The position numbers were made by a program, and so were the translations under genes. Of a DNA stretch of 64,000 bases, positions 1-64,000 are shown in pieces. How positions within the stretch are numbered: position 1 is the stretch's first letter; every line of letters begins with the position of its first letter. This stretch comes from Tomocerus qinae (taxonomy: Eukaryota > Arthropoda > Collembola > Entomobryomorpha > Tomoceridae). Under the pieces are notes generated by a model. It was not told the origin of the DNA. It ran no database searches and saw nothing but the letters and a program-made list of their open reading frames with translations. The stretch covers positions 34,348,001-34,412,000 of the forward strand of contig CM034546.1 in the NCBI GenBank assembly GCA_020055645.1. The letters are read 5' to 3'.

Positions 1-330
1 CCTTTTTTACTTAAAAGGTAAAAAGGTACTTATTTTACCTTTTTTACTTAAAAGGTAAAAAGGTACTTATTTTTTTACCTTTTTTGCTTTTTTACCTATG
101 CATAACAAAGATGTAGTCAGTCTTAAACTACTACGCAAACCAAATATAAAATCAAATATAAAACATTTGTAGTGTGAAATAGTGTTTTAAATCAATAAAA
201 CACTAATCTAGAATTATCGGGCTGCAAAATAAGACATTTTCTTTATTTTTTATTGCAACTTTTAGGAACGTAAAAAAGCAAAAAGGTAACCTTTTTTACA
301 AAATACAAAAAAGCAATAAAATGTTCTTTT
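1..330. repeat. Low-complexity AAAGGTAAAAAGG-rich sequence
   Basis: Short runs such as AAAAGGTAAAAAGGTAC and their complements recur through this stretch, separated by AT-rich spacer. The same kind of sequence reappears at about 53940-54120 and 55660-55790, so it looks like a degenerate dispersed repeat rather than unique DNA. No gene is visible. Confidence 0.5.
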
Positions 331-527
331 TTGTTCCTTGCTACTCTTGACTGTTCCCTAAATTAATTTTGTAGCTAAGAATTACTGTCAAAGTCAATAC
401 GTTTTGAAGTATAAGGTAAAATTGTCCTCTTGGCAGACATGTTCGAACAAAAATATCTTTAAAATAACTGTCTTCGACCCAAGATATCTTTTGCATCGAA
501 GTTACGTGATAGATCAATAAATCCCGC

Positions 528-640
528 AAGTATCAAGAAATTTGGTCAAAGCGGCGCAATCAAAAATATTGTCTATAATGAGACATACATTTTTTGGGAA
601 AATATTTTCTTTTTCTCAGATTTAGGGGGGCGCAGCGACG
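528..640 (+). mobile_element. Degenerate copy of the hAT-type MITE family
   Basis: The stretch reads CAAGTATCAAGAAATTTGG, then a GGCGCAA-like block, then TTTTTCTCAGATTTAGGGGG and GCGCAGCG. These are the same blocks, in the same order, as the complete copy at 31845-32017. The central GCGCGAAGCGCG palindrome and the right terminus are missing, so this is an old deleted copy. No target-site duplication is recognisable. Confidence 0.65.
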
Positions 641-879
641 AATATAAGTTAAATGGGCTAATTTATATAGAACCTTTATTGAAATATGAAACAATATTTT
701 ATTATTTATCGCTATGATTTAACTCATGCAATATTAATCAAAATTTTGTAAGCTATTAAACCTTATGATTAAATCATATTGAAAGGCAGACTCCGTCTGC
801 CGGATAATTTTAGAAGCAAAGTAGGCAAGGAGGAAGAAAAGGAGAAGCAAAGGAAAAAGAACAGGTTTTGGAGTTAGGC

Positions 880-1120
880 AAGTTAGTTGAAGTTTCGATC
901 TGAACGAGTGGAAGTTTGGATCTGAAAGAGTCCGGGTCTGGGTTTTGCCAAAGAAGCAACCAAAAGTCGAGGTTTGGATCTGAAGGAGTCAAAGTCTGGA
1001 TCTGAAGGGGTCTGGGTTTTGGCTTTGGCAAGGAAGCAACCTGAAGTCAAGGTTTGGACCTGGAAGGAGAAGCCGTGGTTTAGAATTGGAGACCTGAAAG
1101 AGGAGCCGAAGAAGCCAAGG
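880..1120. repeat. GA-rich imperfect tandem repeat of about 95 bp
   Basis: Blocks like GTTTGGATCTGAAGGAGTC, GGTCTGGGTTTTG and AAGAAGCAACC occur in order about two and a half times. The open frames across this stretch look like by-products of the purine-rich repeat; they have no splice context or recognisable domain, so no gene is called. Confidence 0.5.
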
Positions 1121-1559
1121 AAAGAAGGAAGCAGTTTTGTCCCGAAGGAAAGTGTTTAAACCAAGCCCAGAATTGCCGTTGTGTGGACATCGTGTCACTG
1201 TGTCGTAGTCATCCAGCCACAACCGTGACTGTTGTCGTCATTCTGTCCCAACTGTCATAGTAGCGAATCTCGGCCCATCTCGGTCGTAAAATATAATTAT
1301 ATTATTGGTCTACATTTGTAATAATATTGGAAATTGGAATTGATTATCTGAAAATAAAATCCCCCCACCCCACAATATTTGATATTAATTTGGAAAATTT
1401 AGTGCGATAAGTTTTGGTACGCTGACGCTGAACTAGCAAATAAAACTCTATGCGATTCTATACGACTTTGCTGAAAGTGAACCGTATCCAACCCACTGGG
1501 AAACCCCGCTAAAACCCATCGAGGGGTAGGGTACATATCCGACTGCCGAATGGTAGATA

Positions 1560-2030
1560 GCCGACCGCCAATAGGTACGTATGCGAAAGCCGAATGGTAT
1601 TTAGCCGAATCCGAAAACTTCCGAAAGGGTATATATTCGAATACGAAGGGTTACCTAGCCGAATACGAAGGGCTACCTAGCCGAATACGAAGGGTTGCCT
1701 AGCGGAATACGAAGGGTTGCCTAGCCGAATACGAAGGGTTGCCTAGCCGAATACGAAGGGTTACCAAGCCGAATACGAAGGGTTACCTAGCCGAATACGA
1801 AGGGTTACCTAGCCGAATACGAAGGGTTACCTAGCCGAATACGAAGGGTTACCTAGCTGAATACGAAGGACGAAGGGTTGCCTAGCCGAATACGAAGGGT
1901 TACCTAGCCGAATACGAAGGGTTACCTAGCCGAATACAAAGGGTTACCTAGCCGAATACAAATAGTTACCTAGCCGAATACAAATAGTTACCTAGCCGAA
2001 TACGAAGGGTTATCTAGCTGAATCCGAACA
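1560..2030. repeat. Minisatellite, 22-bp unit
   Basis: About 17 copies of CCGAATACGAAGGGTTACCT followed by AG run head to tail from about 1634. Common variants are GGGTTG for GGGTTA and, in the last copies, CAAATAG for CGAAGGG. One unit near 1860 carries an internal partial duplication. Looser ancestors of the unit (GCCGAATGGTA) lie upstream from about 1545, as if the array grew from a degenerate core. Confidence 0.9.
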
Positions 2031-2583
2031 AAAATGCTCTCGGAAATCCTGGGTACATATCCGAGTCTTAAGCTTCCAAAACTGTAGAGGTAATTTCGCG
2101 ATCAGGTTCTCTTGTCCAAAAAACCAATATACTCCACTTCATCAATAAAATCAAAAAATCCGAAACTTCAACCAATTTTTAAGGAGTTTGGGCATATGCT
2201 AATAAAGAATGACAAAATTCAAGCATATACTCATTAATACTAGCTGTTGCGGTATCAGTGTGAAAACCACTTTTTTCATGAAATTAATTGAGACTGAATT
2301 TTGTTATAATTCACAAAATATAACCTTATTTCAGAAACCGACTTAGTACTGGAAATAATGTAAAACGTAGGTGTAGGTAGGTGTGTTTAAACGAGACAAA
2401 AGCAAAACTTAAGTGACAAAAGGTTCAATATCTATTTATTAGTTTGACAGGATGGTGATGTATGCAAAAAAATGTAGGTTACTGAAGTTATGAACTCCGC
2501 GGTATTTAAGGAAATGACGTTGGATAGGAATTTAGGTGGACAGAGGATAAGCTATAGGTATATGGCATCTTAACATCTCTCTT

Positions 2584-3796
2584 CACTAACAAATCCAAGC
2601 AAATGCTCATTAATACTAACAAATCCAAGCAAATGCTCATTAATACTAACAAATCCAAGCAAATGCTCATTAATACTAACAAATCCAAGCAAATGCTCAT
2701 TAATACTAACAAGTCCAAGCAAATGCTCATTAATACTAACAAATCCAAGCAAATGCTCATTAATACTAACAAATCCAGCAAATGCTCATTAATACTGAAA
2801 AAACAAAGCATATGCTGCTTCAACTTTATACTAACAAATCCAAGCATATAATCGTTAATACTAACAAATCCAAGCATATGCCCCTTTATACTAACAAATC
2901 CAAGCATATGCTCATTAATACTGAAAAAACAAAGCATATGCTGCTTCAACTTTATACTAACAAATCCAAGCATATAATCGTTAATACTAACAAATCCAAG
3001 CATATGCCCCTTTATACTAACAAATCCAAGCATATGCTCCTTTATACTAACAAATCCAAGCATATGCTCCTTTATACTAACATATCCAAGCATATGCTCC
3101 TTTATACTAACAAATCCAAGCATATGCTCATTTATACTAAAAAATCCTAGCATATGCTCATTAATACTAACAAATCCTAGCATATGCTCCTATATACTAA
3201 CAAATTCAACCATATAATCGTTATAAATACTAATAAATCCAAGCATATACTCGCTAATAGTAACAAATTCAAGCAAATGTTCATTAAAACAAACAAATCC
3301 AATTATTTGCTCAATGATGCTCACAAATCCAAGCATTTGCTCATTGAAGCTCACAAATCCAATTATTTGCTCAATGATGCTCACAAATCCAAGCATTTGC
3401 TCATTGAAGCTCACAAATCCAAACATGTGCTCAGTAATGCTAACAAATCCAAGCATTTGCTCAATGATGCGCATAAATCCAAGCATTTGCTCAATAATGC
3501 TCACAAATCCAACCACTTGTTCAATGATTCTCACAAATCCAAGTATTTGCTCAATGATGCTCACAAATCCAAGCGTTTGCCCAATAATGCTCCCAAATCA
3601 AAACATTTGCTCAATGATTTTCACAAATCCAAGCATTTGCTCAATAATGCTCACAAATCCAACCACTTGTTCAATGATTCTCACAAATCCAAGCATTTCC
3701 TCAATGATGCTCACAAATCCAAGCATTTGTTCAATGATGCTCACAAATGCAAGCATTTGCTCAATGATGCTCACAAATTCAAACATATACTGATGA
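2584..3796. repeat. Minisatellite, 30-bp unit, about 40 copies
   Basis: The unit is CAAATCCAAGC plus a variable 19-bp half. Three variant blocks follow each other: AAATGCTCATTAATACTAA units from 2590, ATATGCTCCTTTATACTAA units in the middle, and ATTTGCTCAATGATGCTCA units from about 3300. A segment of about 120 bp (2787-2907) is itself duplicated next door. Because 30 is a multiple of 3, frames stay open for hundreds of bases on both strands; these predicted peptides are repeat artefacts with no supporting gene signals. Single relic units lie outside the array near 2197-2246 and 4566-4612. Confidence 0.95.
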
Positions 3797-3829
3797 AAAG
3801 ACTTGTGAGTTAAGGATTGACGGATGGTT

Positions 3830-4989
3830 TTGAAACTAAAATATGGATATGGAATGTTATGAGTTTCTGCCTGTGGCTGTGTACTAATTAGATAATTGAT
3901 ATTGATATTGATGCAGTAAATTTAGCAAAAAAAGGACTAATTAACATCTGAAAATTTGTTTTGAATTTCAATAAATAAATGAAAATGGACAGACACAATA
4001 TTTTACATCCATCTGTATGTTTGTTTGTTATATGGTGGGTACTGCCTAACTACAAAGTGTAAGTACTGGGCTCAAAGCAGATCACAAATACGGGCCATTT
4101 GCCAACTCCCTCAACACTGGTAATATTGTTAATTAATACCCGAGAAGCCTTAGGCTGTCATTTATGAGTCACTGTTGTGGAACTGTGTTATCGGAAGTCT
4201 TCCGATAACAACATACCCCATAAAAGACAGTTTATCCAAGCTACTCTCGAAGTCGAGACTTGTGATGGCCATCCATGTGATGGCTCCTGTAATTGCGGGT
4301 TCGTGTTTAATCTTTGTCTTAATTCCACATTAACAACTCAACACTCGCCTTTTAAACAGCCCTCGGCCATTTTACCCAGCTAAAGAATCGAACTGGCAGT
4401 GGAAGTACACATTTTTTACACCCTTTAGACAAATACAAACAGAACTAATTTGACAGGATATTTTCTCTTGCCTATTCAATACAGCATTTACATTACGCAT
4501 GATCAGAAGTTTAGACTGACAATTAATAATATACTCTATGATAAATTAGTCTCAATCACTGATTCATACTAACCAACCCAAGCATATGATTCTTAATGCC
4601 GACAAATCCAATTTAAACACCTTTTCAAATAGAAAATGGCTTACTAATCTATTTAGGGAGTTACTCGATGTATAGGTGGGTCTATCTCCGTAAGTTGTTA
4701 AGTATGACATTCCTATACAATTAGCACTGTGACAAGTGGATTGGATGAGCTTGTAACAAAATCGCTTATTTTTACTCATTGCTCCTCCCAGTCACGTAAA
4801 TGATTACTATTAAGACGAAGTCGTCCAAAAGTCAGACTGGAAAAATAAAGTCCTCTCAAAAGTCTTCTCCAAGAGGAATTCAACCTCAAATTCAACAGCC
4901 AATTCAACCTCTTTCTGCAGCCAGTTTGAGGTTTGGGTGCATTCAGTTCAACCTGCTGCGGTATTCCGGGTTTAATTCAATTTTTGTAA
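3830..4989. other. Intergenic stretch, no gene seen
   Basis: AT-rich sequence without a convincing coding exon. It contains a relic unit of the upstream 30-bp minisatellite at 4566-4612 and the perfect palindrome at 4187-4209. Confidence 0.6.
4187..4209. repeat. Perfect 23-bp palindrome
   Basis: Arms GTTATCGGAAG and CTTCCGATAAC flank a single T. It could form a tight hairpin. No neighbouring gene suggests a role. Confidence 0.8.
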
Positions 4990-5133
4990 TGTAACCGATT
5001 TGTGACGTCACACGGCAACATTTCCTATAACTTTCCATGGGACAAAATAATTTTTGACATGCATTTTCACCATGGTGATACCTAATGCAAATGTATAGGA
5101 AAGTCGCCATGCGACGTCATAAATCGGTTTACA
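4990..5133. mobile_element. Short inverted-repeat element (MITE-like)
   Basis: The ends are inverted copies: TGTAACCGATTTGTGACGTC on the left and the complement of TGTAAACCGATTTATGACGT on the right. Similarity continues inward through a shared TTTCCTATA. Length is 144 bp. There is no coding capacity and no target duplication I can define, so the superfamily is unknown. Confidence 0.65.
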
Positions 5134-5626
5134 TACAAAAAATTCAGAAGTGCGGCAATTCCAAACTTATTTTATTTCTACTAGCCTTGTATTCAGTTAA
5201 CTTATAGCTAGTCATGGATAGAGCCACTGATTTCCCCTAGGCCTGCAACCAATTTTCCTATGCAAACTAACTGCAGAATCAGAGCAAAACATTGACCTTA
5301 CCTAAGGGGGAGAGACTGTCATAATTACGTTCGAATCACATTGGTCTTTTCAGTCACGTGACAGTTGGAGCGTTGTCGAAATAAACGGAGCAGAGGCGAA
5401 GTGAGACATTTCTGCCGTGTACAGGCAGAAAGTAACTTTTATACAGCGCACCTTCATGCAATTTAAAATAGCGTATTCCAAGAGCAATTATCTCAAATAA
5501 TGAGATACACCAAAATGTTTGTTAACCCCTCGTCCACATTACCAATAATTTTTTTTCAAAATTGCACCCCATTTCCTTACAAAGAGCAAAAATTATGTGA
5601 CAATTCAATGCATATAAAATCTACAC

Positions 5627-5718
5627 GCACCATTTATCCCCAACCAAACTCCTTTGGTTGGAAAGTACATAAAAAATGCTACATTTTACTAATTGGAACC
5701 AGTGGGGATAAATGGTGC
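5627..5718. repeat. Inverted repeat (hairpin), 16-bp perfect arms
   Basis: GCACCATTTATCCCCA at 5627 is matched by TGGGGATAAATGGTGC ending at 5718. The loop contains CCAACCAAACTCCTTTGGTTGG, a second small stem. It is probably the remnant of a small inverted-repeat element. Confidence 0.6.
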
Positions 5719-5894
5719 ATTCAAAAGATATAAGCGTTTAAAAAAGTCTCGAAATAGTGGAAATTCGTAAAATTTCCAAAATACCAAGGTAGTTTTATGT
5801 AGGGACAATTACAGATCCTTAATTACAAAATATTTTAAAGGAGTAGACCCTTGGAAATTAATGGCTTCAACTACAAAGGCAATATTAGGCGTAC

Positions 5895-6530
5895 TTAAGT
5901 TCTCGAATACGCTGATTTCGAAAAAAAAAAATTCTTGCTATGAAATTCAAAAAAGTGGGAGGGGAATCCCCACCCTCTCAGTTTTTGTCTTCACATTAGT
6001 TTAAAATTTTGGATTTAAGCATTTTCAAACATACTGATTTCGAATACAATAATCATTTATTGGTAAATCCAAAATTCGGTGTGGGCGGGGTAGCCACACC
6101 CATTTAATTTAGTACAGACTATATTAAATATATATATTTACAAACTATATTTTGAGGTTTTCGGATGCGCTAATTTCAAAAAAATACCGTTACTGCAAAA
6201 ATTCCGTTAAATGGGGGGGCAGCCCCACCTACTTTGTTTTGGCGGTCATATTTATTTTATTCTTGCTTATTGTATTCGAAATTAGCATATTCGAAAACTT
6301 GAAAACAAAAAAATTGACAGATATGATTACCAAAACTAAGTGGGTGGGGCTGTCCCTCCCACTTCTCGGATGTTTGCAGTAACGGTAATTGTTTTCAAAA
6401 TTAACGTGAACGACAACCTCAAAATACAATTTGTAATATTAATTTGACTGTACTTAATCAAATGGGTAGGCTCACTCCGCCCATACCGAATTTTGAATTT
6501 ATAAATCAATCATTATTATATTCAAAATGT
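5895..6530. mobile_element. Foldback element with long inverted arms
   Basis: The block 6030-6243 and the block 6330-6525 are imperfect reverse complements over roughly 200 bp each. Shared landmarks are CCAAAATTCGGTGTGGGCGG against CCGCCCATACCGAATTTTG, TACCGTTACTGCAAA against TTTGCAGTAACGGTA, and TATTTTGAGG against CCTCAAAATA. A diverged extra half-copy lies at 5895-6000 (TCGAATACGCTGATTTCGAA). No transposase is visible. The 100-base assembly gap begins about 110 bp downstream. Confidence 0.7.
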
Positions 6531-6642
6531 GCATCATTAGTGCAAAGCAAAGCAGAGAACGGTACCACCTAAAACGCCATGACCAACAACAGTACCCATA
6601 CCTCACTCACCTTGTGGCATAGTTAAATGGTGCTGTGAAGAT

Positions 6643-6742
6643 NNNNNNNNNNNNNNNNNNNNNNNNNNNNNNNNNNNNNNNNNNNNNNNNNNNNNNNNNN
6701 NNNNNNNNNNNNNNNNNNNNNNNNNNNNNNNNNNNNNNNNNN
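6643..6742. other. Assembly gap (100 N)
   Basis: Exactly 100 unknown bases. This round number is commonly used for gaps of unknown size, so the true distance between the flanks is uncertain. Any frame crossing it is meaningless. Confidence 0.98.
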
Positions 6743-7900
6743 TATTATAGGAATAGGCAGTTATACAATACTATACTAATATCACACTCTGTGAGGCTAC
6801 CACTCATAAGCTTTTAACTAGATATGTGACGGAAGTAAAAGTGAAACAACCTTGCCAAAAGATAAATACAAATGCAGCAAAACAATGATCTCATCCTGTC
6901 AATCATCCAAGTCGTTAACAAGAAGTCAGTCCAAGTCCTTATGCTAGTTAATGCAGATATACATAATGTTATACACTATAAGGTGGAAAAAATGCTACCA
7001 CTGATAATGTAAAACGTGCATTTGTATTTTACATTTAAAACGTAGGTGTACCTGTTTTCTATACGGATACATAATACATATGCATAATTACACAGAACAC
7101 TCTCTTAACTTTAACCCTGTCTCAGGTCAGGTCTCTACAGTCTACACTGAATCAATAAAATAAAGGCCATCAACATACGTTTTCGATAATTACCAAAAAA
7201 CAATAACATGCCATGTTCAGAATGAAATAATGATGTTCACATAGTATTATATATAAAATTTCCCTGATAGTATTCAATAATTTAGAGTACAATAATTAAA
7301 TGTAAATTATATTTTAAAGAGCCTGATTTTAAAATTGGGTAAATTCAGTGGCCATCTCAGAGGTAATAATTAATCGTATCTAATATATATTTCATTTTAA
7401 TGGTATTAGTAATTTGTAACTCAAGGTTTAGCATGTAACATTTAATTCGGCCATTCATACCGCATCCGAAATATATTAACAATGTAAATAAAGTACACAA
7501 AAATGATGCCACGAGGCAAGATTACGAATTTGGTAAAATTACTGAACATATTAGAAGATTTTATTTCCAGGAAATATTTGGCATTTCTTCATTCATTTTG
7601 TACACCTTTTCATGCATATTAATGTTTGTTCGAGTTGAATTCGAAGTCATTGTCCGTAGACTTTATATTTGTCTCGTGAGAAGTTTAACGACTTAATTTA
7701 TGCATTAGTGTACTAGTGTTAACAGGAAATTGACAAGCTGATGTATTTATAGATATGCAATTGTTCCGTTATTTACTAAAATATTATTTTTTGCTTAAAA
7801 TAGATCACCATTCACTATACTCACAGTCATCGATGAACAAAAGCCAATTTTAAGATTGGGACTATGACTTCATGTAGCTTACCAAAAATACATAACACTA
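6743..7900. other. AT-rich intergenic DNA, nothing recognised
   Basis: No open frame with splice context, no tRNA-like fold and no repeated block was found here. Confidence 0.5.
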
Positions 7901-7916
7901 ATGTTTTTAGTTTATG

Positions 7917-7923
7917 TATAAAA
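7917..7923 (+). promoter_or_regulatory. TATA box of the EF-hand-like gene
   Basis: TATAAAA lies 189 bp upstream of the first start codon at 8112. This spacing fits a short 5' UTR beginning around 7945-7950. Confidence 0.55.
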
Positions 7924-8111
7924 AGGAGAGGACTAACAGATGAAAATTCAATTTACTACCAACTCTTCAACAGTTCAGAAAGACCTAAACAAAAAGATAG
8001 ACTAAACTAAAAAGTTTTTATCCTGTGAGTGCAAATAGATAACAAACTATCTCACAACAAACCTTTAACTACTTTGGAAATATATTCGACCACATTTTCT
8101 CCAAACTTAAA

Positions 8112-8685
8112 ATGGTAAGATTTTTCATAATAATTGTTTTACATTCACTGACATAAAAAATTCACTGAATTTATTTATTCTTTCAATATTACAGGAATAC
8201 AAAGTTCGCAAGGAATCTCAAACTCGTAAGATTTCTTCCAATCGTATAATACTTTTAATTTTTTGATAAACAATTTTTTTGATTCTGATTAAATATGGTT
8301 TTCCTGTGTACAATAAATAGTTGTCGAGAAGATTTTCATGAACAGCGAGAGACGTGGATTGGTACGAAGCTACCAAATGCCGTCTATTTTGCGAGCTGTG
8401 AATCCGGAGATTTCTTTTGAAGATGAAGAATTGAAAAGAGTTATTGCAGAGAACGATCCAGAAGGTAAATAAGTACAAAGATCTGTTTAGCAGTTTACTT
8501 TTATGAATTATTTTGATATGCAATCTCTATAATGATATGTAAACCACTTTACAGGCCGATTGGCTTTAGACTACGATGCATTCACGAGAGTCATCATGCA
8601 TTTTCTCGTAAGACATGTCAGAAGACAAAGTGATGACTTCAGCCATAAGAGACTCGTTGGCTTGGCTGATTTCATTGATCCATGA
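8112..8685 (+). CDS. Small EF-hand-like (calmodulin/troponin-C-like) protein, four exons
   Basis: Exons 8112-8114, 8195-8225, 8321-8464 and 8555-8685 join in frame, all with GT-AG introns of 80-95 bp, to give 102 residues. The first exon holds only the start codon, as seen in calmodulin and troponin C genes. The protein contains two helix-loop-helix-like segments: LVEKIFMNSERRGLV near residue 12, and VIAENDPEGRLALDYDAF near residue 50. These match the spacing of a calmodulin lobe, but loop positions that normally carry Asp are mostly replaced (NSERRG, NDPEGR), so calcium binding is doubtful. A TATA box lies upstream and an AATAAA downstream. The family assignment rests on the pattern alone; a myosin or dynein light-chain-type protein is an alternative. 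The splice model is well supported because each junction restores the frame. Confidence 0.7.
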
Positions 8686-8835
8686 ACAACGGAAGATTAT
8701 TTTTATCTAGTCTTCTCATGTTCTACACAATTTTAATATTTCAACCTTTTGTTATTTTGAGACCATTGTATATCAATGAGTTATGATTCTTCTGAAAATC
8801 TTATGAAAATATGTTAAAAAATTATCAGCAAAGGA

Positions 8836-8841
8836 AATAAA
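8836..8841 (+). terminator. Polyadenylation signal AATAAA
   Basis: It lies 150 bp after the stop codon of the EF-hand-like gene. A complementary signal (TTTATT at 8885-8890) could serve the convergent glycine-rich gene, so the two 3' ends nearly meet. Confidence 0.55.
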
Positions 8842-9017
8842 TTTTTCATGCTCGATTCGACCTTCAAAGTATATTTAAGCATAATTTATTTCACTACAAT
8901 GATAAATGAGCTACTCCAAGTTCAATAAATTTTTGTTAATTGCCTTTGTAGCTTTGGCATTAAATAAGTTATATCCATTAGTATTGTAGTTGTCACGTTC
9001 CAATGCAATTATCCTCA

Positions 9018-9396
9018 TCACTTGCCATAACCTGCAACAAACAAAAACTGTTAGCCTGGAGAAAATTATCTTCAAAGGCAGGATTTCTACCATATCCACC
9101 GTAATCGCCATAAGTTTGAACTCTTAAACCTCCTCCACCTCCTCCGCCGCCCCAGCCTCCCCAACCTCCTCCACCCCAGCCCCAACCACCGTGGCCACCT
9201 CCACCATGTCCTCCTCCGTGAATAATTATGATTTTACTCCTGCCACCTCCTTTGTATTTATGGGCTTGAGCCAGTAATGACAGTGCCATAAGGAGAATTG
9301 GAAATATCTGTATAAACTCAAACACAAAATTAATTGAACTGTTTAATTAGTAAATTAATTTTGTCAAAAAATATAACTTACGAAGAGAAATTTCAT
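9018..9396 (-). CDS. Secreted glycine-rich peptide, three exons
   Basis: Coding exons are 9382-9396, 9091-9307 and 9018-9031 on the minus strand. The first reads MKFLF and ends at a GTAAGT donor. The second adds a hydrophobic stretch (IFPILLMALSLLAQA) that completes a signal peptide, then HKYKGGGRSK, then a run of Gly with His and Trp, and ends in YGDYGG. Splicing a 59-bp intron at 9032-9090 gives an 81-residue product ending GGYGYGK, a Gly-Tyr tail typical of arthropod cuticular or antimicrobial-like glycine-rich peptides. If that intron is retained, the frame continues for another 28 residues of unlike composition, so I prefer the spliced form. The function (cuticle, silk or defence) cannot be chosen from sequence. 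Confidence 0.75.
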
Positions 9397-9466
9397 TTTG
9401 CAGACAGGGTTAGCAAATTCAGTCCCAAAATGCTGTAGAGTGCAATCACATGGAAAAAAATATGAC

Positions 9467-9476
9467 TATTTATATA
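9467..9476 (-). promoter_or_regulatory. TATA box of the glycine-rich peptide gene
   Basis: TATATAAATA on the minus strand lies about 70 bp upstream of the start codon at 9396, leaving room for a 5' UTR of about 40 nt. Confidence 0.6.
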
Positions 9477-9479
9477 CTT

Positions 9480-12297
9480 TTTTGTAGTTAAAGCATATGA
9501 CTATCTGACCATGCTTCTTAAAGGAAAATAATCATTGCGAAATCTTGTCGACAAAAGCTCATTAATAGTATATGGATAAGTTTCTACGTCCATTAATTGA
9601 CCATAATTTTATAGGTATATTAGCTATTGCTCTTTATTTGCATTGGTAAAAGTAACAACATAAAAAGCCTTTCCGCATTCGTGATATTTGAGTTTTATTT
9701 TGGATTTGTGGGTTTTGTTATTGACCAAAGAGCGTGGAAAGTCTGTAATTGTGTCACATCTTTTTTAAATTCTTCTACATGTGCACTATTTGTTAAATAT
9801 TTATATTATTTTGTATGGAAATATGATTAGGCAATATGTGTATATAATTTACAGCATGCATTGCATACCACTAGAATTGTAATACTTTGAACTTCTCATT
9901 TAATGACACTCGTAAAAGTGTTATAATATACGAAGCATTGAATTTGTGAATAAAGTACAGATTGCTCACGTAATTGAAAGAAGAGTAAATATGGTAATTG
10001 CATCAATTGAATGTGCGTAAAGACGAAGACTCTCCCTTTCTAAATATGAGAATTAACTCTCATGATTCATAAAGAGTACCAAAGCATGCATAAATCAATT
10101 GTTTGATTTCAGTAGAGCATAGCGTCCACATAAACATTGTACTTTCCCCCAAGTTTTTCACCCGTTTAGAATAAATACGATAAACATATTATTGCCACAT
10201 ACTACAACATACTTTACCAATTTACGTGACTTACATTTACATGCATTCAGCAAAAATAAAAGTGCCATCATTTATTATGTACAATATGTATTTGTCCAAG
10301 GAATGACGCAGAAAATAAGGTTTTATTGTTGACATACTATATCTATACATATTTAGTAAATAAATATAATCAAGAAGAAACGTATAATACATTATTTATG
10401 CAATCAGTTCAGTATTACTAATATGCTGCTGTATATAATAATAACATTATGATAACACCAGTATATAGGTATTGCTTCATTTTTATGATAAGCCACAATC
10501 TTTTCACCGAACACAATTTGCTCCATTTACAAACCTTTCTGCGTCGAAAATCAAAGTATCTCAAGATAAGGTTGTTGGTAGTGAAATATACACAGTATAT
10601 ATTTTCCTATCATAAATAATATTTATAATTATACATTTAAGTCCACAGTTTACACTTTATTGTTGACTAAATTTTTATTCCTTTTTAAATCTGGGATTTG
10701 GTTCTGAAAATTCGTTATTAACATCTGATTAACCGATTCAGCCTTCCAATTTCCGAGTTTTTAATTTGAATGTTGAGACGATTGATCATTGATCTACTCT
10801 TCCATCCATGTAATATGCTTCTTATACAGGTTTTCTGTACGATTGATTAGCTCTTCCATCCATATGTAATTTGATTTTTGTAATTTATATACATTTTTAC
10901 GGCGGTCTGACACTTCTTTTAAAACCGGTATACCAGCTCTTCTACTTTCACGTCGTCTGCAAAAATTTAGTTCAATTACAATATATTTTTATTTTTTTCT
11001 ATCAACTAACGCTTCTTAACTGGATTAAAAATAACAATGATTACATGTTTACATCGATGGATGGATTGATGTCTCATCTGCTGCAATAATCTCATTAATC
11101 TGAAATGAAACGTGAACCTATCTAATATGTCAATGTGTAATAAACCTAGTTATGTCCTACAATTATAACCGGTTTTCTGCGTGACATAACTTTGGTAATA
11201 TTAAAATTAATATTTAAACAATTGAAATAAAGTAGTAATTAAAGTATTAGTAGGTATAGGGGTGTACTCGGTGGATATGGCACAGCCAAGGAGTATTTGC
11301 TAGGAAGACCTAGGTACATATGTTCAACTAAAATCTACAAACCTAATTTTCCAGTATGAATTAAAAACAAGTTGGCGGTAGGTCAATGTGTTAATTTTTG
11401 GCGAATTTTTCGGCATAATTCGTGTTATAAAATAATTAAAGAGATATGAAGAAAATCAAGCTTTATTGTATTGAAATGTTTTGAATGTGATTACATGGTA
11501 CACAAGACACGACGCGTGTGTCTGCAGCACGGGCCTGGTAGCTTTAGTACAATTAATAAATATTACTATTTTAGTATAATATAATTCTCATTGTTTTATT
11601 AGAATATTTAGCACATGTGGTTAAATGTTTTTTTCTATTTTCTAAAAAATAAAATTCCTACACAAAAATTTACATATTATTGCATAATATTATGCCTATC
11701 ATTATTTAGCCCCAAAAATAGTAATTCCCTCTACAGTAGAAAATCTAAAATCGAGTTTAAATTTTCAATCTAATAGCTTACAATATAAACCCATTTCACC
11801 GAAACTTAAATATTTTGTCAAGTTGTTGGTAATTCTACATTTTTCCCCTTTCACTTAAAATTTGGTTAGTTTTGATGGCTCTGGCGCTTGTATATTATTT
11901 GAACAACTTTTATAATAACATGAAATGGCAATGATATCACAGGTCTAAGCATCAAAAATGACTTGTTGAAGTAATCTATAGGCGGATTTATAAATTATTC
12001 ATAATAAACGCACTTAAATTATGCATCATCTAGTAATGTAATAAGAAGTTTAGTCTACACAGTAATAAATAAGGAATTCATAATTTTTTTGCCAAATAAA
12101 AATTATACATAAATATCAAATGATTACTTATATTTATAATAGTACATTAAAGATTTGGAAATAATGCACTTTATCCGTTATATATGCACATAATCATCAA
12201 TTCTGATGAACATCCCATGCAGTAGTTGTAACTTGTGTAGGCGAAAGTTTATTTTTGTAAAATGTGTCAGCAGGTAATTAATACAGAATAATCCACT
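9480..12297. other. Long AT-rich intergenic region, no gene recognised
   Basis: No exon with supporting splice sites or family resemblance was found on either strand. A short local duplication (CTCTTCCATCCATRTGTAAT) occurs at about 10797 and 10850. Confidence 0.5.
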
Positions 12298-14928
12298 TCA
12301 AAGTTGATCAATCACAGGCTGAAGTTGCTTCCAGGCTTTATCTACTTGTTTTCTAGTAAATGCAACATCCCAAAGTGATGAGAAGACGACTGTAGCCCGG
12401 TTCACTCGTTCATGGTTACTCACTTGAGAATTCAAACGGCTTTCGGCACTTTCTTGGGATAGATTATCACGGGCCTGGACCCTTCTGATAGCCTAAAATA
12501 CACAGACAGAATATTTAAACAGCTTCAGATTAATAGAATTACAATTTTGTTGACCCCAACCCAATCAGAACCCAATATAGAAAATATTTAAGGAAATGGG
12601 TCTTGGGATGGGATTCCTGTTGATTGCGACAGATTTGATTTTAATGACCAAAAGTCAACATTTCCAAATCCCTAGATGGTTTTTGGTCATGTCAGTAGTT
12701 TAGTAAATGTATTTTACCATCTACATATCTTGCTGTTTACAAAAGATTAAAAAATATTTTCACTCAAAGGGTTTTCTTAAAGCAATAGAAAATTTAATTG
12801 AGAGAATTGAAAGATCTAATAACTTACTTTAACACACATTGGATTATAATACAATAATAAATTGTATTATATTAAAATGTTTATATATAATAAACAATTA
12901 TAACCAAATTGAGAAGCCTTTTTAACTACTTTACTTGAAATAATGATATAATAAAATAATGCCACCCTGAACCGAATATGCAATGGTACAAGGAGATTTC
13001 ATGTTATATTTTGAATTGTATTTATGGTAATTATGTAAAATGTGTAAACACCAAACCTCTTCCTTGGGAATTACGACGACCCAGATATCATGACACAAAA
13101 AGTCCCAACCAGCTTCGAGTAAAACAGCTGCTTCCATTACAATAACTTTCTTGCCTTCTACAACCAACTCGGCAATTCGTTTTTCTGCTAGAGCTTTTAT
13201 TTCTGGCCAAACTATGCTAGTCAGCTTTTTCATTTCAGATTCGTTGTTGAACACTTTGAGGCCTAACTTTCTGCGGTCTATTTCACCACCCCCCTCCAGT
13301 AAAATATCTTCTCCGAATGTATCTATCAATTTCTTAAAGCAAGGTGTTCCAGAACGATAAGCCTCATGAGCCATGTGGTCACAATTGATGCTTGCGATTC
13401 CGAGAGTTTCCATGTAGGAACATATGGTGGACTTTCCACTGGCGATACCTCCCGTTAGTCCAATAATGTAGGGTACCGATGGAGGCTTTATCTACAACGA
13501 AATAAAATTAGTTTATTGACACAAAATATAACAACCCACAACTCAAATAAAATTAGTACGTTTTCAGAACCTATAAGAAAGTAACACACAAAAATATTAA
13601 TTAAAAAAATATTTAGTTCAACTAAATTGGCTCTAAATATTGCAAACTTTACTTTTTAATAACTAAAACCAAAAATGGGTTTAATCTTAAGATTTTTAGG
13701 TTAAGCCTACTTAATATTACAAAACAATATCGGTATATAAAGCGTTGAAACTTCGAAACCTTTGATTTTGAAATTTCACTACTTTATTTCTTTAATTGTA
13801 TACAATTTTGGGATTTACTTTGAACTCTTAGGTTTTATATCATGTAAATTTGAATGAGTATTGATTTGAGATTAATAATAAATAGAAAATGTAAAATATT
13901 TTACCATAGCTTGTAATCTTTCTCCAAGAATACGAATTCTTTGAGAACTGGAACTGATTTTATCTTCTTCGTGCTCACTTTGCTTCATTGGTTCGGAAAA
14001 TAATTCGATGTGGTGAATATCTAAAGGTGGAAAATCCTTTTGTTTGCGTAATTCGTTGATTTTAGCAGCACCTTTTACAGTTTCTGTACTAACGACAATG
14101 AAATCGATATCCTTCTCAGAAACTGTGGGTCCATAAGGTTCTTCGAGAGGAACTATTCTATGCGTTAAATTAGGTGCAACATCATCTAGGAAGTTTTTGA
14201 CTCGTTCAATTCTCTTCTCACAAGGTTCTATCAACTCGAACAGTAGTTTACCTGTAATAAAGCATTAATTATTAGATTGAAAACAATTTTAGAGAATAAT
14301 TAAATGACTATCAAATATTTAGCTTACTTTTGATCATTTCGTCGTCTGTAACCCCCACAATTAATTCTTTGTTGCACCTCAAAACTGCTTCAGTGAGTAA
14401 GATTTTATGAGCATTGTGCATTCGATCAAATGTTCCTCCAAGTGCTACAACATCATAAGTCTTGATAGCTTTATCAGTGTCAGCAGGATCCTCGACTTCA
14501 ATTTTATCTTCAACAACAGCTGATCCTTCTAAAAACTGCACTTCAAAGTTATCACTTTTTCTTAAGAATAACTCATTAACAAGTGCTTCGACTCTTGCTT
14601 TGGTTACACCACTTTTAAATTCAGACTCGACCATAACAAGGTCAAGAGGTTGCTTTACAAACTCAAGAATACCATTTGGCTTTTTTAATAACAGTCGAAC
14701 ATCCAAATGGGGACATTGTGATGTCCCTTGACTGTATAAGGCTGATGAAATTCGGCTGACTTTGTACCTAGTCTTATAATCTAATGTAGATACTTCGCCA
14801 TTCAATTTCCACGGGTAAACATATAGAACCCCACTAAGTCGCTTTTCTGCGGCAGCTAGATTTAATCTGGTTCTTGAAGTTAGGTTAATTGTTGACGACG
14901 TCAGCAGAAGTAACCCTGTTAAGGCCAT
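12298..14928 (-). CDS. COASY: Bifunctional coenzyme A synthase (PPAT/DPCK), four coding exons
   Basis: It catalyses the last two steps of CoA synthesis: adenylyl transfer to 4'-phosphopantetheine, then 3' phosphorylation of dephospho-CoA. Exons are 14328-14928, 13905-14251, 13057-13491 and 12298-12492; all junctions keep the frame and the product is 525 residues (the human enzyme is 564). The PPAT nucleotidyltransferase motif GGTFDRMHNAHK begins at about residue 164, followed by LIVGVTDDEMIKSK. The dephospho-CoA kinase P-loop GGIASGKST is at residues 330-338, followed by INCDHMAHEAY. The last exon encodes AIRRVQARDNLSQESAESRL and a C-terminal tail like the animal enzyme's. The N-terminus is hydrophobic (MALTGLLLLTSS), compatible with the mitochondrial association known for animal COASY. 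The intron 3 donor, GTTTGG, is weak but gives the conserved protein join. Neighbouring genes are unrelated. Confidence 0.93.
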
Positions 14929-15011
14929 TTTCTTACAAAAATTTATTTAAAGCTGCAATTAAAACGTTTCAACTCTTCAGTTTTATAGTAGTGGACTTAA
15001 AACTCCGAATC

Positions 15012-15520
15012 TAAATAAAAAAAAAATGTAATTAGAAAAATCAAAATCATTTTCTAAAATTATTATACCAATCAGCAATCACCGAGATCTACAATTTTAG
15101 GAATTAAGTCAGGTGTCAAGATTTAAAAAAGAATACAAAATATTACGTCATGTGTTTATCATTTAAATATTGAGTTTGCCCTTGGAATGATTTCGTGAAA
15201 TATGAAATACTTTAAATTATGAGGGCTTTAGGTAAATGACATCACTTTTGAATAATAAAATTGGTTTCTCACTAACCTTTGAACTTTGGTTTCACTGTTT
15301 TTTGTATTTGGTTTTTATTATCGTCTTGTACTTCCTACACTCCTACTGAATTATACTAAAGTTTTGCCACTTCTTTTTTTAGCAATTTCCAGTTAAAAAA
15401 TTTACACATTTCAGATTTATACACTTTTCAAATCTAATATAATTATAATTAGTATGAATGAATAAATAACTGTTATAACTTACGGCAAGATAAGAAGGAA
15501 GATCCATTGATTGTTTATAC
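15012..15520 (-). promoter_or_regulatory. Probable 5'UTR intron and promoter of CoA synthase
   Basis: On the minus strand, TATAAAC (about 15513-15519) is followed about 35 bp later by the donor GCC|GTAAGT at 15480. A T-rich tract ending TTTAG|ATTCGG at about 15012 makes a good acceptor 84 bp upstream of the CoA synthase start codon. This suggests a short non-coding first exon and an intron of about 470 bp. It is inferred from the splice signals alone. Confidence 0.45.
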
Positions 15521-15529
15521 TTTCATTCT

Positions 15530-16800
15530 CATACAGCTGAAATGGTAGGTATCTGTGCCAACTTAAAATTAGCGGGGTAATGGTGACACACTTTAGTATT
15601 GCTGGCGAAGAATTATTGTGGTAAGGAACGCAACGTTCAGGTGAATGTAGCGTGTTAAAATTCCATAAGCATTTTTATACGGGGAGAAACCGCAAAGCAG
15701 ACAGCGCATTGCCCGAAGGGCAATGTGTGGTTTCACCACTTATACTGCATTTAACTGAAGGGTCAAAATCTATTGACACCGATTGCTCGTAAACTGGTAA
15801 TTTCTGTGAAATAATGCAAGATACCGAAAACGTAGAGCCATTCTCTGCGGGGTGTGCATTAATTTGAAATCAGCTGTCCGGTGTCAACTTTAGCCGTAGG
15901 AACCGGAAGAATGAATTTTGAAATTGTTTGGTCACCAATTTATCTCCTTGGCTACTTAGTCCAATGCATCATAGTCATAGTCATTGGGTACTGGAAAGAC
16001 TCATGGAACTAGGAATACACAGTGAAACATTCCATTTCCTAATTCAATCTCCGTAGATACGGAGTACGTAGTGCACTGAATTGGCTCATTGGCTGCCATC
16101 AGCCAATAATGATAATAATATCGGATTTAAAAATGCATTTATTCCTATTACGTAGTATTCCCATTCCCAATAATCCCAGTTACATTCACATCTCAATGCA
16201 AATACCGAGAACTGAGAACAATTCCAGGGATGGAAAATATATTAGGCTTGAGGGTACTTACAGGGATTGTAACAAATAAACAATAAGGAAAATTTCAGGG
16301 ATGAAAAAAAATATAGTTGAGTGCGATTCCAGGCATCGAAAATGTCTAATTGTAATAGGCATGCATATCTATAATGCTCATTATTACTATATAAAAATAC
16401 AAACATATACGCTTTACTGGCTACTGTTTTACTAACTACGAGAATACCAACTATTTTATCTCCCTCAAGCGGGTGTTTGGGGGCGGCAGCCCCCAATAAA
16501 AAATAATATATTATCACATACCTATATAATATATTATTAATAATTTTGCGAAAATAACAAATTTATAAAGATCAAATAGCATATTATGTATCGTTTTTCC
16601 ATAAACGTAAAATTTACATTATAACCTAGTCAGTGATAAATATTTCGGAAATGACAACTTTACTCGAGTACTGTACATTGTCATGCATGGTATTGATACC
16701 TACATAATTAATTTCTGAATATTTATAATCTAGTTAAATTTTTCGTAGTTCGTAGTTATATGATTGTTATAACCAGATATATCAAGAAAAACAATAAAAT
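15530..16800. other. Intergenic region, nothing recognised
   Basis: Contains small hairpins only, for example ATTGCCCGAAGGGCAAT near 15709 and GGGGGCGGCAGCCCCC near 16480. No gene is visible. Confidence 0.45.
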
Positions 16801-16802
16801 AA

Positions 16803-17652
16803 AAAATATAACAGGTAAAAACCTGGAAAAATATACGGTGAGAATGCCAGCAAAACTTAAAAACAAGGCATAATTTAGAGATTGCGGTATGACAAAAATA
16901 ATGAAATTTTGCAAAAGTATTCACCTAAATAATCTCCCCGTGCGTTTAAAGCTATTTCCTTGCAATTCTTCAAAACTGATGTGGTAATTGAATGATTCAA
17001 CAGACTTTGTAATTGTTATTATAATTGACAATAATTTCAAAATGAGATATCAAATTTCAACTTAACATAAATCTAACGTTTGGTAGATTAAAAGTTGAAA
17101 ACTAAGGTCCAGCTTCTTTAAATGGCGACTTCAATAAACATCAGCATTTTCTATGTTATAGTTATGAATGAAATTTTGACATTACATTTAATTTTTTATA
17201 CACCCCTCATATTAGGAGTGCGATCATGATATGATTTAAAGAAAACAAATAGAATATTTTATCTAGAATATAGGCACAAAAAATTTCCATATCGTCAACT
17301 CTCCGTAGCTCCGTTATTGACATTAAATCCGTTATGCTATTTTACAAAGGCGTACAAAGATATAAGGGCAACAAATTCCCATTTTATGAAATATTTTTCA
17401 TCCCTGCATAGGTTAACTACATTGACGGGCCAGGAAAACAAATAAATTTCGAGGTTTTATTCATGTCACAAAACAAATGTTCAAAGATAGTTCAAATGAC
17501 TTAACTTTAAACGCACGGGTAGATATTTAGGAGAATACTTTTGCAAAATTTCATTATTTTTGTCATACCGCAATCTCTAAATTATGCCTTGTTTTTAAGT
17601 TTTGCTGGCATTCTCACCGTATATTTTTCCAGGTTTTTACCTGTTATATTTT
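16803..17652. repeat. Inverted repeat, 148-bp arms, 550-bp spacer
   Basis: 16803-16951 and 17505-17652 are nearly perfect reverse complements. Shared landmarks are TTTAAACGCACGG, TCATACCGCAATCTCTAAAT and CAGGTTTTTACCTG. The small open frames in the two arms are mirror images of each other for this reason. The right arm abuts the decayed ionotropic receptor, so the repeat may be a transposon end or an inverted duplication of that receptor's 5' region. Confidence 0.8.
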
Positions 17653-17740
17653 CGTCTCGTCTCAATTATGAATTTACAATTACAAACTTTTTTACAAAAT
17701 TTTTTGAATTTTCACCTATCAAAGCTCCGTTGCAAAGACA

Positions 17741-18581
17741 GTGACAATGATCAGTATAGATGAGATTGTTTCTGCGTCAGAATATAAAAGAAGTTCCCGT
17801 GAATCGTCACTTCAAAATGTAAATATTACAAATTATGGTTTTAATGAAAATAACGGCTTAGGGTTTGCAATTTCCTCAGTTATTCTAAGTCGATTTCCAA
17901 ACTCTACATTAGTAGAATGGGATGAGAGATGTAGATGGATATTTGGAATGTTTCAAGGACAAACCGAACGCTGTAGAAATCTTTTTCAATAAATGAGAGG
18001 CCATATACTTTTTCTTATTCTACAACAATTTCAATCATGGAAGATTCTGTCAATTTCATTTCCTGTGTCGTTTTGGAATATGAGAGCCTGTCGTTTTACG
18101 GCTACATTCGACCATTTCAACCTTATGCTTGGTTAGGCATCATCATTTCAATATTTTCTGTAATTGCTTTAGTCCACGGTGCGGTGTAGTGTTTTGTAAA
18201 AAAAGAGGAAAGTATTCCCTTCGTTACGATTTGCTTTGCTTATCTGTTGGAAATCAGCTGTTTGGTTTCAACAGAAGTCAACAAAAAGGTTTGGTTTAAA
18301 TTGTTGATAGGCCCAATGTTACTTATATGTTTATTGTGCTAACAAATGGGTATAAGGGAATTGTCATTTCTGATTTAATTGAGCCACGTCCCGTAAAGAA
18401 AATAGAATCAATTGAACATCTGGCAAATCTTTCTGATATTTCTGCTGTTAGTGTGTTTACTTACGGTAATGAATTTAAGCCTTTTTTCATCCCCATACAT
18501 CGCCAAAATAATATACTTGAATTGTATGACTGTTACAAAATAAATTCCACTATTCCTAGTTTGACCGGACGTTTATGACAA
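17741..18581 (+). pseudogene. Ionotropic receptor (IR-type) pseudogene
   Basis: Three successive frames carry IR-like sequence. The first ends at 17992. The second (about 18000-18340) contains RPYTFSYSTTISI, then FYGYIRPFQPYAWLGIIISI, which resembles the ligand-binding lobe running into membrane helix M1, but it has a stop at 18187. The third (18327-18578) contains FIVLTNGYKGIVISDLIEP, resembling the M3 helix and the start of lobe S2, then VKKIESIEHLANLSD. Two frame changes plus an in-frame stop argue for a dead gene. The intact IR at 59782-61905 is intronless, so introns are not the obvious explanation here. The C-terminal helix was not found. Assignment is by motif pattern only. Confidence 0.5.
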
Positions 18582-18637
18582 TATAGGATTTACATAGTAT
18601 GTATGATAAATGTCGTTTTGTGACTAAATATCGTCCC

Positions 18638-18729
18638 TTAAGGAACCATTTAGCGTCAATGCACCTTAATGCACGAAATAATCTTAATGCACTTTTTGAT
18701 TGATGCATAACGGCTAAATGGTTCCTTTA
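18638..18729. repeat. Small inverted-repeat element
   Basis: TTAAGGAACCATTTAGC is matched in reverse by GCTAAATGGTTCCTTTA 92 bp away. It is non-coding and probably a short MITE relic; the left end carries TTAA but the right end does not. Confidence 0.55.
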
Positions 18730-18739
18730 TGTATGTATG

Positions 18740-20270
18740 TATGATCAATTTTTACCTTTTAATTATTTATTTATAACATTGAAAAAATAGCATAATTCTA
18801 AACATTCCAAAACAGCAATCAACTAATTCAGAAAGCCTACATTCAACATTATGGGTCCGGGGCATACACACAAAATTTTCAACTTGCCTACAGCACGGCA
18901 AATAGAGACATCATCAAAAATAATGAAAACAAAAAAGTGACAATGTAATAAAGATATCTTTACCAAGTGAAAGAATTTTGTTTGTTTTATAAAAATAGCC
19001 ACTTTCCCTGTTATAAATGCTACATTCCTTTATTGCCTAACTGCCAAAGCATTTGTACAAACTGCAAAATGCTTTTGTTTTACACTCACTTTCAATATAA
19101 CCCTTTAAAGATCACATTATTTCAAGCTCCTTCCAAAATCTGCTGGAGACTGCAAAACGAGAACGAAGTGGAATATCGTCAAAAAACTTTCAATTTTTAG
19201 ATGACAATATGAAGAACATTTTTGTCCCTTTATTTTTTCAATTAAGTTATTATTTAAAAAGCCTTTGCGACTTGAAAAATTTCATAATTTACATGTAAAT
19301 GACCAAATTTTAAAATTTTCTCACACATGAAATAAGGGGATCATATACTGTTCGTATAGTTGCCTAGTTTAGAAGCCAACTTGGATTTATTTGGATTGTC
19401 TTTGACATGCAATATCTTGTAAGGTCAATATCATTATATAGGAAGGTGAATAAAACTGAATTGCAATTTGCAATATTCAGAATAAACTGGAGCTATGTCT
19501 CACCTGTGCTTATTATATTATTATCATACCTATAAGTTACTTATACAGCACAGTCTAACACAAATATAAATTCTTATCTACTGATAACTGAGGTGTCGGT
19601 GTCAGTGGCCGGGTTTACCGTGCATCAGATCAATTACGTTTGTAAGTGTAATAACTCAATAACGGACAAAAGGGAAAAAACGAATATTCTCCCTCCGAGC
19701 CATCATCATTCTCCAACCTCGCCCACTATTCCAAACCCATCAGACTCCACATTTCGGACCATTTTCCAACCCGTCATTAACGTTACTTGTGGTTGTTTCA
19801 ATATTTTGTCATTTTTTGAGATTAATAATATTTTATACAATAGAAGAAAAACACAATCTTATTTTCTTAATGGAAAATCAAACTAATCTAACATTAGTGC
19901 TGGCGTAATTGGAGCAGTTTGACACCATCTCAAAAGCTGAAAGCAAGGAAATTGTAAGTTCAATAATTTTTTATCTATTAGTTATATATTGTAAATAGCT
20001 GAATTTAAGAAGAGATTCGTTATGTAATAAGTAGGGTTAAAGTTATGACAATCTGCATGCAACTATTACCACATTAGATTTTGAAGACAATAATACGTTA
20101 AATAGAATATACTTTAATAATAATACACTTTTATCCCAACCCGTTAACATAAGGCAATTTAGCTTATATAAAAAGAGTATTGAAGTTATTAAAAAATTTG
20201 ATTTAGCCTTTCTTTCTCATACATTTGAAGTTCTTCTATAAACGATAATGTTTTTATGAGGTAAATAAAT
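18740..20270. other. Intergenic region, no convincing gene
   Basis: A 77-codon open frame at 18967-19200 has several Cys pairs (CYKCY, CTNCK) but no recognisable family and no splice context. It might be decayed exon sequence of the upstream receptor. Nothing else stands out. Confidence 0.4.
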
Positions 20271-21095
20271 AAATACTGTAAACTGTAAGTCATGATTTCT
20301 CAACTTGCCTCGCATTGGTATTGGTAGTACTAGTACTAAGCACTGCAAACTGTTGTAATTCATGATTATGATTTCTCACCATGCCTTTTGTTGAGTAGAA
20401 TGGTAGAACTAAATATAATATACTGTAACCGTAAGTCATGATTCCTCAACTTGCCTCGCATTGGCAGAGTAGAGTGCAGTGGTAGTACTAAATTCCGCAA
20501 ACTGTAAGTCATGATTTCTCAACTTGCCTCGCATTGGTATTGGTAGTACTAGTACTAAATACTGCAAACTGTTGTATGTAAGTCATGATTGTGATTTCTC
20601 ACGTTGCCTCGCATTGGTAGAGGAGAGTGGTAGTACTAAATTCTGTAAACTGTTGTAAGCTATGATTGTGATTTCTCACCTTGCCTCGTATTTGTAGAGT
20701 AGAGTGGCGTAGTGTGTAGTGTGTGTGGTAGTACTAAATACATACTGTAACTGTAAGTCATGATTTCTCAATTTGCCTCGCATTGGTATTGGCAGTACTG
20801 TACTAGTATAGTACTAAATACTGCAAACTGTTGTATGTAAGTCATGATTATGATTTCTCACCTTGCCTCTCATTTGCAGAGTAGAGTGGTAGTACTAAAT
20901 ATATACTGTAACTGTAAGTCATGATTTATCAACTTGCCTCGCATTGGTATTGGTAGTACTAGCACTAAATACTGCAAACTGTTGTAAGTTTTGATTGTGA
21001 TTTCTCACGTTGCCTCCCTTTTACTAAATTCTGTAAACTGTGCAGTACTAGTACTAAATACTGCAAACTGTTGTAAGCTATGATTGTGATTTCTC

Positions 21096-21995
21096 GATTC
21101 ACCCCCGAATTGTAAACCCTTTTTTGTCAACACACGAATAATTTTTTGTCAACACCAAGTTTCTTTATTGTCAACATAACCAAGGTCCTATTTTGTCAAC
21201 AGTAATTTTTATTGATGCAATATATTAAAATAAACCGTAACGTTAGATAATCAGTCATTGCATGGACAAGTAAAAATTCTTCATCTTACAAAAATATTGT
21301 AACAATTTTTCATAGTTTGTCAGCTATCGTATAAAAATTCACTCCGAAAATGACGTTTTTGATTTATTGCGAACTATTTTTTTAAACGTTTGGTATACTT
21401 TACAACATGTGGGCATTTCTTGTTAGGAACCTTATTTCGCATAACAATCCTAGCCAAAGTAGGATATTAGTTATCGGTATTAGTTATTCGCTTTATTTTG
21501 TCTAATTTATTGGACACACCATGGATAACGTATAGTTGGCCTTTAATCTCACACATTTTTGGAGGTGTTTTGAAGGTCCCATCAGCAATCCAAGTTTCAC
21601 AGGAATATAACTTTTTCAGATTATTTGTGGCAATGAAATATAAACATCTCATTGCTGGAGTAACAGTCATACCACATAAATGGATCGCCTCTCGATCAAG
21701 TTTTGAAGTCCGATAAATTCAGAAGTGACACATGTAGAGGATCTCGAAACACACAATCGTTAGGTTTGTAGGAGTGAATGTTACTGCAAACCGCCGTAGG
21801 TTACATGCACCGTGTGCACCCACCCACTCATATTTGTTGTTACTATTCCTGAAATAAAGACTTTTACCTACGAAAAAACTTGTGTTGACAAAAAGTCTAA
21901 AAGGGTTGACAAAAAGGTGTTGACGACCAAAGGTGTCAAAATTGTGTTGACAATTCGGTGTTGACAAAAAGGTGTTGACAATTTGGGGTGGTCCC
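21096..21995. mobile_element. Mutator-like element (MULE), 900 bp, defective
   Basis: It is flanked by GATTTCTC at 21088-21095 and 21996-22003, an 8-bp perfect (9-bp with one mismatch) target duplication. The ends are inverted: CACCCCCGAATTGTAAACCC on the left against the complement of GACAATTTGGGGTG on the right. Each end carries several copies of a TTTTTGTCAACAC-type motif with variable spacers. A 67-codon minus-strand frame at 21467-21670 contains ETWIADGTFKTPPKM and QLYVIHG, the conserved start of the MULE transposase domain. The rest of the transposase is absent, so it cannot move on its own. Confidence 0.8.
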
Positions 21996-22006
21996 GATTT
22001 CTCACC

Positions 22007-22364
22007 AGTGTATAATTGATTCAATATGAGATGAACTATTAATTAAATATGAATCGAGTCCTCTCCAATCAGAATCACTTTTTGTCAATCAGCCAGACCG
22101 TGACTTTGTCGTGACTAAATCTCTTAAAAGTCAAAAAATATGTAGTTTATTTACATATAATATAATATTTGTATTAAGTAGTAAAAACTGATCTCCCTAC
22201 TATACGATTTAAGCCTGATGATGACTCTCGAAATGCATTGCTAATGAAGAAATAAATGGGATTGATCTCTTTGATATTGGTCGACTAATTCAAGTTATTC
22301 TGATTGGAGAGGACTCGATTCATATTTAATTAATAGTTCATCTCATATTGAATCAATTATACAC
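22007..22364. mobile_element. Palindromic MITE nested beside the MULE, 10-bp target duplication
   Basis: The terminal inverted repeats are about 68 bp and essentially perfect, starting GTGTATAATTGATTCAATAT. They reach inward to CTCTCCAATCAGAAT. ATTTCTCACC is found at both borders (21997-22006 and 22365-22374). The left copy overlaps the MULE's own target duplication, so this element landed after the MULE. It is non-coding. A 10-bp duplication fits Mutator-like or foldback elements. Confidence 0.82.
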
Positions 22365-22699
22365 ATTTCTCACCTTGCCTCGCATTTGTAGAGTAGAGTG
22401 GTGTAGTGTGGTAGTACTAAATATATACTGTAACTGTAAGCCATGGTTTCTCAACTTGCTTCGTATTTGTATTGGTAGTACTAGTACTAAATATTGCAAA
22501 CTGTTGTAAGTTTTATGATTGTGATTTCTCAACTTGCCTCGCATTGGTAGAGTAGAGTGGTAGTACTAAATTCTGTCTGTAACAGACTGTAAGTCATGAT
22601 TTCTCAATTTGCCTGGCATTGGTACAATAGTTAGTACTAGTTAGTTAGTACAATTGGTACTAAACACTGTAAATTGTAACTACTGTAAGTCAGGTAAAT

Positions 22700-23200
22700 T
22701 AAAAATTATATTTATTTATTTTAATACTTAATATTTAGTTTAAATATATAAAATTCGTAAGTCTGCCAATGACCTATATAGGTAATAAAGAGCACTATTG
22801 TAAATCGATAATTATTTTGGATTGAATAATTTTGTAATTGGAGGACGGTTCATTTGAACAAACAATGAACCAAAAAATTGTCTCATTAATTCGGTTTCTT
22901 TTTATGTGTCTAAATTGATTATGATTAATTATAGCAATATTAGTAAATAACCATTTCAGAAATAAATAAATATCAATTACTGACAATGTATTATTCTTTT
23001 TGACCTTTCGTGTTGACATAGTTTCTTGTTACTACAAAATCAACATTGGGCGTATCAAATTAGCAAATAAAACCCAATTAGTAAAGTGGCAAATATTTGG
23101 CAAGGAAAATAGGGCATGCTAAATGCTAACATAATGATCATAATTTTGAGCAGCTACAAATGTGTCTTCATTTGTCGTTTTTACGTCAGTGACGATTGTA
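22700..23200. other. Intergenic, upstream of the GluCl-like gene
   Basis: AT-rich with no coding exon recognised. It presumably contains the promoter and 5' UTR of the channel gene; no TATA box could be chosen with confidence. Confidence 0.4.
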
Positions 23201-23272
23201 TCAACATTTTGAGTGAAAGTATCAAGGGAGAGCAATTTATACCACAACAGTTGTGCAATTGATAAGGTCAAA

Positions 23273-24563
23273 ATGATTTTAATTATTTTTCTAGTTTTCT
23301 TAAATTTTACCTGGCCATCTTTAGTTTACTGTAAGGTCGATTCGCATTATATCAATGAGGAAAAAGAGGAAAATTTATTACAAATACTGCTCAATGAAAG
23401 TGTGTACAATAAAAACATTCGTCCTTCTGGAGAATTCCCTGGAGAGGCTACAATTGTGGAGGTTTCTCTGAGAATCTTAAATTTTGACAACATAAATGAC
23501 GAAGATCAGAGTTACGGAGTGGAATTAAGTTTAACCCAAGTTTGGCATGACGGTCGTCTAAATTATATTAACGATGCTGCCATAGAATCTCCTTCACTCA
23601 CGAGTGGATATTTAGAATTGAAAGAAATATCTAGAATCTGGACACCAGGAATTTACTTTGCCAACGAGAAAGCAGACTGTAGGAATAAGAACGACAAAAT
23701 CAACAACATTCTACGAATATTTCCAAATGGAACGGTTTTCATGAATACCAAATCTTCAGCGTCTTTCAAGTGTCCAATGGATTTTCGAAAATTTCCTTTT
23801 GATTCACAAAAATGTAAAATTAGGCTGTGCTCTAACTTATTATCCCGAGAAAAACTTAAACTGCATTGGAGTCTTGGGAATGCACCAATAAATATATCCA
23901 TGCCTACCATTATTGGTGGCAATGGCCAATTTTCGTTGACGAATTACTCCACGAGCTCTGAAGACGTTTTGTCCGACACGGGAATTTACAGGTGTTTAAT
24001 TGCTACATTTCATTTTCAACGACAAATCCGCTACTACGTGTTGCATATCTTCCTCCCTTGCTTCATGATGACCTGGATATCTTGTCTTGCATTTTGGATC
24101 TCTGAGGATCTTGCAGATGCTCGCATTTCATTGGGAATCACAACGATATTGACTATGTCCACTCAGATCTACGGAATGACCCAATCTGTTCCTCAGGTGT
24201 CTTACATAACTGCCTTGCACAGTTTCACTGGAACGTGCCTTACATACAGCTTTCTCGCACTCCTTGAATCTGTGTTTGTAATCTCTGTTCATAAAAAAAC
24301 TAAACAAGAAACTTTAGAAATCGGAAATACTCCCTCTGATATTTCTCAAGAGCAAAAAGAAGACCCTTTTTTTAAATAACCCTAAAAACAGTCAGACAAT
24401 GAAACCCACATGTTTTTACTTACAAATATCACGACTATTCTCTACAGCCAAGAAAATTGACTTTTATGCAAAGCTTCTATTCCCCATTTCTTTTCTACTG
24501 TATCTAACTTTTTATTTCATTGCCTACGTTTTTAAACAATTTTCAGAAAGTGATCACAAATGA
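23273..24563 (+). CDS. GluCl-like Cys-loop anion channel subunit, intronless, frameshifted before M4
   Basis: I start at 23273 because the in-frame ATG there begins a clear signal peptide (MILIIFLVFLNFTW). The extracellular domain has WTPGIYFANEK, FPNGTV, and a canonical Cys loop with 13 residues between cysteines (C167 to C181, KCPMDFRKFPFDSQKC). M1 is near residues 253-275, M2 contains ARISLGITTILTMSTQ, and M3 contains CLTYSFLALLESVFVIS. The main frame stops at 24379, before M4. In the +1 frame, from about 24430 to a stop at 24561-24563, lies a typical M4 (KKIDFYAKLLFPISF). Losing one T from the run of seven at 24367-24373 would join the two, so this is either a sequencing error or a recent disabling mutation. 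Ligand identity (glutamate, histamine, pH) is not certain. The usual Pro of the PAR signature before M2 is Asp here. Confidence 0.85.
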
Positions 24564-24569
24564 ATATTT

Positions 24570-26050
24570 TATTTTTATTCATCGCCCGGGTATAATAATG
24601 GTACGCAATCTTAGTTAAACACATTGGAGACAAAGCTAGACACGGTATACCTTTGGTCAAATAAAAAGGAATACAATCTGATTCAGAAAATTAGTAGGAA
24701 AAAAGAAGAAAGGTTAGAGAGCGCGTTGAATTTAAAAAGCCTTAAATTTTGAACTGTAATCACAGCAACTTTTGTAAACCTCAAAGGTTATTTTTAGTTC
24801 CCTTCCCTGAACTTGAGGAACATTATACAATTTAGCATAAGACAGATGTGTAAATTGTTACCTTCATGACTCAAGCAAACTAAAATAGATAGTTTTCAGA
24901 ATTTCACGAATACAATCAAACAACTTGAAGGGGAAAAATTATTTCGCTTTAGATTGGTAGTAATGCGTAAACAAACTAAACGAGCACAAAAATTTCAATT
25001 TAGTACAAGAAAAATATCTCACAAATCAATATTTCAATAGCATTGAAATTTTTTGTACAAGAAACCAAATGTGCAAATTCTGTTTTTCAAAATATGAAAA
25101 TTCCTATTCCTTCAACTTTATAACCAAAATATAGCAAATTAAAGCTATTAAATATCCATTTCCGACTAAATACATTAGTTTAGGATATATTTATTATAAA
25201 TAAAAAATATTTTGATAAAACTTTCGCTTCAGAAAAAGTAGAAATCGAAATTTTTAAAGTAGAAGAAATGTAACTTGTTTTCTATACGTAAAGAAACTTT
25301 GAGCGACAATATTAATGAGTATATGTATTAATGAATCTTTGAAAATCTTGTTGTCGGAACTTAGAACTATGAAAAATATGGCAATCAGATAAGTTAAAAT
25401 GACATGGAAATGAAGAATTGCAATTTTGATCTTAGAGTTATGTTTCTTCAGAGTATTGTCTTTCCTATTCCAATAAAATAGAGATACAATAAAAAACCAT
25501 CCCAACTTAACGATATTAATTAGTTGATTAATCTCTCTGTCATCAAAAGCAAAAATTTTGAGCTACTTCAATCTGTAGTCCGATCCGATCTGTTGTTCAT
25601 TCAGCTTTAAATGTAAACATAAACGTTGCCCCAAAAATTCCTTTTGACTTTTCATAACATTCGAAAATTCTACACCATTTCCAGTACAGTTTGATAAGAA
25701 ATGATAAGGACTTTTGTTTTAATGAGTACTGCAAATTTGAGTCACCTCACCTATTCACGTAGTACAATTTTATTAAGATTTGAATAAGTTTTTTCATTTT
25801 TAATGATAATTTTATGAATTTTACTTATTTTTTCTCTTTGGTAGTGTATTCATTGCAATTCATTTATTTTATTTGAGATAACAAATGCAAGAGAACAATA
25901 ATTGAGATTCAATTGTAGAAGACTTACACCAGAACAAGAGTGCAAAGCAATAAGCAAAATATATGTGATTGCTTGTTTTACCATTTTCTCATTTCTCCTA
26001 AATTCGCGGATGTCACAAATCATATTGCAAACATCACACTGTAATCCTCA
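24570..26050. other. Intergenic region
   Basis: AT-rich. One hydrophobic open frame (listed separately) is the only candidate gene. No repeat family from elsewhere in the window was recognised. Confidence 0.4.
25254..25505 (-). CDS. Hypothetical small membrane protein (weak)
   Basis: An open frame of 83 codons with two hydrophobic stretches, GWFFIVSLFYW and VILTYLIAIFFIVLSS, separated by a basic segment (NRKDNTLKKHNSKIK). I recognise no family. Kozak context, splice sites and conservation are unknown, and AT-rich DNA readily yields Phe/Ile/Leu-rich frames by chance. It could be a fragment of a multi-pass receptor. Confidence 0.2.
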   Translation of the reverse strand: MGWFFIVSLFYWNRKDNTLKKHNSKIKIAILHFHVILTYLIAIFFIVLSSDNKIFKDSLIHILINIVAQSFFTYRKQVTFLLL

Positions 26051-26051
26051 T

Positions 26052-28820
26052 TCATAACCCATCCTTCACACCAAAATTACAATGAGCATCTGGACATAGT
26101 TTCATAAACTCTTCGTACTTCATACATTTCCCCACATTGTTTCCAAAAATATAATATTTAAAACCGTAATATTCATCGACGGGATCTTTCACTTTTGGCA
26201 TAACGGTACCGCTATATACACAAATATAAATACGTTGCCCCAAATCTTGAAAGTGTTTTTGAGTTTCCAAAAAACGTGAAAATTCCCAATAAAAGTATTT
26301 CGTTATTACAGGTTGAGTAAGAACCAACTCTTTTGTTTGAATATGAGTTCTGAGTATTGCATTCATTTCAGGGAGCCAATAACCACGCAGTTCCAGTTTA
26401 TCAAGATTTAAAGTTCTACTTTCCTCATTTTTAATAGTAATGCGTTTGAGGCGAAGTATTTTCAAACTTGTTGATGTAAGCCAGGCTAAGTCCATATCTG
26501 CACGTCCTTCCAAATCAAGCCGAACCAAATTTGGACATGTGGCATTTTGAAAAAACGTTGAAACGCCATCGGCTGTAAAAATCAAACATTTTAAATTATG
26601 CAGAACTATAGGCTGAGAAGCCGTTAGTCTTGTTTTGGACACGTCAGTAATATAAAGTTCCTCCAGCGATTGCGGGAGGACAGAAATATCAATTTGGGAA
26701 TCCTCAAAACGGAGTTTTTTGATTTGCATTTGCGTCCTCTCTGTGACTGAAATTCTGCAAAGTACTAGTTGATCTATTGTCCAATTTGATGTCTTCCAAT
26801 TTATGAGTGTCATGTCTGATAACTTGAGGTAATCCATTTCGTGACGCCCATTCAAGTCCAAAGACAATTGCGTTATAACTTTCCCAAAAATAATTTTATA
26901 TTTGAGACAAATTGATTTTGCTTTACTGAAATCTACAAAATCGTTAACGCATAGCTCGACCAACTGACTCCCATTTCTAGTAAATGTGGAATATTTTATA
27001 CTGATGTGAATTGGACTGATTTGAATTCCACCTATGAGATTCACTGTACATTGATATAATTCCAAATCTTTAACATTGGAAATAGCATTTGAATCTACTG
27101 AAAGATTTGCCGCTGACATTTTGATGAACAATTTTGAGTTTATTTCTGAATCTGTCATGGCCATAGGCGAATTGGATATCCAAGGAGTAATGTCAAAATT
27201 GTCAACCTTCTCCCAAAAATCGTGTACCAAACCTACGTTTGAAAACTCAAGGTTGGTAATATATTGTTTTTGAATCCGAAAGAAGTCATTTAATTCCTCT
27301 CTGGGCCATGAATGCTGGAGAGCTAAATTGCCGCTAAATTTAAAGTGACTGAAGGGAAAGGTTCTATTATCTTCGTTTTGTTCCGGAAAGACTTGGAAAA
27401 ACTGGATAGGGCCACGTCTTTTTGATACAATATTGTGCGAACTGGAATGGAAAGTAATTTTTGATAGAGGTATCAAAACAGTAAGCCCAGCTGATGCCCA
27501 TTCTTTGGATATCAAACGAGATTCTTTGACCTTTTCGAAATTCATATACTGAAGTATACATTGGATCACCTGAATTGCAATAAATATCAAAACTTCAAAT
27601 ATGATACTGAAAAGCATTGATTTACATTACATACGAGACAATGTTTTTACATTGACGTTGACGGTTGACGTACCACATTGATTTGCAAAGGATTCTTAAC
27701 TACGTCACATCCCTGAGTGTCATCAACACCATCATCAGAATCGATTTCCATGTCATTTTCCTGTGGGATGATTTTCTCCTCCGCAGGTAGCAGCCCTTTC
27801 TTAAAATTTTAATCAATATAATTTACTTAAAAAGTTTAGCCTCCTATGATAAATGTGTATTATAATGGAACGTATATTTATAAGCTATATTATATTATTA
27901 ATAATGTACATAAACATATATACTATAACATTTGTAGTTTAGCTTTGACCATTAAGTTACATTTTCACTACATTTAATTTTATATAATACGCATATTATA
28001 TATTTATTAACGTACCAGTTTACAACGTGCGCTCAAATTATTATAAAAACTAAAAGCAATGCTGACACTTCACTTTCATGCAAAATTTTTTTCAATTTTA
28101 TGACTTACAAACTCTGACATCTCTTGCTGTGTTACGAGACGCTTTTCAAACAACTTAAACATAATTTTGGGTAAAAATCCATTGACATCTCCATCAGTAA
28201 GTTCTGGAGTATTCATCTCACGAATACATCTCATGGATAATAACAATCTGGTAGCGTTGTCATCATATTCCATTGTATTTATCACATCAAGCATTGCAAA
28301 CGTTTTATTTTTGAGTGTCTTCTTGGTTTCCTAAAACATAAAACAGCGATACAAATTTGCATATTAAGCATATTAATTTGCATATAAGCACATTTATTCG
28401 CAACTCGATTAATATAATTTTTAATTTACAATTAATGTCAATGACGGTAACAACTACAAAAACAGACAACTTTTTTCTTTAATAGGGGTTATCCATATTA
28501 GCATCAGAGCCAGGAGTTTTGGTATAATGATTATACCAAAACTCCTGACACTATACTATAATGTCACGGGTATTATTATTTGGACCTGAAAAACTAGGAG
28601 CAGTAACCGTTCGCACACGGCTAACCTAGCTGTCGCACTCAAAAACACATACGTACTTACCCGTTGACGTTATACCAAAACTCCTGGCGCTGATGATAAT
28701 ATGGATAACCCCTATTTATTTTACACTTACAATTCTAAGTTTTTCACTCTCAGTGATCCACCCTTTTTGGAAACCAAAATTTAAAAGCTCAGTCAGCAGC
28801 TCCTCTTCTGTACACGCCAT
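26052..28820 (-). CDS. F-box/leucine-rich-repeat-like protein, four exons
   Basis: Minus-strand exons 28731-28820, 28109-28330, 27674-27799 and 26052-27569, all phase 0, join to 651 residues. The first two exons encode a helical, acidic N-terminal region of about 104 residues (MACTEEELLTELL, then TKKTLKNKTFAMLDV). A linker follows (ENDMEIDSDDGVDD). Residues about 140-170 read KNPLQINV across the last junction into VIQCILQYMNF and EKVKESRLISKEWA, an F-box-like helix set. The remainder resembles irregular LRRs, with repeated L-x-x-L-x-L blocks such as LVRLDLEGRADMDL and SLKILRLKRITI. F-box/LRR proteins usually select substrates for SCF ubiquitin ligases; that role is inferred from family. Exon 4 alone has an upstream in-frame ATG, but it lies within the intron and splits the F-box. 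Intron 1 contains a mariner-type MITE. Confidence 0.78.
28481..28716. mobile_element. Tc1/mariner-type MITE inside F-box gene intron 1
   Basis: About 45-bp inverted ends, TAGGGGTTATCCATATTA on the left and its complement on the right, flanked by TA dinucleotides as for Tc1/mariner insertions. The left arm also contains a smaller palindrome (GGAGTTTTGGTATAA, TTATACCAAAACTCC). It is non-coding and lies just downstream of the first exon's donor at 28730. Confidence 0.75.
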
Positions 28821-28899
28821 GCCAAATGTCAACTTTCTTCGTGTTCGTGCTTCGTCTTTAATAGTGCTTCGACTTTAAATCAAAAATTTGGTCACCTCA

Positions 28900-29262
28900 C
28901 CAACCACTATGCAACGCTTCAATTTTTGTCTGTTTTAATGACATAATAATTATATTTATATTATGTTTGGTATTAGTTAAAGCTTTTATACTCTTACGAA
29001 CTTTTCGCTTCACGTTGTGTGCCGACGCGCAATGCACAACAATCACAAATCCTTGCGCGTTGTTGGTATCTGGACTTTGTACTACAAGGACATCTAAACT
29101 TATTAAGTCATTTGAGATTGGAAAGAGTAGAGAGTGGGGACCCTGCATTAGGATTTCATTTTAGGTTTTTACAATCCTTGGGATGTTCCCCCCCCCCCGA
29201 AATCCAAGAAAAAGGGATTATACGCCCCAATCCATAAGTATGATTATGAACGAAGGCTGCTA
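28900..29262. other. Upstream flank of the F-box gene
   Basis: Several overlapping open frames on both strands, none with a family resemblance. A C10 homopolymer is at about 29189-29198. This stretch should include the F-box gene promoter. Confidence 0.35.
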
Positions 29263-29532
29263 CGGAATTGAGGTAGCCGCACCATTGGAAAGAAGACAAA
29301 ATTTCCAATCGAACTAAGTATAACAACTATTTTTTTGGTTCAGGGTTAGGCCTACTTCGAGGCACAACAAAATTTTCCAAAATTTACTCCATGTAAAATT
29401 TAACGATTGTGTGATTTACTCATTTTTTGAACCGCTTGTGTGATTCAAATAACCGGAACCGATAAAATACTTATTATACTCTATTCGATTGGAAATATTG
29501 TCCTCTTTCCAATGGTGGGCTCCACATTTCCG
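29263..29532. mobile_element. Inverted-repeat element, 72-bp arms
   Basis: CGGAATTGAGGTAGCC at the left is mirrored by the complement of CGGAAATGTGGAGCCC at the right. Matching continues through CACCATTGGAAAGA and TTTCCAATCGAA to a shared AGTATAA. Total length is 270 bp, with no coding sequence. Superfamily unknown; no target duplication was resolved. Confidence 0.7.
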
Positions 29533-29743
29533 CATCTGTCTCCGTTTAGGAACTAGAGAGCGTAGACCACGTGAACATATATATTTAACAAACATCTGAA
29601 CTACCCTGTATATAATTAAAATATCTTTGGAAATCTTAGCCCCCTCAAACTCAAACTCAGTTGTGTATACGTCATGCGCGCTTAAATTTTGTCATTGTCT
29701 ATTCGACGTAACACCGAAGCTATTATAATTTACAATTTATTAT

Positions 29744-30378
29744 TTAAGAAGGCTCACCACGCCTGCATAGCAACCATATGGGCCAATGCGTGTTAAAAAA
29801 TGCTTTACATCAAGTTTTATTCCTTCCGAAGTATAAAGCTGATTGTTATGGGACTTACATTTTTGGAATCCTGGACCAAGCACGCATCCAGTAGGGGACG
29901 GGGAGGGGGCCGCAGCGCCCCCCTTAAATCTGAGAAAAAGAGAGGATTTTTTCCAAAAATTGCAAAAATTTTTCGCGCTTCGCGCGAATATATCTTATTT
30001 TTGACATTATTTTTTAGTTGCGGCCCCCATCGACCAAATTTCTGGATACGTGCCTGTCCTGGACTATCGAGGAACACACGAGGTCGGATGGATTCTTGAT
30101 ATCAGGCTTTGCATGGTGCAAAAAAATCAACATTGTATAAAAACTAAAACTTTTTCACTTTTTTTGGAATTTTAAAGCATTTAAAGCAGCGATAACGATA
30201 TCAAAAATCCATTTGCCCTCGTGTGTTCCTCGATAGTCCAGGATTTCAAAAATGTAGGATAAGCCCAAAAAAATAGGGCTTATCCCTCGGGAGGAATAAA
30301 CCCAGAAGCAAAACATTTTTTAAAATGAATTTAAATAGGCCCGGTTGCTATGCAGGCTTGCGTGGTGAGCCTCCTTAA
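29744..30378. mobile_element. Foldback element with TTAA borders, hosting a nested hAT MITE
   Basis: The ends are TTAAGAAGGCTCACCACGC and the complement of TTAAGGAGGCTCACCACGC, each starting at TTAA, the target of piggyBac-like elements. The inverted arms are long: ACATTTTTGGAATCCTGGAC and the stretch around CTATCGAGGAACACACGAG recur inverted near 30200-30270. Without the nested 180-bp insertion plus its duplication, the element would be about 447 bp and almost entirely palindromic. It is non-coding. Confidence 0.75.
29877..30056 (-). mobile_element. hAT-type MITE copy B, with perfect 8-bp target duplication
   Basis: The ends are CAAGCACGCATCCAG on the left and CTGGATACGTGCCTG on the right. 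TCCTGGAC is duplicated exactly at 29869-29876 and 30057-30064. Internally it has CTGAGAAAAAGAGAGGATTT and TTCGCGCTTCGCGCGAA. It is inserted in the foldback element at 29744-30378, in the orientation opposite to the copy at 31845. Confidence 0.9.
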
Positions 30379-30535
30379 AATAACCAAAAAGGAAAGCAGG
30401 AAGGTCAAATTAAGCCTTGTAAATAGTTTGACCTAAAGCCATGGTTCAATGTGGAATGTTGAGTTGAGATAGTGCATCCGCAGTCGGTTTACGTATCTAA
30501 TAACCAGCAAACCTCTGCATTAGTTATCCCTTATA

Positions 30536-31671
30536 CAGTATGTATTGAAAGTGGGTATACATAGGAGTTTATGGGTATACATAGAATTTTAGTATCCATA
30601 GCACTTTCATTGTTAGTATACAGTACACAAGTTCAATTTGCAATTTTTACCAGCCAGATTTCCCTTTTATTATTTCATTGTTCGTCCCTCTATCCTTCTT
30701 TTCGCAATAAATAATGCGTTGTTTCAATCTGAAGAACTCAATATGGATAAACTGTCAATAAGTGAGCGAAATGAAATTGTAAAGATGCGGACAACAATGT
30801 CGTTACGAGAGGTGGCTGAGAAATTCACTATCCGGTAAAGACAGTTAGCATCAGAACAGCTCGGTTTGATAGGACTGGTTCCGTCAAAAACTTACCAAAA
30901 GTAGGAAGACAATTTTTTGATTTCTGAATTGGATGCTAAGGGAGTGGATCCTTACAACATTTGGTTTCAGCAAGACGGTGGTCCCCCACATTATGCCATA
31001 CAATTTAGGAATTGGTTAGATGAAACTTGATCATAATGATCATGATCAAGAGACCATGATGATCATGATCAAGAGACCATGATGATCATGATCAAGAGAC
31101 CATGATGATCATGATCAAGAGACCATGATGATCATGATCAAGAGACCATGATGATCATGATCAAGAGACCATGATGATCATGATCAAGAGACCATGATGA
31201 TCATGATCAAGAGACCATGATTATCATGATCAAGGGACCATGATGATCATGATCAAGTGACCATGATGATCATGATCAAGTGACCATGATGATCATGATC
31301 AAGTGACCATGATGATCATGATCAAGTGATCATGATCATTATGATCTGTGGTAACCGCTACTGTTCTGATGCTGTCTTTCCAGGATAGTGAATTCCTCAG
31401 CCACCTTTCGTAACGACATTGTTGTCCACATCTTTACAATTTCATTTCGCTCACTTATTGACAGTTTATCCATATTGAGTTCTTCAGATTGAAACAACGC
31501 ATTGTTTATTGAGAAAAGAAGGAAAGAGAGACGAACAATGAATTAATAATTGGCTGGTAAAAATTGCAAATTGAACTTGTGTACTGTATACTAACAATGA
31601 AAGTGCTATGGATACTAAAATTCTATGTATACCCATAAACTCCTATGTATACCCACTTTCAATACATACTG
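30536..31671. mobile_element. Mariner-type relic rearranged into a large palindrome
   Basis: TA-flanked ends CAGTATGTATTGAAAGTGGG and its complement delimit 1136 bp. The arms 30536-30860 and 31360-31671 are about 310-bp near-perfect inverted copies, and each contains the start of a transposase: LSISERNEIVKMRTTMSL, a helix-turn-helix N-terminus. Between them, near 30870-31030, come FDRTGSVKNLPKVGR-like sequence (frame disturbed) and DPYNIWFQQDGGPPHYA, the block around the second catalytic Asp of mariner transposases. The remaining catalytic region is missing. The centre is filled by the 23-bp minisatellite. It cannot encode a working enzyme. Confidence 0.82.
31027..31345. repeat. Minisatellite, 23-bp unit, centre of the mariner palindrome
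   Basis: About 14 head-to-tail copies of a 23-bp unit: ATGATCATGATCAAGAGACC plus ATG. The last five use CAAGTGACC or CAAGGGACC instead. Each unit contains the self-complementary GATCATGATC, so the whole array can fold on itself. Confidence 0.93.
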
Positions 31672-31844
31672 TATAACGCTTTCTATACCAATAACCGTAA
31701 ACTGCTAATTAGATTATAGTCTTTCCCTGACTTGAAAAGAGGGTAGAAAATTTAAAAGTAACTAAATATCAATGTAGCATCCGTCCTATTCAGAGTAGGC
31801 TTTCCCATTGGGCTGACTGTGCAGTTGCCCAGGGCTTTCGGGGC

Positions 31845-32017
31845 CAGGCACGTATCCAGAAATTTGGTGAATGGGGGGCGCAACTAAAAATAATGTCAAA
31901 AATAAGACATATACGCGCAAAGCGCGAAAAATTTTTGCAATTTTTGGAAAAATTCCTCTCTTTTTCTCAGATTTAGGGGGGCGCTGCGCCCCCCGCCCCT
32001 TACTGGATACGTGCTTG
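31845..32017 (+). mobile_element. hAT-type MITE copy A, with perfect 8-bp target duplication
   Basis: 173 bp with ends CAGGCACGTATCCAG and CTGGATACGTGCTTG. TTCGGGGC is present exactly at 31837-31844 and again at 32018-32025. The interior contains GCGCAAAGCGCG, then TTTTTCTCAGATTTAGGGGG, then GCGCTGCGCC. An 8-bp target duplication with CA-starting ends is characteristic of hAT elements. Best-preserved reference copy in the window. Confidence 0.92.
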
Positions 32018-32402
32018 TTCGGGGCATCGCTGTCAACTTGTCTGTGTTGATTTTACTTCAGAAATTCTGGTTTTGGTTTAAGTTATACGTTTGGATAATC
32101 TATAATCTAAAATTTTTACAGCTTTAACGTAAACATTTTGTAATGATTGAAGACAAAAAGTAAACTACTTCTATAAAGCTTACAGTTGAAACTTGTCCCA
32201 TAAAAAGATGTTGGTGACAAAAACAGAAATTTCATAGAATTTTTCTATCCGATTTCAATCATCAAATATGTTGCAATTTGCGATACCAAATGAACACAAT
32301 TGCAGTAGAGAAGTTTTTCCATTGGTCGTTGTTTTTAAATACGAAAGAACAAAGGAATAAAAATGCTGAATGTCAAAATGCCTCTGCCTCAGTATATTAG
32401 CG

Positions 32403-33299
32403 GTGGTAGGTCAGTTTGGCAAAAGCCATTTTGGCAAAAAAATATTTTTTTTTCAAATTGACCACTGTGGATAATTTGCAAAACGAGTCGGATAATTTGG
32501 CAAAAGTCGGTTTAAATAATGTTTAAGGCGCTGCAGGACATATAAGATGTTTTATGCTGGGTTCAGTACTTATTGATCCTGTCATCCCATGGGGACTATT
32601 TTCAAATCCAGGAGGACATGAAAATCGCTTCTCATTGGTGGATGAAATTTTTGTCCACGTTAGCCATGACCCTCACATTGATACATTTTCTGCGGATTTG
32701 ATTAAAGGAAGAGCAAAGCAGATGGCAATTAACTAGCCCATTAAAGTGCACAGGAGACATATACGATGAGGTAACACAAAGAGAAGATGAATTTTATCAG
32801 CCATAGATTCCTAGTGAATATGCAATGAAACGACTATTAAGACGTCACAAGAGAAACCCATACTGTTTTCAAGGTCCAAAAGGAAAATTAGACCTGGTCA
32901 TTTCTATACAGTTTAGAGTTCACATTTAAACACACAAGATTTTTACAATTTGTTTCACAAGATCACAAAAAAATATTAGTTTTTGCGACTAAAGAAAACA
33001 TGTTTCAATTATCCAAATGTAAAACCTGGTTACTCGACGTAACTTATTAACGATATTCAAAAGATACTCATTACTTCTGCTTATTTGACTACGTGATCAT
33101 GATTATTTATAACTTGATAATAATAATGTTTGTTTTTATTGTCCTACAAAGCTATGATAAATGTAACTTGAACAGGAATAACACATTTTGCCAAATTATC
33201 CGCTTTTTTGCCAAATTATCCACAACGTTTTGCCAAATTATCCGACTTTTCAAAAAAAAAATTTTGCCAAATTGACTTTTGCCAAAATGACCTAGAACC
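32403..33299. mobile_element. Mutator-like element, 897 bp, 9-bp target duplication
   Basis: ATATTAGCG is duplicated at 32394-32402 and 33300-33308, the 9 bp typical of MULEs. The ends share TAGGTCA-TTTTGGCAAAAG in inverted orientation, and both contain reiterated GGATAATTTGGCAAAA-type motifs. The interior (about 32555-32880, +) gives GSVLIDPVIPWGLF, HDPHIDTFSADLIKGRAKQM and EYAMKRLLRRHKRNPYC, interrupted by stops. This resembles the FLYWCH-like and linker region upstream of a MULE transposase. No catalytic domain remains. Confidence 0.8.
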
Positions 33300-33494
33300 A
33301 TATTAGCGCTTACATGTTATTTTACAGAGTATGTAAGTTTTAATGTCTTATTTGGAAATAATATCTTGTTTGCAATAGCTTTCCAAATAAATTTTCATTC
33401 TAATTTTTATAACAAATTTAGTTAAAGACAGAAACGTAGATTTGAATTAATACCATGCATGTCATGATAGTTTGTAGAAAAGGTTTTGGCTACT

Positions 33495-33631
33495 CAGGGC
33501 ATGAAAAATCCATGGGTTTTTGCTTTTGGTGAGAAAAAACCCAACCCAAAAACCTGAGTTTTTGGGTTTTTGCTGTTTGCTACCCAAAAACTCAACCAAA
33601 AACCCGGGCTTTTTGGGTTTTTCATGCCCTG
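33495..33631. mobile_element. Short hAT-like MITE rich in CCAAAAACCC
   Basis: Ends CAGGGCATGAAAAATCCA and the complement of CAGGGCATGAAAAACCCA, 137 bp apart. Flanks TGGCTACT and TGGCTATG agree at six of eight positions, compatible with an aged 8-bp duplication. The interior is a degenerate repeat of GGGTTTTTGG and its complement. Confidence 0.65.
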
Positions 33632-33638
33632 TGGCTAT

Positions 33639-34148
33639 GACGTTTTCACGGTTTCCCGTTTGGTGGGCAGGACCAGAGGAGGTAATTACCATGTTCAGCG
33701 AGAAAGATGTCACAAATTTAATGCAGATTTCAGCGGTATAAGTCTTACTCTTCTACGATAAGTAAAACGAGCGTTATTGCGATTTTTCTGAGACAACCTC
33801 TTTGTATGAGAGGATATTGCTATTAATAGCTCTTTGTAAAGTAATTTTAGGTTTCCGTTTCTACTGTTTTACACACAACAAGTACACAGGCATTCAATCA
33901 AAACTCGCAATCTCCCCTCATACAAAGAGGTTGTCTCAGAAAAATCGCAATAACGCTCGTTTTACTTATCGTAGAAGAATAAGACTTATACCGCTGAAAT
34001 CTGCATTAAATTTGTGACATCTTTCTCGCCGACACATGGTAATTACCTCCTCTGGTTAAAAAGTTATTAACACTTTCCGCAAGATTCCCTACTAAATCAA
34101 TGTATAACTCCTACCTCCTGCCCACCAAACGGGAAACCGTGAAAAGGT
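33639..34148. mobile_element. Foldback element, arms of about 180-230 bp
   Basis: 33639-33816 and 33912-34148 are reverse complements. Shared landmarks are ACGGTTTCCCGTTTGGTGGG, GAGGAGGTAATTACCATG, AAGTAAAACGAGCGTTATTG and CCTCTTTGTATGAG. The right arm has an extra AT-rich insertion of about 60 bp between the GGTAATTACC and GGTTTCCC blocks. It is non-coding. Confidence 0.8.
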
Positions 34149-34732
34149 CAACTAGCAAATAATTAATATAATATTATTTTATTTTATATTATCTATGTCT
34201 TATAATAATCAGTAATAATTTGAGTCTGTGTTTTCTAATTGATTTTAGAAATTTTTATCCTTATTTAATTTGCCTCATGTATATAATTGTAATTTGGACT
34301 ACCACTGTAGACTTTACTTCAGGATTTAAACAAAACAAGTATCCTCCGAGTCTCCAATGGCTCACGGTCAATACCACTTACGTTCGTGTCGCACTGATCG
34401 CTTATCATCTCCTGTCAAACATTTCAATTTCCAATTCAGCTGGAATTGGGAATGATAGAATGGGAATGGAATTGGTGTGAGTTGTGTGTGATTATGTGGT
34501 AACTGGCCGGTCGCAGGGTCTAGGTCCTGTTCATAGAATGTTATATAGGGAGAGCTGTTACAATAAAGCTTTTGTGTATTCTGGTGTCTGCTGGGGCAAT
34601 ATTGTTCGATGGAAAGAATTGAAAAATATAATAATTTCAAAATGTCAATGTAAATGGCCACATAAATAATTTGTCCTGCAAATGAAATAATATAAGCCTT
34701 ACTCTCCGAATTATCTCAGGGAGATAATTTTC

Positions 34733-34925
34733 AAATCGAAACGGAAATAAATCTCGCTACTCATTGGTCGATGCATTTTTGAAATTGTCCAATCAGAGCA
34801 CAGCATTTCATTTCATTATGATTTTCATAAAGCATTCCCAGGGGAAATATTTATTGAAATACTGAACTTTGCATTACCGACTTGTGATATAAAGAAATGC
34901 GGACTAACTTTTTTAGCGTGTATGA
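34733..34925 (-). repeat. Dispersed repeat (CCCCTGGG family), minus copy
   Basis: Contains TTCCCAGGGGAAATATTTAT and GATGCATTTTTGAAATTG. It is the reverse complement of the 201-bp units at 40766-41366 and of the copy near 45020-45159, with substantial divergence. Confidence 0.65.
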
Positions 34926-34980
34926 TTGTATGAATAAAATTATACCACCATCGTAAATCGTAAAGATACACTGTAGTAAA

Positions 34981-35220
34981 TGACCCTTTCAGAGAAACTC
35001 ATTTGGGCGGAAAATTGTAGGAATTTACATTGAAAGAGTACGGATTTTTTAGAAAATTGCCTGTAACTTTTGATCTAAAAGAGTAAAGTGGCATATGTCA
35101 GCGAGTGGAAGTTCGCAAATTTAATCAGCTTTGCAAATCTGTAAAGCACAAATTTCTACAATGTCTACAACTCAAATTATGGTCATTTTTCCAAAGCACC
35201 TTTTTCGATATGGGGGGAGA
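34981..35220 (+). repeat. Left arm of a long inverted repeat flanking the Helitron
   Basis: This stretch starts TGACCCTTTCAGAGAAACTC and is the reverse complement of 42731-42965, about 95% alike by eye (shared AAAGTGGCATATGTCAGC, ATTTAATCAGCTTTGCAAAT). The two arms lie about 7.5 kb apart on either side of the Helitron gene. No flanking target duplication is apparent, so they may be two independent insertions of one repeat family. Confidence 0.75.
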
Positions 35221-35410
35221 ATATAGCCATTAGATTTAATAAGATGCGAAGCGACACTTATGAATTATTCAAATACGAGAAACGCAGCCCGTCCTACGGA
35301 CGGGGAAATAACTGTTGGCTAGCAATCAAGACTTTATTAAAAACATAAAAAGTGACTTTGTTAGTTTGGTATATAAATAAATTGTAAAATTGTTACATTT
35401 GTACAATAAT

Positions 35411-35516
35411 CTACGTTTTTTAAAGGCTTACCCGCCACCACCCGATCACTTTTTGGATCTCAACAAAAAACTAATATAAAAACGATAAGTAATCGAAAGC
35501 CTTTAAAAAACGTAGA
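35411..35516. repeat. 19-bp inverted repeat downstream of the Helitron gene
   Basis: CTACGTTTTTTAAAGGCTT and AAGCCTTTAAAAAACGTAG form a perfect stem around a loop of about 68 bases. It lies about 70 bp past the Helitron stop codon. It may belong to the Helitron 3' region, but I see no convincing CTRR terminus on that strand. Confidence 0.6.
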
Positions 35517-35588
35517 TGCAGAACACATGTTCCATCAAAATCTTCTCAAAAGAGAAAACCTTGTAAATGAAAAACTTCATTTTACTGT

Positions 35589-38500
35589 TCAAAAAATTTC
35601 TTTGAACACTACATTTCGTGTAAAAACTCTGTCGCTTCCACTGAGAAGCTTTCCCTGACATTCAGTGTCTTTTACCTGAACTGTGATATTTTTAAGGGTA
35701 GTAACCCTTGAAAAGGCAACATAGAGTTGTCCGTGTGAAAAAACTGGTCGAGATAAGTAGAGACCTACTTTCTCTAAAGTCTGTCCTTGAGACTTGTTGA
35801 TGGTCATTGCAAATGCCACCCTAATAGGAAATTGTTTTCTATTTAAATGAAAAGGTAAATGAGCATCTGATGGAGTCAATTTCATCCTTGGAATGAACAC
35901 AGTTTCACCTTTCGACTTTCCATCGCTCAAAACTTTAGCGAAAATGACGTTGTCTTTCAACTCGGTCACTATGAGTTTTGTGCCATTGCACAAATCTCGT
36001 TTGCTACAAAGATTGCGTAACAACATTATAATTGCACCAACTTTAAGGTGCAGTTTATGTACAGGCAAGCCTGATACATTTAAAGTATTTAAATACTCTT
36101 CTGGAAAATGCATTTTTTCATCATCATCATCAGTGTTTAATGAGTCTACACTTAGGTAGACTCTATCGTCTTGAGGCCTATCCTCGTCGACTTTCAAACG
36201 ACTAAGTATTTCGTCGTTGAATTGAAAAGTATCCTCATTTGTTGGACATAGTATTGCTCGTTTAGCAAATAGTTCGGCATCAGCAGGAGTGAAAGACTCC
36301 CCAAATACTTCGTCAATAAGTGAACCTTTTGAAACACAGTCAGGGGGTATTTCAACAATATCTTCCCCGAGACCATCACAGTTGGTGAGTGTCCCATCAC
36401 CTAATTTAATTAGCCAATCAGCATATGCTTTATCATTGGCTGCTCTCATGTTCTCAGTCAAACGGATCTGAGTGACATTATCCCACATTGGGCACCATTT
36501 AATGGTGTCTTCAATAATCTGGACTCTATTTCCTCCAGATACTATAGGCAAACATTGTCTAAAATCACCTCCAAAAAGGATAGCTTTGTTTGCAAATTGA
36601 CATTTTTTGTCATTATCACCTTTAGGGGTGATATCTCGTAAAAGTCGGTCTACTATGATCAAAGCTTTCCCAGGTGTCATTCCAGCTTCATCCCAAATGA
36701 TGAGATCGGCATTCCTAACTTCACTCGCCGCATTTGAATGTGGGGTGATGGATGACAAAGATTCCTTAGTAAAAGGAACAGGAAACTTGAATTGGGAGTG
36801 ATAGGTTCTACCACCTTCAAGAAGTGTGGCAGCAATTCCAGTTGGAGCAACAGCTAACACTCCCATTTCACGGCCTCTCAAAACTGAAAGGAGGGTTTTA
36901 TAGAGGAAAGTTTTTCCACTTCCTCCTGGACCATCAACAAAAAAGAATCTTTTTCTTTCATTTGGATTTTCGACGGCATTCATAACCTTTATAAAAGCGT
37001 CCATCTGTCCAGCATTGAGCTGAGACATAAAAAGCTCACCTTGTTCTCTCTGAAATTCAGAATCATATTCAGATTCCATTTCATTATCATCTTCAATGGG
37101 TCTTAAATCTGGTAAATTCAGACTTTTCCATTCCGATCCATGCAATCGGAGAGTATCAAAAATATCATGCAGTGCACGATTTTCAGGGTCAGATTTATTC
37201 TGATGCACAAAATCTTCTATAAGGGCATCTTTGAAAGCTTCAAAAAGAACCCCTGGATCTTTAGGTGCACCGAAAACACATATCCATGCAAAAAGCAGTC
37301 TCAATTGCTTTGGAAATTGCGAAAGAGACGCTTCAGTGAGACATTTTTCCCACTCTGAGTCATCATCGAGAAGATTTCTCCTGATCGCATTTTCTTTAAA
37401 AGAAGTACAAATATTTCCTTGAGGATCTTTGTAAAGATCATCCCAGCTACATGCTCCTCTTATATGAAGAAGAAGCATTCTTAAATAGAATCTTTCACCG
37501 TCCTTAGACAATTTGACTCCATACATTCTACTGATGGCCTTATTGCCACCAGTTTTCCTTTTACTCCAATAATTTGCACCACCTTTAACTAATTTAAAGG
37601 TATAGTGCTTTGGAATTTCAGTATACAAATACTGACGTGATTCAATACTTTGGGCGTTTAACTTAAACCAAGCAGTTAGTGAGGTTTCTTTATAGATAGC
37701 ATTGTCAAATGCATGTTTGGCTTGTCCAGGTTTAAAATAAACCATTTGACTGTCAGGCAAATGAACTGCCAACCTAATGATATGATGCGACTGTGCATGC
37801 ATCTTATAGCTGTTAAGTCTCCACATAGCTTCATGAGCACTCACATAGCGTGAATCCAAATAATTTTTCACCTCATTATGAGTAACCATTTCAGGTTGTT
37901 TATCCTTCTCATGTATTTGAAAATATGCTGCATCATGACCTTTGTAAACATATTTGTACAGGTACTTGACGCTTTGCACAGAACCGCAAACTTCCACATT
38001 AATGTGGCAGTTATACTTTTTTAGCAACCATGGGTTGTAAGGAACAACCCAAGAATTGTCTATTTCCTTATTCAGGTTAATGCCAACTCTGTGTGTTGGA
38101 CCTGAACGTCTTTGATACTTAGGGTATCCGTTGACATTTTCATGAGTTTCTTCCTGAAACTCCTTCGGAAATTGTTTTAAACAATTTATTTTCAAAGAAT
38201 CCATGCATACACTATTAGGATTATTTTTCCCACATGGCCCATGGATCATATGTTTAGTAACAATGTCATAAAGATCAGGATCATGATTTTTGTCGGGTAT
38301 TTCAGCCCAAACTAAAGTGTCAATAGTCTCGGGAGTGCGAGGTTTGTCTTCACTTTGAAGCATAAGCAGCATGTGCATATGTGGCAATCCACGTTTTTGA
38401 AATTCAATGACATAGACATATCCATTGACTTTTCCAAAGACATTGTTATTATTAATGTCATGAAGTAGTTCTTTAACTTTTAAGTTAAAAACTTTTGAAA

Positions 38501-40268
38501 CCAAATCAGGTCTGTTTTCAGCACGACAACCATTCAAATTGTCTGTAATCTCTTTCCATTTCGGATTACAGGTCATTGTAATAAAGAGATCTGGCTTTCC
38601 ATACTTTCTTACAATGGCCATTGCATCCTGGAAACGTTGGAGTTGACTTCTCGGTCCTCCATCAAAAGTAGAAGGCAAAATACACATTTTGCCTATTTCA
38701 AGATCTGTGTCTTCTCCAAGATGCAATTGGTCCATTAGACCACTGTAGCTTTCAGATCGTAACTGAGCTTGATTTTTATCTATCCAGTTTAATCTATTGG
38801 CTTCAGTTTTACAGTATGCATCAACAACAAATTGTTGTGTCAATTTTCCAGCTGAAATGAATGGATTGAATTCCTTACGTACAGCTAATAGGAAACTGTA
38901 GTACATCAACTGGGTGATTCTTGCATCTTCCCCTCTTTCGTTTTTGCAAAACAAATTTGTATGCCATCCATCCTCTCCATACGGAAAGAGTAGTGGGTAT
39001 ACCATCGGATCACATTTCCTATCAAGGATGGAGATCTGCTGAGTTGCATTTGTGCCTATATTGTAGACTCTAATGTCTCTATTAAATGGAGGTTCACCAT
39101 CTGTGTTTTCAAACACAACGGCAACCTCATTTGCTGTTGGAGAGTTATAGCGCCTCCGATCACTTTGAGGATCTTGACAGAATGAAAGAGCCAAATCAGG
39201 AATCTTTCCATATTGTTTTTCATGATCAATTTCGACTTGACGCATCATTTTGTATGATTTTGCAAGTTGGTTGTTATCGTCCATCCATTTCGACAAATTT
39301 GTCATAGTGGCTTCCATGCATTCTTTATTGGCTGGATTTTCTAATCTGGCATTAGAAGCCAATTCAGCAGTGTCCAGCATATACAGCTGTGCATATTTAG
39401 GTGCTGTTCCTTCCACAGGTCGTGCACCTTTAGAAGTAATATGGTATACAATACCTTGCACCTTAAAACAGTAAGTTCCACTATTCCCAGGCATATTTTG
39501 TCCTGGTTTGGATTTAAGAAATTCACCTCCCATTGAAGCGAATGCTAAAGAACTATTAAAGTTCCTAATATGCTCGATAAAGTTTTTCTTCATCTTTTTG
39601 TTAGGATCATTTTCTCCATCAATTACCAAAAGATTTTTAATAACGTCTGGGCATCCAGGACGTTCTAAATCAACTTTGCCTTTATGACAACAGTATGTAA
39701 GTTTCTGTTTTTCAACTGAAACATTTTTGGGTAATTCACTCTTAAAGTTTAAAGAATGGCATTGTTGACATTCAAATGTCATTGGACCCAAGTCACATTC
39801 GTTAACATTGACGTCATCAATTTTTGATACTCGTGCAATATTGAGTGTGTCGTTTCGAATTCTCAAAACTCTTTGCTGTCTAGCAGAATTGATTCTGCAA
39901 AGTCTCTGGTTTCTTTCTTCGAGAGTTTCATCAGCTTTTTGCTGGGCAATCCTAGCACGTGAGTGTGCTCGTTGCTCTTCAGTTTGGCTTGCTCTATGTT
40001 GAGCCACCTGCAGTGTATTTACTACACGTGCTTGAGATCTTTCCTCTTCAGTTTGACTTGCTCTGCTTTGAGCCATTCTAAGAGCATTTTGTGCATTGAC
40101 TTGAGCTCTTTGCTCTTCAGTCTGATTTGCTCGTTTTTCAGCGTACTTTGCTCGCCGTTGAGCGTTTTTTAAAGCACGCTGCTCTTCGGAAAGGCGGGCG
40201 CTTTTTTCACGCTGTCTTTTTGGTCCGCCATCATTTGTGTCAGCAGGACGCTTTTTTGCGCGTGGCAT
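35589..40268 (-). CDS. Helitron Rep-helicase (RepHel), apparently intact
   Basis: A single uninterrupted frame of 1559 residues encoding a rolling-circle transposase. Residues about 25-130 are four 23-residue repeats (TEEQRAQ-type), probably a basic coiled helix. A Cys-rich motif (FECQQC, YCCHKG) lies near 165-200. The Helitron N-like domain follows (YYSFLLAVRKEFNPFISAGK). The HUH metal motif GLPHMHMLLML is at H630/H632, and the paired-tyrosine motif YLYKYVYKG is at 769-777. The C-terminal Pif1-type helicase has Walker A GPGGSGKT near 1113-1120, Walker B LIIWDEAGM, FGGDFRQCLP, and the late motif MTINKSQGQTL with HGQLYVAFSR. All catalytic motifs are present and no stop or frameshift is seen, so recent activity is plausible. 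The element's outer ends are not resolved. Confidence 0.95.
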   Translation of the reverse strand: MPRAKKRPADTNDGGPKRQREKSARLSEEQRALKNAQRRAKYAEKRANQTEEQRAQVNAQNALRMAQSRASQTEEERSQARVVNTLQVAQHRASQTEEQRAHSRARIAQQKADETLEERNQRLCRINSARQQRVLRIRNDTLNIARVSKIDDVNVNECDLGPMTFECQQCHSLNFKSELPKNVSVEKQKLTYCCHKGKVDLERPGCPDVIKNLLVIDGENDPNKKMKKNFIEHIRNFNSSLAFASMGGEFLKSKPGQNMPGNSGTYCFKVQGIVYHITSKGARPVEGTAPKYAQLYMLDTAELASNARLENPANKECMEATMTNLSKWMDDNNQLAKSYKMMRQVEIDHEKQYGKIPDLALSFCQDPQSDRRRYNSPTANEVAVVFENTDGEPPFNRDIRVYNIGTNATQQISILDRKCDPMVYPLLFPYGEDGWHTNLFCKNERGEDARITQLMYYSFLLAVRKEFNPFISAGKLTQQFVVDAYCKTEANRLNWIDKNQAQLRSESYSGLMDQLHLGEDTDLEIGKMCILPSTFDGGPRSQLQRFQDAMAIVRKYGKPDLFITMTCNPKWKEITDNLNGCRAENRPDLVSKVFNLKVKELLHDINNNNVFGKVNGYVYVIEFQKRGLPHMHMLLMLQSEDKPRTPETIDTLVWAEIPDKNHDPDLYDIVTKHMIHGPCGKNNPNSVCMDSLKINCLKQFPKEFQEETHENVNGYPKYQRRSGPTHRVGINLNKEIDNSWVVPYNPWLLKKYNCHINVEVCGSVQSVKYLYKYVYKGHDAAYFQIHEKDKQPEMVTHNEVKNYLDSRYVSAHEAMWRLNSYKMHAQSHHIIRLAVHLPDSQMVYFKPGQAKHAFDNAIYKETSLTAWFKLNAQSIESRQYLYTEIPKHYTFKLVKGGANYWSKRKTGGNKAISRMYGVKLSKDGERFYLRMLLLHIRGACSWDDLYKDPQGNICTSFKENAIRRNLLDDDSEWEKCLTEASLSQFPKQLRLLFAWICVFGAPKDPGVLFEAFKDALIEDFVHQNKSDPENRALHDIFDTLRLHGSEWKSLNLPDLRPIEDDNEMESEYDSEFQREQGELFMSQLNAGQMDAFIKVMNAVENPNERKRFFFVDGPGGSGKTFLYKTLLSVLRGREMGVLAVAPTGIAATLLEGGRTYHSQFKFPVPFTKESLSSITPHSNAASEVRNADLIIWDEAGMTPGKALIIVDRLLRDITPKGDNDKKCQFANKAILFGGDFRQCLPIVSGGNRVQIIEDTIKWCPMWDNVTQIRLTENMRAANDKAYADWLIKLGDGTLTNCDGLGEDIVEIPPDCVSKGSLIDEVFGESFTPADAELFAKRAILCPTNEDTFQFNDEILSRLKVDEDRPQDDRVYLSVDSLNTDDDDEKMHFPEEYLNTLNVSGLPVHKLHLKVGAIIMLLRNLCSKRDLCNGTKLIVTELKDNVIFAKVLSDGKSKGETVFIPRMKLTPSDAHLPFHLNRKQFPIRVAFAMTINKSQGQTLEKVGLYLSRPVFSHGQLYVAFSRVTTLKNITVQVKDTECQGKLLSGSDRVFTRNVVFKEIF

Positions 40269-40281
40269 GTTTTTAATGAAT

Positions 40282-40520
40282 ACTGACCGAATTCAAAAGT
40301 GTAGTAATATTGACCGGAGTCAAAAGTGTACTATTATTGACCGAAGTCAAATGTGTACTATTATTGACCGAAGTCAAATGTGTACTATTATTGACCGGAG
40401 TCAAATGTGTACTATTATTGACCGGAGTCAAAAGTGTACTACTATTGACCGAAGTCAAATGTGTACTATTATTGACCGGAGTCAAAAATTTACTACTACT
40501 GACCGGAGTCAAAGGTTTGC
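40282..40520. promoter_or_regulatory. Nine 27-bp iterons upstream of the Helitron gene
   Basis: Head-to-tail units of ATTGACCGAAGTCAAATGTG plus TACTATT start 14 bp upstream of the Helitron start codon. Nearly every unit carries the dyad TTGAC-N4-GTCAA (spacer CGAA or CGGA). The array could be a binding site for a dimeric protein, an origin-like iteron set, or an unstable minisatellite; only its position favours regulation. Confidence 0.8.
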
Positions 40521-40765
40521 TTTTAAAAAAGCAGTTGAGGGTGAGCTTGTCCAATTTTATTAATCACCGTCTTTCAACTTTTGCCAACCTAAATCACAAA
40601 ATCATATCAAAATGGATTAATATTGTCTCCCAAAAATTAACATTTTATTGCGACGGCTGCCTTAGTGGCAGCAGGGGTTGGTTGAAATAGCAGCCGGTGT
40701 AAAAATGTTATGAGGCATTTTAACTGCAATGATTGGTGAATGCAGTTCATAGTTGAAGTTAATCC

Positions 40766-41366
40766 AATATAATTTTAATTACATCATAGAGTTGGTACAG
40801 TGTATTATTTTGAGATGATGCTAAAAGTGTTAGTCCGTATTTTCCTATCACATGCCTGTAGTTCAAAGTTCAATGTTGAAATAAATATTTCCCCTGGGGA
40901 GGATTTATGAAAATCATTGGCCAATTTTTAAAATGCATCCACCAATCAGAAGCAATTTTCCAATATAATTTTAATTACATCATAGAGTTGGTACAGTGTA
41001 TTATTTTGCGATGATGCTAAAAGTTTTAGTCCGTATTTTCCTATCATATCACATGTCTGTAGTTCAAAGTTCAGTGTTGAAATAAATATTTCCCCTGGGG
41101 AGGATTTATGAAAATCATTGGCCAATTTTAAAAATGCATCCACCAATCAGAAGCAATTTTCCAATATAATTTTAATTACATCATAGAGTTGGTACGGTGT
41201 ATTATTTTGCGATGATGCTGAAAGTTTTAGTCCGTATTTTCCTATCATATCACATGTCTGTAGTTCAAAGTTCAGTGTTGAAATAAATATTTCCCCTTGG
41301 GAGGATTTATGAAAATCATTGGTCAATTTTAAAAATGCATCCACCAATCAGAAGCAATTTTCACTG
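40766..41366 (+). repeat. Tandem array, three 201-bp units
   Basis: Units begin near 40766, 40966 and 41167 and share TTACATCATAGAGTTGGTAC, AAATATTTCCCCTGGGG and CATCCACCAATCAGAAGC. The last two are nearly identical; the first is more diverged. The 66-codon frames found twice on the minus strand are by-products of the repeat. Single relatives lie at 34733-34925 and 45020-45159. Confidence 0.9.
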
Positions 41367-41410
41367 CGATTATTATTTGGTAATTCGGTTTCGCGAATTG
41401 ATAATTCTAA

Positions 41411-42131
41411 CAGTAAAACCTAGGTTATGAGTGTCACTTCCTTTTCACTTCACGCGCAAAGGAACATTCATAAAGCTAGATTTTGAGTTTCACTTCCTTT
41501 TCACTTCACGCGCAAAGGAACATTCATAAAGCTAGGTTTTGAGTGTCACTATCCTTTTCACTTCACGCGGAAAAAGGACCATTCAGTTACTTATTCTGCC
41601 TAAAATTCCAAATCCCCTCACCTGGGGCAACGGCAATGTTTTATTTATGAATGTTCCTTTGCGCGTGAAGTGAAAAGGAAGTGACACTCAAAACCTAGCT
41701 TAAAGCTAGGTTTTGAGTTTCACTTCCTTTTCACTTCACGCACAAAGGAATATTAATAAAGCTAGGTTTTGAGTTTCACTTCCTTTTCACTTCACGCGCA
41801 AAGGAACATTGACAAATAAAACATTGCCGTTACCCCAGGTGAGGGGATTTGGAATTTTAGGCGAATAAGTAACTGCATGGTCCTTTTTCCGTGTGAAGTT
41901 AAAGGGAAACTCAAAACCTAGCTTCAATACGCCCCAGGTGAGGGGATTTGGAATTTTAGGCAGAATAAGTAACTGCATGGTCCTTTTTCCGCGTGAAGTG
42001 AAAGGGAAACTGAAAACCTAGCTTAAATAATCCCCAGGTGAGGGGATTTGTAATTTTAGGCAGAAAAAGTAACTGAATGGTCATTTTTCCGCGTGAAGTG
42101 AAAGGGAAAGTGACACTCAAAACCTAGCTTA
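41411..42131. repeat. Cluster of direct and inverted 60-100 bp repeats
   Basis: Blocks CACTTCCTTTTCACTTCACG, GCGCAAAGGAACATT, AAAACCTAGCTT and CCCCAGGTGAGGGGATTTG occur many times in both orientations. The overall shape is two or three collapsed foldback copies. No coding capacity. Confidence 0.8.
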
Positions 42132-42167
42132 TCTTTGCCCCCCCCCACTTACTTCAGTAGTTTGGTC

Positions 42168-42372
42168 CAGATGACAAATGACAGGCACAGATGACAAATG
42201 ACAGGCACAGATGACTTGACGGGCAGAAAAGACAACAGCCAGAGATGACCAAAGACGGACAGAGATGACCAAAGACGGACAGAGATGACCAAAGACGGAC
42301 AGAGATGAGTCCAAAGATGACCAAAGACGGACAGAGATGACCAAAGATGACCAAAGACGGACAGAAATGACA
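42168..42372. repeat. Minisatellite, 20-bp unit
   Basis: AGAGATGACCAAAGACGGAC is repeated about five times with interruptions, preceded by two copies of the related AGATGACAAATGACAGGCAC. The long frames across it arise from the repeat. Confidence 0.85.
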
Positions 42373-42730
42373 ACAGCCACTGACGACAGCAACCACCATG
42401 CAGCCGTAGCACGATGAAACGTAGATTTTGGCAGATCTTTGTATCTGCCGCAAGAATCAAAAGTTGGTGCAAGGATGGCTTGCACGAACGAAAGAAATGA
42501 GATGAGAAGGCAAGCAGTGCTTGTCTCATCTCAGTCCAGCCAGCCAGCAGCCGCGAGTGAGTAGGGTAGTAGAAGGCAAGCAGGCATAAGCACTACACTG
42601 CTTATGCCTGACTCCGCCAAGGGTAAACCGTCTCACATTGTTTTGTACAATGTCTTGCGACATCCCAGGTACATTTTTGGAGGACGAACACTTACATGCT
42701 CTCTTACTTTTTATAGAGAGATGACTGTTT

Positions 42731-42965
42731 TCCCCCCATGTCGAAAAAGGTGCTTTGGAAAAATGACCATAATTTGAGTTGTAGACATTGTAGAAAGTGC
42801 TTTACAGATTTGCAAAGCTGATTAAATTTGCGAACTTCCACTGGCTGACATATGCCACTTTACTCTTTTAGATCAAAAGTTACAGTCAGTTTTCTAAAAA
42901 ATCCGTACTCTTTCAATGTAAATTCCTACAATTTTCCGCCCAAACGAGTTTCTCTGAAAGGGTCA
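42731..42965 (-). repeat. Right arm of the long inverted repeat flanking the Helitron
   Basis: Reverse complement of 34981-35220, ending CTCTGAAAGGGTCA. An 83-bp-spaced hairpin-rich stretch (AGGCATAAGCA, TGCTTATGCCT near 42582-42610) lies just outside the inner edge. Confidence 0.75.
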
Positions 42966-43253
42966 ATTAAAACAGGCTATTGGATTAACTTTAAGGAGGC
43001 CGTCTTTACAGACTTTCAGATTGAACTCCTTCAAGTTCGGAAATCTCTACAAATGGCGCATGGGGTCAATGAGTTTGGAGGACGGGATGATCGTAAAAAT
43101 ATAGCTCCTGCCCCGGAGGAAAGTGTGGACTGTTGTGGCCTCGCTCTGCTCTCCACCACTCCTCCGTGCGATATCGCGATATGAATACAACAACACAATA
43201 TCTAGCTACATTTGATTTGTTTGTTAGACAAAATGGCACAGTGAAGCCATTTC

Positions 43254-43490
43254 ACATACACATAACACGCATCGTAGAGCCTAATGTATTAAAACTGCCA
43301 CCAATCGTATCTGGATTTTTATAATGTATGAGCGGGTCCATTGCATATTGAAAATTCTTATAGGTTAATTTCGTCCCATTTAACCATTAAGATTTTACAC
43401 CATAGGATAGGCCCGCGCAAACATTATAAAATCCAGATACGACTGGTGGCAGATTTAATACATTGGGCTATACGATGAGTGTTTTGTGTG
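43254..43490. mobile_element. Inverted-repeat element, 80-bp arms
   Basis: Left arm landmarks CGTAGAGCCTAATGTATTAA and CGTATCTGGATTTTTATAAT are mirrored by TTATAAAATCCAGATACG and TTAATACATTGGGCTATACG on the right. About 70 bp of spacer. Non-coding. Confidence 0.75.
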
Positions 43491-43569
43491 ATTTCACACC
43501 TCATCAAACCAAGACTTTCTGAATTCCATTCTATTAAGTGGTGTGCAACACCGCTTTATAGGAATGCCT

Positions 43570-44060
43570 GATCTGTCTGTCTGTCCGTCCGTCTGATTGT
43601 CTGTTAGCACGATAACTCAAAAACGGTTTGGGATAATCAACCCAAATTTACTGTACGTGATATAGAGATAAAAAGCGAGGTCGAGTTCGAAAATGGACTA
43701 AATCGGACACACCCCCTGCCTGTGGGCGTGGTCCAAATATTTAAAATTGTTGTAACTTTAGTTATTGACAATGTAGAACGTCATGAGGTATTTCGCTCGA
43801 AAAGGTTATTTGTTGAGCCATGTCGAGGTCAACTCACACTTATAAAAAGGTCAAAGGTCATTGGAAAAATTAACTAAAAACGTCGATAACTCAAAAACGG
43901 TTTGAGATAATTGGTGGATTAGTTAGTGACATTAGTTAATGACATTGTAGAACGTAATGAGATAGCTCGTTCGAAAATTTTATTCGTTAGGCCATGTCAA
44001 GGTCAAGTCACTCTTGTCAAAAGTCAAAGGTCATTGAAAAAATTCATTAAAAACGTCATG
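43570..44060 (+). repeat. Dispersed-type repeat with an internal tandem duplication
   Basis: Begins with a CTGTCTGTCTGTCCGTCCGT run, then CGATAACTCAAAAACGGTTT at 43611 and again near 43883. The segment ATTGACAATGTAGAACGTCA to AAAGGTCATTGGAAAA (about 43765-43870) recurs at about 43937-44040. Such CTGTCTGT-led sequences with GATAACTCAAAAACGG are common interspersed repeats in arthropods as I recall; superfamily not assigned. Confidence 0.6.
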
Positions 44061-44099
44061 TAATGTCAAATAATTAGTTCAATCTTTTTATGCAATTTC

Positions 44100-45010
44100 A
44101 CACCACTTTTTTACATCCATTTGGACTTGGACATGGTTTATTATTTCACTAGGCCTCCACAGTACTAAAAAAAAAAGCTCATACACCACTGGTTTGTTTC
44201 GTTAGAAACCAATTACACCAGTTGAACATATCTCACTTTCTTTTAAATGTTACGTTGAGTAGTACGAAGAAATGTTAAGGTATTTCTCCATTCGGAGTTA
44301 CAGAAGCAGGAAAACCATTGCATGATGCATAAAATTAGTAACAGCCGTAACTGCTAAATACATCAGCGGTGGAAAAAACCGTATCCAAACACCAATATCG
44401 CCAAGCATCGAAGCTGTGACCACTCGCCATAGAGATTGACACTCTACCACGCAAGCCACATGTACTAATTTTGAGTTTTAAAATGATTACGCATATTAAG
44501 GTTCAAGAGTGGTTCAAAATTCAATGAGGGGCAAGTTCTGGGGAAGTATCTATGGTATGGCTACGATTTAAAAATGCAGAGTTATAGAAATTATTTTATG
44601 ACCTTTTTTTGGAAAACTTGTACCTAGTCCTAGAATAATGTCGTAGAAAGACAAAATTGGTCTCTAAAAACGCAGAAAGTGTCGATTTATAACGAATTGC
44701 ACTTTGATTCCTTATTTTTACCTCTGGTTACAGGATGTTAATGTTTTCATGGGAAATTTGCAACAACTCGCAATGAAAGACAAAAATTAAGAATCTATAA
44801 GTGCAAATTGTTATAAATTGCCGCAAAAAACATCAACGTTTTTTAAAAACTGAAACTGACTCATTTCTTTGGGAATGAAATTTTTTAAATGCAACTATAT
44901 CAAAAATCCAGTAACTGGTTACAACTTTGACTGTTTCTTTACTTTGACAGCTAGTCTAGTCTATTTATGGCGTTTTTATTACAATTCGAAAGTTATTTTA
45001 TAGGATTGAG
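44100..45010. other. No gene or repeat recognised
   Basis: AT-rich, without long frames or inverted repeats that I could pick out. Confidence 0.4.
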
Positions 45011-45019
45011 TACGCAATG

Positions 45020-45159
45020 CAATTGTATTAAAGTCACAAGTCTGTAATGTAAAGTTAAGTATTGCAATAAATATTTCCCCTGGGAGTGCAATATTAAAAT
45101 CATAAAATTTAGAAATGAAATGCTGTGCTCTGATTGGTCAATTTCAAAGATGTACTTTG
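45020..45159 (+). repeat. Dispersed repeat (CCCCTGGG family), plus copy
   Basis: Shares AATAAATATTTCCCCTGGG and TGATTGGTCAATTTCAAAGA with the units at 40766-41366. The adjoining palindromic element at 45160-45599 starts immediately after it. Confidence 0.65.
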
Positions 45160-45599
45160 GGTAAGAGTAGCGATATCGTGGTATTTAACTTTTTTTTGGA
45201 AAAAGTCCTCTAAAATGGCTAAAAAAAATTATTGTATATTTGGAGTCGATTTGGGGAAGAGCACAATGTAACGCACAAAACACAACATTCAACTCCAACA
45301 AACCCACAATAGGCTTGTTTGTGGTCGTTGTCGTCTGTTGTATTCATATGTTTTTCCCTTTATGGGGGTTGTGTTTATTGTTAAAAGTGATCCGATGTCC
45401 GAAAGTCTCTTAGTAAGTTTTAGTACCAATGTTAACTGGTATTAACAAGGGCCCGCGGCCAAAAGGGGGCTGGTCTCACCACCCCAAAAATGACCACTCC
45501 AAATGATCTGAAACGAAAAATATGCGAAAAAATATTTTAGCCTTTTTAGTGGACTTTTTCCAAAAAAAAGTTAAATACCACGACATCGCTACTCTTACC
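45160..45599. mobile_element. Palindromic element with GGTAAGAGTAGCGAT ends
   Basis: The terminal inverted repeats are about 60 bp (GGTAAGAGTAGCGATATCGT; AAGTCCTCTAAAATGGCTAA against TTAGCCTTTTTAGTGGACTT). Flanks GTACTTTG and TCACTTTG match at six of eight bases, compatible with an aged 8-bp duplication and hence a hAT-like element. The 440 bp are non-coding. Confidence 0.7.
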
Positions 45600-45624
45600 T
45601 CACTTTGATATTATTAGTAATAAA

Positions 45625-46091
45625 AATGGTTGAGTTTCTTATTATAAGTCTCTGGTGGATGGGCGACCTCACTAACGAATAATCATCGTTATTGCGCTCG
45701 ATAGATGCTCCACCACTGCACTGAAGGTAACGTGCATGTACAGTCAAATGCAGTGGTGGGACATCTATCGAGCACAATAACGATAAATTATTCCTTAGTA
45801 AGGTCGCCCATCATAGTTTCGCATATTCCCATTTCCCAGCAAATTTTGCTTGGACACTGGGAATTCCCACCAATTTGGGAAATGGGAAATAGTGGGAAAT
45901 AGGTGTCGCCATCTTGCGGAATTAGGGTCTATTTCCCACTAGATTTTTCTATTTCCCATTTTCCCACCCACTTGGCCTTTTTGTTTCCCACTTTTCCCAC
46001 TGGGAAATGGGAAATGTCCAACTTCTTTCATTTCCCACTCGAAACCATGTCCCCCATCCACCAGAGACTTATAATAAGAAACTCAACCATT
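45625..46091. mobile_element. Nested inverted repeats with TTTCCCA-rich core
   Basis: The outer arms are a perfect 40-bp inverted repeat (AATGGTTGAGTTTCTTATTA at 45625, complement ending 46091). Just inside the left arm, 45661-45809 is itself a palindrome (GGGCGACCTCACTAACGA against TCCTTAGTAAGGTCGCCC). The stretch 45825-46050 consists of TTTCCCA and TGGGAAA blocks in both orientations. It looks like two elements inserted into a third. Confidence 0.7.
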
Positions 46092-46362
46092 GATGGGCCA
46101 GAGTTCCAAATAAATATGGCGTAACTTAAGCCACATTTGCAACCCTAGTCACATTGTTGAAAGGTGTGAGTCATGATGAGGAACAACAATAATAATAAAT
46201 TATAATAATTTCATTTTGTCCCACTCACAAATACTCACAATCTCACGTGACTGTAACGGTTGCACTAGTGCGGCACCTAAGTAAGGATGGCAGAACTTAC
46301 AGGAGTTGTTATTTGTACCAAATTACATGCAATTCATTTTCGAAATTTATTTACAGTGTTCC

Positions 46363-47058
46363 TCAAGTTCTACGAAAGCTACGAGGACAAGTAATAGCTC
46401 AAAAAAAAGAGAATTTTGTAACTTGGTTCCGGGCGCGGACGATTTTTCGAAATTTTGGAGGGAGGAGTACGGCAGCTCAAAGCTGTGCGCCCAAATGGTC
46501 CGCCATTGTAGGACCATGCTTGCTATCCTGCCACCGCACTCCTTCCCAACTATAACATATTGTAAAGTGGCCTGGCCGCTCATTCTGATTCTTGGCTTGG
46601 ACTGGAGATGTTGTTTCTCCACAGCCCAATAAATATTATATCATTCATTCCTGCAACCACTCATCACGCTCACACAATTATTATTCATTCACTCATCAGT
46701 CGTACATTATATAATTAGTTCACTCACACATCATTCTTATATATATTCATCGAGTGATACCCGGGCATCGAGTCGAGGACTGGACTCAGCATCGTCTCTC
46801 GTCGATCCGGGCATTGTAAGTTAACCTTCGGGAACTTACGGCACTGAGTATTGTAAGGCTATCTGGGGATTGGGACGACGGATTCTCCCTTAAACCTTAC
46901 AATTTGCCCTGTGGTAGCCGTACTGATGTCCATTTTAAATGCCTTAAAAATTTGTTATCGAAATAAAATTTCGAAATTTTTGATTCCGCCCGGAACCAAG
47001 TTACAAAATTGTCTTTTTTTAAGCTATTACTTGTCCTTGTAGCTATCGTAGAACTTGA
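46363..47058. mobile_element. Element bounded by 95-bp inverted repeats
   Basis: 46363-46460 and 46967-47058 are inverted copies (CAAGTTCTACGAAAGCTACG; GACAAGTAATAGCT; TTTTGTAACTTGGTTCCGGG). The interior contains AATAAA at about 46628, TATATAT at about 46738 and hairpin-like GTAAGTTAACC-GGGAACTTAC. A run from TGTAACGG (46249) to CCTTACA (46902) has LTR-like termini, but the polyadenylation signal precedes the TATA-like run, so I do not call an LTR. Confidence 0.55.
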
Positions 47059-47997
47059 CTTGCAGCGACACAAAGTTAGCTGAAATTCAATACAATATTT
47101 ACGTTGTATGGATCATTCTTAAAGAATGCAAATTAAAAGAGGTCGATAAACATCGACCAAAATAAAAGGGTCAGAGTTCGGCTAGCAGTAACACATTAAC
47201 AGTACCTAGTGGCCACAACGGGATAACCAAGTATAGATTATATGATCAAAGGGGGCTAGTAGACCCTAGACGGTTAAACAACGAATGGTTATTGGAAGGT
47301 TCAAAAGTGGACAAAAATCAAAATGGAGATGGTAGTTTTACTAAAGAAAACAAAAATTGAAACAGATTTTTGAATGTTCAGTACTTTTGCCATATTAGCA
47401 AACCACCCGCTTTGCCCTTTAGGCGAGGCAAAGTGAAATTAAAATTATGTTGACGTTAGTTATAATAAAAACACGCTAATACAGCCTTAAATAACCAGCT
47501 AAATTAAAGCAATGGGTACCCCAACCCAAACCAGACTAAAATCACGGGGTTGAGGTACACTACCATTAAATAAATACGATTTAGTATTTAGTATATGTTT
47601 AGTGATGTGGTTTTGAAAAATAAAGACAGCTAATTAAAAAAATATATGTTTTTGACAACCCCATCAGTTTAACGATGTTGAATTATTGAGTTTAATCAGA
47701 ATAGCCATAATGATTAAGCATGTAGGTTACTACTTACTACCCAGTCCGCAGCAACGGCTTATATCTATAGTTATTTACCCGGATATTTTAGAACTTATAA
47801 TAATGATAATCTAGGTTTAATGCTTCCTTACACACTCAACTATATATAAACGAATAACAAAAGTTTAGGTTTCCTACATTTCGTTTCTATTTTGGATGGT
47901 ATGAAACTTGTATTAGTCAATTCAATATGAAAAAAGTATTCCAACAATAAGAACTTTGCTAAATCGCTGTAACAACGTCTCTAGCAGTTATACCAGG

Positions 47998-49285
47998 ATG
48001 AAGGAAAATAATCCTATTGGTTTCCAGCTGCTAACTAACCTAGAAAGCTGTTTTCACATTTACGTGGACAAATTGTGTGCATCGCCAATTAACTGGTCAC
48101 CGAGAACGAAATACTTTTATTTGGTTTCAGATAAAAGAAAATTGTGTATTTGGTTTCTAGGTTTTGCCATTAATTTTTTTTTAAATGCATTCATGGCTGG
48201 AAGTCTGATAATGGAAATATTTTCTCCGTCCTTTTCTGTTGAACAAATCATTGTTTATTTGATTCTTTGTGTGTTCAGTTCGTTGTCTCAGTTTTTCAAC
48301 TGTTTTATATTCTATAATAGAAAACATTTATGTTGCACCGCGAACAATGGTTTGAAGTTAGATAAGAAACTCACTGGTAAGTGTGCTAATAGGTATTTTA
48401 TCAATTTTAAGTAGCCTTTTTATTTGATGTAGAAATGTAGTAACTCATTTAAGATTTGTAATTTTTATAGAATTACACCGAAATCCATGGGAATCCTGGA
48501 GTTTTCAAGAATTTAAAATTCTTGGAATACTTTTCAAATTTTTGACTGCGTTAGTATTTGGGGGAACGATATTTAGTTCAATTACCTACGTGACTGTACC
48601 TTTCAGTCCAATAGTGTACTTATTACAAATGTGTAACATAGATTATATACTTGTGAGGTTATTAGTAATGCCATTTATTGCATTTATGATAGTGCACATA
48701 TTCGTTCCGATTCTTTTAATAGTCTGCTTAGCTATAATATATGCAGTTCTATTTACATTTTGGCTGAAATTAATAACTCCTCGAAAATTTAAAACTTCTG
48801 CATACTTTCTCACAACATCATATTTTCAGCGTAGACCGTTAACTAGTTTAAGAGTTTACAGGGCCCTCACAGTTTTTCTTTTAGATGCCAATGATTTAAT
48901 AATTTATTATGGCTCACCCATACTTATATTTGTCGCAGGCTTATCGAGTATAATATGTAATTTTGGAACTGTAAAATTTTATAAAATAATGCCATTTGGT
49001 GCCTATATTATATTACCATTACTAAGTTTTGGAGTATTTTTAGCCGAAACAATTTCACTGCCTCAAATTGCATCAGTGAATACAAAATCTATAAATTTTA
49101 TTCATAGCTGGAAAACCGATGGAAATGGATTTACTCGAAGAATTTTTAAAAGTTGTAGACCTTTGATGTATAATGTAGGCCCATTTTTTAATATCAAAAG
49201 ATCAACAACATTTACTTTTTTGGAAATTGTAGCACTCCACACAATGAACATGATATTGTCTGTTAAAATAAATCATATAAAGTAA
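47998..49285 (+). CDS. Gustatory-receptor-type chemoreceptor A, two exons
   Basis: Exons 47998-48376 and 48471-49285 join at a phase-1 GT-AG intron of 94 bp to give 397 residues. I start at MKENNPIGF because the broken copy at 52354 starts at the same place; no ATG lies upstream in frame. About seven hydrophobic segments are visible, including LCIWFLGFAINFFLNAFMAG, VEQIIVYLILCVFSS, FIAFMIVHIFVPILLIVCLA, YGSPILIFVAGLSSIIC and AYIILPLLSFGVFLAE. The C-terminus reads SCRPLMYNVGPFF then STTFTFLEIVALHTMNMILS, which fits the terminal helix of arthropod gustatory receptors in place of the insect TYhhhhhQF motif. A TATA-like TATATATAAA lies at 47841-47850. Receptor class is confident; ligand unknown. 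Confidence 0.8.
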
Positions 49286-49779
49286 GTTATTACTGCATTG
49301 TGTAGCTATAGTCTCATTATCTTTACTATAGTATATAAACCCTTGTGATAGATTGCGACTTGTATACCATAAGAAACAATATCATCTTTGTTTGGCAAAC
49401 TTTATGAAGATATCTTTACAGATACTTTAATATTTGTAAAAAATATATCTGGTACAATTTTAAAAGAGAAACACACTATATATACGGTCACCGTAATGTG
49501 TTGCCTTTTATTACAGTAAATGTAATTAAATGACACATTTCATTGTACATTAAATAACTTCTTGTACGGCAATCGATTGAAGTTTACCCTCCTTTCATTT
49601 TAATAATTATTTAAATATATTAACACTATTACACTACTATATTTGAGGTCATTAATATTTACTTAATATTATCGGTTTCTTGCAAATTAAAATACCATAT
49701 AGTTTGACTTGATTTGGTTAAGGTATAAATACGGTCAGTGAAATGAAATTAATTAGTTTAATGCAATGGGGTCTCGGCA

Positions 49780-50100
49780 TAGTTTAAAAAATTAAAAACT
49801 GATTTCCGCGCCGTCATGTCAAATGGAAATCATGTGGTCGGAAGTCGGCTGTCATTTTGGTGGGTGTTTGGTCCCGTGTAATCGGCTGCCGTGCTGGTGG
49901 GTGTCGGTCAAATGATGTTCCTTTGTGTTTTGGAGTTGGAGTATAAAAGCGAAGAGTGAAATAGTGAGTGACCGCTTAAAGTAATTAGTAATTAGTAATA
50001 AGGGAGGCTTAAGGTCGCAGACGACGACAACATCACCTCACCGCGGCTTAATACATTGATTTAAGCGTGCTTGCAATAAAAGAGTTTCCCAAATGCTTTA
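49780..50100 (+). other. GC-richer block with TATAAAA and AATAAA (LTR-like, weak)
   Basis: GAGTATAAAAGCG near 49946 is followed about 130 bp later by CAATAAAAGAG. The block is richer in GC than its surroundings and has no counterpart in the other duplication copy, so it appears inserted after duplication. Clear LTR ends and a target duplication were not found. Confidence 0.3.
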
Positions 50101-50732
50101 TAGTCCTTGTATCTTTAAAAAAATTGAAAAAACATTTGATAATTTATCAATCACCTTCAAACGATACTGGAATTTGATGGGTATAAAACGGATATTTTAT
50201 AAGATGAAATGAAAATCATTTACTACTATTTATTTTGTCAATAGAGAAGGAAAATTACTTTTAAGGGAAAGATACGCAAGTCATTTATTATTTTATATTA
50301 TTAATATTAATTATTTGGCCGCATGCCGTGATTAGAATTAGATGATTCGTTGCTAACATCCTTTTAATGAGTATAATGAGATTTTTATTACAGTTTGTAT
50401 ATGAATAAGGAATACAGTCATCATAATAGTATTTCTGTCCCCGTTTAACTAAGCTTAAGTACCAGCTACAATATTTATGTTTGAAACATTGTAGCAATCA
50501 ATTACAATTTCAGTTAATGACTTTAATTCCCGTGCATATATATTTTACTCTGTTTGTCGGTATGTAATATAAGTTATTCTTATTGCCACGCCTTTCCAAA
50601 TCATATAGCTCATACACTCTTATATTATATTTTAAGGTCAGGCAGTAGTACTTGGTTTTCAATGTAATTTCCTACTCCAGGAAATCATGGATAAGTCGCC
50701 TAATTTTCAAGCAATCTGGGCGTAGTTGATCT

Positions 50733-50935
50733 CAAAATTTAGGATGAAGATCCTGGAGGGTCACAAGTTTCAGATATGTTACAAATTTGACCTGTAAAGG
50801 TCAAACTGGCCATTCTACCAAAAAGTTTTTTATTTTTTTTGGCGGGATAGGTTTATGAATTTTTTATAAAATAACCAAAAGTCTTTTTGAACAAAACGCA
50901 AACTTGTGACCCTCCACGACCCTGTAAGAATTTTA
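50733..50935. repeat. Inverted repeat, GGAGGGTCACAAGTTT arms
   Basis: GGAGGGTCACAAGTTT at about 50755 and AACTTGTGACCCTCC near 50907 are inverted, with weaker matching outside (AAAATTTAGG; AATTTTAGGT). Probable MITE relic. Confidence 0.45.
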
Positions 50936-52066
50936 GGTAAAAAAATCAAAATTGAAAACGGAAGAGTTTTTGAGTTTTCCTTGATTTCCTAAAAAAATAA
51001 AATTTGAATGGTTTTGTACTCAACTCAATGTAAATAGATCGAGTTCATGCCAAATTCCGGTAGATACCTCGACGGAGGGGTGGCTCCCTTTAATGAACTC
51101 AGTAATATGTTAGTTGTTTATGTAAACGTCAATAGAACAATAAAGCATTTACGGAAAGCCTGAATTGAACCAATTTTATTTATTGTGGGTGGTTTATAAA
51201 TGGTCCAGAGTTAGCCTAACGGATGGCTAGGGGCTACAACTGGATAGCTAGGATCAAAGTGGGCCAGGACTAGTAGACGGTTAAACAATGGATGGTTATT
51301 GGAAGGTGCAAAAGTGGACAAAAATCAAAACGGAGCTGATAGGTACTCTAAAGAGTACAAAAATTGGCACAGGTTTTTAAATGTTCAATACTTTTGCCAT
51401 ATTCGCAAGCCACACACTTTACTGCTTTGGGCGAGGCAAACTTAATTAAAATTATGTTGACGTTAATACCACCTAAAATAACCAGCTATAATTGGATACC
51501 CTAACCCATATCAAACTAAAAGGACGGGTACAATACAAATAAATACGATTTAGTTTAAATGTTTAGTGAAAGATGTTGTTTTGAAACAAAGACCGTTAAT
51601 CAAAATACAATAGATACATGTTTTTGATAGTAATCAGTAAATAACGATGTTGAGTTATTGAGTTTAGTAAGAATCTAATAGTGATAACGTTTAAGCATGT
51701 AAGTTACTACTTACTACCCCGTCCGCAGCACGGGCTTATTTCTAGTTACTTACCCTTTGAAATTTGAGAAACATGATTCTTCATACAAAGTATATTCATA
51801 TCAAATTTCCTGAAAATGAACTCAGTCCATGTCTTTAAAGAGGAAATACTTAGAAGTTACATTTTATTATAATAATGATAATTTAGGTTTAATGCTTCCT
51901 TACACACCCAACATCATTAAAATTTAAACGAAAGTCAAAGGTTTGAGTTTCCTACATTTCGTTTCTACTATTGTATGGTTTTAGTCAATTCAATATGAAA
52001 AAAGTATTATAGAAATTAAGAAATTTGTTTAAATCCTTTAAAAACGTCTCTAGCAATAATATCAGA

Positions 52067-52132
52067 ATGGATTAAAATAATACTATTAGTTTGGAGCTGC
52101 TAACAAACCTAAAAAGCTGTTTTCACATTTAC
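52067..52132 (+). pseudogene. Truncated gustatory receptor 5' exon fragment
   Basis: About 65 bp matching the first 22 codons of receptor B (TTTGGAGCTGCTAACAAACC; AGCTGTTTTCACATTTAC), with the third codon mutated to a stop. It ends at AAAGAGGAAATACT, where a second copy of the upstream region begins. It is the by-product of a local duplication of roughly 290 bp (about 51838-52132 against 52133-52400). Confidence 0.75.
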
Positions 52133-52353
52133 AAAGAGGAAATACTCAGAAGTTACATATAATAATGATAATTTACGTTTAATGCTTCCTTACACACCCA
52201 AAAACATTAATATAAAACAAATATCAAAGTTTGGGTTTCCTACATTTGTTTTCTACCATTGGACACTCGAATTAGTCAATTCAATATGAAAAAAGTATTC
52301 CAATAATTAAGAACTTTGTCTAAATCGCTGTAACAACATCTCTAAATACCAGG

Positions 52354-53647
52354 ATGAAGGAAAATAATCCTATTAGTTTGGAGCTGCTAAAAAACCTAGC
52401 AGGCTGTTTTCATATTTACGTGGACAAATTGTGTGCATTTCCAATTAACTGGTCACTGAGAAGGAAATACTTTTATTTGGTTTCAGATAAAAGAAAATTG
52501 TGTATTTGGTTTCTAGGTTCCACTATTACGTTTATATTAAATGTGTTCATGGCTGGAAGTCTGATAATGCAAATATTTTCTCCGTCATTTTCTGTTGAGC
52601 AAATCATTGTCTATTTAATTCTTAGCGTATTCTGTTCGTTGTCTCAGTTTTTCAACTGTTTTATATTCTACAATAGAAAACATTTTTGCTACACGACGAA
52701 TAATGGTTTGAAGTTAGATAAGAAACTCACTGGTAAGTGTTATTACACATTTTAACAAATTTATAAATTTATACAGCCTTTGATGTAGAAATGTAACTCA
52801 TTTAAGAATTGTAATTTTTATATAGATTTACATCGAAATCCATGGGAATCCTGGAGTTTTCAAGAATTTAAAATCCTTGGAATACTTTTCAAATTATTGA
52901 CTACATTAGTAACTGGAATAGCGATATTTGGTTCAATAACATACGTGACTGTACCTTTCAGTCCAATAGTGTACTTATTACAATTGTTTAATATAGATTA
53001 TATACTTGTGAGGTTGTTAGTAATGCCATTTATTGCATTTATGATAGTGCACATATTCGTTCCAATTCTTTTAATAGTCTGAAGTCTGCTTAGCTATAAT
53101 ATATGCAGTTCTATTTACATTTTGGCTGAAATTAATAACTCCTCGAAAATTTAAAACTTCTGCATACTTTCTCACAACATCATATTTTCAGCGTAGACCG
53201 TTAACTAGTTTAAGAGTTTACAGGGCCCTCACAGTTTTTCTTTTAGATGCCAATGATTTAATAATCTATTCTGGCTCACCAATACTTGTATTTGTCGCAG
53301 GCTTATCGAGCATAATATGTAATTTTGGAACTGTAAAATTTTATAAAATAATGCCATTTGGTGCCTATATTATATTACCATTACTAAGTTTTGGAGTATT
53401 TTTAGCCGAAACAATTTCACTTCCTCAAATTGCATCAGTGAATACAAAATCTATACATTTTATTCATAACTGGAAAACCAATGGAAATAGATTTACTCGA
53501 AGAATATTTAAAAGTTGTAGACCTTTGATGTATAATGTAGGCCCATTTTTTAATGTCAAAAGATCAACAACATTTACTTTTTTGGAAGTTGTAGCACTCC
53601 ACACAATGAACATGATATTGTCTGTTAAAATAAATCATATCAAATAG
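52354..53647 (+). pseudogene. Gustatory-receptor-type chemoreceptor B, broken by a 7-bp duplication
   Basis: Exons 52354-52732 and 52826-53647 follow receptor A exactly in length and splice phase. After FVPILLIV the sequence repeats AGTCTGA (53076-53082), inserting seven bases and creating a TGA at 53080-53082. Beyond it the frame resumes with CLAIIYAVLFTFWLKL and runs to the normal C-terminus (VALHTMNMILSVKINHIK). This is the only defect, so the loss is recent and could be polymorphic. Without it the protein would be very similar to receptor A, the differences lying mostly in the N-terminal half. Confidence 0.85.
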
Positions 53648-53802
53648 ATGTTTACAAAATTGTGTTATCTATGGCCACTTTATCTTTATAGTATAAACAC
53701 TTGTGATACTAGTGAAATATAGTTTAGGAAACTAAAGACCAAACTTACTTATACTTCTAACGTAACTTTTTCAATAAAAATTCAGTTGGCCAAAACTGAA
53801 TG

Positions 53803-53928
53803 CAGTGTTGACAAAAGGAAAACCGTGTTGGTAAAAATTCATTTTTCTATTTGGCAATTTTTGTTGGGCAAACTTTATGGAGATATTTTTATAGGGGCCC
53901 ACTCCTTTTTGTCAACACCGTGTTTAGG
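53803..53928. repeat. Fragment resembling the Mutator-like element termini
   Basis: GTGTTGACAAAAGGAAAACC at 53803 and CTTTTTGTCAACACCGTG near 53908 face each other across 90 bp. The motif is the one reiterated in the ends of the element at 21096-21995. It is probably a deletion derivative of that family. Confidence 0.5.
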
Positions 53929-53939
53929 TACTCTGTTTT

Positions 53940-54130
53940 CACAAGAAAGGTAAAAATTACTACTTTTTCTAAAAAAAATCAGCACTTTTTACCTTATTTA
54001 CATGTACATTGGAAATAAATGGGACACTCTTCTACATCAAAAAATGTAAAAAGGCAAAAAAGGATTGCTTTTTAAATCTGACTCCTACCTTTTTTATAGA
54101 AAAGGCAAAAAAGGACCCGATATGACCATA
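53940..54130. repeat. Low-complexity AAAAAGGCAAAAAAGG sequence
   Basis: Same AAGGTAAAAA and AAAAAGGCAAAAAAGG composition as the start of the window and as 55660-55790. No gene. Confidence 0.45.
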
Positions 54131-54134
54131 TAAA

Positions 54135-56180
54135 GCAGAATAAGAATAGAATTAATGATAAGATAACTATGTACATTTATAACCTACCTACGCGCCAAAG
54201 CTAAATTAAGCAACTTCGTCTTCAGTATAGCATGCTCGGATCAAATTTTGAAACCTACCAAAATTTATAGCAACCAAAGCTCGCAAATACCATATAATAT
54301 TGAGATGGTACCTGCAGCTGGTGGTTTTAACGATCTCTACTGGGCTACGAAATTACGTCACTTTTATAATATGCTTTCCAATATTTGGCGGAAATAAAAG
54401 AATTTTTCAATAATGCTTTATAATAGCCCTTGTGTTTTAAAAATATTTGAAAAAATTTTGATAATTTATCATTCACCTTCAAATGACAATGAAATTTGAT
54501 GGATATGTAAATGGATATCTAATAAGTTGAAATGAAAATCAGTAACTACTAATTATTTTGTCAATAGAAGGAAAATTACTTTTAAGCGGAAGATATACAC
54601 AAGTCATTCATTTATTTGGCCGACGCCATAATTAGACCTAGATTATTCGTTGCTAACATCAACATCCTTTTATGACATTTTCCCATTTCTCAGATTGTAT
54701 AAGAATAGGAAATAAACCTATAATAATAATTCTGTCCGTTTAACTAAGCTTAACTACCAGCCACAATCTTTATGTTTGAAATATTGTAGCAATCATTTAC
54801 AATTTCAGTTTACTGAATGGTGAATAGGTAATCAAAGAGTAGAAAAAACTGACTTTAATAATCGTACCTATATATTTATTCTTTTTGTCTGTATATATGT
54901 AATATAAAAGCCATTATTGTTGCCACGCGCCTTTCCAAATCATATAGCTTATACATTCTTATATTATATTAAAATAAGCTCATTAATATGTTAGTTGTGT
55001 AAGTAAACGTCAATAACACAATAAAGCATTTACGGAAAGTCTGAATTGAACCAATTTTGTTTATTGTGGGTTTTCATACAGTATCCTGTATGTATAATGT
55101 TAGAGAATGTTGAATGATTAACATCAAAGTGAACCTATATTACCTTCTCTCATGGTATTACCATCTCTTACACTATACCAAATTGCCAAAAAACCATTTC
55201 CGTAGTACAGTGATGGTCATAAATAAGTATACGCACGGCTTTCCATAGGTTTATCAACTTAAGGTTCTAGTACCACCGAGCTCACGGCGACAATAAAGCC
55301 TGGAATTATGAACTACTATTACTAGCTCATTCCAAAATAAATGAGCTTTGATTGTTTCAGCTAACAATATTTTAAGAGTACTTACAATTAAGTCTATCCA
55401 TTCACAGGAGTATTTACAATGTTATTCTATTCTAAAGTCACTCTCTGAGTATTCACTAGTCATACACCGTTCAGGCGTCACGAATCACGAATTCTCGTCA
55501 ACTCTGCAATCAAGCTGCACGCTTGCAAATTAGAAAATGAAAAGTTTTCGAATAATTCCACACACCATATGGAATCCATTCCCGGTAAAAACCTTTTTGG
55601 CTTTTGCAACTTTTTATAAAATAGGAACGAATTAGTTTTTAAAACAGCATTCCTTTTTTGTTGTAGCAATCTGCCCCGTTTAGTTTCCTTTTACATGTAA
55701 ATAAAAGCAAAAAGGACTGCTTTTTTTAAAATAAACGTACTTTTTTGAGAAAAGAAGTACTTTTTTGTTTCCTGCCTAAGCCCATAAACAAACAGAAATC
55801 AGTTATTACTAGAACACAGCATGGAAATTAAATATATATTCCTCGAATCAATTTTTTGTTGAGAGCTACTAGCAAACCTAAACTTAAAACTGATAAAATA
55901 AAATTATGGCCATGATTATATACAGAGACACAATCCAGTAATTTCCGTGAATTTACAATTCGTTGTATAAGAACTACATAGCCTACATTTATGCCAGATT
56001 GCAGTCGTTTGTTGAAGAAGCTAAAATTAAATTAATTTCAGTAATTTTAAAAATGGCATAAATGTTATGACACTCTTTGGCGTCTTTGGCAAAGGGATAG
56101 AAAGAAAAACCAGAAATGTTCTCACTGTTGAATTGCCATTTAATAGTTCTGCGAATTCCATACACCTAAGCTAAAAATAC
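54135..56180. other. Intergenic region between receptor genes
   Basis: Downstream part of duplication copy 2 up to about 55076, then AT-rich DNA with a possible Tc1-type end at 55206-55234 and low-complexity sequence at 55660-55790. No gene was recognised. Confidence 0.45.
55206..55234 (+). mobile_element. Possible single Tc1-type terminal repeat
   Basis: TACAGTGATGGTCATAAATA followed by AGTATACGCAC resembles the outer end of Tc1-like elements (TA, then CAGTG-TGG-CA). No matching inverted end or transposase was found nearby, so it would be a solo relic. Confidence 0.35.
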
Positions 56181-56181
56181 A

Positions 56182-57623
56182 ATGAAGTTATCACAAAGGT
56201 TGAGAAAGCTATTTAAATTTACAAGCGTTGAATTAGAAATATATGTTTTAATTTCCCTTAAAATTCTTCGTAGATGCATTGCAATTGGAAATTTTGTCGG
56301 ATCTTTACCATTTCACTTTAATAATAATGGGAAACTTGTGCAATCGAAATCTAAGTATGCAAAGGCAAAGCTATATTTGTTCATACTTTGCTCCCATTTT
56401 TATTCATTTTACCTTTCAGCAAGAACTTGTTATGAATTTCATCAAAATCCAGATTCCTTTCGTGTTTACATCTGTTTGTTCACACTATCGGCATTTATAT
56501 TAGGTATATCAATGATACCTGTTTTTGTAATCAACAAAGATGTAATAAAATTCATCAATTCTTCACTGGCGCTTCATCAACATTATAGAGGTAAGTTTAT
56601 TTATTTATTTTCATACAAACACAATATTATGAAACGTCAAAATCAAAAAAATGAATAAGTGCAATTTTTTAATCAAATTTCAAATTAATGCTCATACAAA
56701 AAAATAATAATTTTGTTTTGTGCTTTTAGACTACTCAGAACAGCCAGGTCATAAATTGAAAACGGAGCACAATTTGATAATTAACTTCGTGTGCTTATAT
56801 CAGCTGATAATATGGCCAATGATTATGGTCTTAGCTGAAGTATTGAAATCAAAATCACCCATTTTTATTACTTCACTAGTACAAGGATCAAACTGGTTTG
56901 ATATCACTTCACGTCTATGTCTTTATCTTATTTCCGGTTGGGTAACTTATGCACAATTTGCTCTGATTACCTCCTTTATTTTCACAACATGTGTTTTTAT
57001 TACAATCTACAGATTAATATGTAATGGAATACGGTAAGTTTCATAAGACATAATAAATGCAATATATTTAAAGCGGGTAAATAAATTAATGTAACCATTT
57101 GACATAATTTTTTTACTAATTTAAAAATAGATTTGGAACAAAAAAATGTGCTAAAGAGAATATCCATTTGGAAAACGCAGAATTAAAATACTACAGAGCA
57201 TTAAAAATTTTAACGAGAGAAGGAAATGACATTTTTTCATTCCCTCTCATGATTATCCAGTTTTTTGTAAAACGCGCAACCTATCTTGGTTTATATTTAT
57301 GTATTCGTAAACATTCCAAATTAGATTATGAGACAATTCTTGTAGTAGGCATACTTTCTGTAACATATATTTGTTCATGGATTTATGCATTATATTCCAT
57401 GTCCTCAGTATATCATGATTCCAAGCGGTGCATAAAATGTTTCAACCCAGTCTACCGCCACTCTAAACGGGATAAGGCATTTAAATACAGAGAACAATTA
57501 TACAAATCTTGTCAACCAAATGTAGTACTCATAGGTCATTTATACTTCACAAAACGAAAGTCTATCATAAAATACCTTTACTCCTTAAGCAGGGGCGTTG
57601 TCAAATTACTTCAGACATTTTAA
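56182..57623 (+). CDS. Gustatory-receptor-type chemoreceptor C, three exons
   Basis: Exons 56182-56590, 56730-57033 and 57131-57623 join in frame (introns of 139 and 97 bp, GT-AG) to give 401 residues. Start MKLSQRLRKLFKF is followed by a probable first helix. Hydrophobic segments include LYLFILCSHFYSFYLSA, YICLFTLSAFILGISMIPVF, NFVCLYQLIIWPMIMVLAEV, ALITSFIFTTCVFITI, FPLMIIQFFV and ILVVGILSVTYICSWIYALY. The C-terminus, SCQPNVVLIGHLYFTKRKSI, has the same layout as receptors A and B (SCRPLMYNVGPFFNIKRS), placing it in the same family but far diverged. It shares transcription direction with A and B. The ligand cannot be inferred. Confidence 0.75.
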
Positions 57624-57785
57624 TTTACAATGTTCATCGAAAAAAGTAACTTGGAATTTGTACTGGCATTATGAATTTCTGTAAAATAAACAATGTCTTA
57701 AAAAATTGATTGCTTTGTTGTTATTTAAATGGAATTCCTTCAATCCGTCATAATAAACTAACCACCATCTAGTTTATTGGTATCC

Positions 57786-58142
57786 GGATAACTTGTATAA
57801 ATCATTTCGTATATGAGGGTAGTGACAACTTGTATATGCAAAAGGATATCCCGTATATGGATAGTGACAACTTGTATACGCAAAGGGATGTCCTGTATAT
57901 GCTCTTTAAGCATAAATTATTGACATGAAGTAAAGATTAATACAAATGCGAACGCATGACTATCCATATAAGGGATAGTAATGCATTAATAATCATTTTT
58001 ATAATCATAATAATCCATGCTAAGAGCATATACAGGATATCCATTTGAGTATACAAGTTGTCACTATCCATATACGGGATATCCTTTTGCATATACAAGT
58101 TGTCACTACCCTCATATACGAAATAATTTATACAAGTTATCC
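57786..58142. mobile_element. Foldback MITE, arms of about 140 bp
   Basis: GGATAACTTGTATAAATCAT on the left is mirrored by the complement of GGATAACTTGTATAAATTAT on the right. Within each arm TAGTGACAACTTGTATA followed by an AAAGGATATCC-like block occurs twice, so each arm is also an internal tandem duplication. Non-coding; superfamily unknown. Confidence 0.8.
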
Positions 58143-58149
58143 GTGATCC

Positions 58150-59780
58150 AGTTTATTATGTAAGTGTAAGTAATATTGTATTTGCTAAATAATAGTATAA
58201 TGTTCTGCTATGCAATTCGTTCTACTACACATGCATTTAGGACCGACATAAAAAAGGTGGACAAAAATTACAACAGGCATATTGCCTTTGCATAATTCAT
58301 GAAGATTTTGTAACTTTGAAGTAAAGTTATCTTATAATGGTCAGAACCAACAATATTTTATATGCCAACTAAGCAACTGATAATGCATGGTGTATAATGT
58401 CGGTGTCGGTGTAAGAAATAATTATACCTGGTATTCAGTAGATATAATGAATGGTCTACGAAATAAAATGACAGGGTAATAAATTATCATTTAAGCTATC
58501 TATGTTGTTGTAATATTAGTAGGAGTAAATATCTAGAAAATAATAAGCACTGTGAATAAAAGGATATTGCTTTTCACGGAATTCTTGTAACTACCTAGAA
58601 AAACATTTACATTGATTACAAGTGAATGACACAAAAACCGGGATTCTTTATCTGCAAACTGTCATGAATAAATAAAAATTTTATCTCACAATAAGTTTAC
58701 CTATCAAAATGAAAATAGGCCGAAGTTTTTAAGTGACTACTAAGTACAAAAATCATTACAAGCGAAACCATTTATTAGTATTTGTTGATTGTTGACACAG
58801 CATATAAAGACCTAGTCTATAAGAATCAACTAAATTATGGAACTTTATTTTCATTTACCACATTTTAATTTTGAAGCAGGTATTTCAGTTTTGCATAAAC
58901 TTTTGCAGAAATCAATCCATCCAATCAATTATCATTGACGCCAGAGGACGTAGGGTGGACGAAATAAAATTGTTAGTTAAACGAGAAGTTGATTTTACCA
59001 GTAAGGTTGAACTTGACTTGGTTTAATAATGGTTTGAAATTTTCTGCTTCGCTAATCTCTCATTTTATTGTTTAATATTTTAACTTTATTTCACAGATAC
59101 AAAGTGGAAAATATGTTGCCGCCGAAATCTAATTGAGAAAGTAGACTACAATGGAGCGCTACCTTACTTAGTACACGAAAAATATTATTTAATTAAATAA
59201 GTGGATCATGCGATTACTTTAATGTTTTACAACTATTTAATTCTACATACTTAACAGAAAATGTAAATGTTCCTTTCTGGAAAGTAATTCAAGCTTTTAT
59301 TGGGATTGAGAACTAATTGGTATAACTATCTACTTCCACTAAGTTAAGTTGTACGATAAATGGATTCTAATGACAAAATATTATTTATACATTATTTTGC
59401 GACTCATTCTTAGAATATCCATCCTTAAAAACCTTTTAATAATATCTTTCGGTTATTATATTATATTCTACATTCTTAAACTAACATAATAGATATAAAA
59501 TTATGTTTGACATTAATTAAATTATTTACTTAATTACTTAATTATTTACTCCCCACTCACTAATATTACTCAAAAATAAGATTATTCAATGTCATATACA
59601 AAATACCTATACAAATTCAGCCATTTAAAAATTAAAGCAATTCAAAAAATTTATATCGTTTGAAGTTCATGCATGTTTCATAAACAGCTGCAATTTAATT
59701 TAGTTCGTTTGACCTGCCTGCTTCCCCATGTTGGCGAAAAGAATCAGTGTATGCAAATAGTAAATTAAAAAACCCTTCGT
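58150..59780. other. Intergenic region, no gene assigned
   Basis: A short frame near 58932-59025 (IIIDARGRRVDEIKLLVKRE) is more charged than its surroundings and lies near a CACAG acceptor-like site at about 59097, but no family or exon chain could be supported. Confidence 0.35.
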
Positions 59781-59781
59781 T

Positions 59782-61905
59782 TCAGAAAAAAGCAATTCGT
59801 CGGACATTTTCCATAGAGATCCTTAATTTTTGTTTTCTGCAGATTTCTACAAGAAATATTACAAAGCATGAAACAAGGGCATATCCATAATATTCAAAAA
59901 TCATAATAAGATTCGACTCCAGTCCCAAAATTTTGGGTAGTTTGCTTTGATAATTGTAAATAGAAGATATTTTCTTAACTCCCAATTCCCCAATAAGTTC
60001 ATACAGACCGATTTTGTTCATAGATTCATAAATTCCTGATTCAATAAATCTCTTAAAACCATAATTAAAGTTTTCCATGAAACAACCTTGAAACAAAATG
60101 GAGTAGGTCGTCGTTTCCATTTTATCATTTTCGATTTTATGACATTCAATAGGTTGAAATAGTGGGAGGGAAATTAGTGGAAAATATTTTTTTTCCACGT
60201 CTATGTAAAGATTATTCCTTCCATCAATCATTGAATAGGCTGCAGGGACATAACGTTCCAAACCTTCAGATATAAAAGGATGTATAATATGCACGGTGAA
60301 AATATCTTTCCAAATGTGCACGAAATTATCAGAAGTTTTTAGAAACGCTTCGAAATAAAAATCCTCATTTTCTGTAACCCAAAATGGAAAAACGTCATAA
60401 GCTCTGAGTCGTGGGACATAAATGTAAGAAAGTTTTTCATAAGATTTTTGAATGTCAATATCTTTTGAAAAGTTAACTCTTTTGAGCGTGTCAATTAAAT
60501 TTTGTTCAGAAAGCTTTTGATTCTTAAAATAGTTGGCCATAGTTTGATGTTCTGCAACGTATGAACTTCCACTCTTTCCTTTGACATCTTCTACGATGTA
60601 TTTAAACCCTTTGTCAATAACTTCTTGAAAAGTCAAAACTGGTTCTTTTTCGTAGACTGTGAGATTGCTTGTCATTCTTGATTCGTATACCCATCCTAAA
60701 AAGAGGGATACCATTGCAAATAAAAGAATGATGGATTTGGCCACAGGAGCATGATCTTGACGAAGCAACAAAGATAATCCATCGTAAAAGGAGGAAAGTC
60801 TCAGTCCTTTGATTTTGATAAAATCGTATAATATTATGTAGAATGATATCGAAAAGTAAAGGATGAACAGCAATATCCACGTAGTCGAGTCAAAAGTGTC
60901 TCGTGTAGCCCAATTCAAGGAATATTTTTGTTTATCAGGGAATTCTTGCACTAAGCAATATGCAAAAACAAAGTCAGTTTCGTAAATAGGCGATAAAGTC
61001 ATCAAATTTTCTTCCAGGGAGATGTTATAGAAAAAATGACTTGGCCTATCAAAATGAATAGTTCCACAAGGTATAAGTTCGTCTACTCCATTTTCATTAA
61101 TTTCAATTTCATCTTTTTCAGTTACAAATCTCTGAGTGAAATTGTACAATTTTGCCAACTGACCAATCAGAATTGTCGATCCAGTCATTGAAGTCATTTG
61201 TATATCGTAATGTTTGTAGTAGGCGTTTATTGCATCGAAATATGAAGCAGGTGGATCTTGTCTGTATTTGGAAGGCCAAGACAAAACACGAATAAATATT
61301 TCTTTTCCATCTAAGGCCATAATTATCTCTTTTCCGTACAATCTTTCCAGACGAAGTGGAAAATCTCTGGAGGAATGAATCTCTGAATAGGTATTTCCAA
61401 ACATAAGGCTAGTGGACATCAAATTATTCTCGGGTATCCTGCTGAGATAAAAATGTGAGTTGAATTTGCTGATCGCATTTAGGAATAGAAGAGTTGGTAC
61501 ATTTTCTTCCAGGTTTCCAGAAATTATCCAAAATACACTTTGTGAACGAAGAGACGATCCTTTTAAAGTTCCAAGAATGTCTCCATATGACAGAGGCATA
61601 AAAATAATATTTAAATCACAAACCTCTTTTGTCAATAAAATTTCTTTGATTTTGACACCACTCACATTCCAATATTTTTCGTGTTGTTTCTCCTGAACTG
61701 TCCAAGACTGAGCATGTTGGGTTTGCAATATGAAGCTGTCGATATTCTGCTTGATTGATCCAGAAAAGTGTGTCAAATGGAAAACGCAATCTTGGTATAA
61801 TGTAAGATCAACTGGGAATTCTAGTTGCCTGCTATGGGCAATATTTAAGAAATATTGACACAAAATCAAAAGTTTTTCACAGTTCCACATTTTAGTTAAG
61901 TTCAA
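59782..61905 (-). CDS. Ionotropic receptor (IR-type, iGluR-derived), intronless
   Basis: A 707-residue uninterrupted frame. The N-terminus (MWNCEKLLILCQYFLNIAHS from residue 6) looks like a signal peptide and the first ~300 residues are an extracellular region. A membrane module follows: M1 TTWILLFILYFSISFYIILY, a short pore-like segment (GLSLLLRQDHAP), and M3 SIILLFAMVSLFLGWVYESR with MTSNLTVYEKEPVLTFQEVI leading into the second ligand lobe. The last helix (YYGYALVSCFVIFLVEI) is close to the C-terminus. This order is that of divergent arthropod IRs, which lack the full iGluR amino-terminal domain. No canonical glutamate-binding Arg is obvious, as in most divergent IRs. A hAT-type MITE sits about 100 bp upstream of the start codon. 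Confidence 0.8.
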   Translation of the reverse strand: MNLTKMWNCEKLLILCQYFLNIAHSRQLEFPVDLTLYQDCVFHLTHFSGSIKQNIDSFILQTQHAQSWTVQEKQHEKYWNVSGVKIKEILLTKEVCDLNIIFMPLSYGDILGTLKGSSLRSQSVFWIISGNLEENVPTLLFLNAISKFNSHFYLSRIPENNLMSTSLMFGNTYSEIHSSRDFPLRLERLYGKEIIMALDGKEIFIRVLSWPSKYRQDPPASYFDAINAYYKHYDIQMTSMTGSTILIGQLAKLYNFTQRFVTEKDEIEINENGVDELIPCGTIHFDRPSHFFYNISLEENLMTLSPIYETDFVFAYCLVQEFPDKQKYSLNWATRDTFDSTTWILLFILYFSISFYIILYDFIKIKGLRLSSFYDGLSLLLRQDHAPVAKSIILLFAMVSLFLGWVYESRMTSNLTVYEKEPVLTFQEVIDKGFKYIVEDVKGKSGSSYVAEHQTMANYFKNQKLSEQNLIDTLKRVNFSKDIDIQKSYEKLSYIYVPRLRAYDVFPFWVTENEDFYFEAFLKTSDNFVHIWKDIFTVHIIHPFISEGLERYVPAAYSMIDGRNNLYIDVEKKYFPLISLPLFQPIECHKIENDKMETTTYSILFQGCFMENFNYGFKRFIESGIYESMNKIGLYELIGELGVKKISSIYNYQSKLPKILGLESNLIMIFEYYGYALVSCFVIFLVEICRKQKLRISMENVRRIAFF

Positions 61906-62001
61906 TTAGTAAAAAAATCGAAATACTAACGTCTTACTCTTTGACAGTCATATCACAAATAAATCCATACCTTAAGGAAAACAAATTGATATTTCCTATA
62001 C

Positions 62002-62179
62002 CAGGCACGTATCTAGAAATTTGGTCAAGGGGGGGCGGAACCAAAAATAATTTCAAAAATAAGACACATTCGCGCGAAGCGCGAAAAATTTTTCCAATTT
62101 TTGGAAAAAATCCTCTCTTTTTCTCAGATTTAGGGGGGGGGGGCGCTGCCCCCCCCGCCCCCTACTGGATACGTTCTTG
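62002..62179 (+). mobile_element. hAT-type MITE copy C, upstream of the ionotropic receptor
   Basis: Ends CAGGCACGTATCTAG and CTGGATACGTTCTTG; interior CGCGCGAAGCGCG and TTTTTCTCAGATTTAGGGGG as in copy A. The right flank is TTTCCTAC; the left flank TTTCCTATAC equals it with TA inserted, so an 8-bp target duplication is likely. Its position puts it in the receptor's promoter region. Confidence 0.85.
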
Positions 62180-62239
62180 TTTCCTACAACTCTTAGATTG
62201 CTATAATATAAAGAACACTTTAATTATATGGTAAGTACA

Positions 62240-62820
62240 CTTACGTAATTAGATATGACCTACTCAAGCTTTTTAATTCCATAACGTTTTCTCTAATTAT
62301 AAGTATACGAATAAACTTAATGGAAGGAGTAATGAATTATTCATGAACAATGAACAGTCCACTCAACTTGGAAAACACGCTTTTACTTACAATTTACAAG
62401 GAATAAATCAGTTTAAAATCTCACATCGGCACTTTTGTAAATTGTTTAAACATTTTGTAATCAAATATGGTAATTATAGTGCTGCTGCTACATGAACAAA
62501 GTGACAACTGCAAAATAAGAATAAGTCAGGACATAAGAACCCTATTTTATGCTTAATTTATATTAAACCGAAAATTTCTTTAATATGTGGTAAACTGTAC
62601 AAAAGCGTTCAAATCTAACACATCGCATTATTCGAATTAAGACATGTCAACCAGCTATAATGGAATTCTTAATACTGGTGATTTTCTTATCGGGTATGCT
62701 TATGCTGAGAATCGGGGTACAGTCAATCTTAAAAAGGCCTCCTGTTTGTGTGTATAAATTTTGCCATCTAGCAATGCTAAAGCATTCCAGATTCGTACAA
62801 TTATGTGCCCCGGTGCTGAA
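62240..62820. other. Intergenic, nothing recognised
   Basis: AT-rich; a short hydrophobic frame at 62660 has no family resemblance and runs into the MITE copy D. Confidence 0.4.
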
Positions 62821-62961
62821 CAAGCACGTATCCAGGGGGGCGCAGCACCCCCACCCCTGAATCTGAGAAAAAGAGAGGATTTTTCCAAAAACGGCCAAAA
62901 ATTGCAAAATTTTTCGCGCTTCGCGTGAATATGTTTTAACATTATCTTTTGTTGCGCCCCT
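62821..62961 (-). mobile_element. hAT-type MITE copy D, truncated
   Basis: Starts CAAGCACGTATCCAG and contains CTGAGAAAAAGAGAGGATTT and TTCGCGCTTCGCGTGAA like copy B, but after GTTGCGCCCC the terminal repeat is missing. Either it was cut by deletion or its end decayed. Confidence 0.8.
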
Positions 62962-64000
62962 TTATGTTGACATTGAACATTTTTTATCAGCAACAATTAT
63001 TTATAAAATGAATTAGTTAAGGATAGAAATAGTGTTAGTTAATAACATTAATCCGAAACCAACCAGTAAGTGGTATTTATAAGAAAATTTTAAATTTTTC
63101 TTGTATGGGAAAATCGTATGGATTACGAACTACCTGAATATAAAGAGAAAAAGAATAATTATTAATTATACAATTACTTTTTTTCTTTTTTAAAAGGATA
63201 TTTGTGAAATGTTGGCGTCTAAAATATTTAATTTAAGTAGTAAATTAGAGGCTTAATAAGTTTTTCATTATTATTCATCCATTAAATAAAATTTTCGGGT
63301 CTAATTTCACTAACTGAAGAGAGGAACCGAATTCTATCAGCAGCCAAGAAAACCTTGCATAAATTCGCAGTTTTATTCGTTGGATTGCAGCCTTACACAT
63401 TTGGCGGTATGCTTGATTTTAGGTGGTGAATCTTTGTGTTACTGGCAAAGCAGATGTGCAGTTTGTATTGTACAGTCAGTGCAGTGTGCAGTCAGTGCAA
63501 TGAGTTTTCAGTTCAGTTGATTGAAGTGACTGGACTGGAGAGGTTGAAGTGAAAATTATTTTTCCTTTTGGACCCGTCGTCATCCATCGTGATTCAATTC
63601 AATTGCTTCTCGTCACAATTTCGTCATTTGGTCATAACATAAACCATAAGTAGTTAAAATTCTAAATTTAAGTTAGACATCATTTCACTATTTACAAGTA
63701 ATTATTTTTGATTTTGTTGCAAATTGAAAAATCCCTCGGACATTTGAGCATCAAGGTTTGTGGTTTATTTTTTATCTTATTTATTAGTTAGAAATTAGAA
63801 TTTTATACAAGCAAGTGACAGGTGACTGACTTACTGACTGACAAAGAGTCCATTTGCTTATTGTTAATATTCTATATTTGTTAACGTTGAGCTGTGTTGG
63901 CTATAGTGATGATGCCACGATTATTCGATACCATCCGAGATTTTGAGTATTCGACATCGAATAGACTGTATTTAATACTAATATCCGATTTTATGTCCGC
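62962..64000 (+). other. Intergenic; possible upstream region of a next gene
   Basis: A less AT-rich stretch at about 63440-63660 (CAGTCAGTGCAGTGTGCAG, GGACCCGTCGTCATCC) ends at CATCAAG|GTTTGTGG near 63754, a possible splice donor of a non-coding first exon. This is a weak guess; no coding sequence is visible to the window end. Confidence 0.25.

Follow-up and report, generated by a model that had tools for sequence, protein, structure and literature searches.

An iteron array recurs upstream of the RepHel gene in Helitrons of Tomocerus qinae and is a candidate cis-regulatory element

Plasmid rep iterons of theta and rolling-circle replicons are tandem 20-odd-bp sites directly upstream of the replication-initiator gene. 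They are alike within a replicon, differ between replicons, sometimes carry dyads, and autoregulate the rep genes. For Helitrons, rolling-circle transposons of eukaryotes, we know of no established account of how the transposase is controlled. The nearest published features, taken from partial texts of the papers, are a pair of 247-bp tandem repeats that an insect Helitron contig carries at its 5′ end (PMC6544945) and the central repeats of HINE elements (PMC7492417). No published description of iteron arrays before RepHel was found in the titles, abstract openings, and passages covered of a largely non-subscription literature. Searches for Helitron with STPR, or with "23 amino acid" repeats, found no papers. 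Helitron with iteron returned one paper, on endogenous geminiviruses, and STPR with helicase returned papers whose titles and opening abstract lines point to other subjects. Here, an iteron array in front of the RepHel gene of a Tomocerus qinae Helitron is described and compared with copies across the genome.

The window is the 64,000-nucleotide stretch of T. qinae DNA that was analyzed (GCA_020055645.1, contig CM034546.1, positions 34,348,001–34,412,000). Its Helitron, designated W, spans 35275..42721 on the minus strand (7,447 bp), with a 5′ end of TCTCTCTATAAAAAG after A at 42721 and a 3′ end of GCTGCGTTTCTCGT at 35275. TCTCTCTATAAAAAG starts 9 of 16 copies examined (window included), in all nine after a host A (TCTCTC after A), and the other seven have an altered 5′ start. 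The homology of copy A to W ends at 42721. All 20 copies fetched at the 3′ end read GACGGG-CTGCGTTTCTCGT up to CTCGT and diverge beyond, with ATAR found 5–7 nt past the CTCGT end. A 3′ hairpin, CCCGTCC-GTA-GGACGGG (CCCGTCCGTAGGACGGG; 35288..35304, minus strand), lies 13 nt before the 3′ end and is exact in 18/20 copies, with one change each in copy B and L072. A 5′ terminal hairpin, CTCTCT ... AGAGAG, was read in the sequence at 42699..42721 (minus strand). W is a Helitron whose 3′ end is non-canonical. A canonical CTRR end with an A/T target, CTAA at ~35233, was ruled out, as 20 copies end at CTCGT (35275 in the window). A 251-bp inverted repeat (34971–35221 and 42728–42975, 95%) was considered as terminal inverted repeats. 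It lies beyond the element ends, and the surroundings of copies A and B yielded no inverted repeat >80 bp, so it was taken as target DNA.

W encodes a RepHel transposase of 1559 aa without internal stop at 35589..40268 (minus strand). Pfam matches include a Rep nuclease domain (Helitron_like_N, 208 bits) at 38364..38903 and a PIF1 helicase domain (184 bits) at 36381..37022, both on the minus strand, and the ORF also matches Pif1_2B. No endonuclease domain fused to RepHel is among the Pfam matches at E 0.001. Further tandem blocks of 201, 100, 56, and 20 bp lie within W.

Nine 27-bp iterons occupy 40283..40513 on the minus strand and end 14 bp ahead of the RepHel ATG. On the sense strand, the unit is TTGAC-TNCG-GTCAA followed by a 13-bp spacer. 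TRF calls a 27-bp array at 40284–40513 with 8.5 copies and 91% matches. The nine units comprise seven with a perfect TTGAC-N4-GTCAA (40310, 40337, 40364, 40391, 40418, 40445, and 40472), one at 40499 with one mismatch in the dyad, and the gene-nearest unit at 40283, CTGAC-CGAA-TTCAA, with two. The original prediction of nine 27-bp iterons 14 bp upstream of an intact Helitron gene is thus borne out by the TRF call, the dyad positions, and the open 1559-aa ORF. Its wording that each unit contains TTGAC-N4-GTCAA is correct for seven of the nine and fails for the two units with mismatches. The array sits ~2.2 kb in from the 5′ terminus (42721) and is therefore not a terminal sequence.

The pattern TTGAC-N4-GTCAA-N13-TTGAC has 40 exact matches genome-wide (334 Mb, 115 contigs; 19 and 21 by strand), and the reversed control has none. 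Thirty-nine matches fall into five stretches, which belong to four RepHel copies because an insert divides one array; the remaining match is a stray on C3. Among shuffled 27-bp units, 17% have a stem of at least 5 bp with a loop of 3–8, which makes the dyad weak evidence when taken alone; the position of the array is strong evidence. In the window array, arms vary at 3/90 letters versus 14/117 in the spacer (column-shuffle p = 0.10). Pooled over the four W-family copies (32 units), 10/320 arm letters are changed versus 56/382 in the spacer (column-shuffle p = 0.02), with change rates of 3.1% in arms, 11.7% in the loop, and 14.7% in the spacer. In the W family, changes avoid the dyad and are not scattered evenly over dyad and spacer, the pattern named in advance as contrary to the prediction.

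The array is kept by all four W-family RepHel copies (W, A, B, and C). Copy A matches W at 97.5% over 2,980 bp, and a deletion fuses its array to the ORF interior. Copy B matches at 96.5% over 4,879 bp and has the array. Copy C was found via its array and has a broken RepHel that is 87–95% identical in pieces. The comparison of genomic copies proposed with the prediction therefore found the array in all three other W-family RepHel copies that reach the region. C7:1.09 (L072) is 98% identical to the 3′ part of W; with no 27-bp array there and no protein match listed, it is probably a fragment. The first-look searches scored the best 30 of 290 and best 39 of 253 candidates. Each of the two ends of W matches many other places, with 40 matches per end from the best 40 of 73 and best 40 of 68 candidates scored. 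Pairing by eye among these best 40 of 68 and of 73 gave 19 end pairs that delimit elements of 3–5 kb, none of them at a 27-bp array. The 5′ ends of the non-autonomous elements are 85–99% identical to the W type, which suggests that these elements were moved by a W-type RepHel. The 27-bp dyad is absent in all six non-autonomous elements with W-type ends that were read fully, so the array is dispensable for elements bearing such ends. NA3, NA4, and NA6 retain W sequence to 40701, ~190 bp before the array, and then array and ORF are gone together. The array thus travels with the gene rather than with the transposon ends.

RepHel copies were collected across the genome by protein search, with 55 matches to a first query and 73 to a second. 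Upstream DNA was fetched for copies A, B, and C and 28 further places (31 in all). W itself was left out of the count, as were C and C1_24.18, which were found only via their arrays. Also dropped were C1_72.91 (rearranged, upstream part gone), C1_33.97 and C1_139.95 (start not reached), and C1_50.55 (decayed, with an unlike array ~0.6 kb before the expected start). The 5′ side of several matches, including C1_128.94, two at C1_49.57, C1_42.84, C1_38.93, C1_18.17, and C1_73.13, lies outside the census. Of the 25 RepHel copies that the protein searches identified and whose 5′ side could be read, 24 have a tandem array upstream. The exception, C2_26.31, has a 22-bp unit ~0.44 kb upstream, repeated no more than 2.5 times. 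Where TRF array and ATG are both readable (19 copies), the gap between them is 7–187 bp. The start codon is unreadable in L048, L054, and L062 and deleted in A, and the array precedes the remaining coding region.

Six array types occur, of 22, 23, 24, 27, 28, and 35–39 bp. The 27-bp type comprises census copies A and B, the 24-bp type four census copies, and the 35–39-bp type 14 copies, including C1_51.27 and C1_51.28, which are apparent mutual duplicates. The 22-bp type is found in C7_1.24, the 23/18-bp type with CTCCA repeats in C2_0.76, and the 28-bp type in C5_19.30 and C1_82.49. In a tree of 22 Rep fragments, which excludes A, B, C, C1_51.27, and C1_79.74, each array type forms a separate clade or a single row, and both CTCCA types form one clade. 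C7_1.24 has a long branch in this tree. A search with the 24-bp-unit pattern gave 37 hits genome-wide in five arrays, all at RepHel starts, of which the fifth is decayed and was recognized by eye. For a random stranded point in the window, the chance that a comparable array ends ≤190 bp upstream is 0.009. With six array types at the same position, chance is no reasonable account, with the proviso that copies within one type are not independent and that some types have a core in common. No relatives were found in viral_contigs and genome_contigs. The array is genuine, and arrays are general among the Helitrons that can be checked in this one genome.

Arrays are homogeneous inside an element, and units turn over between lineages. 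Two dyads are seen in the 35–39-bp units: TGACC-loop-GGTC, mostly with a loop of 6–7 nt, and TGCC-loop-GGCA, mostly with one of 6 nt. In C1_61.18, the first dyad is TGAACC/GGTTCA, with both arms differing from relatives, and 5/12 of its units have GGCTCA instead. Arms in the 35–39-bp group change at 7.7 and 4.9% versus 11.1 and 8.2% in the loops and 9.1% in the linker. In the 24-bp unit, the dyad is imperfect (TGATCC-TTCG-GGACA). A stem no better than in shuffled units is found in the 23- and 28-bp units, and no dyad was seen by eye in the 22-bp unit. The original emphasis on a perfect dyad was therefore too strong, as other lineages show imperfect, double, or no dyads. TTGAC is present in the 27-bp, 22-bp, and 3/5 tested 35–39-bp consensus units, versus 4–10% of shuffled units, and is absent from the 24-bp unit and the other 2/5 tested. 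CTCCA is found in units of C2_0.76 and C5_19.30, and the C2_0.76 iterons are without TTGAC. Across 182 units of 11 arrays in the 35–39-bp group, paired arms have 1,435 Watson-Crick cells versus 1,434.7 in shuffles, and mismatch cells are G-U in 67 and A-C in 49. Arms without covariation within units are as expected of duplex half-sites.

The N-terminal region of the window RepHel encodes four 23-aa STPR-like repeats (39915..40196, minus strand), with the motif at residues 27, 50, 73, and 96 and a 23-residue periodicity. The protein matches Pfam STPRs (PF21107) at 17.6 bits (E 0.0054), under the 27-bit cut-off. Five relatives match at 115, 97, 53, 30, and 24.6 bits, the last just below this cut-off, with E-values of 2.3e-33 (a 36-bp relative), 8.1e-28, 6.5e-14, 8.3e-7, and 3.5e-5. 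No Pfam STPR match was found in the one 24-bp protein and two CTCCA proteins scanned. The 24-bp lineage has 23-aa repeats outside Pfam recognition, C2_0.76 has 17-residue repeats in place of STPR, and neither repeat class is recognizable in C5_19.30. In the accessible part of the report on the silkworm transcription factor FMBP-1, four such repeats constitute a DNA-binding domain and become rigid on DNA (PMC4821344). Fragments of the bat Helitron Helraiser without the N-terminal domain gave no DNA cleavage, and its authors suggest, in the portion available, that this domain binds DNA (PMC4778049). The pairing of 17-aa repeats with CTCCA, versus STPR with TTGAC, is the most telling hint that the transposase may read the array. 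This swap is one event on the tree, and co-evolution thus rests on n = 1.

A promoter-proximal regulatory reading is best supported. It rests on the observed position of the array and on the return of that position in six array types. Further observations are that array and gene segregate together rather than array and ends, that units are homogeneous within elements and turn over between lineages, and that several of the proteins have STPR. The array would be a set of nearly identical binding sites for protein close to the promoter. STPR repeats at the N terminus of the transposase itself would occupy the iterons, and the iteron-bound RepHel would adjust transcription of its own gene. We infer this binding, with repression or control as the presumed outcome, and reading by the element's own STPR is the most likely mechanism. 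That the array is a cis-regulatory element of RepHel, most likely bound by its own STPR repeats in autoregulation, is judged about as likely as not. Against reading by its own STPR stand the window repeats, which score under the Pfam cut-off, the 24-bp lineage, whose repeats Pfam does not recognize, and C2_26.31, which has STPR and no clear array. The asymmetric TNCG loop is not predicted by a symmetric dimer site. Between the promoter, operator, or autoregulatory role and the docking role that the original prediction had offered, the first is favored by arrays in 24/25 copies, loss with the gene, and STPR in relatives, and the second is disfavored.

The array might instead be read as promoter or enhancer by host transcription factors rather than by RepHel. 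Such a role would equally suit the ATG-proximal position, the recurrence, and the joint loss of array and gene, and the TGACC-type half-sites presumably resemble nuclear-receptor half-sites. However, units differ between Helitron lineages of one host at a constant position, a pattern more readily explained by a reader that varies along with the element, and the STPR repeats of the protein would go unexplained; reading by host factors is judged unlikely. Another reading places function in RNA or single-stranded DNA, with units in the 5′ UTR forming stems with a UNCG tetraloop that control RNA stability or translation. On the gene strand, 30/32 W-family loops are T-N-C-G (N = C, T, or A), with C-G closure in 29/30, and we take these loops to be akin to the UNCG tetraloops of RNA. 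C(TTCG)G is found in 42/50 units of the 24-bp lineage, and all 20 arrays tested (first 220 bases each) fold more stably than shuffles. Yet the UNCG loop is dominant in two sister lineages only, and arms do not covary in the 182 units of the 35–39-bp group. Compared with the antisense strand, the sense strand gives the better fold in W, C, D, and the four 24-bp arrays but the poorer one in 10/11 arrays of the 35–39-bp group, and in A and B its fold is slightly poorer. Hairpin function is considered quite improbable; the duplex is taken as the functional form, and the UNCG fit is left unexplained.

Neutral minisatellites would arise if rolling-circle elements breed tandem repeats and the survivors lie in front of the gene. 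W does hold other tandem blocks (201, 100, 56, and 20 bp). Partial texts describe central repeats in Helentron-related elements of oysters and flies (PMC7492417, PMC4067079) and the 247-bp pair in the insect contig (PMC6544945). Against neutrality, six array types occupy the same place in 24/25 copies, arms change more slowly than spacer in the 32 W-family units, and the array is lost jointly with the gene, which leaves this account very unlikely. The array could also be a docking site or origin where RepHel starts rolling-circle transposition, as plasmid and virus iterons often lie next to rep at the origin. For Helraiser, the accessible text (PMC4778049) indicates that DNA binding apparently requires the N-terminal domain and places the determinants of precise cleavage within the terminal 40 bp. 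The window array is ~2.2 kb inside the 5′ end. None of the 19 paired elements (among the best 40 of 68 and of 73) is at a 27-bp array, and elements with 85–99% identical 5′ ends have multiplied without one. If a W-type RepHel moves them, the six fully read non-autonomous elements, all without array, argue indirectly against its need in cis for replication or transfer. The docking role is thus disfavored and highly improbable, the least likely of these accounts.

Regulation of RepHel through its own array may extend to a plasmid-like loop. Lineage-specific iterons at the RepHel promoter would be read by the N-terminal STPR, and transposase level, and thereby copy number, would be self-limited. 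A change of reader, from STPR to 17-aa repeats, would bring with it a change of iterons, from TTGAC to CTCCA. We put this forward tentatively, as possible rather than probable. If true, it would link eukaryotic rolling-circle transposons to plasmid copy-number control. With a defined array beside RepHel and, in the encoded protein, repeats of a known DNA-binding class, a simple binding and reporter test becomes feasible. The array may also serve as a marker that separates autonomous from non-autonomous Helitrons.

Like plasmid iterons, the window array consists of direct repeats upstream of an initiator gene. Unlike them, it belongs to a eukaryotic transposon, lies off the element end, and is absent from elements with the same ends, and its binding is putative. 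W shares with canonical Helitron1 a RepHel with Rep nuclease and PIF1, a 5′-TC after A, and a hairpin 13 nt short of the 3′ end. W differs in ending with CTCGT instead of CTRR, in having ATAR 5–7 bp past the end rather than T, and in its upstream iteron array and STPR-like repeats. A 5′ hairpin and internal tandem repeats are shared with Helitron2/Helentron and HINE/DINE-1 elements. Unlike Helentron, W has no endonuclease domain among its Pfam matches (E 0.001). HINE repeats are central and in non-coding elements, whereas the array here is at the gene and absent from the six non-coding elements read. As in the STPR domain (PF21107) of FMBP-1, described in the accessible text of PMC4821344, the window protein has four tandem 23-residue repeats; unlike those of FMBP-1, they score under the Pfam cut-off and are part of a transposase.

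The Helitron ends in CTCGT at its 3′ terminus (window 35275), as do the 19 other copies compared. An ATAA or ATAG motif (ATAR) begins 5–7 nt beyond this end in all 20 copies; the distance is 7 nt at locus L081 and 5 nt at locus L082 of the same genome. Immediately beyond both ends of the element lies a 251-bp inverted repeat with arms that are 95% identical (window 34971–35221 and 42728–42975). This palindromic repeat seems to have been the target, with the Helitron inserted in its middle.

Three 201-bp repeats are found in the 5′ half of the Helitron (window 40763–41362). Repeats of this type are also present in non-autonomous copies, including NA3, which has W-type ends and lacks the iteron array; its units, roughly ten in number, measure 165 or 201 bp. 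The W-family array of copy C (G000:C1:54401334-54403782; loci L041 and L042) is interrupted between units, where about 2.3 kb of other sequence has been inserted. Outside the Helitron, the window contains long minisatellites of 30 bp × 40 (2585–3788) and 23 bp × 14 (31032–31346), a neurotransmitter-gated ion channel ORF identified by Pfam match (23213–24376), which points to animal DNA, and a CoaE-like ORF (12931–13413).

The 20 copies suggest an insertion rule of A^N5-7-ATAR. Canonical Helitrons have an AT target, from which such a rule would differ.
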